A stretch of DNA of 64,000 bases, from positions 1 to 64,000 of the forward strand of contig JAUIKM010000025.1 in assembly GCA_030430495.1 (NCBI GenBank), in the 5' to 3' direction. The notes beneath the pieces were generated by a model. The model was not told the DNA's origin and made no database searches. It saw only the letters and a list, made by a program, of their open reading frames with translations. Positions within the stretch are counted from its first letter, which is position 1, and the number at the start of each line of letters is the position of its first letter. This DNA comes from a bacterium. GTDB lineage: Bacteria > Bacteroidota > Ignavibacteria > Kapaibacteriales > UBA7675. Shown here one piece after another: positions 1 through 64,000 of this stretch. Both the position numbers and the translations under genes were made by a program.

Positions 1-2
1 GT

Positions 3-254
3 TCGTTAGGCATTGCGCCCAATCCCTTCGGCGATAAAACAACAATCCGGGTCGAAGTTGATACGGCGCAGCACGTGCGTATCGAGATCGCCGACATGCA
101 GGGGCGCATTGTGGCAGTTGTCGCCGACCGGCGTTTTGAAGCGGGAACGTTTGAGCTGGAGTTTCGCAACGAAGCCTGTGCGCCGGGTGTTTATCTCTGC
201 CGCATGCAAAGCGCCAATGGCGAGAGCCAGACCGAACTGATGTTTATTGAGTAA
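3..254 (+). CDS. C-terminal end of a secreted protein with T9SS type A sorting domain (5' truncated by window edge)
   Basis: Frame 3 reads SLGIAPNPFGDKTTIRVEVDTAQHVRIEIADMQGRIVAVVADRRFEAGTFELEFRNEACAPGVYLCRMQSANGESQTELMFIE*, a typical Por secretion C-terminal domain (NPF, G.Y.. pattern). Confidence 0.85.
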   Translation, partial: SLGIAPNPFGDKTTIRVEVDTAQHVRIEIADMQGRIVAVVADRRFEAGTFELEFRNEACAPGVYLCRMQSANGESQTELMFIE

Positions 255-322
255 CAGTTTGTTGTACATTGGAGCAACCGGGGCACATGCCCCGGTTGTT
301 TTCTCACTGTGGAAACGTTGCC

Positions 323-1633
323 ATGAAGATGTTTGCCGCAATATTAGCCGCGAATTTCATCCTATCGTTTGGTACGCTGCATGCATTCGATGAAGATTTC
401 TGGATCAATACAACCGAGTCTGTGGAACGCGACCTGCGCTATGTCGCCAACATTGCAGCCAACGATGAAACACTGTTTGCCGCTACTGGGGCTGGGCTAT
501 GGCGCAGTAATAATTCCGGTGCTTCGTGGAAACATGTCCCGATTTCCGACTTCGGCATCATTGCCGGAGTGAATATTTTGGGCGATGGAGTAATCCTCGT
601 TGGAGGCCGTGATTCATTGCACTTTTCTACCGATAAGGGCGAAGACTGGACCACGATTTCACATCTGAGGCATGGTATACCACAGATTGATTACTATCGA
701 TTTGTTGAAAGACCTGACGGTACGTTGTTTGTTGCCATGCGAGACTGGTACTCCGGTCAGTTCGTAGCTGATGGAATCTGGCAGTCGACAGATCGAGGCA
801 ATTCATGGAGTCTGGTGTGCGACAACTTAATCAACGGTGCTAAAAGCACTTGCATAGCACTGCATCCCAACGGCGACGTATTCTGGGGTTCCTGGGATTG
901 GGAAGGACTCTTCGTTCTGCGCGCCGAAAGCGGTGAGTGCCACAATATCTACGCGCCAGGTGGGCTGGGGGAGTTTAACTGGGACCCACTTTCGATGGCA
1001 ATTAATTCCAGGGGAACAATATTGGTAGGAACCAATGAAACAGAAACTTCTGTATTTCGGTCTCGAGATGCCGGGAAAAACTGGGTGTTTTTTAATGGCT
1101 GGCCGGCGAACTATCCGCGCGGTAATATTCTGGCGATGATCGTCGACCGCTACGACAACTTCATCTGCTCGGCGGCCGGAACGATCTGGTACTCCAGCGA
1201 CGAAGGCGATTCGTGGACAAATCTTTACCCCAACAATCCCGCCTTCGGCTTTTACTCGCTGTGTGTCGACTCGCTGGGATACCTCTACGGCGGAACCAAC
1301 AAAGGCGACATATACCGCACCAAAGAATCGATCTACACCGCGACGGGACTTAACACTTCCGAACCGACCGACTCTGAGTTTAACTTCTCACTGTCTCCAA
1401 ACCCGACGACGGGAGACTTAACACTGGACTTCACACTTGAGACTCAGGGACTTGTGACTGCTGAACTGTTCGACATGCGCGGCGCGATGGTTAAACAAGT
1501 CTTCTCACGGCAGTACTCCGCCGGTTCTCACCGCACGACTAACAAGATGGATTTGGTTGTGGCGGGTGTGTATGTGCTGCGCTTAAGTGTGGGGGCAGAG
1601 GTGTTGAACAGATTGATTACAGTGGTCAGATAA
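323..1633 (+). CDS. Secreted BNR/sortilin-like beta-propeller protein with T9SS C-terminal sorting domain
   Basis: Repeated S.D.G..W motifs (RSNNSGASWK, STDKGEDWT, STDRGNSWS, SRDAGKNWV, SSDEGDSWT); C-term SLSPNPTTGDLTLDF...GVYVLRLSVG. Start at MKMFAAILAANFILSFGTLHA (signal peptide) preferred to the ORF start at 269. Confidence 0.85.
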   Translation: MKMFAAILAANFILSFGTLHAFDEDFWINTTESVERDLRYVANIAANDETLFAATGAGLWRSNNSGASWKHVPISDFGIIAGVNILGDGVILVGGRDSLHFSTDKGEDWTTISHLRHGIPQIDYYRFVERPDGTLFVAMRDWYSGQFVADGIWQSTDRGNSWSLVCDNLINGAKSTCIALHPNGDVFWGSWDWEGLFVLRAESGECHNIYAPGGLGEFNWDPLSMAINSRGTILVGTNETETSVFRSRDAGKNWVFFNGWPANYPRGNILAMIVDRYDNFICSAAGTIWYSSDEGDSWTNLYPNNPAFGFYSLCVDSLGYLYGGTNKGDIYRTKESIYTATGLNTSEPTDSEFNFSLSPNPTTGDLTLDFTLETQGLVTAELFDMRGAMVKQVFSRQYSAGSHRTTNKMDLVVAGVYVLRLSVGAEVLNRLITVVR

Positions 1634-1845
1634 CGACCTGAATTGTAACAATGTCATGACGTGATTTGAAGTGTGCGGACTGTTGTATGCTCAGACGAGT
1701 CACAGATTGATTCACTTGTCGCCCCGTCAACACAACTAGTCGTTTCTGTTCCGCTGACAAACATTAAGAAAAAGCAAGCCACACGCATGTGGGGCGAAGC
1801 GCTCTTGATCAGGTGCGGGCGCACAAGTGAAATTGTCACGCCGCC

Positions 1846-2745
1846 TTACCGGCCGACACTGCTGTCGGCGGCGGTTGTGTCGGGTTTGGGGGCACTCTGG
1901 GCGCGCAAATGACGCGGCGTAAACACACGTCCGTTCGACGCAAAAATGCCCTGGCGGTTGACGAGGACGTCGCGCATGACCTTGGAGCCGAGCGGGGGGA
2001 CGTGTTCGCCGAGAAAATAGAAGGAAACGGCGCCGGCATTGCCGAGAGTGAGTTTGAAGTTTTCTTTGGCTTTCCAGTTAATGGATTCGCCGGCCTGGAG
2101 AATGCCCTCCCAGCTCTTGCGACCGTCCATGACCATGCTGATCCAGATTTCCGCCGAGGCGTCGGCGCGCAAGGTAAGCGAATCGCCCAGCGCCGTGATC
2201 GGCTGCATGTCGTCGATTTCACCGCCGGTTGAACCGGCGGCCGCACTGCCGACGTCGATGGGCTCCACAGCCGGGGATACTTCCGCCAACGGCGAAATGT
2301 CTTCCTCGGGACTGTCCAGCAGAAAATAGATCGCGACGGAAAGTACCGCAACGATAATGCCCGCATAGACAATCTTGGTAAGGATGGAATTGGCCGGCGT
2401 TGAAAAGGCGGAGTCCAGATCATTGCCGCGGAAAGCGCCGCGCTCGTTGTCCGGCATTGACGGCTGCATGCGACTGCTTTGCATGGAGGCAAAGGTGGAA
2501 TCCATCAGGCTTTCGAGCTGTTCCGCCGGCAGGTCGAGGAAGGCGCCGTATTTGCGGACGAAGGAGCGCATGTATGGTTGGGGTAGTTGATCCCAGCGGC
2601 CTTCTTCTATTGATCGGATAACATTGGCGCGGATGTTGGTGGCCGCTTCCACCTCGCTGTAGGCCACGCCGCGTTTTTCGCGCCGTACACGCAACAGGTC
2701 GTGCAGGGTTTCCGTCGGCGAATTTTCTTGATCGTGCTGTGACAT
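1846..2745 (-). CDS. RodZ-like protein: N-terminal HTH, single TM helix, DUF4115-like C-terminal domain
   Basis: LHDLLRVRREKRGVAYSEVEAATNIRANVIRSIEEGRWDQLPQPYMRSFVRKYGAFLDL (HTH_25 pattern), TM ILTKIVYAGIIVAVLSVAIYFLL, C-term SLTLRADASAEIWISMVMDGRKSWEGILQAGESINWKA. Confidence 0.8.
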   Translation of the reverse strand: MSQHDQENSPTETLHDLLRVRREKRGVAYSEVEAATNIRANVIRSIEEGRWDQLPQPYMRSFVRKYGAFLDLPAEQLESLMDSTFASMQSSRMQPSMPDNERGAFRGNDLDSAFSTPANSILTKIVYAGIIVAVLSVAIYFLLDSPEEDISPLAEVSPAVEPIDVGSAAAGSTGGEIDDMQPITALGDSLTLRADASAEIWISMVMDGRKSWEGILQAGESINWKAKENFKLTLGNAGAVSFYFLGEHVPPLGSKVMRDVLVNRQGIFASNGRVFTPRHLRAQSAPKPDTTAADSSVGR

Positions 2746-3214
2746 ATCTGTGTGAAGTCCCCGTGCTGTCGGACGTCGCATGAGTGGAGGAGTCGTTGAT
2801 GCACCCCGCGGTCAGCGCCCGGCCTGCCGCCGCCGCAGTCGATTACGGCCAATGGAACGATCGCGTACCGGTGAACAGATGGGGCGTACGCACGGTACTT
2901 TTCGATCAGGCGACAAATTATTGATCAATCAAGGCAAAATCAAGCGGAAAGTCCAACTATTTCATTATAAACCAAAAACTTAGACGACTTTCTTCAGGCA
3001 GTTTGCGCGTTCCCGTAATCGCTATTCGGCCTAACTTGTTGCCAAACAGGCAATTGCGGATTTGCCGCGCCGCGCGGGGCCGCGTGTAAATTCTTGCACG
3101 ACTACGGCCGCCAATCGTATTTTGCTCCCGGTGCGCCACGCACCGGCCCGGCAGTCCACAAAACAGGACTTTTTGCGGCCTCACTTCGCGCGGTAAGCCA
3201 GGAACAGCAAGTCT

Positions 3215-4492
3215 ATGAGCAAGTCCGGTCCAGGCAATATCGGCGGTCAGTCGCCGCCGCAGACACCCGAAAACCAGCCGACGGCGCGGCCGCGCCCGGC
3301 TGAGGCTTCCGGCGTCAGAGCGACGCGCCTGCAGAGCGGCGCTCTCGTGCGCGGGACGCTGCTGCAGTCGCCCGTGCGCGGCCGCGCGTCGATCATGCTG
3401 CCGAACGGCGCCGTCGAGGCTGCGGTTCAGACCGACAGTCTGCGGCGCGGCGACACGGTTCTGTTCCGCGTCGAGTCGGCCGGCGAGCGCCTGCTGCTGC
3501 GCGTGGAAGGCGTTCCGGGCGCGAGCATCGGCGCATCGATAGACAATGCGGAGATTCTGCGCATCCTGGGCCGCCCGGTCAATCGCCTGGACCTCTCCAT
3601 CGTGGAATTTCTGCGCGGCCGCGAGGGCGGCACGGTGCACGCCGAAACACTGCGCGAACTGCACGCGGCCGTGCGCAGACTGGCGGACAAAGTTGATCTG
3701 CGCAATCTTGAGCCCGCGCTGCGCACGCTGCTCAAGCTGATGCATCTGGACCTGCCGCGCGACGAAGTCTGGTTCACGCGTTTGCTGCCGCTGTTCAGCG
3801 CAACAACTTCCTATGCCGCCGACCTGGCGGAGCTGCGCGGTCTGGCGGCGCGCGGCGACTCGGTTCTGACTTCTCTGACCGCCGAGATCGACCAAGCGCT
3901 TGAGCGCTCGCGTGCTTCGATCTCAGATCTGATGCGTTTTTTTGCGATGGGTGCGCCCGATTCCGGGCGCGACAACCTCTACAACATTTTGCGCGCCTTT
4001 GTACGCGGCGGCGGCGACGCAGCGGAAACGAAGGCGGGCGCGTCGGCGCGGCGACTGGCCGAGGGCATGCTGGACGGCATGGAGGCGCAGCGCCTGCACA
4101 ACTGGCGCGCTGCCGAACGCGGCGCGCCGCTGCTTTTTGCGCTGGCGGCGCCGCTGGGCGAAGAATTTGTGCCGGCGCGCATCGAAGTTGAGACGCGTCG
4201 CGGCGGCCGCGGCGGGAAGGATGCACCGTCGCGCTTTCGCGTCAGCTCGGAGCTGAGCGCCCTGGGGCGCATCGTCGCGGGCGGCTCGCTGCACCGTCGC
4301 ATGCTCTCGCTCACGCTGGACGCGGCCGACGCCGAAGACGCCGCCCGGCTGGAAGAACAGAGCCCCGCATTGCTGGAGCGCCTGCGCGCGGCACAGTTTA
4401 CGGTGCGCGAATTCAAGGTGCGCGTCGCCGGCGGCGGCGACAGTCTGGACGCCTCCCCGGCCGCGGCGCGCAGCATCGATATCGTCGTGTGA
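3215..4492 (+). CDS. Hypothetical protein; C-terminus weakly resembles the FliK/flagellar hook-length control C-terminal domain
   Basis: Long ORF with high-GC3 coding pattern; C-term LGRIVAGGSLHRRMLSLTLDAADAEDAARLEEQSPALLERLRAAQFTVREFKVRV resembles the Flg_hook pattern. Confidence 0.55.
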   Translation: MSKSGPGNIGGQSPPQTPENQPTARPRPAEASGVRATRLQSGALVRGTLLQSPVRGRASIMLPNGAVEAAVQTDSLRRGDTVLFRVESAGERLLLRVEGVPGASIGASIDNAEILRILGRPVNRLDLSIVEFLRGREGGTVHAETLRELHAAVRRLADKVDLRNLEPALRTLLKLMHLDLPRDEVWFTRLLPLFSATTSYAADLAELRGLAARGDSVLTSLTAEIDQALERSRASISDLMRFFAMGAPDSGRDNLYNILRAFVRGGGDAAETKAGASARRLAEGMLDGMEAQRLHNWRAAERGAPLLFALAAPLGEEFVPARIEVETRRGGRGGKDAPSRFRVSSELSALGRIVAGGSLHRRMLSLTLDAADAEDAARLEEQSPALLERLRAAQFTVREFKVRVAGGGDSLDASPAAARSIDIVV

Positions 4493-4626
4493 CAGTTGCG
4501 CGGCAGGCGGGACATTAAGCCGAAATTCAATTATATTTGCGCGTTGCCGGTCCGGCGGCCTTTCTCCGGCCGTTTGGTCCGGGCTTCCGACGAGCAATCT
4601 GTCCGACACAAAACACCGCATTCACG

Positions 4627-5481
4627 ATGAACCCTTTCCTTCGATTTGCAACTCTGACCGCCGGAATTCTTTCGCTGATCCTGTTCACGCCCGCCTGCGA
4701 TGAAAGCGCGGCCGACAGCGGCCTGCCGCAACCGCCGCTGAGCGACGCCATCAGTGCGGAGCGCGTCCAGGGCGGCGGCCTCGTGATCAGCTGCGAAGTG
4801 TTCGGTGCGGCCGGCTCGGACAAAAACTCGCTGGAGTTTGCGCGCAACATCAAACTCATGCGCCTGCTGCTGCGCGGCGACGAACGGGCCGTGCTGGACA
4901 CCCTGGCGATTAACCCGATCGCCGATGCCGGCGTCTGGAGCAAGGGCAAGACGCCCGACACTCTGCGCCTGCACGACGAGATTCACTGGTCGAACCCGCG
5001 CAACGTGCCTTTCAGCACGCTTGTTGCCGAATTGCAGGTGCAGCACGTCGATGGTCAGTGGTACGCCATCTCACGTGCGCTGGACCTGCCGCCGGCCAAA
5101 AGCGACGATTTCTACGCCGGGCTGGATCTGCGCCCGATGATTGAATCGCAGACCGACAGCTCGGCGACATTTACGCTGCTGACGCAGCGCCGGCGCAAGA
5201 TCAACAACGAACACTTTCCGACGGCGGAGACTCTGCGGGTGGAAATTCTCGACGGCGACGAGGTCGTCTGGAGCAGCAACTACGGGCAGCACTACGATCC
5301 GATTTATTCAGTCGTCGAGCCGATTCAGATGAGCGGTTTTCATCGTTATGCTCTGGACTGGGACGGCACGACCAACGACGGTGCGCCGCTCGCGGCGGGC
5401 GAATATAGCGTGCGCATGACCTTGCCGGTGGAGCCCGTGGCCTACGTCGGCACCGCATCACTCAACTGGAAAAACAAATGA
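4627..5481 (+). CDS. Putative lipoprotein of unknown function
   Basis: MNPFLRFATLTAGILSLILFTPAC lipobox-like signal peptide; C-term DWDGTTNDGAPLAAGEYSVRMTL resembles FlgD-Ig/extracellular modules. Confidence 0.65.
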   Translation: MNPFLRFATLTAGILSLILFTPACDESAADSGLPQPPLSDAISAERVQGGGLVISCEVFGAAGSDKNSLEFARNIKLMRLLLRGDERAVLDTLAINPIADAGVWSKGKTPDTLRLHDEIHWSNPRNVPFSTLVAELQVQHVDGQWYAISRALDLPPAKSDDFYAGLDLRPMIESQTDSSATFTLLTQRRRKINNEHFPTAETLRVEILDGDEVVWSSNYGQHYDPIYSVVEPIQMSGFHRYALDWDGTTNDGAPLAAGEYSVRMTLPVEPVAYVGTASLNWKNK

Positions 5482-6605
5482 ACGACCGCGAAGCAATGCA
5501 GCGCGCGTTGGAACTGGCGCTGCGCGGCACGGGCCACGTCAGCCCCAATCCGCGCGTTGGCTGTGTTATTACGCGCGACGGACAACTGATAGCCGAGGGA
5601 TGGCACGCCCGCTACGGCGGACCGCATGCCGAGGCGGCGGCGCTGGCGGCCGCTGCGCAAGCGGGGGAGCCGGTGGCGGGAGCGACGCTCTACAGCACGC
5701 TGGAGCCCTGCAACCATCAGGGCAAACGCGGGCCATGCACGCAGGCCATTATCGCGGCCGGGATTGGACGCGTCGTCGTCGGCGCTATCGACAAAAACCC
5801 GATCGTCGACGGCGTGGGTGTGCAGGTGCTGCGGGACGCGGGAATCGAAGTCGAAACCGGCGTCCTGCGCGCGGAGTGCGAGTGGCAGCTGCGCGCCTAT
5901 CAGCACTTTGCCGCCACGGGGCGCCCCTACATTATCGCCAAGGCGGCGCAGTCGCTGGACGGATCGATTGCGGCGGCCAACGGCCAGTCCAAGTGGATCA
6001 GCGGGGAGGAGAGCCGCACGCGCGCGCATCGTTTGCGGCGCGAGGTCGACGCGGTGCTGGTCGGCGCGACAACGGTGAAAAAGGACGACCCGGAACTGAC
6101 GGTGCGCATGGTTGAGGGGCCGTCTCCGCGGCGCGTTGTGCTCGACACGAACATGGATTCTTCGCTGCGCGCCAAACTTTTTGTGGGCCCGGACCGCTTT
6201 AAAACCTTCTTGTTTACCTCCGAGTCGCAGGCAAGCGGGGTGAAAGCCAACGCGCTTTCAGTAAGCGGTATCAAGATAAAAAGCGCGCCGGCGACGTCCG
6301 GCGACCGCCTGGACCTGGAGAATGTGCTCGAACAGCTGGCCGCCGAGGGCATCGCCTCGATTCTGGTGGAGGGCGGCGCGCAGGTACTGTCCAGCTTCCT
6401 GGCGCAGGACCTGGTGGACGAGCTGCACCTGTTTGTTGCGCCGATGGCGCTGGGAGAAGGCAAGGGGACTTTCGCCGGACTGGGCGCGCCGCGCATGGAA
6501 AATGCGCCGCGCATGCATTTTCATTCCGTCGGGCGCAGCGGCGAGGACCTCCACATTATTGCGCTGCGCGGTCCGCGCCGGGCAGCGACAGAATTGAATT
6601 CCTGA
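5478..6605 (+). CDS. ribD: Bifunctional diaminohydroxyphosphoribosylaminopyrimidine deaminase / 5-amino-6-(5-phosphoribosylamino)uracil reductase
   Basis: MQRALELALRGTGHVSPNPRVGCVI, HAEAAAL, STLEPCNHQGKRGPCTQAII (deaminase zinc motif); reductase IAKAAQSLDGSIAAANGQSKWISGEESR. ATGA overlap with the upstream CDS. Confidence 0.97.
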   Translation: MNDREAMQRALELALRGTGHVSPNPRVGCVITRDGQLIAEGWHARYGGPHAEAAALAAAAQAGEPVAGATLYSTLEPCNHQGKRGPCTQAIIAAGIGRVVVGAIDKNPIVDGVGVQVLRDAGIEVETGVLRAECEWQLRAYQHFAATGRPYIIAKAAQSLDGSIAAANGQSKWISGEESRTRAHRLRREVDAVLVGATTVKKDDPELTVRMVEGPSPRRVVLDTNMDSSLRAKLFVGPDRFKTFLFTSESQASGVKANALSVSGIKIKSAPATSGDRLDLENVLEQLAAEGIASILVEGGAQVLSSFLAQDLVDELHLFVAPMALGEGKGTFAGLGAPRMENAPRMHFHSVGRSGEDLHIIALRGPRRAATELNS

Positions 6606-6795
6606 CGGCGCTGCACGCGGTGCGGGCTGCCCCGCGCCAACAAAACGGTTGGCTAAACGCCGCGCGATTCGTATTTTCGGGTTTGTTTTGATCGGGCTGA
6701 GCTACCTGCAGCTCTCCGGGCGGCTCCCAATGTGCAACCCGCCGACAAACAAAAGAAGGCTGTTGAAGAAAAACGGCGGCGGACGGGTAAACAAT

Positions 6796-7722
6796 ATGTG
6801 TAGATTCCTCGCCTATATCGGACCTCCCGTACGAGCGGAAGATTTGCTCTACAAGCCGAAGTACTCGCTTGTAGTGGCGCAGAGCATGCACGCCGCGGAA
6901 ATGTCCGTCACGGTCAACGGCGATGGATTCGGTCTGGGCTGGTACCAGCCGGAGATCGACAACGAACCATGTGTGTTCCGCAGCGTCAAACCGTCCTGGA
7001 GCGACGCCAACCTGCGCAGCCTCTCGCGCAAAGTGTACTCACCGCTGATTTTTGCGCACATTCGCGCCGCATCGCCCGGATCGCTGGTTGAAGAAGTCAA
7101 TTCACATCCCTTCTGGTGCGGTAACCTGATGTTCATGCACAACGGCCTCGTCGGCGAATTCGGCAAAATCCGCCGTTCGCTGCTGCGCCGTCTGAACGAC
7201 ACGGCCTACGACGCCATCCTCGGCTCCACCGACTCCGAGCATCTTTTCGGCCTGTTCCTGAACCACATCGAAAATCCGCATGGCAACGTCACCTGCGACG
7301 AAATGCGCTATGCGATGAGCAAGATGCTCGAAGATTTCAGTGCGCTGTTGATCGAAAACGGCGTCAAAAGTCATGCCTATCTCAATCTCTGCGTGACCAA
7401 CGGCAACAGTATCGTCTCCGTGCGATACACGACCAATCCGAGCGTGCAGCCGTCGACCCTCTACTACATGTATGGTCGCGAATACCACTGCCGCGAGGAC
7501 TACTGTAAAATGGAGCCGAGCGACACGCAGCCGACATGCATTGTTCTTGCATCCGAGCCATTTACCCTGCGCCGCTCCGACTGGTTCAAGGTAGGCCGCA
7601 ATTCGATGATGGTCATCGACGAGACGATGCGCATTCATTTTTCCGATGTCCGCCTGGAGGCCGAAAGCGCGATGTTCGACGAGAACGTCGCCGCCGTCAA
7701 GCCGCAGGTCAAAGCCGGGTAA
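6796..7722 (+). CDS. Class II glutamine amidotransferase (EgtC/YafJ-like)
   Basis: MCRFLAYIGPP with Cys2 nucleophile, FAHIRAASPG, SHPFWCGNLMFMHNG, GSTDSEHLFGLFL. Confidence 0.93.
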   Translation: MCRFLAYIGPPVRAEDLLYKPKYSLVVAQSMHAAEMSVTVNGDGFGLGWYQPEIDNEPCVFRSVKPSWSDANLRSLSRKVYSPLIFAHIRAASPGSLVEEVNSHPFWCGNLMFMHNGLVGEFGKIRRSLLRRLNDTAYDAILGSTDSEHLFGLFLNHIENPHGNVTCDEMRYAMSKMLEDFSALLIENGVKSHAYLNLCVTNGNSIVSVRYTTNPSVQPSTLYYMYGREYHCREDYCKMEPSDTQPTCIVLASEPFTLRRSDWFKVGRNSMMVIDETMRIHFSDVRLEAESAMFDENVAAVKPQVKAG

Positions 7723-7776
7723 CACCCGGTCGGGTCGCTTCCCCACAAACAGATTCATTTACAATCGAACGGCAGT

Positions 7777-9756
7777 ATGCTTACTCTGATTCCGGTTGTC
7801 ATCCTCTTGCCGCTTGTCGGCTTTGTCATTTTGGGCCTCTTCGGCTCGCGTATCAAAAATGAAAAAGTCGTCGGCTGGTTCGGCAGCGGCATGGTGGGGA
7901 TTGCATTCCTCATAGCCCTGGGCATCTTTTTTGAGCTTATGGGCATGGCGCCCGAGGCGCGCGCCGGCGAGGCGAACATCGTGCAGGTCTACTCCTGGCT
8001 GACCGTCGGCGATTTCAGCGTCGACATCGCCTACCTGGTCGATCCGCTCTCGATCCTCTTCACGCTGATTATCACCGGCGTCGGATTCCTGATCCACGTC
8101 TATTCGATCGGCTACATGCACGGGGACGAGAGTTTTCCGCGCTTTTTTGCTTACCTGAACCTCTTCATCTTCATGATGTTGAACCTGGTTCTGGCGAGCA
8201 ACTTCCTGCTGACATTCCTCGGCTGGGAAGGCGTGGGGCTGGCGTCCTACCTGCTGATCGGCTTCTGGTACAAACGCAAATTTCCGGGCGTGGGACTTGT
8301 CTGGACGGGCGACGCGGCGCGCAAGGCCTTTGTGGCCAACCGCGTCGGCGACTTCGGCATGCTGATCGCCATGTTCATTCTCTTCACGCTCTACGGCTCG
8401 CTGGACTACCTGGACATAGCCATGAAGGCGGAGGCCAGCACGGCGCTGACGGCGGCGACGCTGCTGCTCTTCCTGGGCTGCACCGGTAAATCCGCGCAGA
8501 TTCCGCTCTTTGTCTGGCTGCCGGACGCCATGGCCGGCCCGACGTCTGTCTCGGCGCTGATTCACGCGGCAACGATGGTCACCTCCGGCATTTTCCTCGT
8601 GGCGCGCAACGCAACGCTGTTTGCGCTGACGCCGGCGACGATGGAAGTGATCGCGATTATCGGCGTGCTGACGGCGCTGTTCGCGGCGACGATGGGCATT
8701 TTCCAGAACGACATCAAAAAAGTACTCGCATATTCCACGGTCAGCCAGCTCGGTTTTATGTTTGCCGCGCTGGGCGTGGGCGCATTCGGCGTGGCGGTCT
8801 TCCACGTGATGACACACGCCTTCTTCAAGGCCTGTCTCTTCCTCGGTTCCGGCTCGGTGATTCACTCGATGCACGAGGAGCAGAACATCCAGAAAATGGG
8901 CGGTCTGAAAAAACACATGCCGTCCACGTATTGGACCTTTTTACTGTCGTCACTGGCGATCTCGGGGATTCCCTTCTTCAGCGGCTTTTTCTCCAAGGAT
9001 GAAATCCTGTGGAAAGCCTTCTCACAGGGCGGCGTATTCCTGGGCGGCATGGGCGGATATCTGATCTGGGGTCTGGCGGCGCTGGCGGCTTTCTGCACGG
9101 CCTTCTACATGTTCCGCCTGGTCTACCTGACCTTCCACGGCAAGGAGCGCTTCGACGTGGCAAAAGTGCATCCGCACGAGTCTCCCGCGACGATGACTTT
9201 TCCGCTGTGGGTATTAGCCGGATTGGCCACCGTAGGCGGTTTCATTGGCGTGCCGCACGTATTCCATTTTATGCCGAACTATCTGGAAGGCTGGCTGGAT
9301 CCTGTTGTCGGAACTGCCACGGCCGGCTGGATTGCATTTGTGGAGTCCACAGGCGTCCATATTGTTCACAGCGAAGCGCTTGAATGGGCCTTGATGGGTG
9401 CATCTGTTGCGATTGCCGTCATTGCCATCATGATTGCCCGCAAACTCTACAATCGCGAGATGCCGACCCTGGTTTCCAGCGAGACCGGCTGGGCGGGCTA
9501 CAAGCTGCTGTTCAACAAATATTACGTCGACGAAATGTATCAGAACCTGATTCTGACCCCGATCGGTAAACTCTCCAATTCCTTCCTCTTTCGCCTCGTG
9601 GACGTTCAGGTCGTTGACGGCCTGGTCAACGGCACGGCGACGCTGGTTGGGCGTTCGGCGGACATCCTGCGCCGTCTGCAAACGGGAATTGTGCAAAACT
9701 ACGCGATGCTGATGCTTCTCGGCATCGTCGTCGTCATTGTCTGGATGGCGGTCTGA
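7777..9756 (+). CDS. nuoL: NADH-quinone oxidoreductase subunit L
   Basis: GWEGVGLASYLLIGFWY, KSAQIPLFVWLPDAMAGPTSVSALIHAATMVTSGIFLVARN, KKVLAYSTVSQLGFMF. Confidence 0.98.
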   Translation: MLTLIPVVILLPLVGFVILGLFGSRIKNEKVVGWFGSGMVGIAFLIALGIFFELMGMAPEARAGEANIVQVYSWLTVGDFSVDIAYLVDPLSILFTLIITGVGFLIHVYSIGYMHGDESFPRFFAYLNLFIFMMLNLVLASNFLLTFLGWEGVGLASYLLIGFWYKRKFPGVGLVWTGDAARKAFVANRVGDFGMLIAMFILFTLYGSLDYLDIAMKAEASTALTAATLLLFLGCTGKSAQIPLFVWLPDAMAGPTSVSALIHAATMVTSGIFLVARNATLFALTPATMEVIAIIGVLTALFAATMGIFQNDIKKVLAYSTVSQLGFMFAALGVGAFGVAVFHVMTHAFFKACLFLGSGSVIHSMHEEQNIQKMGGLKKHMPSTYWTFLLSSLAISGIPFFSGFFSKDEILWKAFSQGGVFLGGMGGYLIWGLAALAAFCTAFYMFRLVYLTFHGKERFDVAKVHPHESPATMTFPLWVLAGLATVGGFIGVPHVFHFMPNYLEGWLDPVVGTATAGWIAFVESTGVHIVHSEALEWALMGASVAIAVIAIMIARKLYNREMPTLVSSETGWAGYKLLFNKYYVDEMYQNLILTPIGKLSNSFLFRLVDVQVVDGLVNGTATLVGRSADILRRLQTGIVQNYAMLMLLGIVVVIVWMAV

Positions 9757-9818
9757 GCGCCGTTTTCCGCTCGTCTTGATCTGACAACGCATGTTTCATT
9801 CAGGTAATCCGAATACCT

Positions 9819-11384
9819 ATGGCATTGCTTCCGGTTCTGCTTCTGCCGCTGTTGGGCGCTGTTGCGCTTATGTTCGTTGACCGCACCGCGGTCAAGGGCA
9901 TTAAGATGACGGCCCTGATATTCTCCATTCTGACCTTTATCGCTTCGCTGGCGGCCTTCCTGGGCTTCGACCACGGTTCGGGCGATTTTCAGTACCTGGT
10001 CGACTGGACCTGGATTACCTCGCTCGACGCGGGTTTCCGCATCGGCGCGGACGGCATGGCCATCCTGCTTGTCATGCTGACAACAGTGATTATGCCCGTA
10101 GCCATCCTGACGTCCTTCTCGTCGATCAAGAAAAGCGAGAAGCTGTATTACGTCATGCTGATGCTCTTGCAGTTCGGCATGACGGGTGTGTTTCTTGCGC
10201 TGGACACCTTCCTGTTCTACGTGTTCTGGGAGGTGATCCTGATTCCGATGTACTTCATCATCGGCATCTGGGGCGGTCAGAACCGCATTTACGCGTCGAT
10301 CAAGTTTTTCCTCTACACCATGTTCGGTTCGCTGCTGATGCTGATCGCCATTATCTGGCTCGGTTTTCACGGCGATCCCTCGGGCGGAGGATTTACGGCA
10401 AACCTGCTGACGCTGCGCGACGTGGGGCCTTCGATCCCGATGGAAACCCAGCAATGGCTGTTCCTGGCTTTTGCTTTGTCTTTTGCGATCAAAGTGCCGC
10501 TGTTTCCGCTGCACACCTGGCTGCCCGACGCTCACGTGCAGGCGCCGACGGCCGGCTCGGTCATTCTGGCCGGCGTGCTGCTGAAGCTTGGAACCTACGG
10601 TCTGATCCGCTTCAACCTCGAGCTTTTTCCACAGGCGTCGTATTACTTTGCCGATGCGATGTGCGTGTTGGCGGTGATCGGCGTGATTTACGGCGCGCTC
10701 GTGGCCATGGTCCAGACCGACATCAAAAAACTCGTGGCCTACTCCTCGGTCTCGCACATGGGATTCATTGTCCTCGGGATTTTCTCGATGACAACCGCGG
10801 GACTGCAGGGCGCGATCATTCAAATGGTCAACCACGGCCTTTCCACGGGCATGCTCTTCCTCTGCGTCGGAGCGCTGTACGAGCGTCGTCACACGCGTGA
10901 AATTGAGGACTACGGCGGCGTTATGGCGCGCATGCCGCGCTTCGGCGTCATCTTCGGCATCGCCATGCTGGCTTCTGTCGGTCTGCCCGGCCTGAACGGC
11001 TTTGTGGGCGAGTTCCTGACGCTGCTCGGCGCCTACAACGCGCCGGCGCTGGACGGCAACGTCTGGTACACGGTCTTTGCGGCTTCCGGCGTTATCCTGG
11101 CGGCGGTCTACCTGCTGAAGATGTACAACGGCGTCATGTTCGGCCCGATCAACAACACAAAAAACGAAAGCCTGACCGATATGACGCGCAGCGAAGCCTG
11201 GCAGCTCGTGCCGCTCGCCGCGCTCTGTTTCTGGATCGGCCTGTTCCCGAATACTTTCCTGGATTACTCCAAAGCTTCAACCGAACAACTGGTTGAGAAG
11301 GTGGAATCCTTCCTCCCGGGCGGCTCCGGTTACGCGATGGAAGCGGCGGAATCAACGACGGCAGGAACGTCCGACGATCATTAA
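9819..11384 (+). CDS. nuoM: NADH-quinone oxidoreductase subunit M
   Basis: FWEVILIPMYFIIGIWGG, KVPLFPLHTWLPDAHVQAPTAGSVILAGVLLKLGTYGLIRF, KKLVAYSSVSHMGF. Confidence 0.98.
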   Translation: MALLPVLLLPLLGAVALMFVDRTAVKGIKMTALIFSILTFIASLAAFLGFDHGSGDFQYLVDWTWITSLDAGFRIGADGMAILLVMLTTVIMPVAILTSFSSIKKSEKLYYVMLMLLQFGMTGVFLALDTFLFYVFWEVILIPMYFIIGIWGGQNRIYASIKFFLYTMFGSLLMLIAIIWLGFHGDPSGGGFTANLLTLRDVGPSIPMETQQWLFLAFALSFAIKVPLFPLHTWLPDAHVQAPTAGSVILAGVLLKLGTYGLIRFNLELFPQASYYFADAMCVLAVIGVIYGALVAMVQTDIKKLVAYSSVSHMGFIVLGIFSMTTAGLQGAIIQMVNHGLSTGMLFLCVGALYERRHTREIEDYGGVMARMPRFGVIFGIAMLASVGLPGLNGFVGEFLTLLGAYNAPALDGNVWYTVFAASGVILAAVYLLKMYNGVMFGPINNTKNESLTDMTRSEAWQLVPLAALCFWIGLFPNTFLDYSKASTEQLVEKVESFLPGGSGYAMEAAESTTAGTSDDH

Positions 11385-11429
11385 GTTTCGGATCGAATTT
11401 CTCATCCATTTGTTCGACGAATTTACTTT

Positions 11430-12887
11430 ATGGAAGAAACAACAATGACGTCCGAGCTGCTGTCGCTGGCGCCGCTCCTCCTCTTTTGGTTCTTTTCGAT
11501 TTCGAGCAGCGTATTCGACGCGCTGATCAAGGAAAGTCGTCGTTTCACCTTTGGATATTCGCTGGTCGGGCTGGCGATGGTCGTGATTGCGGCGCTGTGC
11601 GTGCCCATATTCGGCCACTCCGGCACCGCGTTCAACGACATGATCCGCGTCGGCGGCACGACGGTCTATTTTGACGTGCTGTTTGCGCTCGGAGGCATCC
11701 TGACGATCGTGACCGCCAGGCCCTACCTGCAGAAAATGAATTACGAGCTCGACGAGTTTTACACGCTGGTGATGTATGCGATCGGCGGCATGTTACTGAT
11801 GGCGCACTCGAACCACATGGTCGTGGTGTTCATCGGCATTGAGATCATGTCGATCTGTTTCTACGTGCTCGCCGGCTACATTCGCACCTCGAGTTTGTCG
11901 GTTGAAGCCGCGCTGAAATACTTCCTGCTCGGCGCTTTTGCGTCGGGTTTTCTGGTCTACGGCATGGCGCTTATTTACGGTGCGACCGGCTCGATGGAAT
12001 ACGGCCCCGTGGCTGCCGTCGTCTCACAGGGCTCGGAGTTTCCGACGCTTCTGCTGGTCGGCATCGGACTGATCGTCGTCGGGCTCAGCTTCAAAGTTGC
12101 GGCTTTTCCGTTTCACTCCTGGGTGCCCGACGTCTATCAGGGCGCTCCCAGCGTTGTGACGGGATTTATGAGCACGGCGGGTAAAGCCGCGGCTTTTGCC
12201 GCCTTCCTGCCCTTGATGATGATTCTGATGCCCGGACCGGACATGGAGCGCGTCCAGACTCTGCTGGCGGTGATCGCCGCGGCGTCGATGTTGTACGGCA
12301 ACATCAGCGCACTGCGTCAGAACAACGTCAAACGCATGCTGGCCTATTCGTCGATCGCACATGCCGGTTACATCATGATCGGCATTGTCACCGGCACGGA
12401 CTTTGGCGAGAGCGCGATGATGTTCTACCTGGCCGCTTATCTCTTTATGCAGCTCGGCGCTTTTGTGATCATCGGCATTCTCGAGAACCGCGAGGGCGGC
12501 TTTGTATCGCTGGACGACTACGCCGGTCTGGCCAAACACCAGCCGACGCTTGCCGCGTTGATGGCTGTATTCCTCTTTTCGCTGACCGGTATTCCGCCGC
12601 TGGCGGGCTTTTTTGCCAAGTACTATTTGTTCTACGCGGCGGTCGAGGCCGGCTTCACCTGGCTGACGATTGTCGGTGTTGCCAGCTCGATTATCTCGGT
12701 GTACTTCTACCTTGGTCTCGTCGTGCAGATGTACTTCCGCGAGCCGGCCGAGGGATTTGTTGCCCCGCAGGTCAAAACGGGCATGGCGGGCATCACCTTG
12801 CTGGTGACGACGGTGGCAGTTTTCCTGCTGGGACTGTATCCCGCTATGGTTCAATCGGTTACGGATGCACTGGCTATGCTCAGGTAA
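11430..12887 (+). CDS. nuoN: NADH-quinone oxidoreductase subunit N
   Basis: FKVAAFPFHSWVPDVYQGAPSVVTGFMSTAGKAAAFAAF, NVKRMLAYSSIAHAGYIM; third gene of nuoLMN. Start could also be 11445. Confidence 0.97.
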   Translation: MEETTMTSELLSLAPLLLFWFFSISSSVFDALIKESRRFTFGYSLVGLAMVVIAALCVPIFGHSGTAFNDMIRVGGTTVYFDVLFALGGILTIVTARPYLQKMNYELDEFYTLVMYAIGGMLLMAHSNHMVVVFIGIEIMSICFYVLAGYIRTSSLSVEAALKYFLLGAFASGFLVYGMALIYGATGSMEYGPVAAVVSQGSEFPTLLLVGIGLIVVGLSFKVAAFPFHSWVPDVYQGAPSVVTGFMSTAGKAAAFAAFLPLMMILMPGPDMERVQTLLAVIAAASMLYGNISALRQNNVKRMLAYSSIAHAGYIMIGIVTGTDFGESAMMFYLAAYLFMQLGAFVIIGILENREGGFVSLDDYAGLAKHQPTLAALMAVFLFSLTGIPPLAGFFAKYYLFYAAVEAGFTWLTIVGVASSIISVYFYLGLVVQMYFREPAEGFVAPQVKTGMAGITLLVTTVAVFLLGLYPAMVQSVTDALAMLR

Positions 12888-12945
12888 GAGCTGTTCCGGC
12901 TTCTTTTGGCTGATTTTTTTGTTTGTCAGCGGGTTTAAAGTTTGA

Positions 12946-12981
12946 AATGGGACGTTCCCTGAGGGGGCGTCCCATTTTTTT
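12946..12981 (+). terminator. Intrinsic terminator downstream of nuoN
   Basis: ATGGGACG-(ttccctgaggggg)-CGTCCCAT followed by TTTTTTT. Confidence 0.9.
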
Positions 12982-13003
12982 GTCCTGCGTAGAAATACGT
13001 AGT

Positions 13004-13030
13004 AGTTGTGAGCCCTAAGGGCTCACAACT
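13004..13030. other. Perfect 12-bp stem / 3-nt loop hairpin between convergent nuoN and thioesterase
   Basis: AGTTGTGAGCCC-TAA-GGGCTCACAACT, no U tract on either strand. Confidence 0.8.
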
Positions 13031-13163
13031 CAAAAAACTCGCGTGCCAAAAATCTGATGTTCTCTGTGGAGCGCTGAACGGCAAGTTTTCAGCTTTAAGC
13101 GTGGAGCCAGTCAGAAGCGATCGAATCGTTGATCCCGAAGTCCAGTCGTTGAGCCGCCGCCGC

Positions 13164-13595
13164 TCAAACCACCTTGTCCGACTCTCCCGTCGAGAAATGA
13201 GCACGGACGCGTTCGCCGACGTCGCAGGGGCGGCCGCGGCGGCGGTCGATCGGACACCAGACCGTACGCGCGCGCGCCACGATCTGATCCCTGCCGTCTT
13301 TGCTGCGAATAATCTCCGTGTTGCGCTCAAAGGCCAGGCGAGAAGCCGGGCCGACCCAGGTCTCCGCGCGAAGCGCGTCGTCTCTGAAACACTGGTGTTT
13401 GTAGTCGATCTCGTGGCGGATGACCACCCACAGCAAGCGCGCCTGGTCTTCCGGATGCGCCTGCGCGCCCCAATGTGCCACCGCAATGTTCTGCACCCAG
13501 CGCAAATACACAATGTTGTTGACGTGCCCCACCACGTCGATGTCCGAGTCTTTGATCTCGATGTCCTGCATGAAACGCGCGTGTGTGGATGCCAT
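13164..13595 (-). CDS. Acyl-CoA thioesterase, hotdog fold (YbgC/FatA-like)
   Basis: DIEIKDSDIDVVGHVNNIVYLRWVQNIAVAHW: hotdog thioesterase D..GHVNN.VYL.W signature. Confidence 0.88.
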   Translation of the reverse strand: MASTHARFMQDIEIKDSDIDVVGHVNNIVYLRWVQNIAVAHWGAQAHPEDQARLLWVVIRHEIDYKHQCFRDDALRAETWVGPASRLAFERNTEIIRSKDGRDQIVARARTVWCPIDRRRGRPCDVGERVRAHFSTGESDKVV

Positions 13596-13813
13596 GAGTC
13601 AACAGCCGGTTAGAAGTCAACAAATATTTACGTGATGCATCGGCGTCGAGCACTAATACGCCGGGTTGGAAAGCCGCCAATGAGTCCAATGCCGCTCCGG
13701 GAGGAATGCGTCCTCCTCCGGAGTTTTGTCGGCCGCAATCGAGACCGGTGCAGCCGATGCGGCGGCGCAACGGGTAAACAGGCGCGGCGCGCAGCGCAGG
13801 ACGCGGACATTTT

Positions 13814-14647
13814 TTACTTCAACTGAATGTACTTGCGCATCACCGCCGTTTTGCCGATGCGCACCTCGCCGATGTAGTCGCCGGGAGGCATGGGTTTGCC
13901 GCTGGAATCTCGGCCGTTCCAGGTGCGCTGGTATGCGCCGGCGGCCAGCTTCTGATCCACCAGCGTCGCGATGATTTTGGCCTGCGGACTGTAAATCACA
14001 ATGCTCACCTGGGCGGGGAAGGGAACCGTGTAGCGGATCGTCGGGGAGACGTCCTTGGTGAAACCGAGCACCGCGGCGATGTCCGAGAGCGGAACCTGCA
14101 GGCCCGGCAAATTGGTGGAGCGCGGCAGGCCGATATTGCCCATGTCCGCCGAGCGCGACATCATAAGCTGGTGCTGCACCATCATCTCGGCCGTGGGCGA
14201 GTACACCGATGCCGGCAGGTCGAGGTAGCGCTCCGCCAGCACCCAGACGTCGGAGCCCTCGGTGCCCGTCGGCAGCAGCCATTCGCTGGCCGATTCCTGC
14301 GAGGCGATGGCAAAACGCGAGTGGGAGTCTATGTGCAGCTCGCGCATGCGCCGGTACAGCTCGTCCTGCTCGGGCGAATACATGATGCGCGGCTTGCCGG
14401 GAAAAGTCAGCGTGTCGGCTTTTTGTTCGCCGCTGCGCGTGACGATCTCTTCGGTCGTCAGATCGCGTTTGTAGTTGATGTGATACGAGGTATCCGCCGC
14501 CTGGACGTTTTCTTCGTCCTGCGCGCTCTGCGCCGGCAACGCGCCGACAAACAAAATCATCATCAGAAAGCAAGCCGGCAACGGCGCTGCAATCAGGGTC
14601 GCGAACGTGGAATTGGAGCAGGAGACATAGCTGGCGGGCCTGATCAT
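13814..14647 (-). CDS. Secreted protein with C-terminal FlgD-Ig-like domain
   Basis: Signal peptide MIRPASYVSCSNSTFATLIAAPLPACFLMMILFVGALPAQ; C-term IRYTVPFPAQVSIVIYSPQAKIIATLVDQKLAAGAYQRTWNGRDSSGKPMPPGDYIGEVRIGKTAVMRKYIQL. Confidence 0.75.
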   Translation of the reverse strand: MIRPASYVSCSNSTFATLIAAPLPACFLMMILFVGALPAQSAQDEENVQAADTSYHINYKRDLTTEEIVTRSGEQKADTLTFPGKPRIMYSPEQDELYRRMRELHIDSHSRFAIASQESASEWLLPTGTEGSDVWVLAERYLDLPASVYSPTAEMMVQHQLMMSRSADMGNIGLPRSTNLPGLQVPLSDIAAVLGFTKDVSPTIRYTVPFPAQVSIVIYSPQAKIIATLVDQKLAAGAYQRTWNGRDSSGKPMPPGDYIGEVRIGKTAVMRKYIQLK

Positions 14648-14870
14648 GCGATGGTTTCCTGGGGAGTGTCGTCCTCGAGAACATGAGCTGCACAGCCATG
14701 TTAACGTGCAGCGGGGCGTCCGGATTGTCCGAAAAGCTAACGCTACAACACGGACAAATGCGCGCCGAAAAGGTTGCAAACGACGCGCCGACAGCGGGTA
14801 AAGCGCATAAAAAAGGCCGACAAACTGGGTTCGCCGGCCATTGCGTCGAAAAACGATCGAGCGCGATTTA

Positions 14871-16703
14871 TCAGCCTTCGCCGGAATCGCCGAAGAGCTT
14901 TTTCTTCTGTTCTTCCGTCAGCAGCTCGGACAGGGTCACCTTGCCGGTGTTGCTGTCTTTTTTGTCCGAAGGAATGTTGACGCTGGGTCCGCCGCCGCCG
15001 CGACGTCCGCCGCCACCGCGACGTCCACCGCCGCCGCCGCCACGACCACCGCGCGGTCCGCCGTGATCGCCGCCGCCGCCTTCGCCGCGCTGGTCAAAAC
15101 CTTCCATGCCGACGATCAGCGAGTGATTGTCCGGCACGACGTCCATGATCAGCACTTTGATGGGATCGCCGACTTCAAAAGGCGTCTTTTTGGCGCGATG
15201 CTCCGGATCCATCTTGCCCTTGGGCAGGAAGGCGTCGACTTCGTCGGAAAGGGAGACGACCACGCCGCGCTCCAGCAGTTCCTTGACTTTGGCGTCGCGC
15301 TCGGAACCGATCGGATATTCCTCGGAAATGCGATCCCAGGGATTCGGCTGCGTGCGTTTGTAGCTGAGCGAAATCTTTTTGTTGCGTTCGGAGGCGTCGA
15401 GGACGAGCGCTTCGAGTTCCTGGCCGACGGCCACGAGCTCGGAGGGATGCTGCAGGCGCCGCGCCCAGGACAGCTCGGAGATGTGGATCAGGCCTTCGAT
15501 ACCCGGTTTAAGCTCCAGGTAGGCGCCAAAATCTGTCAGGCTGCGGACGGTGCCTTTGACGACCGTCTGCTTGGGGAATTCTGTTTCCACACCCTGCCAG
15601 GCATCTTTTTCCAGTTCGCGCATACTGAGCGAGATGCGCTCTTTTTCGACGTCGACATCTTTGATCACCACCGTGACGCTGTCGCCTTTTTTGAGGACAT
15701 CGCTGGGGTGCGCCACGCGGCGGCGCGAGATGCGCGAAACGTGGACCATGCCGTCGACGCCGCCGATATTGACGAAAGCGCCGAAATCGGTCAGGCTGGA
15801 GACTTTACCTTCGACCTTGGCGCCGATTTCCAGTTCACCGAGGCGCTCTTTGCGCAGGATGCGGCGGCGCGTGACGATCACACGGGATTTATCCTCCTCG
15901 TTGATCTCGTGCACATGCACGGGGAAGGACTTGTGCAGGTAGGTGAGCAGTTCATTTTCCGAGGGATTGGCTTTGAGCGAGAGGTGGGAGGTAGGCAGGA
16001 ACATCGGCATTTTTTTGTACTGGACCAGTACACCGCCGCGCACGCGCCTGACGCCTTCCACTTCGATCGTCGCATGGCCTTTTTTGGCTTCGATCAGCTC
16101 GGGGTAAATTTCATCGACGTTGTATTCCGGCTCGCGTTCTTTGCTGCCCGCTTCGCCGTCGCCGCCTTCGCCTTGAGGCGGTTCGGAGGCTTCTTTGTTA
16201 GCCTCGTCGCCGCCGGTTGCGGGCGCCGCTTCGCTTGCAGCTGTCTCCGCGCCTGCATCCGCAGAGGCGGATTCGGCCGCGGCGGGCGCTGCATCGGACT
16301 GCGGGGTTTCGGCGGCAGGCGCCGCTTCAGCCACAGGTGCGGGCGCGGCCGCTGCTTGCGTCGATTCCGAAGCGGGGGCTTCGGATGCGGGCTGATCGGC
16401 TTGCGGCGCGGCATCGGCGCCGGATGACGATTCCGAAGTGGGAGCGTCGCTTGCAGCGGCGTCTGCCGGGGCTGCGGCAGGCGCGTCGCCGGCCTGTTCC
16501 GTTGCGGCGGGTTGATCCGCGGTTGCGGCTGGAGTTTCAGCAGTTGGACTGTCCGTTTGAGCGGGAGTTTCGCTGCCATTGCCGTTACCGTTGGAAGCCG
16601 CCGAATCGGTCGGGGTCGTCGTCTGGGCCTGGGCCGTTTGTGCCGGCTCCGCATCGCTTTTGGCGGCGGAACTCTCTTCGGTCTTGTTCAAATCCTCGTT
16701 CAT
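14871..16703 (-). CDS. rpsA: Ribosomal protein S1-like (S1 RNA-binding repeats) with long Ala/Glu/Pro-rich N-terminal extension and Gly/Arg-rich C-terminal tail
   Basis: Repeats GAKVEGKVSSLTDFGAFVNIGGVDGMVHVSRIS, KGTVRSLTDFGAYLELKPGIEGLIHISELSW, DAKVKELLERGVVVSLSDEVDAFLPKGKM; tail GGGGDHGGPRGGRGGGGGGRRGGGGRRGGGG. Confidence 0.9.
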   Translation of the reverse strand: MNEDLNKTEESSAAKSDAEPAQTAQAQTTTPTDSAASNGNGNGSETPAQTDSPTAETPAATADQPAATEQAGDAPAAAPADAAASDAPTSESSSGADAAPQADQPASEAPASESTQAAAAPAPVAEAAPAAETPQSDAAPAAAESASADAGAETAASEAAPATGGDEANKEASEPPQGEGGDGEAGSKEREPEYNVDEIYPELIEAKKGHATIEVEGVRRVRGGVLVQYKKMPMFLPTSHLSLKANPSENELLTYLHKSFPVHVHEINEEDKSRVIVTRRRILRKERLGELEIGAKVEGKVSSLTDFGAFVNIGGVDGMVHVSRISRRRVAHPSDVLKKGDSVTVVIKDVDVEKERISLSMRELEKDAWQGVETEFPKQTVVKGTVRSLTDFGAYLELKPGIEGLIHISELSWARRLQHPSELVAVGQELEALVLDASERNKKISLSYKRTQPNPWDRISEEYPIGSERDAKVKELLERGVVVSLSDEVDAFLPKGKMDPEHRAKKTPFEVGDPIKVLIMDVVPDNHSLIVGMEGFDQRGEGGGGDHGGPRGGRGGGGGGRRGGGGRRGGGGPSVNIPSDKKDSNTGKVTLSELLTEEQKKKLFGDSGEG

Positions 16704-16989
16704 AACAAAGCCAATTCAGTTTAGATCCGCGAATACGTTGGTCGGGTCGAATGCGATTAAGGCTGAAGCACCTTTTGCACCTTCTAATCGAAAAGAGCGT
16801 CAATCTACAAAAAATCATACTAACAAGCGATAAAAACGCGCGTAATTAAAAGCATTCATTTCACTTCAAAATCTTTGCTGAAAGCTTCGAAAGCTGTATT
16901 GTTGTAGTTTTGCGCAGAAACGGAAGGGCGATCCAACCACCGCCCGCGCTCCGCCGGCTCTCGGAATTCAGTCAATATCGTTACCCGTT

Positions 16990-19665
<2,676 letters not shown>

Positions 19666-19763
19666 GGTTCGGGAATTGGTTGAGGTCAAAGTGGCTTTAT
19701 TGGAAGTGTGTGGGCTTTGCTGCGGTTGTATCGGATGTGTTCCGGCTCAGGTGAGATTGCTGC

Positions 19764-19946
19764 GGAATGGTATCGTGATAGCGGAGAAAAGGGGAATGGT
19801 ATCGTGATAGCAGAAAAAAGGGGAATGGTATCGTGATAGCGGAGAAAAGCGGAATGGCTTGGGGATAGCAGAAAAAAGGGGAATGGTATCGTGATAGCGG
19901 AGAAAAGGGGAATGGCATCGGGATAGCGGAGAAATTGGCGGAATGG
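19764..19946. repeat. 29-bp tandem repeat (about 6 copies plus partial)
   Basis: GGAATGGTATCGTGATAGCGGAGAAAAGG units starting at 19764, 19793, 19822, 19851, 19880, 19909 (exact 29-bp spacing) and a degenerate unit at 19940. Confidence 0.95.
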
Positions 19947-20022
19947 TTGAGTAAGATTTTGTGTGGCCGGGTGTTAACATGTTGATTTATAAGGGTTTAT
20001 GGCGTCGATGTTGCGGTCTGGA

Positions 20023-20262
20023 CGCACTTCCGGCTAGATCCGGGGCCCGCCCCGCCGCCACCTCGGGAAGCTCCACCACGTTCCAACGCACTCCTCCCAC
20101 CCTGCATCAGTGCAAGTTTTCTTGAGTAAGCCGGTCGCGGATTTCACGCGCCGCATGCTGCGCGCTCGTCACAACAAGCTTACAGACTTTGCCGCCGTTT
20201 TTCCAGCGCAAAAAATTGAACGTAGCGAATCTTGCGACTGAACGGGCGGCCTTTCACGGTGA
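20023..20262. repeat. Intergenic repeat copy A (partner at 48187-48447)
   Basis: Shared blocks CGCACTTC..GCTAGATC.GGGG.C, CACTCCTCCCACCCTGCA, GAGTAAG.CG.TCGCG, CGCGCCGCATGCTGCGCG..GTC...CACAA, CTGAACGGGCG. Confidence 0.8.
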
Positions 20263-20742
20263 ACGGAACAGTGTTGTTCTGCGGAAGCGTTCGCCCAGCC
20301 TCTTGCACGGCAATTGTCACTTCGGTGGGGCACAGCGGATGCTACCGGATTAAATTGTGGTCCGCGTCGCGCGGGACCCGACGTCTCATTTTCAGTTCGC
20401 AAATATTCCGTGTTTGCCGGCGGTATCACCGCAGATCACCATAGTGGTTCCGAGCCGGAAGACATCCCCCCAAAGCATTTTTCACCGCCTTTTCAGACCG
20501 CTTTGAGCGCTTCGCTGCGCTTGCACTCAGGCTCGCTTGATTTTCTTGCTCGTCATCGCGCCCGGAGTCCAAAATCCGTGAGTCTGCCATCATCCACTGA
20601 ATTACAGAGATAGTTGCTTAGGCAACTAATTTTACGCCGTCCAACGCTCCCCGCGGCTCCGGGGTCGAGTGTAAGATTTCTTTGGTTTTCTCCCTGTCAA
20701 ATGCTATCTTGGCAAGCTTAGCGAAATTTGAACGAGGAGCAT

Positions 20743-21084
20743 ATGCGCGGATACATTGTCAACCCGGTTGTTGTGCGTTCCAACGCTTCAGAAGATGGAA
20801 GCATTTATATGGCTATCGTCGCGATGGGAATTCGCGCCCGCCAGATCAATGACGACATCAAATCGCAATTGTCGGCCCGCATGGAGCATATCAGCCCCAT
20901 CGACGATGACAGCGAATTCGGCAACTACGACCAGCTCGAGATCAGCAAGGAATTCGACAAAATTCCCAAGCCGACCTTCCTCTCGATGAAGGAAATGCTG
21001 AACGAGCAAATTCATTTCGAGAAACTCGAAATCGAAGAAAAGCCCAAACGCATCGCCAAACGCCGTACCCCGATCTCCGGCTGA
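20743..21084 (+). CDS. rpoZ: RNA polymerase omega/Rpb6-like subunit
   Basis: GSIYMAIVAMGIRARQINDDIKSQLSARM matches the omega/Rpb6 helix pattern; directly upstream of coaBC (gmk-rpoZ-coaBC synteny is common). Confidence 0.7.
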   Translation: MRGYIVNPVVVRSNASEDGSIYMAIVAMGIRARQINDDIKSQLSARMEHISPIDDDSEFGNYDQLEISKEFDKIPKPTFLSMKEMLNEQIHFEKLEIEEKPKRIAKRRTPISG

Positions 21085-21117
21085 GTGTCTGTCCGTTTTG
21101 GCCCAATCTGAAATTCC

Positions 21118-21146
21118 AAAAGCCGTCGTTTGTGCGACGGCTTTTT
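21118..21146 (+). terminator. Intrinsic terminator between rpoZ and coaBC
   Basis: AAAAGCCGTCG-TTTGTG-CGACGGCTTTTTG. Confidence 0.85.
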
Positions 21147-21186
21147 GCTTTTAAACAACTTTTTAAGCGAGCGGAGCGCAACACCT

Positions 21187-22638
21187 ATGCAAACTTCGGA
21201 AAAACCTCTGGCCGGCCTCAGAATTCTGCTCGGCGTCACCGCCAGCATCGCCGCCTACAAAACGCCGCAAATGATTCGCGATCTGCAACGCGCCGGAGCC
21301 GAAATCCGCGTGGCAATGACGGACTCCGCCGAACAATTTGTCGCTCCCCTCGCGCTGGTTAACGTCTCCCGCCACGACGTCGCCCTCGACATGTTCGCCC
21401 TCGACGCCCAGAGCGGCGGCTCCTGGCACATCCACCTGGCGCACTGGTGCGACCTGATGTTGATCGCGCCCTGTTCCGCTACAACTCTGGCACGCATCGC
21501 CGGCGGTTTTGCCGACAATGCCGTATCTGCACTTGCATTGGCCCTCCCTGAAAAAAGGCCGCTTTTGTTAGCCCCCGCGATGGATGCCGATATGTGGCAG
21601 GCCCGTGCCACGCAGCGCAATGTTAAACTGTTAAGCGACGATGGTGTGAAGTTTATCGGCCCGGAAGGCGGCGAACTCGCCAGCGGGCTCTCCGGCCACG
21701 GCCGCCTCGCCGCCCTCGAAACGATAATCTCCGAACTTGAACAATTTCATCCCGTCGCCCCGCGCGACGTTAAACAGCCTCAAACCCCGGCGTCCACGCC
21801 TTCGGAGTCACAAGCCGCTCAGCCCGAGCGCGACATCGTCGCCGAGGCCCTGGCGCGTCCGACCTTCCCGCTGGAAGATGCCGCCGCCGCCGATCGCATG
21901 ACCGCCGAACTCGAATTCGAAAAAATGAAAAAATCCGGCGGCCTCGCGCCCGTGGCGCAGCACGAGAGCCTGCGCGGTGTTAACATCGTTGTCAGCGCCG
22001 GACCCACGCGCGAGAAAATCGACGATGTGCGCTATTTAACAAATCACTCCAGCGGCAAGATGGGCTACGCGCTCGCCGCAGTCGCCGCCGCGCGCGGCGC
22101 AACCGTCACGCTCGTCTCCGGCCCGACGAACCTCGACACGCCGGACAATGTGCGCCGCGTCGACGTTGAGTCCGCCGCCGACATGTTTAATGCCGTCATG
22201 GCCGAACACGGGCACGCCGACGTCTGTATCATGTCCGCCGCCGTCGCCGACTTCACGCCGCAGCAGCAGAGCGAAGGTAAAATCAAGAAAACCGACATCG
22301 ACGGCAATCTCAAGCTCGAACTCAGCCGCACGCAGGACATCCTCGCCGCCCTCGGCGAACACAAACGTCCCGGACAACTCGTTGTCGGTTTTGCACTCGA
22401 AGCCAAAGACGCACTCGCAAACGCCCAGTCCAAACTCGAATGCAAAAACGCCGACATGATAGTTTTGAACGAGTTAAACAAATCACAGTCCGGCTTCGGC
22501 GGCGATGACAACACAATCACGCTCATCCGCAAAGGCAAAGAGCCGCAGAGTTTTCCGCCCGCGAGCAAAGTCGCATGTGCCGAAGTGATCCTGGATGCGG
22601 TGGGAGAGATGCGGGGTCTCGATAAAAACAACAAATAG
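21187..22638 (+). CDS. coaBC: Bifunctional phosphopantothenoylcysteine decarboxylase / phosphopantothenate-cysteine ligase
   Basis: LAGLRILLGVTASIAAYKTPQMIRDLQRAGAEIRVAMTDSAEQFVAPLAL, LLLAPAMDADMW, VVSAGPTREKIDDVRYLTNHSSGKMGYALA, ADMIVLNELNKSQSGFGGDDN. Confidence 0.98.
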   Translation: MQTSEKPLAGLRILLGVTASIAAYKTPQMIRDLQRAGAEIRVAMTDSAEQFVAPLALVNVSRHDVALDMFALDAQSGGSWHIHLAHWCDLMLIAPCSATTLARIAGGFADNAVSALALALPEKRPLLLAPAMDADMWQARATQRNVKLLSDDGVKFIGPEGGELASGLSGHGRLAALETIISELEQFHPVAPRDVKQPQTPASTPSESQAAQPERDIVAEALARPTFPLEDAAAADRMTAELEFEKMKKSGGLAPVAQHESLRGVNIVVSAGPTREKIDDVRYLTNHSSGKMGYALAAVAAARGATVTLVSGPTNLDTPDNVRRVDVESAADMFNAVMAEHGHADVCIMSAAVADFTPQQQSEGKIKKTDIDGNLKLELSRTQDILAALGEHKRPGQLVVGFALEAKDALANAQSKLECKNADMIVLNELNKSQSGFGGDDNTITLIRKGKEPQSFPPASKVACAEVILDAVGEMRGLDKNNK

Positions 22639-22723
22639 TCTTTGTGTTAAAATGGCGCTTCATGTGTTGAATGCGCCGAAATCGCTGTCGAACCCTGACC
22701 CTATGGTGAGGATCAACTCATAT

Positions 22724-24370
22724 TCAGCCATTCGCATGTGTTAGTGCATTTGCACTGAACACCCCGTCTCCATCCTTCACATCTTCGACATACGCCGCCC
22801 TTAAACTCTGTCGCTTTAGTCGAGCCTGCACCCATAAAAGCACCTCACTTAGTCCCACCGGCATTGACTGCCGCGTCCCCGCGCGCGCCAGTGTACGACA
22901 GAAGTCTGCGAGTTCCACGTATGCACCTCTGTGTGATTCCTCCGTTTTATTGAGTAGTGTTTTAAGCATCTGGACGACCTGTTGTTCAAAGTCGTGATAG
23001 GCCGAGTGTTTGCGCAGGTAACGCGATGTTGCTCGGAATTGCGCCTCCAGTAACTCGGTCTCGCCGAGTTCAAAGTAGAGCAGCAGGCGGAAAATGTGCG
23101 CAAACTCCTGGATGTCGCGTTTGGACTCCACCGTGCGAGAGTTGACTATCTCGTTTAACATCTCCAGCGCCAGGCCGCAGTCGCCCCCGACAAAACTCAT
23201 GACCGCGCAATTGTAGCAAATCGTTAATGCGCGGCTGTCGCGGATGCCCTTGCGCACGCTCCCCAGGTTTTGCTGAATCTCCCGCACAATTTCCATGCCC
23301 CTGTCGATCAGGCCGCAGTTCAGGGCCTGTGTCAACTCCAGAAATAGAATGCTGCCGACGTAATAGGTCTTGTCTCCTGACTGTTTAAGCGAGAGCTCTT
23401 TCAGGCTGTTAAGCATCGGCGTAAAATTGGAAAAGTGGCCGACGGCGATGCAGCAGTTCAGAAACTGGTCGAGCGTGCGTTTGTATTGCGCCGGGTAAAT
23501 TTGTTGCATCGCCGCATTCTCGCGCCAGATTTCAAGCGCTTTGTCGAAGGCCCTGTGCGCCGAAACGTAGTCGCCCAGCATCAACTGCAGCGAAGCGCGT
23601 ATCTCGAGTTGTTGCAGGCGGTTGCCCTTGCAGCGCGCCGAAGAGTCGTCGCGCACCAACTCGTGTTCGAGCAGTTGTTCTATCTCTTGCTGCCGTTCTG
23701 TTTGGCGCGTGCGGGCATGGCGACGCCGCAGCAGCTGCGCCGCACTCAGCAGCTGTTCGTATGCGATGTTCTGTTGCTGGTCAAGTAGAGTCGTTGCGGA
23801 TTGTTTAAACAGCGCCGCAATTGTCTCCTCGGTTTTTGCTCCGGGGCAGTCGTGCTGTAGGCGACGCTCCCAGGCCGGCAGGTCGAGCAGAATGCTGTGC
23901 TGTTCATAGAGTGCGGCTTTGGCGCGCGCGCGTTTGATGACCTTTAAACAATGCGCAAACATACCGCGCCGGTACAGCACGGTGATGTGCGCCAGTTGAC
24001 GGTGCAGCTCGCCCACGACCGTGCCGTCGTGATCGTGGCGCGCCAGACTGTCCAGCACCAGGTTCAGCAGTTGGTATTTCAATGCCGAGAGATAAGCCGC
24101 AAACGACTCGTTGCGCACCGCATGCGCCAGCGCGGCGGCGTTAAAGCTGTCGAGCTTGTCGTAGGCTGCGAATAGTTTAACCGTGTGGTTCTTTGATTTG
24201 CCCTGATAGCTGCGCGCAAAAATGTTGAAGTGGCGCTTCTCCGCGCGACTCATGCCTTTGACCAGTTGGAACAGCAAATCCTGAGTTTGCACGCCTGGTG
24301 TCTCCGTATGTTGTAGCAAACGCCCGTGACGCAGCACGGCGCATCGCAGCTTGGTTTTGATACGGAACAA
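22724..24370 (-). CDS. Helical-repeat (TPR-like) protein of unknown function
   Basis: Alpha-helical Leu/Ala-rich repeats over 548 aa; SRYLRK...MLKTLLNK segment resembles the 55859-57406 protein. Confidence 0.7.
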   Translation of the reverse strand: MFRIKTKLRCAVLRHGRLLQHTETPGVQTQDLLFQLVKGMSRAEKRHFNIFARSYQGKSKNHTVKLFAAYDKLDSFNAAALAHAVRNESFAAYLSALKYQLLNLVLDSLARHDHDGTVVGELHRQLAHITVLYRRGMFAHCLKVIKRARAKAALYEQHSILLDLPAWERRLQHDCPGAKTEETIAALFKQSATTLLDQQQNIAYEQLLSAAQLLRRRHARTRQTERQQEIEQLLEHELVRDDSSARCKGNRLQQLEIRASLQLMLGDYVSAHRAFDKALEIWRENAAMQQIYPAQYKRTLDQFLNCCIAVGHFSNFTPMLNSLKELSLKQSGDKTYYVGSILFLELTQALNCGLIDRGMEIVREIQQNLGSVRKGIRDSRALTICYNCAVMSFVGGDCGLALEMLNEIVNSRTVESKRDIQEFAHIFRLLLYFELGETELLEAQFRATSRYLRKHSAYHDFEQQVVQMLKTLLNKTEESHRGAYVELADFCRTLARAGTRQSMPVGLSEVLLWVQARLKRQSLRAAYVEDVKDGDGVFSANALTHANG

Positions 24371-24588
24371 ACTAAAAAATTTAGTTGAATCACAGAGTGT
24401 ATGCCTCTAACTCGTTGACAAACAAGAGAATAAGCCGAGATATCCGCTCTGCCGTCGCAGCCAAAAAAACTATATTTCACGAAATGCTGCACGTGTTCCG
24501 GCGCGCTGCGCCCTGGATTGCCTTCGACGACAAACAACTACGTCGCCGCAAGGGCGGCAGGAACTTCAACACAGCCCGGAGACTGGAT

Positions 24589-25017
24589 ATGCTGCGTTTT
24601 GGAATTGTCAGCGACACAGGATTCACACGCGTTGGTTCGCCGGAAACACTCGAGTTGACGATGAGTTATCTGGCGGTGAAAAATGCGCAGGGCGCAGTTG
24701 AATCGTTCCGGATTAACATGAACGTCATCACCGGTGAGCAGGGCGCCGTACCTCTTTGCGGCGCAGGCGGCATCAATGTTTCGATCGATGCTTCGCCGGT
24801 TCTGACCGGCGCGCAGTCGACCAATCTTGCGCCGAATCACGAAAACGACATCAATATTAAACAGGTGTTCTGGGACCTTGATCTGACGATCCAGGTCGAG
24901 CAGGGGACGCCCGGTGAGTATTCGCTGATCGTAACCGGACCCGTCGTTTATAACTGGATTCTCGGCGAGGTCGATCTCGATCCGAGCGCCTTGCCCTCGG
25001 TGAATGTTAAAAGATAA
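24589..25017 (+). CDS. Hypothetical protein
   Basis: MLRFGIVSDTGFTRVGSPETLELTMSYLAVKNAQGAVESF... coding-like ORF; conservative start inside ORF 24385-25017. Confidence 0.6.
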   Translation: MLRFGIVSDTGFTRVGSPETLELTMSYLAVKNAQGAVESFRINMNVITGEQGAVPLCGAGGINVSIDASPVLTGAQSTNLAPNHENDINIKQVFWDLDLTIQVEQGTPGEYSLIVTGPVVYNWILGEVDLDPSALPSVNVKR

Positions 25018-25201
25018 TCGAACTTAACCAACGGCGCACCGATGCGGTCGCCGGCAATACACGATGTTCACATTTCACCGCGGCCGGGTGGAGTGCGGGC
25101 GTACCTGACCCTGGCGAACCTCATACGCCGTGAACTCCGGCGAACCAGGTTCTCCACATTCCATCGATACACTCACTTTAAACCTACACAAAGGTGTTAA
25201 C

Positions 25202-25489
25202 ATGGCTTTTCAATCTGGAACGACAAATCAAGACGACTGGCGTCAATACAGCAACAACACTATTATGGTGCAGGCGGATTTTGCACCGGGATTCCAGGGT
25301 GACGCCCCCGCGGCTGTTGCCAATCTCATGTGCGATTCACAGCCCCAGCCGCCTACCAGCGGCGTGCGTATCCTGAATCTCAGCCATTCGCTTTTTATGG
25401 CCCTGGTTCAACTGGCTGACGGCAGCGACCTTGACGTCAATGAGGCTAAAGCCTACAACTGGCGCATAAGCTGGATGGCGGCCAACTGA
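25202..25489 (+). CDS. Hypothetical protein
   Basis: MAFQSGTTNQDDWRQYSNNTIMVQADFAPGFQGDAPAAVANLMC...; followed by a terminator hairpin. Confidence 0.6.
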   Translation: MAFQSGTTNQDDWRQYSNNTIMVQADFAPGFQGDAPAAVANLMCDSQPQPPTSGVRILNLSHSLFMALVQLADGSDLDVNEAKAYNWRISWMAAN

Positions 25490-25537
25490 CCGCCCCTGTG
25501 CGGATTACGTGAGTTTTACTCTGCGATTAACACAGGC

Positions 25538-25575
25538 AAAAAAAGCCCGCCGTCACAAGACGGTGGGCTTCGCTG
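25538..25575. terminator. Bidirectional terminator hairpin
   Basis: AAAAAAAGCCCGCCGTC-ACAA-GACGGTGGGCTT. Confidence 0.75.
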
Positions 25576-25622
25576 TTTGTATCTGTTTTAAAGTGACTTG
25601 CAGGCTGATTAAACAACTGCCG

Positions 25623-25713
25623 CAGCCTGCCCGCTCTCCAGCGACTCCACCGCCGCGAACGTCGCTTCCGTCTCCGCGTGCAAAGTTTTGTAGCCGATTG
25701 AAAACTCGCCGCC
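25623..25713 (-). pseudogene. Detached 3'-terminal fragment of the bi-domain oxidoreductase gene (full copy at 29030-31171)
   Basis: 91 bp ungapped match to 29044-29134 with only 2 mismatches (hand-aligned): CAGCCTGCCCGCTCTCCAGCGACTCCACCGCCGCGAACGTCGCTTCCGT. Confidence 0.92.
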
Positions 25714-25780
25714 CTGGCCATCACAATACAAGGTGCAGGGAAGGGAGCCGCACAGTTTGTCGGTTCAGAGCGGGTGTGTG

Positions 25781-28045
25781 TTAACGCAGGAACGCGACTG
25801 AAATTACGGATACGCTATTCTTGCGTGCAATGCGAATAATGTATCTGCCGCTGGAAAAATTCCTGAGGTCTATCTCCACTGGTTGGCCTGGAGAAGAAGT
25901 TTGTTCAAGAACTTTGAGCCCGAGTAGCGAAAATACCTGTATCGTGGACGGGAGGCTCGATACTCCGTGCAAAACAAAAAGGCCGTTGTCAGGCGAGCGC
26001 AGCTCAAGCCGGTCTGAATCTGGTGCAACTGTGATGTCTGATGCGACTTCTCCTATCGTGTTAACAACCGTATTCGTGATGACGGGCCTGTTTAAATCGA
26101 AATAAATTGCAGCGCGGTTGTGTATTTGTGTGCCCAACGGCAACGACTCCTGCAAGTCGAGTTTATACTTCACCATGCCATGGCTGCCTGGCTCATCCTC
26201 GTCTTTGCCGGGCAGCTCGATTCCCGCAAAACGAAATTCCAGAACATTGTCGTTCAGAACGTTGACGGTGTAGTCGTGGGACGCCGCGCCGAAGTGGATT
26301 GTGTTAACATTCAGATTGCCGTCCAGCGTGTCCCGGATGACCACGTCGCGTGCGGGCGCGTTTCCGATATTCTGAAAGCGAATCGTATAGGACAGTGTTG
26401 GATGTTTCTGTTGCAGGATTAAACCTTGATCGCCGAAGCCGCGCGGCGCCACGCTGATATCGTTCGGGTCGTAGGACGCCGTTATCTCCGTGCATGTTTT
26501 ATCCCGTCGGTCCTGTGCAAGGATTTCTACATCATCTTCTGCGACGTAGAACTCTGCGCATACTTCCTCTCCGCGCAACGCCTCATCCGGCGGGACGACT
26601 GCTGTAACCTGGAAATGCCGCGTTGATCCTACCGGCATATCGACCAGGTCCCACGCGGCGGTAAACTCGGAACTGCGGTCGGCCTGTGGGATGGTTTCAA
26701 GGTTTAACAGATTGAATGGCACGACCTGGAAATTGAGCGTGCCGGTAAACGGAAGCGTACCTTTGTTTACGCAGCTCAAATAGTAGGTCATTTTCAGTCC
26801 TGACCGGGCCGCCGTGGATGTAATGCTCAGCTCCACATGCTCAAAGAGCGATGTCGGTGCAATGCCGAAATCCAGGCTGCCGGTGATTTCGCCGGACTCC
26901 TGTATGTGTATTTCACGTCCCGCGTCGTCGCAGCTGTTTTTCCAGGGCCAATCGACATCCTGGTGTGCTGTGTACGCGCCCGGAGGCAGGGAAGTCGTGA
27001 ATCCGCCGTCCGGCCCGCTGACAGCCCAAAATCCGGAGGGCTCGAAGCGGACGATTCGGGAGCCGACCGCCATTTCATTTTCCTGGCGGTCGCAGCTTTC
27101 ATTCAGGTCTGCATACACCTGTCCTTCAAAGCCGATCTCGGTTTCGGCGGCGTTGTAACAACATCCGTTGAGGTTAAAGCGGTCTTTGCTTTCGGGCACC
27201 AGCCAGGCTTCGGGCTGTTCGATATGGGCCAGCAACAAGCCGCTTTCCGTTCCAATGCAATAGAGCTGCAGATTATTGCAGAAACTTTCCGTACACGGGC
27301 GGAAGGTCAGGTCGTCCGTGCCGCTGAATTCTTTCTTCAGGGCCTCCAGCGGCCCTTCGAGCGGGTCGACGCTGACCAGCCAGAATGAATTGAGGGCATT
27401 CCTGGTGTCGTGACGCGATGCATACATGAGCCCGTCATGCGGATTAAACACCAGGCCTCCAATGACAACCTGGAGCTTGAGCAGATTCAGTAGCTCGTGG
27501 CTGTTAATGTCATAGACCCTGTAGTCGCTGCCTGGATTATAGAGGTACAAACCGCGTTTGTTATCCAAGACGGATCCGCAAACATTGTATCCCTCCGTGG
27601 TGTTTTCCAGGTTAAAATGCTGGTTTTGCACGGTGTTGGGGTCGATGACTTGCAGACAGGCATAACCCCTCAGGTCGATAGCGTAATAGCGGTCGCTTGT
27701 CGGGTTGTATTCCAGCTCGCCGGCGTGTTTAACATCGAGTTTCGTGAAGTCCGCCAGAGATCCGTCAATGAGATTGAGTCTCATCAAATATTGATTGTCG
27801 ACAATAAACGAATAGTGATTGCGCCGGACGTCGATAGCCGCATTGGATATGCGTGCATCTTCCGCAATATCTACGTCCGGGTTCAAAATGACGAACTCGC
27901 CGGTTTCGAGGTCAACATAACCGAAGCGCGCCGTTGCGCCGGAGCGTTCCAATCCGTAATAGGAGCTTTCCTGAGCGCTTGCGCCGGTGTGGACCAATAA
28001 GAGCGAGCAGAAAAAGGCGAGGCCGAAGATCGTGGAAATTTTCAT
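25781..28045 (-). CDS. Secreted protein with DUF11-like/conserved-repeat domain and T9SS C-terminal sorting domain
   Basis: Signal peptide MKISTIFGLAFFCSLLLVHTGASAQ; ASYDPNDISVAPRG...LSYTIRFQNIGNAPARDVVIRDTLDGNLNVNTIHFGAASHDY...NRAAIYFDLNRPVITNTVVNTI; C-term FSLLGLKVLEQ..FSSGRYIIRIA. Confidence 0.88.
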   Translation of the reverse strand: MKISTIFGLAFFCSLLLVHTGASAQESSYYGLERSGATARFGYVDLETGEFVILNPDVDIAEDARISNAAIDVRRNHYSFIVDNQYLMRLNLIDGSLADFTKLDVKHAGELEYNPTSDRYYAIDLRGYACLQVIDPNTVQNQHFNLENTTEGYNVCGSVLDNKRGLYLYNPGSDYRVYDINSHELLNLLKLQVVIGGLVFNPHDGLMYASRHDTRNALNSFWLVSVDPLEGPLEALKKEFSGTDDLTFRPCTESFCNNLQLYCIGTESGLLLAHIEQPEAWLVPESKDRFNLNGCCYNAAETEIGFEGQVYADLNESCDRQENEMAVGSRIVRFEPSGFWAVSGPDGGFTTSLPPGAYTAHQDVDWPWKNSCDDAGREIHIQESGEITGSLDFGIAPTSLFEHVELSITSTAARSGLKMTYYLSCVNKGTLPFTGTLNFQVVPFNLLNLETIPQADRSSEFTAAWDLVDMPVGSTRHFQVTAVVPPDEALRGEEVCAEFYVAEDDVEILAQDRRDKTCTEITASYDPNDISVAPRGFGDQGLILQQKHPTLSYTIRFQNIGNAPARDVVIRDTLDGNLNVNTIHFGAASHDYTVNVLNDNVLEFRFAGIELPGKDEDEPGSHGMVKYKLDLQESLPLGTQIHNRAAIYFDLNRPVITNTVVNTIGEVASDITVAPDSDRLELRSPDNGLFVLHGVSSLPSTIQVFSLLGLKVLEQTSSPGQPVEIDLRNFSSGRYIIRIARKNSVSVISVAFLR

Positions 28046-28476
28046 GGAGCAGTCTCTGTCAACAGCCGTAGGCACAACGGTCGGACAGACCGCAAGCCGG
28101 AACTCGCGCCCTGCCGTCGAAAGCCGGGTTTTCGCATGGGTGCGTTGATATACCGCTGTAAGTATACTGAGGTTTAGTGAAATCGGCAGCCGGGATTGCC
28201 ATTACGTCCGCAAAGACCCTATCTACGAATTTTGGTTACAAGTTTATATCAAATTGCGTTCGTGCTTGTGAATCCCACACCTGTTGTCAGGCGTTCGAGC
28301 AAACGGTTCAAGTCGCCTTTTTTGTCGGTCCGGCGCGATTCTGTGCACAATCTGCCTGTTTTGCTGCGTTTTAGGTGACGCATGTATTGAGCTGCCCAGG
28401 CTTAAAAATACTCGAATAAAACCGCGATTGCCCGGTGATGTAAAGACATTGCAGCGCCTGCCCGCGCCTGCGGCTT

Positions 28477-28511
28477 TTCAGGCTCGCTTTTTGATTTTTT
28501 TGTTTGGCATC
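28477..28511. repeat. Dispersed short intergenic repeat (TCAGGCTCgCTTgATTTTcTTG family)
   Basis: Related to 20526-20555 (CTCAGGCTCGCTTGATTTTCTTGCTCGTCA) and 53130-53159 (CTCAGGCTCCTTGATTTTCTTGCTGGTC). Confidence 0.6.
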
Positions 28512-28723
28512 GAGTGTCGTGCGATGAGCCCGTGACGCTTCCAAAACCGCAATGTCGGTTTCACGCCTGGAACTCGTGCCGATGCGACTGTGATTGAAGC
28601 CGGCGGCGGTTAACTGATGTTGAAAAGTCCGCAAGATTCTCCCGCTGGCTTGTCTGGTTGAAAGTCTGGGTCCGGTGATGAGCTTTCAACCGCGAGTCGC
28701 GAGTCCGCCACCGAACGGCGTTG

Positions 28724-28849
28724 AAAACGCCGACATGATCGCGCTGAAAGAGTTAAACAAATCACAAGCCGGTTTCGGCGGCGACGACAACACAATTGCG
28801 TTCGTTCGCAAAGGCCAAGAGCCGCAGAGTTTTCCGCCTGTGAGCAAAA
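28724..28849 (+). pseudogene. 3'-terminal fragment of coaBC (full copy at 21187-22638)
   Basis: Encodes ENADMIALKELNKSQAGFGGDDNTIAFVRKGQEPQSFPPVSK, versus coaBC KNADMIVLNELNKSQSGFGGDDNTITLIRKGKEPQSFPPASK; about 126 bp aligned to 22445-22570 with about 18 mismatches, no gaps. Confidence 0.92.
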
Positions 28850-29029
28850 AAGAATGTATCAATAATAATGCCATCAACATTAGCAGTCGAATGAAGTGAG
28901 TGCCAAGTGTATGAGTCCTGTTGTTGAGTCCAAAAAAAAGAAAACCCGCGGTGCCAACCCGCAGGCTCTACTGTTTAAGTCGCATCAGGAATGGGCTTGG
29001 AAAAGTCTTGTATCCAGCGGCGAAGCCAT

Positions 29030-31171
29030 CTACCCCAAACTCACAGCCTGCCCGCTCTCCAGCGACTCCACCGCCGCGAACGTCGCTTCCGTCACCGCGT
29101 GCAAAGTTTTGTAGCCGATTGGAAACTCGCCGCCATGTTTAAGTGCGCCGATCATCGCCGCGATCTCCTGCGCGTGGCCCTTGCCGCCGTCAAACGACAA
29201 GTCATTGCGTTTGGCGCCCCACAGCAGGTTTAAAGTCTTGAAGTTGTCCATGATCGCGCTGCGGCCCTCGCCGTGCGCCTCCAGGTATTCCTTGCCGAGA
29301 CTTTTAGCGCCGTTCGCAAAGTAATGCACCGTGCCGATCGATCCGTCGCCGAACTGCACGGAGATCGAGACCACGTCCTGCAGATGCAGGTTGGCCGCCG
29401 CGCTGCGCACGCTCACCGCGTGCACGCCCACGGGATCCGCGTCCGCCAGAAAAGCCATCGTGTCGATAAAGTGGCAGGCCTCGCCGATGATGCGGCCGCC
29501 CTGCGCCGGGTCCTGCGTCCAGTGCGTCGCCGGAATGGCTCCCGCGTTGACGCGGTAACTCATCGCCAGCGGCTCCTGGCGGCCGCTGAAAAATTCCTTC
29601 ATTTTAAGCAGGGGCGGCGAGAAACGGCGGTTAAATCCGACGAGCAGACGGCCCCCGCTTTCCCGATAAGCCGCGTCGACCTGTTTTAACTCTTCGCGCG
29701 TCAGCGCCAGCGGTTTTTCAACAAAGACGTCTTTGCCCGCGTTCAGCGCGGCCGTCACGTACTCGGCGTGTGTGTCGTGGCGCGTGGCACAGGCCACGAG
29801 TTTAATGTTGTTGGTGTTAAGGAGTTGTTTAAAGTCCGTCGTGAATTCGCGGAAGCCGAAGTTCTCAGCCACCGAGCGCACGCGCACCGGCGTCGCGCCC
29901 GCCAGCATCGTGAAGTCGATCGACTCGTTGCGCATGTGCGGCAGCAGATGTGTCTGCGCAAATGCGCCCGCGCCGACGAATCCCATGCCGATTTTGCCGG
30001 CGTGCACCGCGCCTTTGCGCTGCGGCGCGACCGTCACCGACATCGTTTCCCTGCGTTCCGGATACTCCAGCACGATGCCCAGGTAGGGCTCCTTGCCGCG
30101 ACCCATGATTAAATCGTAGGCTTTGGCCGCGTCGTTGATCGCGATGCGATGTGTTGTTAACATCTGCATGTCGATCGCGCCGGAAGCGATCAGGTCCAGG
30201 AAAGCCTGCATGTTGCGCTGTTCCGTCCAGCGCACGTATTCGTAGGGATAGTCGTGGCCGTGTTCTTCGTAGTTCGGGTCGTAGCGCCCCGGGCCGTAGC
30301 TGCAGGAGATTAACAACTCCTGCTCCTTTTCGTAAAAGGGCGAGCGCGGCACGTTCATGCCGACCGCGCCGACCACGACAACTTTGGCTTTGCGGCGCGC
30401 CATTTTGAGCGCTATCTCCAGCGGCTCGTTGCTCGACGTCGCCGCGGTGATTAACACGGCGTCGACGCCTTTGCCGCGCGAAAATCCGAGCACGCGCTGC
30501 ACGGCGTCGGGTGAGCTGATCGCCGTGGCGTCCGCGCCCAGTTTTTCAGCCAGTTCCAGCGCGTTTTTATCGATGTCCAGCCCGATGACGCGGCAGCCCG
30601 ACGCTTTTAACAACTGCACCGCAATTTGTCCCAGCAGGCCGAGGCCGATGACGGCCACGTTTTCGCCCAGGCGCAGGTCGGCCTGGCGCACGCCCTGCAT
30701 GGCGATTGCGCCCAGCGTGGTGTAGGCCGCGTCTTCAAAACTGACGCCTTCCGGAATCGGCGCGGCCAGGTTGGCCGGCACGGCGTTTAACTCGGCGTGG
30801 TAGGCACAGGCGCTGCCGGCGCAGGCCACGCGGTCGCCCACGTTGAACTGCGGCGTGCCGGACTGCACAACTTCGCCCGCCGTGCTGTAACCCAGCGGAC
30901 GGTAGGCGTTTAAAGCGTTCATGACCTTGCGGTAGGTGGCGACGATGCCGTCTTTGCGCAGGCTGTCCAGCACGGTTTTAACATCGTCTTTCTGTGAGCG
31001 CGCTCGTGCGATCAGCGACTTTTCGGCTTTGGCGACCGAGCTGCGTTCCGTGCCGGCGGAGATGAGTGAATTGTGCACTCGCACGAGGATGCCGCCCGGC
31101 GGGCACAGCGGCCCCGGCAGTTCTTCCACGAGGACTTCGCCGCTGTTCTGGTGTTGAAAAACCTGAAGCAT
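29030..31171 (-). CDS. Bi-domain oxidoreductase: zinc-type alcohol dehydrogenase-like domain fused to Gfo/Idh/MocA domain
   Basis: N-term LVRVHNSLISAGTERS, GYSTAGEVV, VAVIGLGLLGQIAVQLLKASGCRVIGLD; C-term MGFVGAGAFAQTHLLPHM, VFVEKPLALTREE, VGFNRRFSP. Confidence 0.93.
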   Translation of the reverse strand: MLQVFQHQNSGEVLVEELPGPLCPPGGILVRVHNSLISAGTERSSVAKAEKSLIARARSQKDDVKTVLDSLRKDGIVATYRKVMNALNAYRPLGYSTAGEVVQSGTPQFNVGDRVACAGSACAYHAELNAVPANLAAPIPEGVSFEDAAYTTLGAIAMQGVRQADLRLGENVAVIGLGLLGQIAVQLLKASGCRVIGLDIDKNALELAEKLGADATAISSPDAVQRVLGFSRGKGVDAVLITAATSSNEPLEIALKMARRKAKVVVVGAVGMNVPRSPFYEKEQELLISCSYGPGRYDPNYEEHGHDYPYEYVRWTEQRNMQAFLDLIASGAIDMQMLTTHRIAINDAAKAYDLIMGRGKEPYLGIVLEYPERRETMSVTVAPQRKGAVHAGKIGMGFVGAGAFAQTHLLPHMRNESIDFTMLAGATPVRVRSVAENFGFREFTTDFKQLLNTNNIKLVACATRHDTHAEYVTAALNAGKDVFVEKPLALTREELKQVDAAYRESGGRLLVGFNRRFSPPLLKMKEFFSGRQEPLAMSYRVNAGAIPATHWTQDPAQGGRIIGEACHFIDTMAFLADADPVGVHAVSVRSAAANLHLQDVVSISVQFGDGSIGTVHYFANGAKSLGKEYLEAHGEGRSAIMDNFKTLNLLWGAKRNDLSFDGGKGHAQEIAAMIGALKHGGEFPIGYKTLHAVTEATFAAVESLESGQAVSLG

Positions 31172-31254
31172 ATCGATTCCGTTTAGTGATTTGTCCTGTT
31201 AAACGCCGTGACAAACAAAAGCGGCTGTTTAAGCGGATTTAACAAAAACCGCGC

Positions 31255-32433
31255 CTAAAAAATCAAGGCGTAAATCAATGCGCCCGTCGCCGTGTAACGC
31301 ACTACGCTCCACAGAACGCGGCGCTCGCGTTTCCAGTATTCGTAAATATACACGCCGCCGATGCACAGGCCGATGACCAGCGCGGCCGCCGTCAGACTTT
31401 GCCACAGCGTCATCTGCTGATAATGCGTCTTGGCGTAGCCCGCATACCAGGGCGTGCCGTACAGCAGAATCAGGTGTGCAATGTAAATGTGCAGCGCCTT
31501 TGAGCCCAGCGTCACATAGTGTTTGTCCAGCCGCCGCGTCAACAGGTAGACGCCCGTCGCCGCGCCGATAAACACCAGGGACCATCCCAGCCGTTCAAGC
31601 ATGAAGGTCGGGCCCGAGTGCCAGTGGTCGTGCGCCGGCAGCAGCGCCGACGCCGAGTGTTCCATCGAAAGCGCCGCCGCCACGATCAGCAGCCCCGCGC
31701 CCAGCATGCTCAGCCCGAAGCGCTCCTCGCGCCCCTGCGCCGGCAGCCACTGCAAAAATCGCCCGATCGATACGCCCAGGAACAGGTAGGCCGCGTAGGG
31801 GAACACGGGAAAGAGCGATCCGTTAACATGCGTCAGGTAGTTCGCTATAAACGCCGGTATGTGCGCAAACCAGTCGACCGCGTGCACAAAAGGCGTCGCC
31901 GCAATAATCCCGAATCCCAGCGTGAGCGACAGCGCGTTCAGCCCGCGATTGTCGCGCGTCAGCATAAAAGCGGCCATCAGCAGTATCAGCGCCGCGCCGC
32001 TCAGCTGCAAAATATTGATCTGCCAGAATCGGAAAAAGCCCGAGGCGGGCATCCAGAAGACATCGATAAAATCGTCGGCCGGGAAGGTCATCATATAGCC
32101 GATCCCGATCAGCGTCAGCGCCCAGCGCAGGCGGCGTTGCAGCAGGTCCCGCGGCAGGCGCCCGCTCGCATCGCGTTTGGTGGCGAAGACGTGCACCGCC
32201 CCCGAAATCAGCAGGAACACCGGCGCCGTCAGCCCGCGGATAAACTGCCATGTTGTCCACGGAAACTGGTCCATCGCCACAAATTCACGCGAGAGCAGCG
32301 CATCGATCGTGTGCCCCTGCATCATCATCAGCATGGCAAACAGGCGCACGCAGTCCAGCACGTAAAAACGCGTGCGCGGCGCAAGCGCGGCGTGCGGCGC
32401 TTGTTGCGGTTCGGCTTGGGAGGTCGGGATCAT
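31255..32433 (-). CDS. Multi-TM DUF1624/heparan-alpha-glucosaminide acetyltransferase-like membrane protein
   Basis: RFYVLDCVRLFAMLMMMQGHTIDALL...FIRGLTAPVFLLISGAV plus about 10 predicted TM helices; start MIPTSQAEP preferred. Confidence 0.75.
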   Translation of the reverse strand: MIPTSQAEPQQAPHAALAPRTRFYVLDCVRLFAMLMMMQGHTIDALLSREFVAMDQFPWTTWQFIRGLTAPVFLLISGAVHVFATKRDASGRLPRDLLQRRLRWALTLIGIGYMMTFPADDFIDVFWMPASGFFRFWQINILQLSGAALILLMAAFMLTRDNRGLNALSLTLGFGIIAATPFVHAVDWFAHIPAFIANYLTHVNGSLFPVFPYAAYLFLGVSIGRFLQWLPAQGREERFGLSMLGAGLLIVAAALSMEHSASALLPAHDHWHSGPTFMLERLGWSLVFIGAATGVYLLTRRLDKHYVTLGSKALHIYIAHLILLYGTPWYAGYAKTHYQQMTLWQSLTAAALVIGLCIGGVYIYEYWKRERRVLWSVVRYTATGALIYALIF

Positions 32434-32632
32434 TGCCCCAGGGGTAAGATGAAAAAGCCCGGAATGAAACCGCAAAATTAGCGCGATTTCCATCTTCTTC
32501 AAAGCGGAAAGCGCGGGGGGCGGAAAGCGCCGCGGGACTCGCCCGAGTCGGCCTTGCCGGTTGACCGGCGGCCTTTCTGATTCTCTTGTTGGTCGCGCAG
32601 TGAGCAGCCGCGTGTCACCGCGCAGCCTCACA

Positions 32633-32669
32633 GTGGGGGAATGTGGGGCGTTTTGTGGGAGATTGTGCG
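32633..32669 (+). promoter_or_regulatory. Candidate MraZ operator array 1
   Basis: GTGGG at 32633, 32643, 32655 and GTG at 32665. Confidence 0.55.
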
Positions 32670-32781
32670 TTTCCGGCGGCAAGCCCGCAGCGCAGCGCGG
32701 GCGGGCCAAACAAGAAAATCAGGCCAAAGCGGTGCAAATGGAAAAAAAACCTTGGACTTACGGGGGGGATTTTGTTGTTTT

Positions 32782-32811
32782 GTGGAGTTCTGTGGGTTAA
32801 AGTGGGTGATT
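32782..32811 (+). promoter_or_regulatory. Candidate MraZ operator array 2 (exact 10-bp period)
   Basis: GTGGAGTTCT GTGGGTTAAA GTGGGTGATT at 32782, 32792, 32802, about 90 bp upstream of the mraZ start. Confidence 0.7.
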
Positions 32812-32892
32812 GGCCCATGCGGTGGTACGCAAGCCCACGGTTGGTACGCCGCGTAAACGGCGCCAATGTCCACAAAGCCGGGGGCGTGTTTC

Positions 32893-33345
32893 ATGGGCTT
32901 TTTCAAGGGCCGCGAAACATACTCGATCGACAACAAGGGCCGCGTCAACGTACCGGCCAAGATGCGCAAGAGCATTGCCGCGGAAGCGAACGATTCTTTT
33001 GTGGTCACGCGCGGCTTTGACAAATGTATCGTGGCATACCCGCAGAACGAATGGCGTACCTATGAAGAGCGCTTCTCGCGGCTCAACCAGTTCAACGAGC
33101 GCGAGCGCTACTTCCTCAGAATGTTCCTTGGATGGAGCGAAGAAGTTTCGCTGGACGGACAACAGCGCGTCAGCCTGCCGCGTAAACACCTCGATTTTGC
33201 GGGGATTGAAGGCAAGGTGACGATTGTGGGCATGATTGACCACATCGAGTTTTGGGACCCGAACGAGTTCGAAAAGTACCTGAACGCACAGGACGAGTCC
33301 TTCAACGACGTTGCCGCCGAAGTCATGAAGCTGAAGCCGGAATAA
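32893..33345 (+). CDS. mraZ: Transcriptional regulator MraZ
   Basis: MGFFKGRETYSIDNKGRVNVPAKMRKS...VVTRGFDKCIVAYPQNEW; second DGQQRVSLPRKHLDFA repeat; precedes rsmH. Confidence 0.96.
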   Translation: MGFFKGRETYSIDNKGRVNVPAKMRKSIAAEANDSFVVTRGFDKCIVAYPQNEWRTYEERFSRLNQFNERERYFLRMFLGWSEEVSLDGQQRVSLPRKHLDFAGIEGKVTIVGMIDHIEFWDPNEFEKYLNAQDESFNDVAAEVMKLKPE

Positions 33346-33357
33346 GGCGGGAGCGCA

Positions 33358-34341
33358 ATGAAACCGCGTGAAGGCACAGGCTCCGCCGGCGACTATCACG
33401 TGCCGGTGATGCTGAAGGAAACGCTGGACATGCTGATCACGGATCGCAGCGGCGTTTACATGGACGGCACTTTTGGCGGCGGCGGACACAGCGGCGAGAT
33501 ACTGTCGCGCCTGGAGCCGCCCGGAAAATTGATCGCCTACGACGCGGACACAAACGCCATTGAGCGCGGCCGCAAACGATTTGAAAGGTACCTGGCGCCG
33601 GACGCGGAAGTGCGTCTGGATCTGCGCCACGAAAGGTTTGATAGGGCATGCAGCATAGAGGAAGGTAAGGAGTTTCCTTGCCTGTCAGGTTTGCTGCTCG
33701 ATTTGGGAGTCTCTTCCCATCAGCTCGATACCGACAGTATCGGCCTGAGTTATCGCGTGAACGGACCGCTGGATATGCGGTTCGGATCGGGCGGACGATC
33801 GGCGGCGGATCTGCTGGCCACCACGGATGAAAGGGATCTGGAGCGGTTATTACGCCAATACGGTGAAGAGCCGAATGCGAGACGGATAGCGCGGCGGCTG
33901 ATGGGCAGCCGCCGCGCCGCTCCACTTTCCACCACCTTTGAATTGCGGCACGAGGTTGAAGCCTGCGTGCCGCCGCATCTTCAGGCCAAAACGCTGGCCC
34001 GCGTGTTTCAGGCGCTTCGTATCGCAGTCAATGATGAACTTGGTCAACTGGAACGTATTCTGCGCTGTATCGTGCCGAAGCTCTGCTCCGGCGCGCGCAT
34101 TGTCGTGCTCAGCTATCACTCGCTCGAAGACCGCATCGTCAAACAGATATTCAAGGAACTCGCCGCCACGCGCGTTCCCGACGCCAACAACCCCAAATCC
34201 AACTACCGCGACGTCGACGCGCCGCTGCGCGTACTGACCAAACGCCCCGAACTACCCGGCAAAGAGGAAATAGCGCGCAATCCGCGCGCGCGCAGCGCCA
34301 GGATGCGCGTGGCCGAGCGGACGGAGCATGCGATAGGTTGA
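33358..34341 (+). CDS. rsmH: 16S rRNA (cytosine(1402)-N(4))-methyltransferase
   Basis: YHVPVMLKETLDML, YMDGTFGGGGHSGEIL, LLDLGVSSHQLD, PLDMRFG, VLSYHSLEDRIVKQIFKE. Confidence 0.98.
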   Translation: MKPREGTGSAGDYHVPVMLKETLDMLITDRSGVYMDGTFGGGGHSGEILSRLEPPGKLIAYDADTNAIERGRKRFERYLAPDAEVRLDLRHERFDRACSIEEGKEFPCLSGLLLDLGVSSHQLDTDSIGLSYRVNGPLDMRFGSGGRSAADLLATTDERDLERLLRQYGEEPNARRIARRLMGSRRAAPLSTTFELRHEVEACVPPHLQAKTLARVFQALRIAVNDELGQLERILRCIVPKLCSGARIVVLSYHSLEDRIVKQIFKELAATRVPDANNPKSNYRDVDAPLRVLTKRPELPGKEEIARNPRARSARMRVAERTEHAIG

Positions 34342-34380
34342 AGGCGAAAGATCGGCCGCTCAACGAAGAGACTTAAACAA

Positions 34381-34410
34381 AAAAGCCGCCCTCATTTGAG
34401 GCCGGCTTTT
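34381..34410. terminator. Bidirectional terminator between rsmH and hutU
   Basis: AAAAGCCGCCCTCATTTGAGGCCGGCTTTT. Confidence 0.85.
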
Positions 34411-34456
34411 AAGCTTTAATCTCTTGTGTTTAAGTGCTGTTTTACCCTGGCGCGTA

Positions 34457-36136
34457 TCAGCCCATCGGAATGTGAATGCCGTGTTTGGCGGCGTTCTCCG
34501 CGGCGCGCTCGTAGCCGGCGTCGGCGTGGCGCAGGACGCCCATCAGCGGGTCGTAGGTTAACACGCGTTGCAGGCGCTGCGCCGCCTCCGGCGTCCCATC
34601 GGCGACAATCACCATGCCGGCGTGCAGCGAGAGGCCCATGCCCACGCCGCCGCCGTGGTGCAGCGAGACCCAGGTGGCCCCGCCGACCGCGTTCAGTGCA
34701 AAGTTTAAGTACACCCAGTCGGCTACGGCGTCGGAGCCGTCTTTCATCGCTTCGGTTTCGCGGTGCGGTGAAGCGACGGAGCCGCAGTCCAGGTGGTCGC
34801 GACCAATCACGATCGGCGCTTTGACGCGGCCCGAAGCGACGAGGTCGTTAAACAACTTGCCGGCTTTGGCGCGGTCGCCGTAACCCAGCCAGCAGATGCG
34901 CGAGGGCAGGCCCTGGAAGCGCAGGCTGTTGCCCGCCTTTTTGATCCAGCGGTGCAGCGGCTCGTCGTCGGGGAAGAGCTCGCAGATCGCGCGGTCGGTT
35001 TCGTAAATGTCTTCCGGATCGCCCGAGAGCGCTACCCAGCGGAACGGCCCTTTGCCGTCGCAGAAAAGCGGGCGGACAAAGGCCGGCACAAAACCGGGGA
35101 AGTCGAAGGCGTTTTCGACGCCCGCATTTTCTTTGGCCTCGCCGCGGATATTATTGCCGTAGTCGAACACCACCGCGCCTTTTTGCTGAAAAGCCAGCAT
35201 CGCTTTGACGTGTTCGCCGATGGCGCGGCGCGAGGCGGCGATGTAGGCGTCCGGATCGCTTTCGCGCAGGGCGTCCGCTTCTTCCTTGCTGTAGCCGGTC
35301 GGGTAGTAGCCGTTCAGCGGGTCGTGCGCCGAGGTCTGGTCGGTGACGATGTCCGGCACGACGCCGCGCTCGAGCATCCGCGGCAGGATTTCGGCGGCAT
35401 TGCCGAGCAGGCCGACGGAAATCGGTTCTTTGCGTTTGACGTGTTCGTTGATAATCTCGAGCGCTTCGTCCAGCGTGCGGCACTTGACGTCGCAGTAGCG
35501 GTCGTGGATGCGTTTGTCGATGCGTTCCTCGTCCATCTCGATGCACAGCGCCGCGGCGCCGTTGAAGGTGGCTGCCAGCGGCTGCGCGCCGCCCATGCCT
35601 CCCAACCCGGCGGTAAGCAAAAATCTTCCGTGGAGGTCGCCGCCAAAGTGCTGGCGTGCGCATTCGGCAAAAGTTTCGTAGGTGCCCTGCAGGATGCCCT
35701 GCGTGCCGATGTAAATCCACGATCCGGCCGTCATCTGGCCGAACATCATCAGGCCGCGTTTGTCCAGCTCGCGGAAGTGCTCCCAGGTGGCCCATTTGCC
35801 GACCAGGTTGGAGTTGGCGATCAGCACGCGCGGGGCGTCCGTGTGTGTTCTGGCCACGCCGACGGGTTTGCCGGACTGCACCAGCAGCGTTTCGTCCACA
35901 TCCATGTTGCGCAGCGTCGAGAGGATCGCGTCAAAACTTTCCCAGTTGCGCGCCGCTTTGCCGATGCCGCCGTAGACGATCAATTTTTCGGGGTGTTCGG
36001 CCACTTCCGGGTCCAGGTTGTGCTGGATCATGCGGTAGGCCGCTTCGATTTGCCAGTTTTTGCAATGCAATTCCAGGCCGCGCGGGGCGTGGACGGTACG
36101 GGGGCCTGTCGGGGCGGGATGTGCGACGTCGCTCAT
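34457..36136 (-). CDS. hutU: Urocanate hydratase
   Basis: [95 protein letters not shown]. Confidence 0.99.
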
Positions 36137-36196
36137 AAACCTTTTATGAAATTTTTGCTTGTCAGCGTGTGAAAAACTGGAATTCGGCGTACGGCG

Positions 36197-36583
36197 TCAG
36201 GAAGCGCCGTTTGTGCTGTGCTCGGCCTGTTCGCGGGCGTGCAGCTTGTCCAGCTGCGCGTCGTCCAGGGCCTTGTCCGCCGCCACTTCGCGCAGCAGCT
36301 CCCAGGGGTAAATCCCGGTGTTGTGCCCGTCGCGCCAGCCGACCTGGATGGCGTAGTTGCCGACGGGGTTGATGCCCTCGATTTCGTACATGCCCGGTTT
36401 AAAGGTCGTCAGAGCCGGTGCAACGACCATGCGTCCCATGATGGTTTCGCCTTTGCAATGGGCGCAGGGACAGGCTTTACGCAACTCTTCGGTCGTAATC
36501 GTCGCCGCGAATCCGTCGGCCCATTCCAGGCGCAACAGGTAGGGTTTCGGCGTGTGAATTTTGCGGGGAATGAGCGGATTCAT
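36197..36583 (-). CDS. DUF971 / gamma-butyrobetaine hydroxylase-like N-terminal domain protein
   Basis: LLRLEWADGFAATITTEELRKACPCAHC...YEIEGINPVGNYAIQVGWRDGHNTGIYPWELLRE. Confidence 0.88.
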   Translation of the reverse strand: MNPLIPRKIHTPKPYLLRLEWADGFAATITTEELRKACPCAHCKGETIMGRMVVAPALTTFKPGMYEIEGINPVGNYAIQVGWRDGHNTGIYPWELLREVAADKALDDAQLDKLHAREQAEHSTNGAS

Positions 36584-36784
36584 AAGCGGGAGCGGGCCTC
36601 CGAAGCAAAAAAACGAGCCCGGCAATTTGGCGCGACTATGGCCGTTTTCACGAACTACATCACTTTGCGGACTACAACGTCGGTGGAGTGATACAATTTT
36701 ATAATCAGTCAACAATTTTGCATTTTTGCCGTCTGAAGTTGACCTGATTAGGCAAGTGTTCAACCTCTTTTCGGAGCCGTACCC

Positions 36785-37111
36785 ATGGCTGATTTACGCG
36801 AATTTACCGATGCAAATTTCGAGGCGGAAGTCCTCAATTCCGATAAACCTGTTCTGGTCGACTTTTGGGCAACCTGGTGCGGCCCCTGCCGCGCGATGGA
36901 ACCCGCAGTAAAAGAAATCAGCTCCGAGTACAGCGACAAAGCCGTCGTCGGCAAGCTGAACGTCGATGAAAACCAGGGCGTCGCCGCCAAATACGGCATC
37001 CGCTCGATTCCGGCGCTGCTGTACTTCAAAAACGGCGAAGTCGTCGGCACGACGGTTGGTCTGACCAAAAAAGCGGCGATCGCCCAGAAGCTGGACACGG
37101 TCCTTGCCTGA
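36785..37111 (+). CDS. trxA: Thioredoxin
   Basis: VLVDFWATWCGPCRAMEPAVKEIS, YGIRSIPALLYFKNGEVV. Confidence 0.98.
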   Translation: MADLREFTDANFEAEVLNSDKPVLVDFWATWCGPCRAMEPAVKEISSEYSDKAVVGKLNVDENQGVAAKYGIRSIPALLYFKNGEVVGTTVGLTKKAAIAQKLDTVLA

Positions 37112-37288
37112 GGCGCGGCCGTCTGAGAGTGCGGCCGTTCACGCCGCGAGGCTCTTTGTTTATTCCGATTGAAAGATCCGTGGTTTGCACATGGTTGCCC
37201 GGGAGGCGCTGCTGTGCAGACCACGCATTTTTTTATCGCTTTTGGCGGTGCACCCGCGCCGCCGCCATCGTGACGCAGGAAATCCCGC

Positions 37289-37600
37289 ATGCCGCGACCT
37301 CCACTGTTAGCCGAAGAAGACATTACACGGAAACTGGCCGAACTGCCCGGCTGGGAGCGTTCCGGCGCGAGTATCGGGCGCACGCTGACGGCATCGAACT
37401 TTGCCTCGGCCGTGGGTGTACTGAACGCCATCGCGATCCTCGCGGAAAAGGCCGATCATCATCCGGACATGCGACTGCACGGCTGGAACAAGCTTGAAAT
37501 CACGCTTTCCACGCACGATCAGGGCGGACTGACGCGGCTCGACTTCGAGCTGGCGGCGGAAATAGATTCCATCGGTTTCGGCGCTTCGGCATCCGCCTGA
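37289..37600 (+). CDS. Pterin-4-alpha-carbinolamine dehydratase family protein
   Basis: PLLAEEDITRKLAELPGWERSGASIGRTLTASNFASAVGVLNAIAILAEKADHHPDMRLHGWNKLEITLSTHDQGGLTRLDFELAAEID. Confidence 0.93.
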   Translation: MPRPPLLAEEDITRKLAELPGWERSGASIGRTLTASNFASAVGVLNAIAILAEKADHHPDMRLHGWNKLEITLSTHDQGGLTRLDFELAAEIDSIGFGASASA

Positions 37601-37634
37601 AGCGCCGTCGCAATGCCGCCGTCACGTCCGGTGA

Positions 37635-38963
<1,329 letters not shown>

Positions 38964-39061
38964 GTCAAGGCCGCCGCGGCCGCACAGCTGTTAACATGTT
39001 AACACGCGGTTGCGGCGGTTCCACTGCTGTATCTGAATCATAAAATACCGGGACTCGATCC

Positions 39062-40459
39062 ATGATCGTTTTTGGGACCGACGGCTGGCGTGGTGAAATC
39101 GCCCGCGACTTCACCTTTGAGAACCTGTCCTACGTTGCCCAGGCCACCGCGGCTTATGCCAAAAACCTGACACCGGACAAGCCGTCGATCGTGATCGGCT
39201 ACGACGCGCGTTTTCTCTCGCGTGAGTTTGCGGAGGAAACCGCCTGCATTCTGGCGTCGCAGGGCGTGTTGGTACATCTGGCCAACAGCATCGCGTCGAC
39301 GCCGCAGGTCTCTTTTGCGGCCAAGCAGAAAAAGGCGACGCTGGGCGTGGTGATTACGGCCAGCCACAATCCGCCAAACTACAACGGCTACAAGATCAAG
39401 GGCGGTTTTGGCGGGCCGGCGTTCCCGGAGCAGATCAAGGAAATCGAAGCGCTGGTGGGTGAAATTGCCGAAAAAGGTGGACACGTTCAGTTCCGGCCCA
39501 TCGACGAGTACATCAAGGAAAAAACGGTGCGCATGTTTAATGCCAAGGAGTCCTATCTGCGCTATCTCAAGCGCAAGATCGACGTGAAAGGCATTATCGA
39601 ATCCGGCATGCGTGTAGCCTACGACCCGATGCACGGCGCGGGTATTAACACAATCGACCACATTCTGCCGGGTACGCATGAACTGCACGGCGACTACAAT
39701 CCTTCCTTCGGCGATGTTAAACACCCCGAACCAATGGCGGAGAACCTGCTGCCGTTGATTGAACTGATGAAAACCGGCAAGTACGACGTCGGCTTTGCGA
39801 CCGACGGCGACGCGGACAGACTTGGCGCTGTCGACGAGACCGGTCGTTTTATTGATTCTCACCGCATTTTCATGCTGTTGTTGAAGTACCTCTACGAAGA
39901 CAAACGCAAACGCGGCGCGGTGGCCAAAACGGTTTCGTTAACGGCGATGGTCGACAAGTACTGCAAGAAACACAATCTTACGATCAAAGAGACGCCGGTC
40001 GGTTTCAAGTACATCAGCCGTTTAATGGTGAACGAAAAGATTCTGGTGGGCGGCGAAGAGTCGGGCGGTATCGGCACCTGCCTGCACATTCCCGAGCGCG
40101 ACGGCATCTTCAACGCGCTGCTGTTGATGGAGATGATGGTCAACCGCAAGAAGACGCTCTCGCAGCTCTGCGAAGAGCTGGACAGCGAATTCGGTCTGCA
40201 CCGCTACCGCCGCCGCGATGTCAAAGTGACGCAGGAAGTCAAGGAGCGCATCCTGGCCGCCGCGGCCAAACAGCCGACGAAGCTGGGCCGCTACGAGGTG
40301 GAGCGCTACGACGGCCGCGACGGCCACAAGTTCTTTGTGGACAACGGCTGGCTGCTGATCCGCGCTTCCGGCACGGAGCCTTTGCTGCGCTACTACGCGG
40401 AGGCCGACAGCCTGACCAAAGTCAATGAGTTGTTGGATGAGGGGATGAAGCTGGAGTGA
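39062..40459 (+). CDS. Phosphoglucomutase/phosphomannomutase family protein
   Basis: FGTDGWRGEIARDFT, VITASHNPPNYNGYKIK, GFATDGDADRLGAVDE, LVGGEESGGIG, LIRASGTEPLLRYYAEA. Confidence 0.96.
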   Translation: MIVFGTDGWRGEIARDFTFENLSYVAQATAAYAKNLTPDKPSIVIGYDARFLSREFAEETACILASQGVLVHLANSIASTPQVSFAAKQKKATLGVVITASHNPPNYNGYKIKGGFGGPAFPEQIKEIEALVGEIAEKGGHVQFRPIDEYIKEKTVRMFNAKESYLRYLKRKIDVKGIIESGMRVAYDPMHGAGINTIDHILPGTHELHGDYNPSFGDVKHPEPMAENLLPLIELMKTGKYDVGFATDGDADRLGAVDETGRFIDSHRIFMLLLKYLYEDKRKRGAVAKTVSLTAMVDKYCKKHNLTIKETPVGFKYISRLMVNEKILVGGEESGGIGTCLHIPERDGIFNALLLMEMMVNRKKTLSQLCEELDSEFGLHRYRRRDVKVTQEVKERILAAAAKQPTKLGRYEVERYDGRDGHKFFVDNGWLLIRASGTEPLLRYYAEADSLTKVNELLDEGMKLE

Positions 40460-40531
40460 GATCAGTCTCACTACGTAGAACCACCTACCAGTTTGTCGTC
40501 CGAAATGCACTGAACGGGCTGGATAGAATAA

Positions 40532-40563
40532 TAAGCGGCTGCCGAAAGGCGGCCGTTTTTTTG
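40532..40563 (+). terminator. Intrinsic terminator downstream of the phosphohexomutase
   Basis: AAGCGGCTGCCGAAAGGCGGCCGTTTTTTTG. Confidence 0.8.
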
Positions 40564-40892
40564 TGGGTTTTTCGTTCACCTATGTCCACACCACATTCTC
40601 TAACTGTTATCTATCCGCTTCTGTCTCGGTGGGCACTGTGCCGAGTGGACATTGATGAACCGTGTCTGGGGCGTCCTGCAAATGTAGCACATGCCGGAAG
40701 CTGTGTTTTGTCTACACTTTGTTTGAAAAGATAGTCTGTAAGTTGTAAAATTATATATTGGCAGAATAACAAAATCTGAATCTGACTGCAGTACTTGCGA
40801 GGGACCTCCGGGTGCCGTCACTGCCGGCTGGATAATTGCCAAAGTGATCTTCGGCACAGACTGGGAATGTAGAGAGTGGGAGACTTGTTTTT

Positions 40893-42185
40893 ATGAAGTA
40901 TTGCGGGGCTGTGCTTGTAATAGTCTGGATCGCGACTCAGATAAGTGTTGCAAGAACACACGTCCTGAATTTTAATGGACGAGCCTTTACAGAAGCAGTG
41001 GACGGGATGAGTTTTGCAGGGTATACGGGCGCAAGGGAAGTGAAAAGTCTGTCAGGCAGTTCCTGTGTGATAAGCGCACCTGTGACGTTCAAACTCTCGA
41101 AGTTTAAACAGAAAGTGGATTTGACGGATACGGAGTTCGATGCGAGCTCTGATTTTATGCGTGCCTCCTTCGACAAGGATGTGACATTCCGCAAAGTGAA
41201 ATTTCATTCGGAGTCCGGCTTTCGGTTTGCACGATTCAAGTCAGCCACCGAATTCGGAGAGGCGAGTTTTGCCGGGAATGCCAACTTTATGGGGGCGAAG
41301 TTTGAATCGAATGCAGACTTCACCTCCGCCCGGTTTGTGTTAAGAGCGTTGTTTAACGAAGTGCGGTTCAAATCTGACGCTCTGTTCAATAAGGTGGATT
41401 TTTCAGGTGATCTGTCCTTCAACAATGCAGAGTTCGGGACGTTGGCCGATTTTCGGGGCGCTTCATTTGGCGCAGGTGTTGACTTTAATGACGCGCTTTT
41501 GCCCGACAGGCTGAACTTGTCAGATGTTAAATTCGTTGCGTATGAGCTCGACTTAAGTTCAGCGAAAAGGAATTCAGGTTTCTGCTTTGTCAATTTGTTA
41601 GGTGCGGACATTTCCAGAGTCCGGCTCAGATATAATATTTTCAGGCTGTGGTTTCCCGACAGCGTATGCGGAAGCTCCGGAAACTGGAAGGGTGTCAAAT
41701 TCGAAGACAAATGCAACGTCTACGAACAACTGCTCAAAAACTTTGAAACCAACGGCTATACCGACTCCCACGAAAAACTCGACATCGAATACCACCAGAT
41801 GCGCTACGCCGAAAAAGGGCAATGGTACTGGAATCTGATTCAAAAATACTGGTGGAATTACGGCTACAGCAAGTGGTATATCTTTCTCTGGATCGGCGGC
41901 CTGATGACGCTGTTTACGTTGTTAAACATTGGCTTGTATCCGCACCTCAGCAGCAATGTTTACAGGATCAGGTCGCTGTCGGAACTGCAGATGCCGGGAG
42001 GTCGGTGGCGCATTATTGTTCAGCCGCTGTACGCACTGACATACACCGGCTTTATTTTCTTTGGCGTCAAGATCGATCCGGACGGGATCAAAAAAGTCGA
42101 TGGCTGGCTCTACTACATTTTCTTCATTTACATCGTCGGTCTTGTCTGCCTGGGTTATCTTGCCAACTATATCATCGCGACTTAA
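40893..42185 (+). CDS. Pentapeptide-repeat protein with C-terminal multi-TM domain
   Basis: About 30 pentapeptides of the type (A/V)xFx(S/N/D), e.g. ADFTSARF, ALFNKVDFSGDLSFNNAEFGTLADFRGASFGAGVDFNDA; C-term WYIFLWIGGLMTLFTLLNIGLY and YYIFFIYIVGLVCLGYLANYIIA. Confidence 0.85.
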   Translation: MKYCGAVLVIVWIATQISVARTHVLNFNGRAFTEAVDGMSFAGYTGAREVKSLSGSSCVISAPVTFKLSKFKQKVDLTDTEFDASSDFMRASFDKDVTFRKVKFHSESGFRFARFKSATEFGEASFAGNANFMGAKFESNADFTSARFVLRALFNEVRFKSDALFNKVDFSGDLSFNNAEFGTLADFRGASFGAGVDFNDALLPDRLNLSDVKFVAYELDLSSAKRNSGFCFVNLLGADISRVRLRYNIFRLWFPDSVCGSSGNWKGVKFEDKCNVYEQLLKNFETNGYTDSHEKLDIEYHQMRYAEKGQWYWNLIQKYWWNYGYSKWYIFLWIGGLMTLFTLLNIGLYPHLSSNVYRIRSLSELQMPGGRWRIIVQPLYALTYTGFIFFGVKIDPDGIKKVDGWLYYIFFIYIVGLVCLGYLANYIIAT

Positions 42186-42818
42186 ACGCGTGCGCCTGCG
42201 CCGTTGCCGCTGATTTGTCCGGCAAGGTTTTCGTGCCTCGTATTTGTTCCGTTATTGCAGGCGTGAGTGTGTGCGTTCGTCAATGTCTTTTACTCAGCTC
42301 AGGCTTGAACATCCGGGCTTTTGCTGTTTAAGTTCGGCGCAACACCGCGCGCTGCCGACCAACTCTAAAAACGACGTCCTGCCGGTCTGCAATTTCCGTT
42401 TAACTCCGCCGCCGGCGCGTTCGCAACAACTCAACAACATGCCGCTTCAAACACGCTGACAAACAAAAGCAAACAGCAAGCCATGCGGAGCAGGGCGAAG
42501 CGTTCAGAAATCAAATGCTGCAAGAGCGGAGGGCGGCGAAGTTGAATATCTGCGTGTGTTCCGCGCCAGACTCCAAGATCCCGCGTTAGCACTTTCCCAC
42601 GCCTGTGCAAGAAAAATTTCAGTTTTTTGCGCCAAAAGAATAATTTCCACGGACAAGCCTCCGACGCCGGTCCGACCTTCCTTTTGAGGCCGCGGTTTCC
42701 TGAACCGCAAACATCGCTGCTCACCGCCCCCACGGGCGCATAAGTACCGCCGGATCGACCTGCCAGTAGGCAAGACCGCTCTCCGAGCTCTGTTTGACAT
42801 ATTATCATGGGGTGTACT

Positions 42819-44945
42819 ATGAAAGTATTCGAAAGTGCGCGCATCAGGAATGTGGCCCTGCTGGGCCACTCCGGGTCCGGCAAAACCACGCTGACCGAAA
42901 CCATGCTGTTTGAAGCCGGCGCCATCACGCGCCGCGGCAGCGTGGGCCAGCAGAACACCGTCTCCGACTACCACGAAGTTGAACATGAACGCGGCAACTC
43001 CGTCTTCGAAACCCTCCTGCACGTCGATTGGCGCGACTATAAAATCAATATCATCGACACACCCGGCTACGACGACTTTGTCGGTGAAGTGATCGCAGCG
43101 CTGCGCGTCGTCGGAACCGGTATCATGGTGCTCAGCTCGCCCGACGGCGTGCAGGTGGGCACCGAGATCATCTGGAAGTACACGGAAAAATTCAAGACGC
43201 CGATGATTATCGTCGTCAACAAGGTCGATCACGAAAAGTCCAACTTCGACCGCACGGTTGAACAGGCCAAAAATCGCTTCGGGCGCGCCGTCACCGTGGT
43301 GCAGTACCCGCTGAATGAAGGCAAGGACTTCAACCTGATTGTCGATGTGCTCAAGATGACCGCCTATAAATTCCCGCCCGAAGGCGGCAAACCCGAAAAA
43401 CTGCCGATTCCCGATTCGGAGAAGGAAAAAGCCGGCAGACTGCACAATGAACTCATTGAAGCGATTGCCGAGAACGACGAAGGGCTGATGGAGCTCTACT
43501 TTGAAAAGGGCAGCCTGGACGAAGATGAAATGCGCACAGGGCTGAAAAAAGCGATGATCCGCCACCAGCTTTTTCCTTTGTTTTGCCTCAGCGCCGAAAG
43601 GAACATGGGCAGCGGTCGCCTGATGGGATTTATCGACAACGTGGCGCCCGCGCCGATCGACCTGGATCCCTGGCAAACGCGCTCGGGAGACGCCCTCTCC
43701 TGCGACCCGAACGGCCCGGTCGTCGTGTTTGTCTACAAAACGCTGTCCGAGCCGCACGTGGGTGAGATGAGTTATTTCCGCGTGCTGTCCGGAACGCTGC
43801 ACTCCGGCCAGGACCTGCACAACGCGGACACCGGTTCGGTTGAGCGCTTTGCGCACCTCTACACCATAAATGGTAAAAAGCGCGAGGAAGTCTCGTCGCT
43901 GCAGGCGGGCGACATCGGCGCGACGGTGAAGCTGAAAAACACGCACGCCAACAACTCCCTGCACGAGAAAGGCCGGGACCTGTCCGTTCCGCCGATTGAA
44001 TATCCGAGTCCGAAAATCCGCACGGCCGTGCATCCGGTGAACAACAAGGACGACGAGAAGCTGGCGCAGGCGCTGCACAAACTGCACGAAGAAGATCCGA
44101 CGCTGATAATTGAACACTCGCAGGAACTGCGCCAGACGATTATCCACGGCCAGGGCGAGCTGCACCTGACGGTGGCCAAATGGAGCCTGGAACATCGCTT
44201 CGGCGTGCAGGCAGAATTCATCAAGCCGCGCATTTCCTATCGCGAGACCATCCAGCGCATGGCCAAAAGCCAGTACCGCCACAAAAAACAAACCGGCGGC
44301 GCCGGGCAGTACGGCGAAGTCTACATGGTCATCGAACCGTATTCGGAAGGCATGCCGCCGACGCCCGACGTCAACGTGCGTCACACCGATGAAATCGAAC
44401 TGGACTGGGGCGGCAAACTCATCTACCAGAACTGTATCGTCGGCGGCGTAATCGATTCGCGTTTTATGCCCGCCATCCTCAAGGGCGTCATGGACAAAAT
44501 GCACAACGGGCCGCTGACGGGCTGTTTTGTACGCGACATCCGCGTGAGCATCTACGACGGCAGCATGCACTCGGTGGACTCCAACGAGGCCGCGTTCAAA
44601 ACCGCCGCGCTGATGGCCTTCCGCGACGCCTTCCGCCAGGCCGATCCCAAAATCCTCGAACCGATCTTTGAGATCGAAGTCGTCGTGCCCGACGATTACA
44701 TCGGCGACGTGATGAGCGACCTGCCGGTGCGGCGCGCGATCATTCAGGGAATTGAGACCGACGGTCACTACCAGCGCGTCAAGGCGCACATTCCGCAGGC
44801 CGAAATGGATGGTTATTCAACCGCGCTGCGCTCGATGACGCAGGGCCGCGCGACCTTCAGCGGTCAGTACTCGCACTACGGCCCCGTGCCGCACGACGTG
44901 CAGGAAGAACTGATCAAAGCCAACGCCGCGGGCGAGGACGAATAG
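42819..44945 (+). CDS. Elongation factor G family translational GTPase (EF-G paralog type)
   Basis: NVALLGHSGSGKTTLTETMLFEAG, INIIDTPGYDDFVGEVIAALRV, VNKVDHEKSNFD; EF-G domains IV/V YRHKKQTGGAGQYGEV. Confidence 0.95.
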   Translation: MKVFESARIRNVALLGHSGSGKTTLTETMLFEAGAITRRGSVGQQNTVSDYHEVEHERGNSVFETLLHVDWRDYKINIIDTPGYDDFVGEVIAALRVVGTGIMVLSSPDGVQVGTEIIWKYTEKFKTPMIIVVNKVDHEKSNFDRTVEQAKNRFGRAVTVVQYPLNEGKDFNLIVDVLKMTAYKFPPEGGKPEKLPIPDSEKEKAGRLHNELIEAIAENDEGLMELYFEKGSLDEDEMRTGLKKAMIRHQLFPLFCLSAERNMGSGRLMGFIDNVAPAPIDLDPWQTRSGDALSCDPNGPVVVFVYKTLSEPHVGEMSYFRVLSGTLHSGQDLHNADTGSVERFAHLYTINGKKREEVSSLQAGDIGATVKLKNTHANNSLHEKGRDLSVPPIEYPSPKIRTAVHPVNNKDDEKLAQALHKLHEEDPTLIIEHSQELRQTIIHGQGELHLTVAKWSLEHRFGVQAEFIKPRISYRETIQRMAKSQYRHKKQTGGAGQYGEVYMVIEPYSEGMPPTPDVNVRHTDEIELDWGGKLIYQNCIVGGVIDSRFMPAILKGVMDKMHNGPLTGCFVRDIRVSIYDGSMHSVDSNEAAFKTAALMAFRDAFRQADPKILEPIFEIEVVVPDDYIGDVMSDLPVRRAIIQGIETDGHYQRVKAHIPQAEMDGYSTALRSMTQGRATFSGQYSHYGPVPHDVQEELIKANAAGEDE

Positions 44946-44963
44946 TCCATCGCACCATTCTTC

Positions 44964-45004
44964 CCGGCGGTGCGTTCGCGACCGGACGTGCCGCCGTTTT
45001 TTTT
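44964..45004 (+). terminator. Intrinsic terminator downstream of the EF-G gene
   Basis: CGGCGGTGCGTTCGCGACCGGACGTGCCGCCG followed by TTTTTTTT. Confidence 0.85.
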
Positions 45005-45298
45005 CCCTGCGGGCGCTGTCGTCCGCGTGCGCCGACAGGAGCGCGCAGTTGAAAAGGGCTGCGACAAAGTGCCCGTCCGGGGTTTGATTGCTGCGAGTTT
45101 GCCGTTCTGTGCGGCGGCGAGGAGCGGCGGTCGAAGTTTTGAGACGGGGGAGGCTTTCAATCTGTCCTCCTGTAACTTTTGCTCCGGGCCGGAGTCAGGC
45201 AAGAGGAAATTACCCTTGGTTTTGAGCCCGGCGCTCGCCAATTTTCCATTCCGGCGTTTTACCATGACCCGCAAAACCATCTGCCTTGAGGAATACAT

Positions 45299-47677
45299 AT
45301 GCATCTGACCGGTACCCGTTGGCTTTTGTTCACGGCTGTTATCCTGCTGGCGTCCGTGCTGCAGGCTGAGGCGCAGTGGATCAAGTTCGACAACATTCCC
45401 CGGCCCTTCAATCGCAATCACTACCTGGACGTGTATTTCCTGCCCGAAGACCCGAATTTCATCTGGATCTGCGGTTTTAACGGCTACGTCCTGCGCACGA
45501 CCGACGGCGGCGACAACTGGCAGGGCTCGCAGGTTCCGGGGCCGCTCGAAGGCGGTTTCGGCGGCCAGGTCGGTCACCTGGAAAGTGTCATGTTTCCCAC
45601 GCGCGATGTCGGTTATTGCAGCGGTCCGGAGGGGCTGTTCAAGTCCGTCGACGGCGGCGCCACCTGGACGGAGTTGTTTCCGCCGGGGCTGATAGATCAG
45701 TGGGGACTGTTTTTCTTTGACGAAAACGAAGGCATCGTGGTCGGCGGCGGCTGTGGCACGCGACGACAGCAATTTTTCCGCACGACCGACGGCGGGGATA
45801 CCTGGCAACCCTTTCTTGGTAACCTCGGGCTCAACTCCGGTTTGTCGGACGCGATCATCTTCGATCCGCGCGGTCGCGCCCTGGCGGTGAGCAGCGGATA
45901 TATCTGGGAGTCGCTTGACGGCGGTTTTACCTGGGACATTTTTGCACAAACGGGCCCGGCCTTCTGGCACGAAGAATTGACCAATCTGAACGAGTCCTAT
46001 CTGATCCCGGAGTCCGGCAGCGAATGCAGCGGCGGCGGCAATACCGGCGGCATGCGCTTTTCGACGGACGGCGGGCGCACCTGGACGCGTTTTGTCGTGC
46101 CGACGCAGCAGTTCGGCACCTATCTGGAAAGCGAAACCACGGGCTGGTCCTGCGGCAGTAACGGCGCTGTCTGGTACACCAATAACGCCGGCGTCAACTG
46201 GGTGCCGCGCGACTGCGGCATCGACCCCAACGACGATCTGGACGACATCACTTTTATCGACGAGCGTCGCGGCTGGGTGGTCGGCCAGGGCATCTACCGC
46301 TGGAATCTGGTCGACGTCAAGGAACCTGAAATCGAAGTAATCGGCAACGTCGAACTTTGTCAGGGCGAGACCGTCGAACTCGTGGCGGAAGAAGGCTACT
46401 TTTTCTATCAGTGGACCAACGGTCAGACCGGCCGCAGCATTGTGGTCGATCAGCCGGGAACCTACCGCGTTGAAGTGTTCGACGAATCGGGCTGCCAGAC
46501 TGAAATCTCGCAGGCCGTAAACGTGACGCTGCGTCCCGCGCCGGACGTCAGCATCGGCATCGGTCCGGACGAAGACAACATCCTCTGTGAGGGCGAGACG
46601 CTGGAGCTGCGCGCCCTGCCCGACGGCATGGCCGGTTATCTCTGGTCCACCGGCGAACAGACGCAGACAATCACGGTCGGCGAAAGCGGCACTTACACGG
46701 TGACCATTACCGCGCCGAACGGCTGCGTCAAAGTCAGCGATCCTTTTGAAGTAACAGTCATACCTCTGCCCGATCCAAAAATTCTGCTCGACCGGCCGCC
46801 TTACATCTGCGCCGACGAGAGCGTGACGATGACTGTCGACAATGAATACGCTTCATATCTGTGGTCGACGGGCGAAACCACGCGGTCGATCGTCGTCAAC
46901 TCGGGCGGTCTGTATTCGGTGGTAGTCGAGGACAACTTCGGCTGCGGCGGCAACTCGGACGAGGTGGAAGTCATCATTCGGCCCGACGTGGAAAACCTGC
47001 AACTCACGGCTATCGCCGAAGACGGCGTGATGCGTTTTCCGGAGCAGAGCCCGCCGGACGTCGTCTGTGCGGACCTGCAGTTCACAAACATCTCCGAGTC
47101 GGATTCCTTTGCGTTCAACGAGATTGTGCTGCTGTACAACATCGAGTTTTCGGTGCCGCGCAGCCAGTTCCCGTTTGAAATTCTGCCGGGCGAGACACGC
47201 CGCATGCGCGTCTGTTTTTCGCCGACTTACCTCGGCGAGTTCCGCGACACGATTGTCTTCCCCGAGGCCTGTTTCCCGCTGATTCCGCTTGAGAGCGCGG
47301 GTATCCCGCAATTCCTCTCGGGCGAGAGCAACTGCGGCGTTATCATCACGGCGAGCACGGCGGAGGAAGACGCCGGACGACTGGCTATCCAGTTTCCCTA
47401 TCCAAATCCGGCCAAAACCGAGCTGCGCGTCCCGGTCGAAAAATCGTCCGACGGTGCGGTTACGGTCAACGAAACGGCCTACCTGCTGAACTCTTTCGGC
47501 ACGCGCGTCGGCGACGGCAGTTACCGCGCTTACAGCAACCGCTTTACGGAGCGAGGCGGCACGAGTGAGTCCGGCGAGTTCATCTTTGACGTGCGCGACA
47601 TCACGCAGGGCCTGTATTATCTGGTGGTCGAGAAGGACGGTCAGCGCGTGAGTACGCCGGTGGTGATCGCACGCTAA
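45299..47677 (+). CDS. Secreted multi-domain protein: YCF48/BNR-like repeats, Ig-like modules, T9SS C-terminal domain
   Basis: Signal peptide WLLFTAVILLASVLQAEAQ; LRTTDGGDNWQGS, KSVDGGATWTELFP, RTTDGGDTWQPF; VTVSGTYTV-type Ig modules (YLWSTGEQTQTITVGESGTYTVTI); C-term FPYPNPAKTELRV...GLYYLVVEKDGQRVSTPVVI. Confidence 0.9.
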   Translation: MHLTGTRWLLFTAVILLASVLQAEAQWIKFDNIPRPFNRNHYLDVYFLPEDPNFIWICGFNGYVLRTTDGGDNWQGSQVPGPLEGGFGGQVGHLESVMFPTRDVGYCSGPEGLFKSVDGGATWTELFPPGLIDQWGLFFFDENEGIVVGGGCGTRRQQFFRTTDGGDTWQPFLGNLGLNSGLSDAIIFDPRGRALAVSSGYIWESLDGGFTWDIFAQTGPAFWHEELTNLNESYLIPESGSECSGGGNTGGMRFSTDGGRTWTRFVVPTQQFGTYLESETTGWSCGSNGAVWYTNNAGVNWVPRDCGIDPNDDLDDITFIDERRGWVVGQGIYRWNLVDVKEPEIEVIGNVELCQGETVELVAEEGYFFYQWTNGQTGRSIVVDQPGTYRVEVFDESGCQTEISQAVNVTLRPAPDVSIGIGPDEDNILCEGETLELRALPDGMAGYLWSTGEQTQTITVGESGTYTVTITAPNGCVKVSDPFEVTVIPLPDPKILLDRPPYICADESVTMTVDNEYASYLWSTGETTRSIVVNSGGLYSVVVEDNFGCGGNSDEVEVIIRPDVENLQLTAIAEDGVMRFPEQSPPDVVCADLQFTNISESDSFAFNEIVLLYNIEFSVPRSQFPFEILPGETRRMRVCFSPTYLGEFRDTIVFPEACFPLIPLESAGIPQFLSGESNCGVIITASTAEEDAGRLAIQFPYPNPAKTELRVPVEKSSDGAVTVNETAYLLNSFGTRVGDGSYRAYSNRFTERGGTSESGEFIFDVRDITQGLYYLVVEKDGQRVSTPVVIAR

Positions 47678-47711
47678 GCACAGTTTTGAGGCTGAGTGAT
47701 TTGAGACTTGC

Positions 47712-47747
47712 AACCTCCGCATCCGGGCGATGCGGAGGTTTTTTTGT
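47712..47747 (+). terminator. Intrinsic terminator
   Basis: AACCTCCGCATCCGGGCGATGCGGAGGTTTTTTTG. Confidence 0.9.
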
Positions 47748-47821
47748 TCCGGGCGGTGGTAGCGCGTTGCAGGGCGACAGTTCCGCTGCCGCCTGCCGTT
47801 TGTGGGCGAGATGACAGACTC

Positions 47822-47994
47822 CACGTGCCGAGTACCGGATTCGGCTTGGAGTATGCGGGTTCCACGTGCCGAGTACCGGATTCGGCTTGGAGTTTGCGGA
47901 TTTCACGTGCCGAGTACCGGATTCGGCTTGGAGTATGCGGGTTCCACGTGCCGAGTACCGGATTCGGCTTGCAGCTTGCGGGTTCCACGTGCCG
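47822..47994. repeat. 41-bp tandem repeat (4 full copies plus partial)
   Basis: CACGTGCCGAGTACCGGATTCGGCTTGGAGTATGCGGGTTC units at 47822, 47863, 47904, 47945, partial 47986; exact 41-bp spacing. Confidence 0.96.
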
Positions 47995-48186
47995 TTCGAA
48001 GGAGGGAACGACGCGTTCAGCGACGGAATCCGGTTTGTCAGCAGTCGGGAGCGTGAGTTGGAAGAACTGGTGAAAGGTTGAGGTGCGGCGGAGAAAACGA
48101 GCCTGAAGTGAAAGATGTGGTGAGTCGTAAGTTGTTGCCAGTCAATGAGTTGTGGGTGGCGTGGGTGTCTGTCGGTCCGAAAGGGG

Positions 48187-48447
48187 CGCACTTCTCGCTA
48201 GATCAGGGGGCCACCCCGCCGCCGCCGCGGGACTTTCCACCGCGCACAAAACACACTCCTCCCACCCTGCAATTTTTGCAAGTAATTTTTGTGAGTAAGT
48301 CGTTCGCGCTGGAAACGCGCCGCATGCTGCGCGTTGTCTGTCACAAGCATAAATAATGGCGGGCAACTCACCATGGCGAAAAAACTGAACGGCGCCCGCC
48401 ACGTGCTTAAACGCGCTGATTTTGTGCCTGAACGGGCGAAGTTTTAG
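48187..48447. repeat. Intergenic repeat copy B (partner at 20023-20262)
   Basis: See copy A; homologous blocks in the same order and orientation. Confidence 0.8.
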
Positions 48448-48694
48448 CCACGAATACACTCGAATCATTGCGTTGGACGTGCTAAACCCGCCTCCGGCCG
48501 CACAGCCCGGTTCTCCGTGCCGATTTCTCGTGCCGGCACGTCGTTCCGGTTCATCGAGTGCGCGTAGCGAGTGCAGGTGGTGGTTCTCATTCGACCTCTC
48601 TGATCCATGCCCGCTGGGCGTTTGCCGCTGCATGTGTATTTTGACGGTCGCCTGCTGACCTGAAATTTCACGCTCAACGACAAACAAGAGAATC

Positions 48695-49873
48695 ATGTCC
48701 GCCATAAAAACCATATCGAGATTGCGCACGCCCGACTGTATTGTCATCGAGTCGCGCCTGGATCGCAATGTCAGCGAGATGGCTGCCAAAGCGAAGGCCG
48801 CGACCGTCAAACTGCGCCCGCACGTTAAAACGCATAAAAGTCCCGCCATAGGCTACAAACAGGCGCACGCCGGCGCGATCGGTTTGACCGCGGCTACCGT
48901 GGATGAAACCTTAACATTTTTGATGGCCGGTTTTGAGTCGATTCTGCTGGCCTGTCCGCAGGTTCACCCCGATGCGCTGCGGCTGCTCATGCACACGGCT
49001 CGCCAGTACAAAGCCGAGGTAATTCTCGCCGTCGACAGCCCGGCTACGGTCGAACTTGCCGCCACGATTGCAGGTGAAATGCAGGATAAATTTAGAGTCT
49101 ATTTGATAATCGATGTCGGGCTCGGGCGCTGTGGCATTGATCCGCAATCGGAAGAAAGTCAACAGCTGCTGCGTTTAATTGCGTCGTTTGATTCGCTGGA
49201 CTTAACAGGTATTATGTCGCACGCCGGTCATGCCTACGGCGCGCGTTCCACGCAGGAGATCCTCGCCATTGCAAATGCCGAGCGCGTTGCAATGTTAACA
49301 TTTCAGCAGGTGTGTGTGGACGTAACCGGACGCAGGCCGCTCGTGTCTGTGGGGGCGACCCCAACACTGCTTGCGGGAGCGGGCCTGGAAGGTATCGACG
49401 AGATACGGCCGGGCAACTACGTGTTTCGCGATTTAACCATGACGACCCTGGGCGTTGCGCCGATTGCAAGCTGCGCTCTTGCCGTGTTAAGTCGCGTGCT
49501 GACCTTGCGCAAAGACCGCGTGATAATCGATGCCGGTTCCAAGGCGCTGAGCAGCGACAGAGGCGCGCACGGCTCGGATGCGATTGAAGGCTTTGGTCTT
49601 GTTGTACCGGTCGAAGCGCACTTAAACGCAGACTATTCACATTTTTCGACGGTGGAGCGGCTGTCGGAGGAGCACGGGTTTGTTAAACGCACTGCCGCAA
49701 TCGACTGGCGCGTCGGAATGCTCGTCGCTGTTATTCCGAATCACGCCTGTACCGCCGCCAATCTTGCGCCGATGTATCACGTGGTGCGCGAAGACGGCGA
49801 CCTGCATCGCTGGCCGCTCTCCGCGCGGCGCAGCGCCGACTGGGATATTTCCAAGACTCATCCGACGCGTTAA
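48695..49873 (+). CDS. PLP-dependent alanine racemase-fold protein (D-threonine aldolase / D-serine dehydratase-like)
   Basis: LRPHVKTHKSPAIGYKQ (PLP lysine motif), GIDEIRPGNYVFRD, VIDAGSKALSSDRG, DYSHFSTVERLSEEHGFV, VIPNHACTAANL. Confidence 0.92.
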   Translation: MSAIKTISRLRTPDCIVIESRLDRNVSEMAAKAKAATVKLRPHVKTHKSPAIGYKQAHAGAIGLTAATVDETLTFLMAGFESILLACPQVHPDALRLLMHTARQYKAEVILAVDSPATVELAATIAGEMQDKFRVYLIIDVGLGRCGIDPQSEESQQLLRLIASFDSLDLTGIMSHAGHAYGARSTQEILAIANAERVAMLTFQQVCVDVTGRRPLVSVGATPTLLAGAGLEGIDEIRPGNYVFRDLTMTTLGVAPIASCALAVLSRVLTLRKDRVIIDAGSKALSSDRGAHGSDAIEGFGLVVPVEAHLNADYSHFSTVERLSEEHGFVKRTAAIDWRVGMLVAVIPNHACTAANLAPMYHVVREDGDLHRWPLSARRSADWDISKTHPTR

Positions 49874-49874
49874 C

Positions 49875-51110
49875 CTGCGCAGCATTTATGGACTGTGTTT
49901 AACTGTCTGTTTTTTCAATTTGTTTGTCTGTACAGCAACATCTCAGGTGCGTTATTTGCGGAACCCTGGCAACTTCTTTGTCGGGCAGGTAGGATTTCAC
50001 CAGGATTTTATAAGTCGCAACACAGAATTGGCTCGTATCCTGAACAGAGATGCCGATGGATTGCGATCCAGTTTTTCCGGTCACTTTGAATTCGGTCATC
50101 TGCGGCCACATAATACTCGTCACATAGCGTTGTCATTCATAGCGGCGGCAGATGTGTACGCTGAGCGATTGCCGGGCGGGGGGATTGTTGTCGGTGAGCA
50201 GCTACCGAATGACATAGAAGCGAAAGACTTGAGTTGGAGTAATGTCGCATTGGATCGCCCCGGAAACTCGTTTGTCAACGTGCGACTTTCAGAGCTTCAG
50301 ATCGAGTATGAGTTTCGATCGGGATTGCAGATTGCTGCGGGACGTTTCAATTACTCACGTCGGAATGTTTCGCTTTGGAACCTGGCCAACTTGCAGCAAA
50401 AACGACTTGCGAACCGCCGCGGGTATGGCCATGACCGCGGCCCAACTTTTGATGGAGCCGTACTTTCATTGCTTCTGACAAATTCAAGTTTTGTGGAAGT
50501 AGCGACTCTGTACGATCGCGATGCCGGTTGGGGAGTGGATGCCGTATATGGTCTTTTGGATTCTCCTCTTCTCCTTCTGGGTGGAGCAGGTGCAGGTCGC
50601 GATGGTTATAACGTCCGCGTTCAGGCGGATATCACGCCCGACAGTGCATCAGTCACATATCACGTCCACTACCGCATTGAAAAACACGAAGCCGAAAACT
50701 TTGCACGCAGTTTTGTTTCGGCGGGAATAACGAGTGTTGCTCTCGGTCCACGAATACGACTGGAGTATCTGTTTAACGGCGATGGCGCGGTCGATCGTTC
50801 GGCCTACAATCTACCCGCCCTGCTCAATGGCAGTCACTCGTTTTTGGATCGCCACTACCTGGCTGTTGCAGTCGAGCAGGATTCTCTTGCCGGTCCCTTT
50901 TCAGCCGATGTGTCGGGTCTGCTCAACCTGCGCGACTTCAGCAGCCGGATCAATGCCGCGGTACGCCTTGCTCTGGATGACGGCCGTGAGTTCGGGCTGG
51001 CCCTCGAAACACAATTGACATTCGGCGACACGCTGGACGACTTCTGGTACTATCCCGACTGGGCAGGACTATCCTTCAACTGGAATCACATGAATTTCCC
51101 CCGTTTTTAG
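49875..51110 (+). CDS. Putative outer-membrane/porin-like beta-barrel protein; start codon uncertain
   Basis: Signal-peptide-like LRSIYGLCLTVCFFNLFVCTATSQ then alternating beta pattern (LQIEYEFRSGLQIAAGRFNYSRRNVSLW...); no ATG in frame after the preceding stop. Confidence 0.65.
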   Translation: MRSIYGLCLTVCFFNLFVCTATSQVRYLRNPGNFFVGQVGFHQDFISRNTELARILNRDADGLRSSFSGHFEFGHLRPHNTRHIALSFIAAADVYAERLPGGGIVVGEQLPNDIEAKDLSWSNVALDRPGNSFVNVRLSELQIEYEFRSGLQIAAGRFNYSRRNVSLWNLANLQQKRLANRRGYGHDRGPTFDGAVLSLLLTNSSFVEVATLYDRDAGWGVDAVYGLLDSPLLLLGGAGAGRDGYNVRVQADITPDSASVTYHVHYRIEKHEAENFARSFVSAGITSVALGPRIRLEYLFNGDGAVDRSAYNLPALLNGSHSFLDRHYLAVAVEQDSLAGPFSADVSGLLNLRDFSSRINAAVRLALDDGREFGLALETQLTFGDTLDDFWYYPDWAGLSFNWNHMNFPRF

Positions 51111-51212
51111 GCTTCAATGCCGAATTTTTGCATTTTCCGACGATCATTGTTCAAATTCGTTTGACCTTGAAGTGTTGCGGACACCGGACGTCCGGTCAGG
51201 AGAGCGCTTTCG

Positions 51213-52616
51213 ATGAATGTGGTTTTGCTCGGCGTACTGGCCTACGTCCTGCTGCAGCTTGTCTTTGGCTTTTGGGTGTCGCGACGCGTCAAGACCGAGA
51301 GCGATTACCTGCTGGCGGGCCGCAAACTGGGTTATCCGCTGGCGATCTTCTCCATCTTTGGAACCTGGTTCGGCGCAGAAACCTGCATCGGCACGGCGGG
51401 CGTAGCCTATGACGAAGGTCTGGCGGGCGTCACCGCCGATCCATTCGGCTACAGCCTCTGCCTGATCCTGATGGGCCTTTTGCTGGCTGTTCCGTTCTGG
51501 AAACGCGGCATAACCACCATTGCCGACCTTGTGCGGCAGCGCTTTTCCATCCGTGCCGAACGCCTTGCCGCTCTGATTATCGCTCCCACCTCCATTATCT
51601 GGGCCGGCGCGCAAATTCGCGCCTTTGGTCAGGTGCTCTCCTCCGTTTCCGACCTGACTCTTACGGCCGCCATACTCATAGCGACGACCGTAGTAATTGT
51701 CTATACCGTCAGCGGCGGTTTGCTGGCCGACGCCATGACCGACTTTCTGCAAGGCGGCGTGCTCATTATCGGTCTGGTCGTCCTGGCTATTGTCATTGTC
51801 GCCGATGTCGGCGGCGTTTCATCTCTTCTGGCGGTGATCGAACCGACGCAACTGGAGTGGGTCAGCCGCGAAACCTGGCAAAGCGATTGGGCCTTCCTCA
51901 GCATAGTAGAATCCTGGGCGGTGCCCATATGCGGTTCGCTGGTGGCGCAGGAACTGGTGTCGCGCGTGGTGGCGTCGCGCTCGCCGCAGGTGGCCAAACG
52001 CTCCAGCCTCTTTGCCGGCGGCATGTATTTGTTTGTTGGTCTGATTCCCCTGACGCTTGGTCTGGCCGGTCCGGCGCTTTTGCCCGGCCTGGAACACTCC
52101 GAACAGATTCTGCCGCGTCTGGCCGGCGAACATCTGCCGACGCTTCTCTACATCGTTTTTGCCGGCGCCCTGGTTTCCGCCATTCTCTCCACCGTCGACA
52201 GCGCCCTGCTCGCGGCGACGGCCCTGATCTCACACAACGTTGTCATTCCCTTCCGCCCGCGGATGAGCGAGGCCTCCAAGGTGCGCATCGAACGCTGGGG
52301 CGTTGCCGTTTTCGGAGTTTGTGCGCTGTTGCTGGCGCTGGGCTCGGAGGGCATTTACAGCCTGGTTGAGGAGGCCTCGGCTTTCGGCAGCTCGGGTGTG
52401 CTGGTCGTGATTCTGTTTGCACTGTTTACCCGCCTGGGCCGCGAGGGCAGCGCGATAGCTACGCTCGTCACCGGCATTGTCAGTTATGGACTGGCCGAAT
52501 ACATTTTCCACCTGCCTTACAGTTATACTTTCTCGCTGGCCGCATCGGTCGTGGTTTATCTCTTGTTTGCCTGGGTACAGCGCTTGCAGCCCATGCCCGC
52601 CGCCGCACTGGAGTAG
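51213..52616 (+). CDS. Sodium:solute symporter (SSF) family transporter
   Basis: SDYLLAGRKLGYPLAIFSIFGTWFGAETCIGTAGVAYDEGLAG, TVSGGLLADAMTDFLQGGVLIIGL, LSTVDSALLAATALISHNV. Confidence 0.93.
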   Translation: MNVVLLGVLAYVLLQLVFGFWVSRRVKTESDYLLAGRKLGYPLAIFSIFGTWFGAETCIGTAGVAYDEGLAGVTADPFGYSLCLILMGLLLAVPFWKRGITTIADLVRQRFSIRAERLAALIIAPTSIIWAGAQIRAFGQVLSSVSDLTLTAAILIATTVVIVYTVSGGLLADAMTDFLQGGVLIIGLVVLAIVIVADVGGVSSLLAVIEPTQLEWVSRETWQSDWAFLSIVESWAVPICGSLVAQELVSRVVASRSPQVAKRSSLFAGGMYLFVGLIPLTLGLAGPALLPGLEHSEQILPRLAGEHLPTLLYIVFAGALVSAILSTVDSALLAATALISHNVVIPFRPRMSEASKVRIERWGVAVFGVCALLLALGSEGIYSLVEEASAFGSSGVLVVILFALFTRLGREGSAIATLVTGIVSYGLAEYIFHLPYSYTFSLAASVVVYLLFAWVQRLQPMPAAALE

Positions 52617-53418
52617 GCGAAGTACTTTCCCACGACACTTTTCCACGTTTTTCGCCGCGTTTAAGGGTGAAAAGCGCCCGTTCAGTCTTTTCCGCTTGAT
52701 CCGTTGCCTGAGTTGCCGCATGTTGCCTGTGTCGAATCTTCCGGAGGTTTGACCGCGCCATGCCCTGACGTCGGCGCAGCGGCTGTACAATGCGGTCGTT
52801 GCGCCTGGAACCCGAAGAAGGTGAATTTGCCGGGACAGGGAAGGGGCTGTTTTGACTCGCGGTTGTTTAACTGGATTTGTCGCTGTTGGATTTTGTGGCT
52901 GTTTTGACCTGGCGACTCGGTACTCGTCGGGCGGTGAGATCTGCAACTGTTTAACTGCGTGGTCTGTAGTTGCTGCTTTCCCGGGACTCGCGCGATTGGA
53001 GCTCGTTTTGCACCTTGGACTCGCGTGGATGGCTTAATATCTTTCAACCGACTTTAAACTTCGCGCTCGATTACTTGTGGCTGCTTACTTCTGCAACTGC
53101 CGCAGATCGCTTTGAGCCGCCTCCGGCGTCTCAGGCTCCTTGATTTTCTTGCTGGTCTTCGGGTTCGAAGTCTCGAGCCTCCGCGTTTTTACGTCTTTTT
53201 GTCTTCAAGCCCCAAACCACCGAGCTGCAAGTCTGTCTCCAAACGCGTCAACTTTCCGGCGCGACGTCCGCCGCAGGGCCCGCGGCTCCAAACGCCGTGA
53301 CAAACAAAAGGAACAAACAAGCCGCCCGGCATTCGTGCCGGAGGCGAAGTGCTCTGCTCAGAAAATGCTTCGGATACAGACCACCGTTGACTGCCTGAAC
53401 ACGCCCGTCCGGCCAAAC

Positions 53419-55830
53419 TCAGTAGCGGTACAGCACCAGCCGCGCCCAGCGCAAAGGATGCGCCAGACGTTCCTGATCGATGAATTTCCGGCGCAGACTC
53501 TGAAGTCCGACGGCTGTACCCGAAGGACGTTCCGCCGCGTGTGCAAACGCCTGCAGAAACTCAAACGAAAACGAGGTGGATGCGGTCCACAGCGAAAAAG
53601 CCGTGTATCCGTGCTCGCGCGTGCAGGTATTGCTCAGCATCGCCGCCGCCGAGACTGCGTCCACCAGCTCGCCGTTGCGCAGGTCGCAGTAGGGCAGAAC
53701 CAAAATGTCCGCGGCGGGGGAGTGTCGGGAAAATTGACAGAGAGGCAGGAATCCGCTGCTGTCGCTGTTGTCGGGAGCCACAAGCAGGCCCGAATATTCG
53801 GGAGCGCCGGGGCAGTAATTCAGATGGGTCAGCCAGGCGGCAAGAGAAACGCTCTTGTCCTGCTGTTGTGCAAGCTGTTCGCGGCTCGCGTCGCAGTTGA
53901 TGAACTCGGAGAAGTCTGTGTCATCTTCCTCCAGCTGGTCGCGCAGCGCTTGGAGCTCGCGCTCCGTGTAGCGCAGCGGATAAATCTCTCCGGCCGAATT
54001 GAACATGTGCAGACGGGCGTGTTTGCCGAATTTCGCCGTCAACTGCTGCCGGCGCGCCTCGGCAGAAATTCCATCGCAGTCGGTCGGCTCTTCGATCAGA
54101 GGGGCGGCCAGCATCGCGCCGCCGCGCCCGTCGCCGGCCTGTTCTTCCCGCATCAGATCTGCCGCGCAATACGCGTATTCCACGCTGAGGTGCCGCGACG
54201 TGTAGTCGTAGCGCGTGAAATCACCCGGTTTGCCGCGTCGTACGTCAGCCCGCGCCGCCAGGGCCTCAAACGGAATCGAAAAAAGCGTTGAATCGGGCGA
54301 AACCACCAGATGCCGCATGAACGTGTTTTCGGCCCGCAGGTGCTGGGCCAGCAGCGACTGAAACAGGAATCGCAGTGCGTCGGGCAGATCGTCCGAGCGG
54401 CCGGTGCGCATCGATTCGTAGGCCGTGAGGATGTTGTCCCTCAGCTTCTGCGTCACGCGGCTGCGGTGCAGCGAGAACTCGCCCCGGAAAAATCGCGCGG
54501 TATAGAGCTGCTGCTCGCAGATGCTGTAGTGCAGAAAAAGCGTGCTGTCGGCCAGGGACTTTAAAACAGCGCTAATTGAAGGGGGTGTTTTCCGGGAGAA
54601 AATTCTGGCGTACCGCGGCGACTGCTGCAGTTCGTCCTGCGCCCGGTCCCATTTTTGTTGCAGGTCGGCATCGATAGTGCCGTTGGGGGAACCAAATGCC
54701 GCCCGGCTGACCTCGACAGCGCTTTTCTGCCATGTTTGTACCGCCTGGGCGAGCAGCCGCTGCTCCGAGAGCGGCATGGTCAACATCGCTCCGCGCCAGA
54801 AGTTGAATTGCTTGCGCAGTTCCGCAATCCGGAAGACCTCGTGTGCGTGCTCCTCCAAACCCGTTTCCTGAAAAGCCATGTAAGAAGCGCCCAGAGCGCG
54901 CACAAACAGAATATTGCCCAGTTCCTGCAGCAGTGGAAACAGGGCCGTGCCGTGAACGCTGCGGCGCAGGTCCTCAAAGTGCGTCAGGGCGCGGCGGTAC
55001 AGGTGATCGGCGCGCAGCAAATTGCGGACGTCATGGGTTTCGCGGTAAAACAGGGACAGGTGCAGCTCCGCTTCCAGGCAGAGCGCTTCGGTGTACTGAA
55101 GACGATCCGCCGGATGTGACGGAAGCGGCTTTTTGTCCGACGCGGGCGTCGGCTCAAGCAGGTCGCGCGGGTTTTCAATGCTGTCCGTGCGGAACCAGGC
55201 GGTTACCTGACGCAGGTGACCCAGCGCGGCGTCATGCGCTTTCAGCTCCAGTTCCTGCTTGGCGGCCAGCAGATGCAGACGTCGTTTTTCGTACGTGACG
55301 GAGCGGTCGTCGGCGCTCAGCCGCAGCATAGTGTTGAACTGTTTGCGGGCTTCTTCGGGTTTGCCGGCATCGCGATACAACACGGCGCGCGCCAGCGAAA
55401 CAGTATTGTACGCCTCGTCGTTTTGCCCGGCCGGCCAGGCGGCAAGTCGTTTGTCCAGAATGTCCGCGGCGCGGCTGGATTCACCCAGCCAGGCGGCCAT
55501 GCCGGTGTACAAAAGGTCCGTTTTCCAGTCGGTTTCGATGTTTTGAGCGGAGTGTTGCGACAGGAGCTCGTGCGCCTCGGCGCGCCTGTCGGCCGCCGCC
55601 AGTTCCGGCAGTTTGTCTGCGTCCTTCGCCGTGTTGTTTACCTGCCTCGCAGCCGTTTCGACGATCAGCGATGGCGGCGTGTAGTCGAACACCGTGCGGT
55701 AGGACTGGACGTAGATCAGGTCCATCTGCGCTCCGGCGGGCCGGACGAATGCAAACTGCAGGACAAACAAAAAGGCAAGGGCCGCCGGCAGGCGATGCAA
55801 GATCATACGAGGCAGATTCATTTGCGTGAA
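53419..55830 (-). CDS. Exported TPR-CHAT domain protein (caspase-like fold)
   Basis: N-terminal signal peptide MILHRLPAALAFLFVLQFAFVRPAGAQ; helical repeats; C-term MRHLVVSPDSTLFSIPFEALAAR, AAWLTHLNYCPGAPEYSGLLVAPDN, ADILVLPYCDLRNGELVDAVSAAAMLSNTCTREHGYTAFSLWTAS. Exact start among several Met codons uncertain (ORF to 55851). Confidence 0.8.
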   Translation of the reverse strand, partial: FTQMNLPRMILHRLPAALAFLFVLQFAFVRPAGAQMDLIYVQSYRTVFDYTPPSLIVETAARQVNNTAKDADKLPELAAADRRAEAHELLSQHSAQNIETDWKTDLLYTGMAAWLGESSRAADILDKRLAAWPAGQNDEAYNTVSLARAVLYRDAGKPEEARKQFNTMLRLSADDRSVTYEKRRLHLLAAKQELELKAHDAALGHLRQVTAWFRTDSIENPRDLLEPTPASDKKPLPSHPADRLQYTEALCLEAELHLSLFYRETHDVRNLLRADHLYRRALTHFEDLRRSVHGTALFPLLQELGNILFVRALGASYMAFQETGLEEHAHEVFRIAELRKQFNFWRGAMLTMPLSEQRLLAQAVQTWQKSAVEVSRAAFGSPNGTIDADLQQKWDRAQDELQQSPRYARIFSRKTPPSISAVLKSLADSTLFLHYSICEQQLYTARFFRGEFSLHRSRVTQKLRDNILTAYESMRTGRSDDLPDALRFLFQSLLAQHLRAENTFMRHLVVSPDSTLFSIPFEALAARADVRRGKPGDFTRYDYTSRHLSVEYAYCAADLMREEQAGDGRGGAMLAAPLIEEPTDCDGISAEARRQQLTAKFGKHARLHMFNSAGEIYPLRYTERELQALRDQLEEDDTDFSEFINCDASREQLAQQQDKSVSLAAWLTHLNYCPGAPEYSGLLVAPDNSDSSGFLPLCQFSRHSPAADILVLPYCDLRNGELVDAVSAAAMLSNTCTREHGYTAFSLWTASTSFSFEFLQAFAHAAERPSGTAVGLQSLRRKFIDQERLAHPLRWARLVLYRY

Positions 55831-55858
55831 ATACCCGGAAAATATGCTCAATGAAAGG

Positions 55859-57406
55859 TCAGCCTACGCCTTCGGACGTGCGAAGTTCCTTCAATCGCTT
55901 CATGACCATGCTCCAGAGCACCTCGTAGGGAATCACTTCCGTGACCTCCAGGACCGGATCAAAATCGGCCGAACGGTCGGCAAGGCGCTCCAGATGTTTG
56001 GCTGTTTTTGTGCGGGTCAGATCGGGATCAAAGTCCTGATCGATCATGATTTTAAGCATCTTGAGGAAGGTATTCGTCCGTGCGTAACCGGCCTTGCGCA
56101 GGTAACGACTGCTGTACTGGCGCAATGTCTCGGCCCGGTCCAGAATGCTGAGGAAGTCGCCCTGTTCGAGTTGAAACAGGATGTGTACGATCAGAATGGG
56201 CACGTAAAAGCCGCTTTTATCGCGATTGAAGATCGGGACTTCGTTCAGGAATTTGTAGACGTTGAAGCGCCGCTCAAATGTCGTCGCTTTTTCCGGCGGC
56301 GCTTCGGCGCCCGTGTGGCTAAGGACGTAGCGCAGGAAGGCTTCGAGGATGCGCCAGCGCTCAAGCGTCTGCGCCGTTGTGTATTCAAAGCGCTTGCTGT
56401 TGGTTACCGTAACAAAGATTTCCGCGGCCAGCGAGTAGTTGCCCGTGTGCATGCAGAGCAGGAAATGGAGTTCGTTTATGTTGTACCAGCCGGGCTCGCG
56501 GCCTGAAAACAGTTCCTCCAGCGCTTTGTGCGCAAGTTCCCGTCCGTTTTCAAAGTCCCGCAAAAAAGTATAGCCGTTGAGTTTGATAATCGCGATCTCG
56601 CGTTGCCGCGCCAGGTTGCTGAAGTGCGGATGTTCCAGATAGTATTCATTGATGCGATCGCAGTATTCCAGCGTGCGGCTGTAGTCGCGCGCAATCTGGC
56701 TCTGCAGGATCTGCATGCGGAAGTAGGTCTGGTTCAGGCTGCGCGTGTTGTGTTTGTCGCGCAGAGCGCCGATGCGCGCCGTGTGTTTGCGCGCTTTTGC
56801 AAGCATGTCGGACTTATACGAGCGCGAGCGTGCAAATTCGATGGCCAGTTCGGACCACAGCGTTTCCGCCTGCGTTTCGGCGTTGAGATTTTCGAGGTGC
56901 AGCCGCACGGTTTTGGCGGCTTTCTGGAAGGACGGGCGGTGGCCTGTCACGGCGGACTGGCGCTGCGTCATCAGCGCGCATTCCAGTGCGAGCTCGGTCA
57001 GGTGGTATTTCTCCGACTTGCGCATCGAGCGTTTGACAAGGTCCATGCCGGTTGAGCGCGCTCCGAACACCAACAGCAGACGGGCGCATATGAGGTTCTT
57101 TTTGCAGTGGAGCGTTACCTGCATCAGCTCGCCCAGTTCGTACTGGCGCGGTTCGATGTTCACGAGCGCCGTGAGCAGCACTTCGCGCAGACGCGATTTC
57201 AACGTGGTAAAGCGCACATCGCCGGCCTTGCTGCCATAGAGAGCCCCGGCGGCGTCATCGTCGTCGTTGAATTCGCCGGACACCACGCCGTCAAAAAAGC
57301 GCTCGTAATAGGTGTCGTTGGATTGGCGTGCACCGCGCGGGAATATCCTGGATCGCCTGATGCCTAGAGATGTAAGGATTTTAGCTATTTCCGCGATCGA
57401 TTTCAT
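55859..57406 (-). CDS. Helical-repeat (TPR-like) protein, predicted cytosolic; immediately upstream of the CHAT gene
   Basis: 515-aa alpha-helical repeat protein; SRYLRKAGYARTNTFLKMLKIMIDQ motif shared in form with the 22724-24370 protein; ends 8 bp before ORF 53419-55851 begins. Confidence 0.75.
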   Translation of the reverse strand: MKSIAEIAKILTSLGIRRSRIFPRGARQSNDTYYERFFDGVVSGEFNDDDDAAGALYGSKAGDVRFTTLKSRLREVLLTALVNIEPRQYELGELMQVTLHCKKNLICARLLLVFGARSTGMDLVKRSMRKSEKYHLTELALECALMTQRQSAVTGHRPSFQKAAKTVRLHLENLNAETQAETLWSELAIEFARSRSYKSDMLAKARKHTARIGALRDKHNTRSLNQTYFRMQILQSQIARDYSRTLEYCDRINEYYLEHPHFSNLARQREIAIIKLNGYTFLRDFENGRELAHKALEELFSGREPGWYNINELHFLLCMHTGNYSLAAEIFVTVTNSKRFEYTTAQTLERWRILEAFLRYVLSHTGAEAPPEKATTFERRFNVYKFLNEVPIFNRDKSGFYVPILIVHILFQLEQGDFLSILDRAETLRQYSSRYLRKAGYARTNTFLKMLKIMIDQDFDPDLTRTKTAKHLERLADRSADFDPVLEVTEVIPYEVLWSMVMKRLKELRTSEGVG

Positions 57407-57873
57407 CTGACTTTGCCGAATCTGGCACTTAATGCCTGATTTTTGCGGTAATCAATGGTGCGGCACCCAGGAAAACCATGTAAAAATTGAAGTCTTTTTG
57501 ATACTGAACTTGCGCGCATTATAGCATACTTTGCGGTTAGAAACAATGAAAAACACGCCAATCGGGCAAATCAGCGCGGATTTGACCGATACAGAGTCGG
57601 CAACATACGGGATAGCGCGCTGGAGTCGAGAAACCTTCATTTTTTTTCAGCTTACAATGTGATTCTGATGCTGTTTTCCGAACGCTTTTTACACTGAATA
57701 ACGGCTGTAGGGGCGTTAGTTCCTTGAAAACTTGAAATTGAGCGTATTTATAGCGGGCCCAAACCGATGTAAGATTTTGCGCTGATTTGATACGCTTTGG
57801 GCCGGATGGGCTGGTTACATTCGCATCGTGTTTATCGTGCCTGTATAACCAACTCTTCTATCTGAGGTTTGAA

Positions 57874-58086
57874 ATGGAACCGATTATTCTGGCAATCATG
57901 CTCTATCTGTCGTATATCGTTAGCCCCGGTCAATACTACCAACACGAAATCGATGCCATCTATGATGCAAACGAAGTGACGATCCAGGCGGTACAAGCCG
58001 ACCCGGTGCAGATGCAGGTAGTGGAAGCTGACTTTTTGCCGCAAACTGAATATGTGCTCGTCGATGAATTCCTGATCGCCGAATAA
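57874..58086 (+). CDS. Small hypothetical protein (about 70 aa) with N-terminal hydrophobic segment
   Basis: MEPIILAIMLYLSYIVSPGQYYQHEIDAIYDANEVTIQAVQADPVQMQVVEADFLPQTEYVLVDEFLIAE; followed by a stem-loop. Confidence 0.45.
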   Translation: MEPIILAIMLYLSYIVSPGQYYQHEIDAIYDANEVTIQAVQADPVQMQVVEADFLPQTEYVLVDEFLIAE

Positions 58087-58149
58087 AGCAGTGAAAACTG
58101 CTCGGAGCGAGAATCAGATCAAAATCGACACAACCGACATTCGGCACAG

Positions 58150-58196
58150 AATAATACCAGTCCAGAACGGCACAGTTCTTTCTGGGCTGGTTATTG
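58150..58196 (+). terminator. Stem-loop after the small ORF
   Basis: AATAATACCAGTCCAGAA...TTCTTTCTGGGCTGGTTATTG. Confidence 0.6.
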
Positions 58197-58274
58197 CTCA
58201 AAATCAGGTCGAACGCCCAGGAAAAATTGGAAGCGGGTTTGGAAAGCTCAACCCTGCTGACTGAGAGAAAACAA

Positions 58275-58353
58275 AGCTGAAAAAGTAACCGGGCCTGGAG
58301 TCTTGCGACTTGGCAGTGTTATAACCAGGCCCGGGGCAGTTTTACTTTCAGCT
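58275..58353. other. Long imperfect inverted repeat
   Basis: AGCTGAAAAAGTAACCGGGCCTGG ... CCAGGCCCGGGGCAGTTTTACTTTCAGCT. Confidence 0.85.
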
Positions 58354-59794
58354 ATAAGTTCGACTAAGTGCCAGAATACGACTGTGATAGGGGCGCCTAC
58401 GTGGATTACCACGTATTATACAAGGGGACGGTTGAATTGCGTAGGCGTTCTATCAATTTTTTTGACAAGAAAAAAATAGAAACGGTACGCTCCGTACGCC
58501 GACTTGGATAGTGCTATCTGTAACCTGAAATAAGGTGCGGAACCTGTTCAGTGTTGAATTGTACGAAACGTACCGTAACTGAAATTTTCGCGTTGGAGCT
58601 GCAAAAGAGCAGCTTCCGAAAATAGTGCCAAAATACGACTTGGATAGTGCTGTCTGACGCCAGTCACTACTGCGCCTAATGCCACCGGGCACATAGCGGA
58701 GGACAGACTATCTTTTTTTGTTTCGTCTTTTGACGGCGGGAAAATATTCATTATCCCTGAACTTTGAAAAAGAAATTTCAACACAATTTGCTTTTTTCAT
58801 TCTTTTCCCCCGACTTTTCCTCTCTGATCTCCCTCCCGGACAATTTTTTTCATCAATCTATCGCTACTGAATGTTACTGCATGCCTGTTTTGCGCATGTT
58901 TTTAGGGCTGTCACATTTAATATGGCACAGTTCTGGCGTCATTTGTAGCTGAAAACCCCAATAATTCCGCGCCATTACGAAACGGAATGATGTCTGTCCC
59001 GTGGTGAAATTAATGAATGATGGTGAAAATAGCTCTTCTGAAATCCGTTGAAATCGCCGGAAAATCACGGGAATCAAGGGTTTTGTGAAGTAGTTCGGCG
59101 TGGCCGTGTTCCGATTCGTAACATCCCATTTTTTGGGCCGCATGGAAGCGGTGCAAAACTTGCGGTTGCCGCTGATCACCAAAAGACACACCTCCCAGCC
59201 GGATAGCCCGGGTGTTACCATCAGGCTGAAAGTGCTTGCAGTAGATTCGATTAAAATGCGTTTATTTGTCACATGGTAAACTCGTGGGACGGAACACTGC
59301 CGCTCCGACCGCGAAACCGCCCGTGCAGATGATAGTGAAGGCGCAAGTCGGCAGTCAGGTTTCCAGGTGTGATTGCAAGGGCAATTTCTGAACCATTTGC
59401 CGGCAATGCAGAGATGATACGAGTTCTGAAATGTCTGGAAAAGAAACGCGCCGACAAACATTTCAATGTCACATTTGTAATAAGGTCAGGCAAAAATCGG
59501 TACGCCGTACTTTTAGCAAACTATGCATAAATCAACGGCGTCTCAGTAAGTGTGTTTGCTCCTGATGGCGGTGCGTCAATGAAAATTGGCGTGCCGCTTC
59601 TTTATCGCCTGAACTTCACCGCAACTTTCGCCTCCGCTTTCCATACCTTCAGGCCTGTCTTTTTTTGTACTTTTGCACCTGATCTGCACCCGTTTCAGAC
59701 CGGTGTAACCGTGCGCGCCGTCGGCGATTGGAACGCCGCCGCCGGAATCGCAGCGCACGCGAATCATCTCATCAACTACAGGTGAAGCGTTCGC

Positions 59795-60838
59795 ATGTTC
59801 GACATGATTGACTGGGGCCGCGTCGAATATCTCTACGCGCTGTTGGCCGTGCCCCTCCTGATGGTTTTGTACGTTCTCGGGAGTGCGCTGCGCCGCCGGC
59901 GACTGCGCAAACTGGGCGACGCGCCGCTGGTGCGTGAACTGCAGCTCGGCGTCTCGCCGGCGCGAAGGAGCATCAAAATTCTGCTGCTCTGCACCGGCCT
60001 GTTTTTCCTTGTATTCGCCATTGCCCGCCCGCGCATCGGAACCGCTCTGCGCGAACTCAAGCGCGAAGGCGTCGACATCATCATCGCACTCGACGTTTCC
60101 AACAGCATGCTGGCCGAGGACATTGTGCCCAATCGCCTGGCGCGCTCCAAAGGTGCTATTTCGCGATTGATCGATCAGCTCCGCAACGACCGCATCGGCA
60201 TTGTGGCGTTTGCCGGCGACGCGTTTATCCTGCTGCCGCTGACATCCGATTACGCCGCGGCCAAATTGTTCGTCAGCACCATGGACACCAAAATAGTTTC
60301 CACCCAGGGGACCGCCGTCGGCGCCGCCGTCGGCCTGGCCCGCGAAGCTTTTGAGTCCGAGGAAACCAAATACAAGGTGCTGGTCGTCATCACGGACGGC
60401 GAGAACCACGATGAGGAAGCGCTGGAGGAAGCGGCTAAAGCCAGTGCCGAGGGCGTTGTGATTCACACAATTGGCATGGGCTCGGCCGATGGTGTGCCGA
60501 TTCCGCGCTTCAACAATGGCGTGCGCGCCGGTTTCCACACGGATCGCCAGGGCAATGTCGTCGTTTCACGTCTGAACGAGAATTTTCTGCGCCGGCTGGC
60601 GGGGGCGGCCAACGGAACCTATATCCGTGCCACCAGCTCCGACGCCGGTTTGCAAACAATTCTGGAGCAGATCGACTCGATGGAGAAAAAGGAGTTTGAC
60701 CGCCGTGAATTCAGCGACTACGACGAGCGCTTCCAGATCTTTCTCGGCATTGCGTTTGCGCTTTTGCTGCTGGATGCCGTCCTGGCGCCACGTGTGCGCG
60801 ACCGCAAAAAACAGAAGGACATGGAACATGTCAACTAA
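59795..60838 (+). CDS. VWA-domain BatA/BatB-like membrane protein (aerotolerance operon)
   Basis: VDIIIALDVSNSMLAEDIVPNRLARSKGAISRLIDQL, GIVAFAGDAFILLPLTSDYAAA, VVITDGENHDEEALEEA. Confidence 0.95.
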   Translation: MFDMIDWGRVEYLYALLAVPLLMVLYVLGSALRRRRLRKLGDAPLVRELQLGVSPARRSIKILLLCTGLFFLVFAIARPRIGTALRELKREGVDIIIALDVSNSMLAEDIVPNRLARSKGAISRLIDQLRNDRIGIVAFAGDAFILLPLTSDYAAAKLFVSTMDTKIVSTQGTAVGAAVGLAREAFESEETKYKVLVVITDGENHDEEALEEAAKASAEGVVIHTIGMGSADGVPIPRFNNGVRAGFHTDRQGNVVVSRLNENFLRRLAGAANGTYIRATSSDAGLQTILEQIDSMEKKEFDRREFSDYDERFQIFLGIAFALLLLDAVLAPRVRDRKKQKDMEHVN

Positions 60839-62009
60839 ATCAACAGCTGCATTTTCCCCGCTTTTTCTGATGACTCTGGCTGCATTCTTTTGTTTGTCAG
60901 CGGGGTGGACGCCGGCAGGTGCACAGTCGGCCCGCAGTCTGGTGCAGGAAGGCAATCAGGAATACAGCAGCGGCAATTTCCAGACGGCCGAGACCCGTTA
61001 CCGCGCCGCGCTGGCCGCGGACTCGCTGCAACCCTCGCCGATTTCCGCTTTTAACCTGGGCGATGCGCTCTTTAAACAGGAGCGCTACAACGAAGCCATC
61101 GAACAATTTGCCGGCGTGGCTGCCGATGCGGACATGGCCGACGATCAGCGTGCCGCCGCCTGGCACAACCAGGGCAACGCCTGGGCCGCACTCGAAGATT
61201 ATCCCAAGGCCATCAATGCCTATAAACAGGCTCTGCGCCTGAACCCTCGCGACTTTGATACTAAACATAACCTGGCCTGGGCTCAGGAAAAACTGCGCGA
61301 ACAACAGCAACAAAGCGACCAGAACCAGAAGCAAAACGGCGATCAGCAACAAGACGGTCAGAACCAGCAAAACGGCGATCAGCAACAAGACGGTCAGAAC
61401 CAGCAAAACGGCGATCAGCAACAAAACGGTCAGAACCAGCAAAACGGCGATCAGCAACAAAACGGTCAGAACCAGCAAAACGGCGATCAGCAACAAGACG
61501 GTCAGAACCAGCAAAACGGCGATCAGCAACAAGACGGTCAGAACCAGCAAAACGGCGACCAGCAACAAGACGGTCAGAACCAGCAAAACGGCGACCAGCA
61601 ACAAGATGGTCAGAACCAGCAAAACGGCGATCAGCAACAAAACGGTCAGAACCAGCAAAACGGCGATCAGCAGCAGAACGGTGAAGACGGCAAAGGAATG
61701 AAAGATGCCAACAACAACGGCATCGACGACGAGCTGGAGAATCAAAAAGGCGAGCAGCAGAGTGAACAGTCGGGCGAAGAAGGCCCGGACAAAAATGGCC
61801 CCGACAAAAATGGCAATGGCGCGGCCGCAGGTCAGGGACAGGACGGTCAGGATGACGCCGAGCAACGCGACGCCCAGGGACGCGTCATAACTATTTCACG
61901 TGAAGACGCACTCCGCATGCTGCAAGCCCTGCAACAACAGGAACAGGCGCTGCAGCAACAACTGCGGCGGCGCACAGGCAAAGCGCGCAAAACGGAGAAA
62001 GACTGGTAA
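60828..62009 (+). CDS. BatC-like TPR protein with Gln/Asn-rich 12-aa repeat tract
   Basis: Signal peptide MSTKSTAAFSPLFLMTLAAFFCLSAGWTPAGA, TPR segments (AFNLGDALFKQERYNEAIEQF, WAALEDYPKAINAYKQALRLNP), overlaps upstream VWA gene by 11 bp. Confidence 0.93.
   Translation: MSTKSTAAFSPLFLMTLAAFFCLSAGWTPAGAQSARSLVQEGNQEYSSGNFQTAETRYRAALAADSLQPSPISAFNLGDALFKQERYNEAIEQFAGVAADADMADDQRAAAWHNQGNAWAALEDYPKAINAYKQALRLNPRDFDTKHNLAWAQEKLREQQQQSDQNQKQNGDQQQDGQNQQNGDQQQDGQNQQNGDQQQNGQNQQNGDQQQNGQNQQNGDQQQDGQNQQNGDQQQDGQNQQNGDQQQDGQNQQNGDQQQDGQNQQNGDQQQNGQNQQNGDQQQNGEDGKGMKDANNNGIDDELENQKGEQQSEQSGEEGPDKNGPDKNGNGAAAGQGQDGQDDAEQRDAQGRVITISREDALRMLQALQQQEQALQQQLRRRTGKARKTEKDW
61335..61682 (+). repeat. 36-bp in-frame coding tandem repeat, 9 copies plus partial
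   Basis: AACGGCGATCAGCAACAAGACGGTCAGAACCAGCAA = NGDQQQ(D/N)GQNQQ. Confidence 0.97.
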
Positions 62010-62054
62010 TTGCGTTTAACTGGCGCAAACCCTAACTATACAGATTGAATATTC

Positions 62055-63872
62055 ATGCAAGAGCCATTCGCACTTAAATATAGACGGCCGAACTTTTTTC
62101 AGGCCATTGTTTTAGCGGCCATGTTAACCTTGTTGGCCGCCGCCGGACTACAGGCGCAGCAGGCCGAGTTAAAAGCCACCGTCAGTAAAAATCCCGTGGC
62201 GCGCAATGAGCGCTTTACCCTGACCTACGACATTATCGGGCAGAACGCCAGTCAGTTCGATCCGCCCAACATGGGAGCCTTTACAAATGTGCAGGGGCCT
62301 TCCCGTTCCAATCGCGTCGAATATGTTAACGGCGTGATGCAGCAAAGCATCAGCCTGGAGTACACGGTGCAGGCGCCGGACAAAGCGGGCAAATACACGA
62401 TTCTGCCGGCCACAGTGAAGTTTGGATCGGAGTCCGTCCAGTCCAACGCAATTACGGTTACGGTCACAAATGAACAGAGCGCCTCGGGCGTTAACCTCAA
62501 CAATGAAATTTTCATGCGCGTCAGCGCGAGCAAGCGCGATGTTTACATTGGCGAGCAGATCTACGTGACGTATAAATTGTATACGCGCCACGAAGGCCTG
62601 TACGAAAATGACATTACACAGCCTAAACTCGGCGGTTTCTGGGTGCAGGACGTTGAAAAAGAGGAACAGCGCGGCAAACTGGAAGAGTTAAACGGCGTGC
62701 GCTACCTGGTGCACACCTTAAAAGAAGCGGTACTTGTGCCGCAGCGCACCGGTACGCTGACGCTCGATCCAATGTCGCTGGAAACTACCGTGCGTGTTGA
62801 GAGCGAGTCCGGTCGCCGTTCCCGCGGTTTCTTTTCCGATCCCTTTTTTGGTCGCCGTTATGAAAACGTACGGCACAAAGCCACAAGCCGACCGCTGGAT
62901 ATTACTGTCAAAGCGCTGCCGACTGCGGGCAAACCCGCCGCGTTTAACGGCGCCGTTGGCGAGTTTGAGTTGGAAACGGACATTACCAACGAGGAAACGG
63001 CAGTTAACGAAGCCGTCACTCTGCGCATTACAGTTTCCGGCACCGGCAATCTCAACCTGCTGCCGCAGCCGAAGGTCGATTTTCCCAAGGCATTTGAAGT
63101 TTACGACCCGCGCCTGATTGAAGATGTCAAGGTGTCGGGTGGAAAAATCGGCGGCAAACGAACCTATGAGTACCTGCTGATTCCGCGATCGCCGGGTGAA
63201 TACAAAATTGCGCCGGTGGAGTTTGCCTGGTTTGATCCCGCTTCCGGTCAGTACGTGTTTAAACAAAGTCCGGAGTATCGGATCAAGGTTGCACGCGGTT
63301 CCGGCGAGGGGGCGGCGGCGGTCAGCCCCGGAGTGCGTCGCGAGGACGTTGAAGTTCTGGCCGACGACATTCGCTACATCAAAACCTCCGCCGGCAGCCT
63401 GGGCGGCGGCAAACCGCTGTTCGGCTCGGCGTTTTTCATTTCGGTGGTATGTTCCGTGCCCGCCTCGCTGCTCTTTGTTTTTCTGATTGCCCGTCGGCGC
63501 GACTCGCAGAAGTCGGACAGCGTGGCGATGCGCCGGTCCGGCGCCAATAAAATTGCGCGCAAGCGCCTGGGCGTGGCGCGCAAGGCCCTCGCCTCGAACG
63601 CGGATCAGACCGTGTACGAAGAAGTATCCAAAGCGCTCTGGGGATATTTGAGCGACAAACTCGTGATCGACGCGGCGCAGCTTTCGCAGGATTCAGCCCG
63701 TGCGGCGCTGCAGCGACGCAGCGTTGCGCCGGAGTTGATAAACGCTCTGTTTACTGCCATCGAAAAGTGTGAACTGGCGCGTTTTGCGCCGGGAGCCGCC
63801 GGCGCTTCGGCGCAGGAGGTGTACGACAAGGCGATCGAATTGATAACGACTCTGGAAGGTGAGCTGCGATGA
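62055..63872 (+). CDS. BatD-like protein (oxygen tolerance family)
   Basis: ELKATVSKNPVARNERFTLTYDI, VYITYKLYTRHEGL-like segment (IYVTYKLYTRHEGLYENDITQPKLGGFWVQDV), RSRGFFSDPFFGRRYENV; follows batC. Confidence 0.93.
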   Translation: MQEPFALKYRRPNFFQAIVLAAMLTLLAAAGLQAQQAELKATVSKNPVARNERFTLTYDIIGQNASQFDPPNMGAFTNVQGPSRSNRVEYVNGVMQQSISLEYTVQAPDKAGKYTILPATVKFGSESVQSNAITVTVTNEQSASGVNLNNEIFMRVSASKRDVYIGEQIYVTYKLYTRHEGLYENDITQPKLGGFWVQDVEKEEQRGKLEELNGVRYLVHTLKEAVLVPQRTGTLTLDPMSLETTVRVESESGRRSRGFFSDPFFGRRYENVRHKATSRPLDITVKALPTAGKPAAFNGAVGEFELETDITNEETAVNEAVTLRITVSGTGNLNLLPQPKVDFPKAFEVYDPRLIEDVKVSGGKIGGKRTYEYLLIPRSPGEYKIAPVEFAWFDPASGQYVFKQSPEYRIKVARGSGEGAAAVSPGVRREDVEVLADDIRYIKTSAGSLGGGKPLFGSAFFISVVCSVPASLLFVFLIARRRDSQKSDSVAMRRSGANKIARKRLGVARKALASNADQTVYEEVSKALWGYLSDKLVIDAAQLSQDSARAALQRRSVAPELINALFTAIEKCELARFAPGAAGASAQEVYDKAIELITTLEGELR

Positions 63873-64000
63873 GGCTCTGGCCCGCGACTCTGCTTGTACT
63901 TGTATGTGCAATATTTAGTGTTTCCGTCGGCCAGGCACAGAGCGCCGACGATCTGTTTGAGCGCGCCAATGCGCTGTACGGCGAGGAGCAGTATGCCGAA
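63869..64000 (+). CDS. BatE-like TPR protein, 3' truncated by window edge
   Basis: MRLWPATLLVLVCAIFSVSVGQAQSADDLFERANALYGEEQYAE; ATGA overlap with batD. Confidence 0.75.
   Translation, partial: MRLWPATLLVLVCAIFSVSVGQAQSADDLFERANALYGEEQYAE

Follow-up and report, generated by a model that had tools for sequence, protein, structure and literature searches.

Partial copies of coaBC and a convergent oxidoreductase gene beside accessory genes in a Kapaibacteriales genome

Horizontal-transfer hotspots without mobile elements, set between core genes that recombine, are commonly found (Oliveira et al. 2017, PMC5635113). At lacZ of Escherichia coli, circles with incomplete homology produced gene-end duplications of 109-950 bp upon a single crossover (PMC3240628). 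The locus described here lies within a 64-kb stretch (positions 1 to 64,000 of contig JAUIKM010000025.1; "the window", whose numbering is used throughout) and has features of both. Like the hotspots of Oliveira et al. (2017), it has conserved core flanks, a content that varies from relative to relative and no integrase, in a comparison of only three genomes; unlike those hotspots, it has kept a duplicated gene-end scar. As in the lacZ integrations, which leave direct duplications of ~100-950 bp, duplicated gene ends surround inserted DNA, whereas here there are two convergent genes, the slices have decayed and no vector is identifiable. The locus also resembles a tandem duplication that spans a gene end and has then eroded, such as the one at C58:139.8-140.3 kb of the same genome, in that the outer genes are intact and the partial copies sit in the middle, and differs from it in that unrelated genes now separate the copies. 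The scar is thus of a common, known type. It can be read as a record of a housekeeping-gene insertion spot gaining cargo without a mobile element, and several such scars, if datable across related strains, would tell which of two routes prevails, import by single crossover or plain duplication.

Layout of the locus and extent of the two partial copies

From left to right the locus consists of full coaBC, island A, a slice of an oxidoreductase gene, island B, a slice of coaBC and the full oxidoreductase gene. Full coaBC (21187..22638, plus strand) encodes a 483-aa CoaBC_dfp protein (NCBIfam TIGR00521, E = 1.9e-118; Pfam DFP and Flavoprotein). The full oxidoreductase gene (29030..31171, minus strand) encodes a 713-aa bi-domain protein of the zinc-dehydrogenase/GFO-IDH-MocA type (Pfam ADH_zinc_N and GFO_IDH_MocA), and a terminator-like hairpin lies downstream of it (28941..28969, minus strand). 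Island A holds three reading frames. A1 (22724..24370, minus strand) is a remote relative of the BT_2802 family with a weak TPR signal (NCBIfam NF058569, E = 4e-38, below the cutoff). A2 (24385..25017, plus strand) matched no family, and the homologue search found no counterpart in 20 relatives. A3 (25130..25489, plus strand), an open reading frame that the codon model did not call, was likewise without a family match. Island B consists of one gene (25781..28075, minus strand; start codon likely the ATG at 28045) for a T9SS-sorted protein with DUF7619 (Pfam PF24595, E = 2e-42; Por_Secre_tail, E = 8e-5; TIGR04183, E = 3e-5). A terminator-like hairpin with a 12-bp stem (25543..25570) lies downstream of both B and the oxidoreductase slice on the minus strand. 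We considered an atypical composition of A and B and rejected it, since their GC content is low yet inside the genome range (12th-20th percentile). Searches with Pfam and NCBIfam recognised no recombinase or transposase in A or B, and no RNA family or tRNA target turned up at the locus with Rfam and ARAGORN.

A1 belongs to a large paralogous family, with 16 matches here and 48 in one relative (G002). Members of this family are often divergent from small proteins without an assigned family or adjacent to a recurring set of genes of ~136, 196 and 390-480 aa (L226, L235 and C64:80-84.4 kb); the family and the gene set possibly form an accessory module.

Self-BLAST of the window aligned coaBC positions 22445-22569 with 28724-28848 at 86.4% identity (17 mismatches, ungapped, E = 5e-36). 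A repeat search of the window extended this slice to 134 bp (28724..28857, plus strand; parent segment 22445..22578, plus strand) at 84% identity with 21 mismatches; it covers codons ~421-464 of 483, and its frame stays open to a stop at 28899. The second slice (25623..25716, minus strand) is a 94-bp copy of oxidoreductase positions 29044-29137 (minus strand; 96.8% identity, 3 mismatches, E = 3e-38, self-BLAST) and corresponds to the codons for residues ~680-711 of 713. Both matches were far above the chance level of the window self-comparison, and the 5.6-Mb genome contains no better match to either slice. These searches bear out the two partial copies that a sequence-only reading of the window had claimed. 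That reading gave the oxidoreductase copy as 91 bp with 2 mismatches, which is correct for those 91 bp, but the full slice adds 3 bp and a third mismatch. It also described the copies as the 3' ends of the genes. Both slices do derive from near the 3' ends that face the junction and are oriented like their parents, but neither includes the actual gene end: between the last copied position and the stop codon of the parent there are 60-69 nt in coaBC and 14 nt in the oxidoreductase gene, and both slices are cut at both ends. The unequal divergence noted at the same time (98% versus ~86%) is statistically real, with 17 mismatches in 125 positions for the coaBC slice and 3 in 94 for the oxidoreductase slice (Fisher p = 0.0085).

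The junction in related genomes and partial gene copies elsewhere

Gene order around coaBC was compared among three genomes of the family, namely this one and two from other genera (G001 and G002). Both relatives have the same order, mutS-rpoZ-like-coaBC(+)…oxidoreductase(-)-acyltransferase-mraZ-mraW, and so carry the convergent coaBC 3'/oxidoreductase 3' arrangement that the sequence-only reading had proposed as ancestral. The gap between the two genes holds a MarR-like ORF of 155 aa in G001 and a secreted lipoprotein-like ORF of 389 aa in G002 (both named from the translation alone), so that, with A and B, each of the three genera has different genes there. Elsewhere in the order, in families other than this one, the two genes were far apart or on separate contigs where both could be placed. 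The shared order and the differing gap genes support, for the family as sampled, an ancestral convergent junction that has been used as an insertion spot.

Partial gene copies were surveyed over 1.91 Mb (34% of the genome), with genes called by a simple codon-model gene finder and intergenic DNA searched against nearby genes. At C63:104141-104371 and 106761-106991 a 231-bp duplication (87% identity) comprises the 3' end of a 164-aa gene and its flank, and the 2.4-kb insert between the copies contains a gene with a T9SS-like tail. At C71:40459-40557 and 54460-55392, an 88-bp 3' slice (77% identity) and its parent are 14 kb apart, and between them is a 3380-aa gene whose product has a T9SS-like tail. 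A tandem array at C58:139740-140330 consists of four ~119-bp units across a stop codon, which repeat the last 45-48 nt of the gene at C58:138446-139831. We also found 3' slices upstream of the parent gene (C17 and L232) and 5' slices (L230 and C63). As partial copies occur at several other loci, partial duplication is a recurring and ordinary process in this genome. Slices of both convergent neighbours were found at the window locus only, among the 1.91 Mb surveyed.

An exclusive bias of the slices toward 3' ends, apparent when 1.58 Mb had been covered, was abandoned when the laxer 1.91-Mb survey added the 5' slices and the upstream 3' slices. Three loci (the window, C63 and C71) have a slice from near a 3' end on the far side of an insert with a T9SS-type gene. 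It nevertheless seems very unlikely to us that this lineage repeatedly adds accessory genes, often T9SS-sorted cargo, at 3' ends by duplicative copying of the neighbour's 3' end. At the other copies of the A1 family no flanking pair of 3' slices was found, and one of them has a 5' slice of itself upstream.

Decay of the slices and origin of the scar

The slices were compared with 30 coaBC and 29 oxidoreductase sequences from relatives. In the coaBC slice, N>K and S>A replacements fall at positions invariant in 30 of 30 sequences, and a conserved V and T are also replaced. The oxidoreductase slice has three replacements (H>Q, P>S and V>E), which remove a proline found in 25 of 27 homologues and turn a conserved valine into glutamate. 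Because residues conserved in homologues have been lost, both slices are non-functional debris that decays without selection. Replacements per codon at family-conserved positions were similar in the two slices. Synonymous differences were absent from the oxidoreductase slice and numbered several in the coaBC slice, part of whose divergence is synonymous or family-compatible, which leaves room for divergence older than the event that made the scar. A homologous junction may have been imported from a relative, but this is unproven, because several slice residues occur in no functional homologue examined.

We consider it fairly probable that the scar arose by duplication of the junction in direct orientation at the conserved insertion spot, with A and B arriving with the duplication or after it. 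A segment reaching from inside coaBC to inside the oxidoreductase gene would have been duplicated, either as a plain tandem duplication with breakpoints within the two genes or by a single crossover that brought in a DNA circle bearing an incomplete junction copy; a circle crossing over within coaBC would give the same order and would place A in the left copy. Either route would keep the outer genes whole and put a 3' slice from both genes between them. Island A, which follows full coaBC, and island B, which separates the two slices, would have come in the same event or later and trimmed the slices, which would by now be neutral debris. The interlocked order X1-Y1-X2-Y2 would arise because the duplicated segment spans a convergent junction, and the order that marks a direct junction duplication (full X, Y slice, X slice, full Y, with every part oriented as in its parent) is the one present here. 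The order and orientation of the slices, with A in one place and B in the other, likewise uphold the earlier proposal of a duplicated junction whose copies are occupied by different genes. No homology between the two junction copies was recognisable beyond the slices, in places that A and B occupy or adjoin; hence the copies either were shortened when A and B went in or had no greater length from the outset. Look-alike terminators downstream were considered as residual homology and dismissed, as the flanks of unrelated genes reach that score in 59 of 430 cases.

A single duplication event, which we infer, predicts equal divergence of the slices and not the 17/125 against 3/94 observed, so that a later conversion of the oxidoreductase slice, a coaBC copy already diverged when imported, or two separate events must be added. 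If there were two events of different age, the older would have left the coaBC slice beside the oxidoreductase gene, and a later import would have left the 97% slice; in the import, strain DNA carrying coaBC-A-oxidoreductase would have recombined by homology in coaBC and by an illegitimate join in the oxidoreductase end. Such homology-facilitated illegitimate recombination is a known process (PMC3240628), and both the significant difference in divergence and the distribution of the synonymous differences agree with separate ages. The coaBC slice would still need an explanation of its own, however, and the similar replacement rate per family-conserved codon fits one age; we regard two events as unlikely, though to be taken seriously. 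Break repair that captured short patches from each neighbouring gene independently, by templated or double illegitimate insertion, would account for slices of 94 and 134 bp that are cut at both ends and have unrelated flanks, but patches of this kind would rarely share a near-3' origin, the parental orientation and the order of a duplication, which makes their independent capture distinctly improbable.

A full gene on one side and a 3' slice on the other is also the classic picture left by site-specific recombinases, which integrate elements at gene 3' ends, restore the gene and displace the old 3' end. Two such integrations would, however, give the order coaBC full-coaBC slice-oxidoreductase slice-oxidoreductase full, unlike the order observed; A and B carry no recombinase, the slices do not reach the stop codons, and neither a shared core nor an att-like site was seen at the slices. 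Site-specific integration at 3' ends is largely refuted, and we give it very little credence. A mixed-strain assembly artefact is given equally little credence: the source assembly is in 80 contigs (95.6% complete, 0.14% contamination), but the slices are bounded at both ends by unrelated sequence, invariant residues have been replaced, and the locus lies well inside an 87.9-kb contig. Direct duplication of the junction would explain the observed scar without new biology. A dedicated insertion mechanism using gene 3' ends, which the sequence-only reading had suggested, is unsupported, given that no recombinase or transposase was recognised, that the slices are cut at both ends and that partial duplications elsewhere in the genome include both 3' and 5' slices; it is also unneeded, because tandem duplication or single-crossover integration gives exactly these two 3' slices.

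Dispersed repeats and other observations in the window

Family R, a hairpin repeat that is dispersed and non-coding, is present as a half copy at 28446..28518, between B and the coaBC slice. We rejected it as the agent of the rearrangement, as the family has 124 matches in 1.58 Mb and its nearness is weak evidence. Further copies are at 20494-20569 and 53103-53172 in the window, and at L235:4545-4799 and 10211-10579 and L225:428-570 and 12896-13038 on other contigs. The core of the repeat resembles GACAAACAAAAGAAAAAGCAAGCC...GGCGAAGCGCTC, often present as paired ends, and some A1-type islands are bracketed by near-identical copies in direct orientation, 5-12 kb from one another.

Another dispersed repeat, also non-coding (77% identity), occupies 20020-20164 and 48184-48333 and has copies on several other contigs. 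Short intergenic tandem repeats are present at 19762-19946 and 47820-47994, and tandem repeats of ~72 bp lie within a 322-aa minus-strand ORF (61305-61682). Positions 1265-1618, in the 3' part of a 454-aa ORF, match the initial 354 bases of contig C64 at 92% identity, so that a repeat may break the assembly there.
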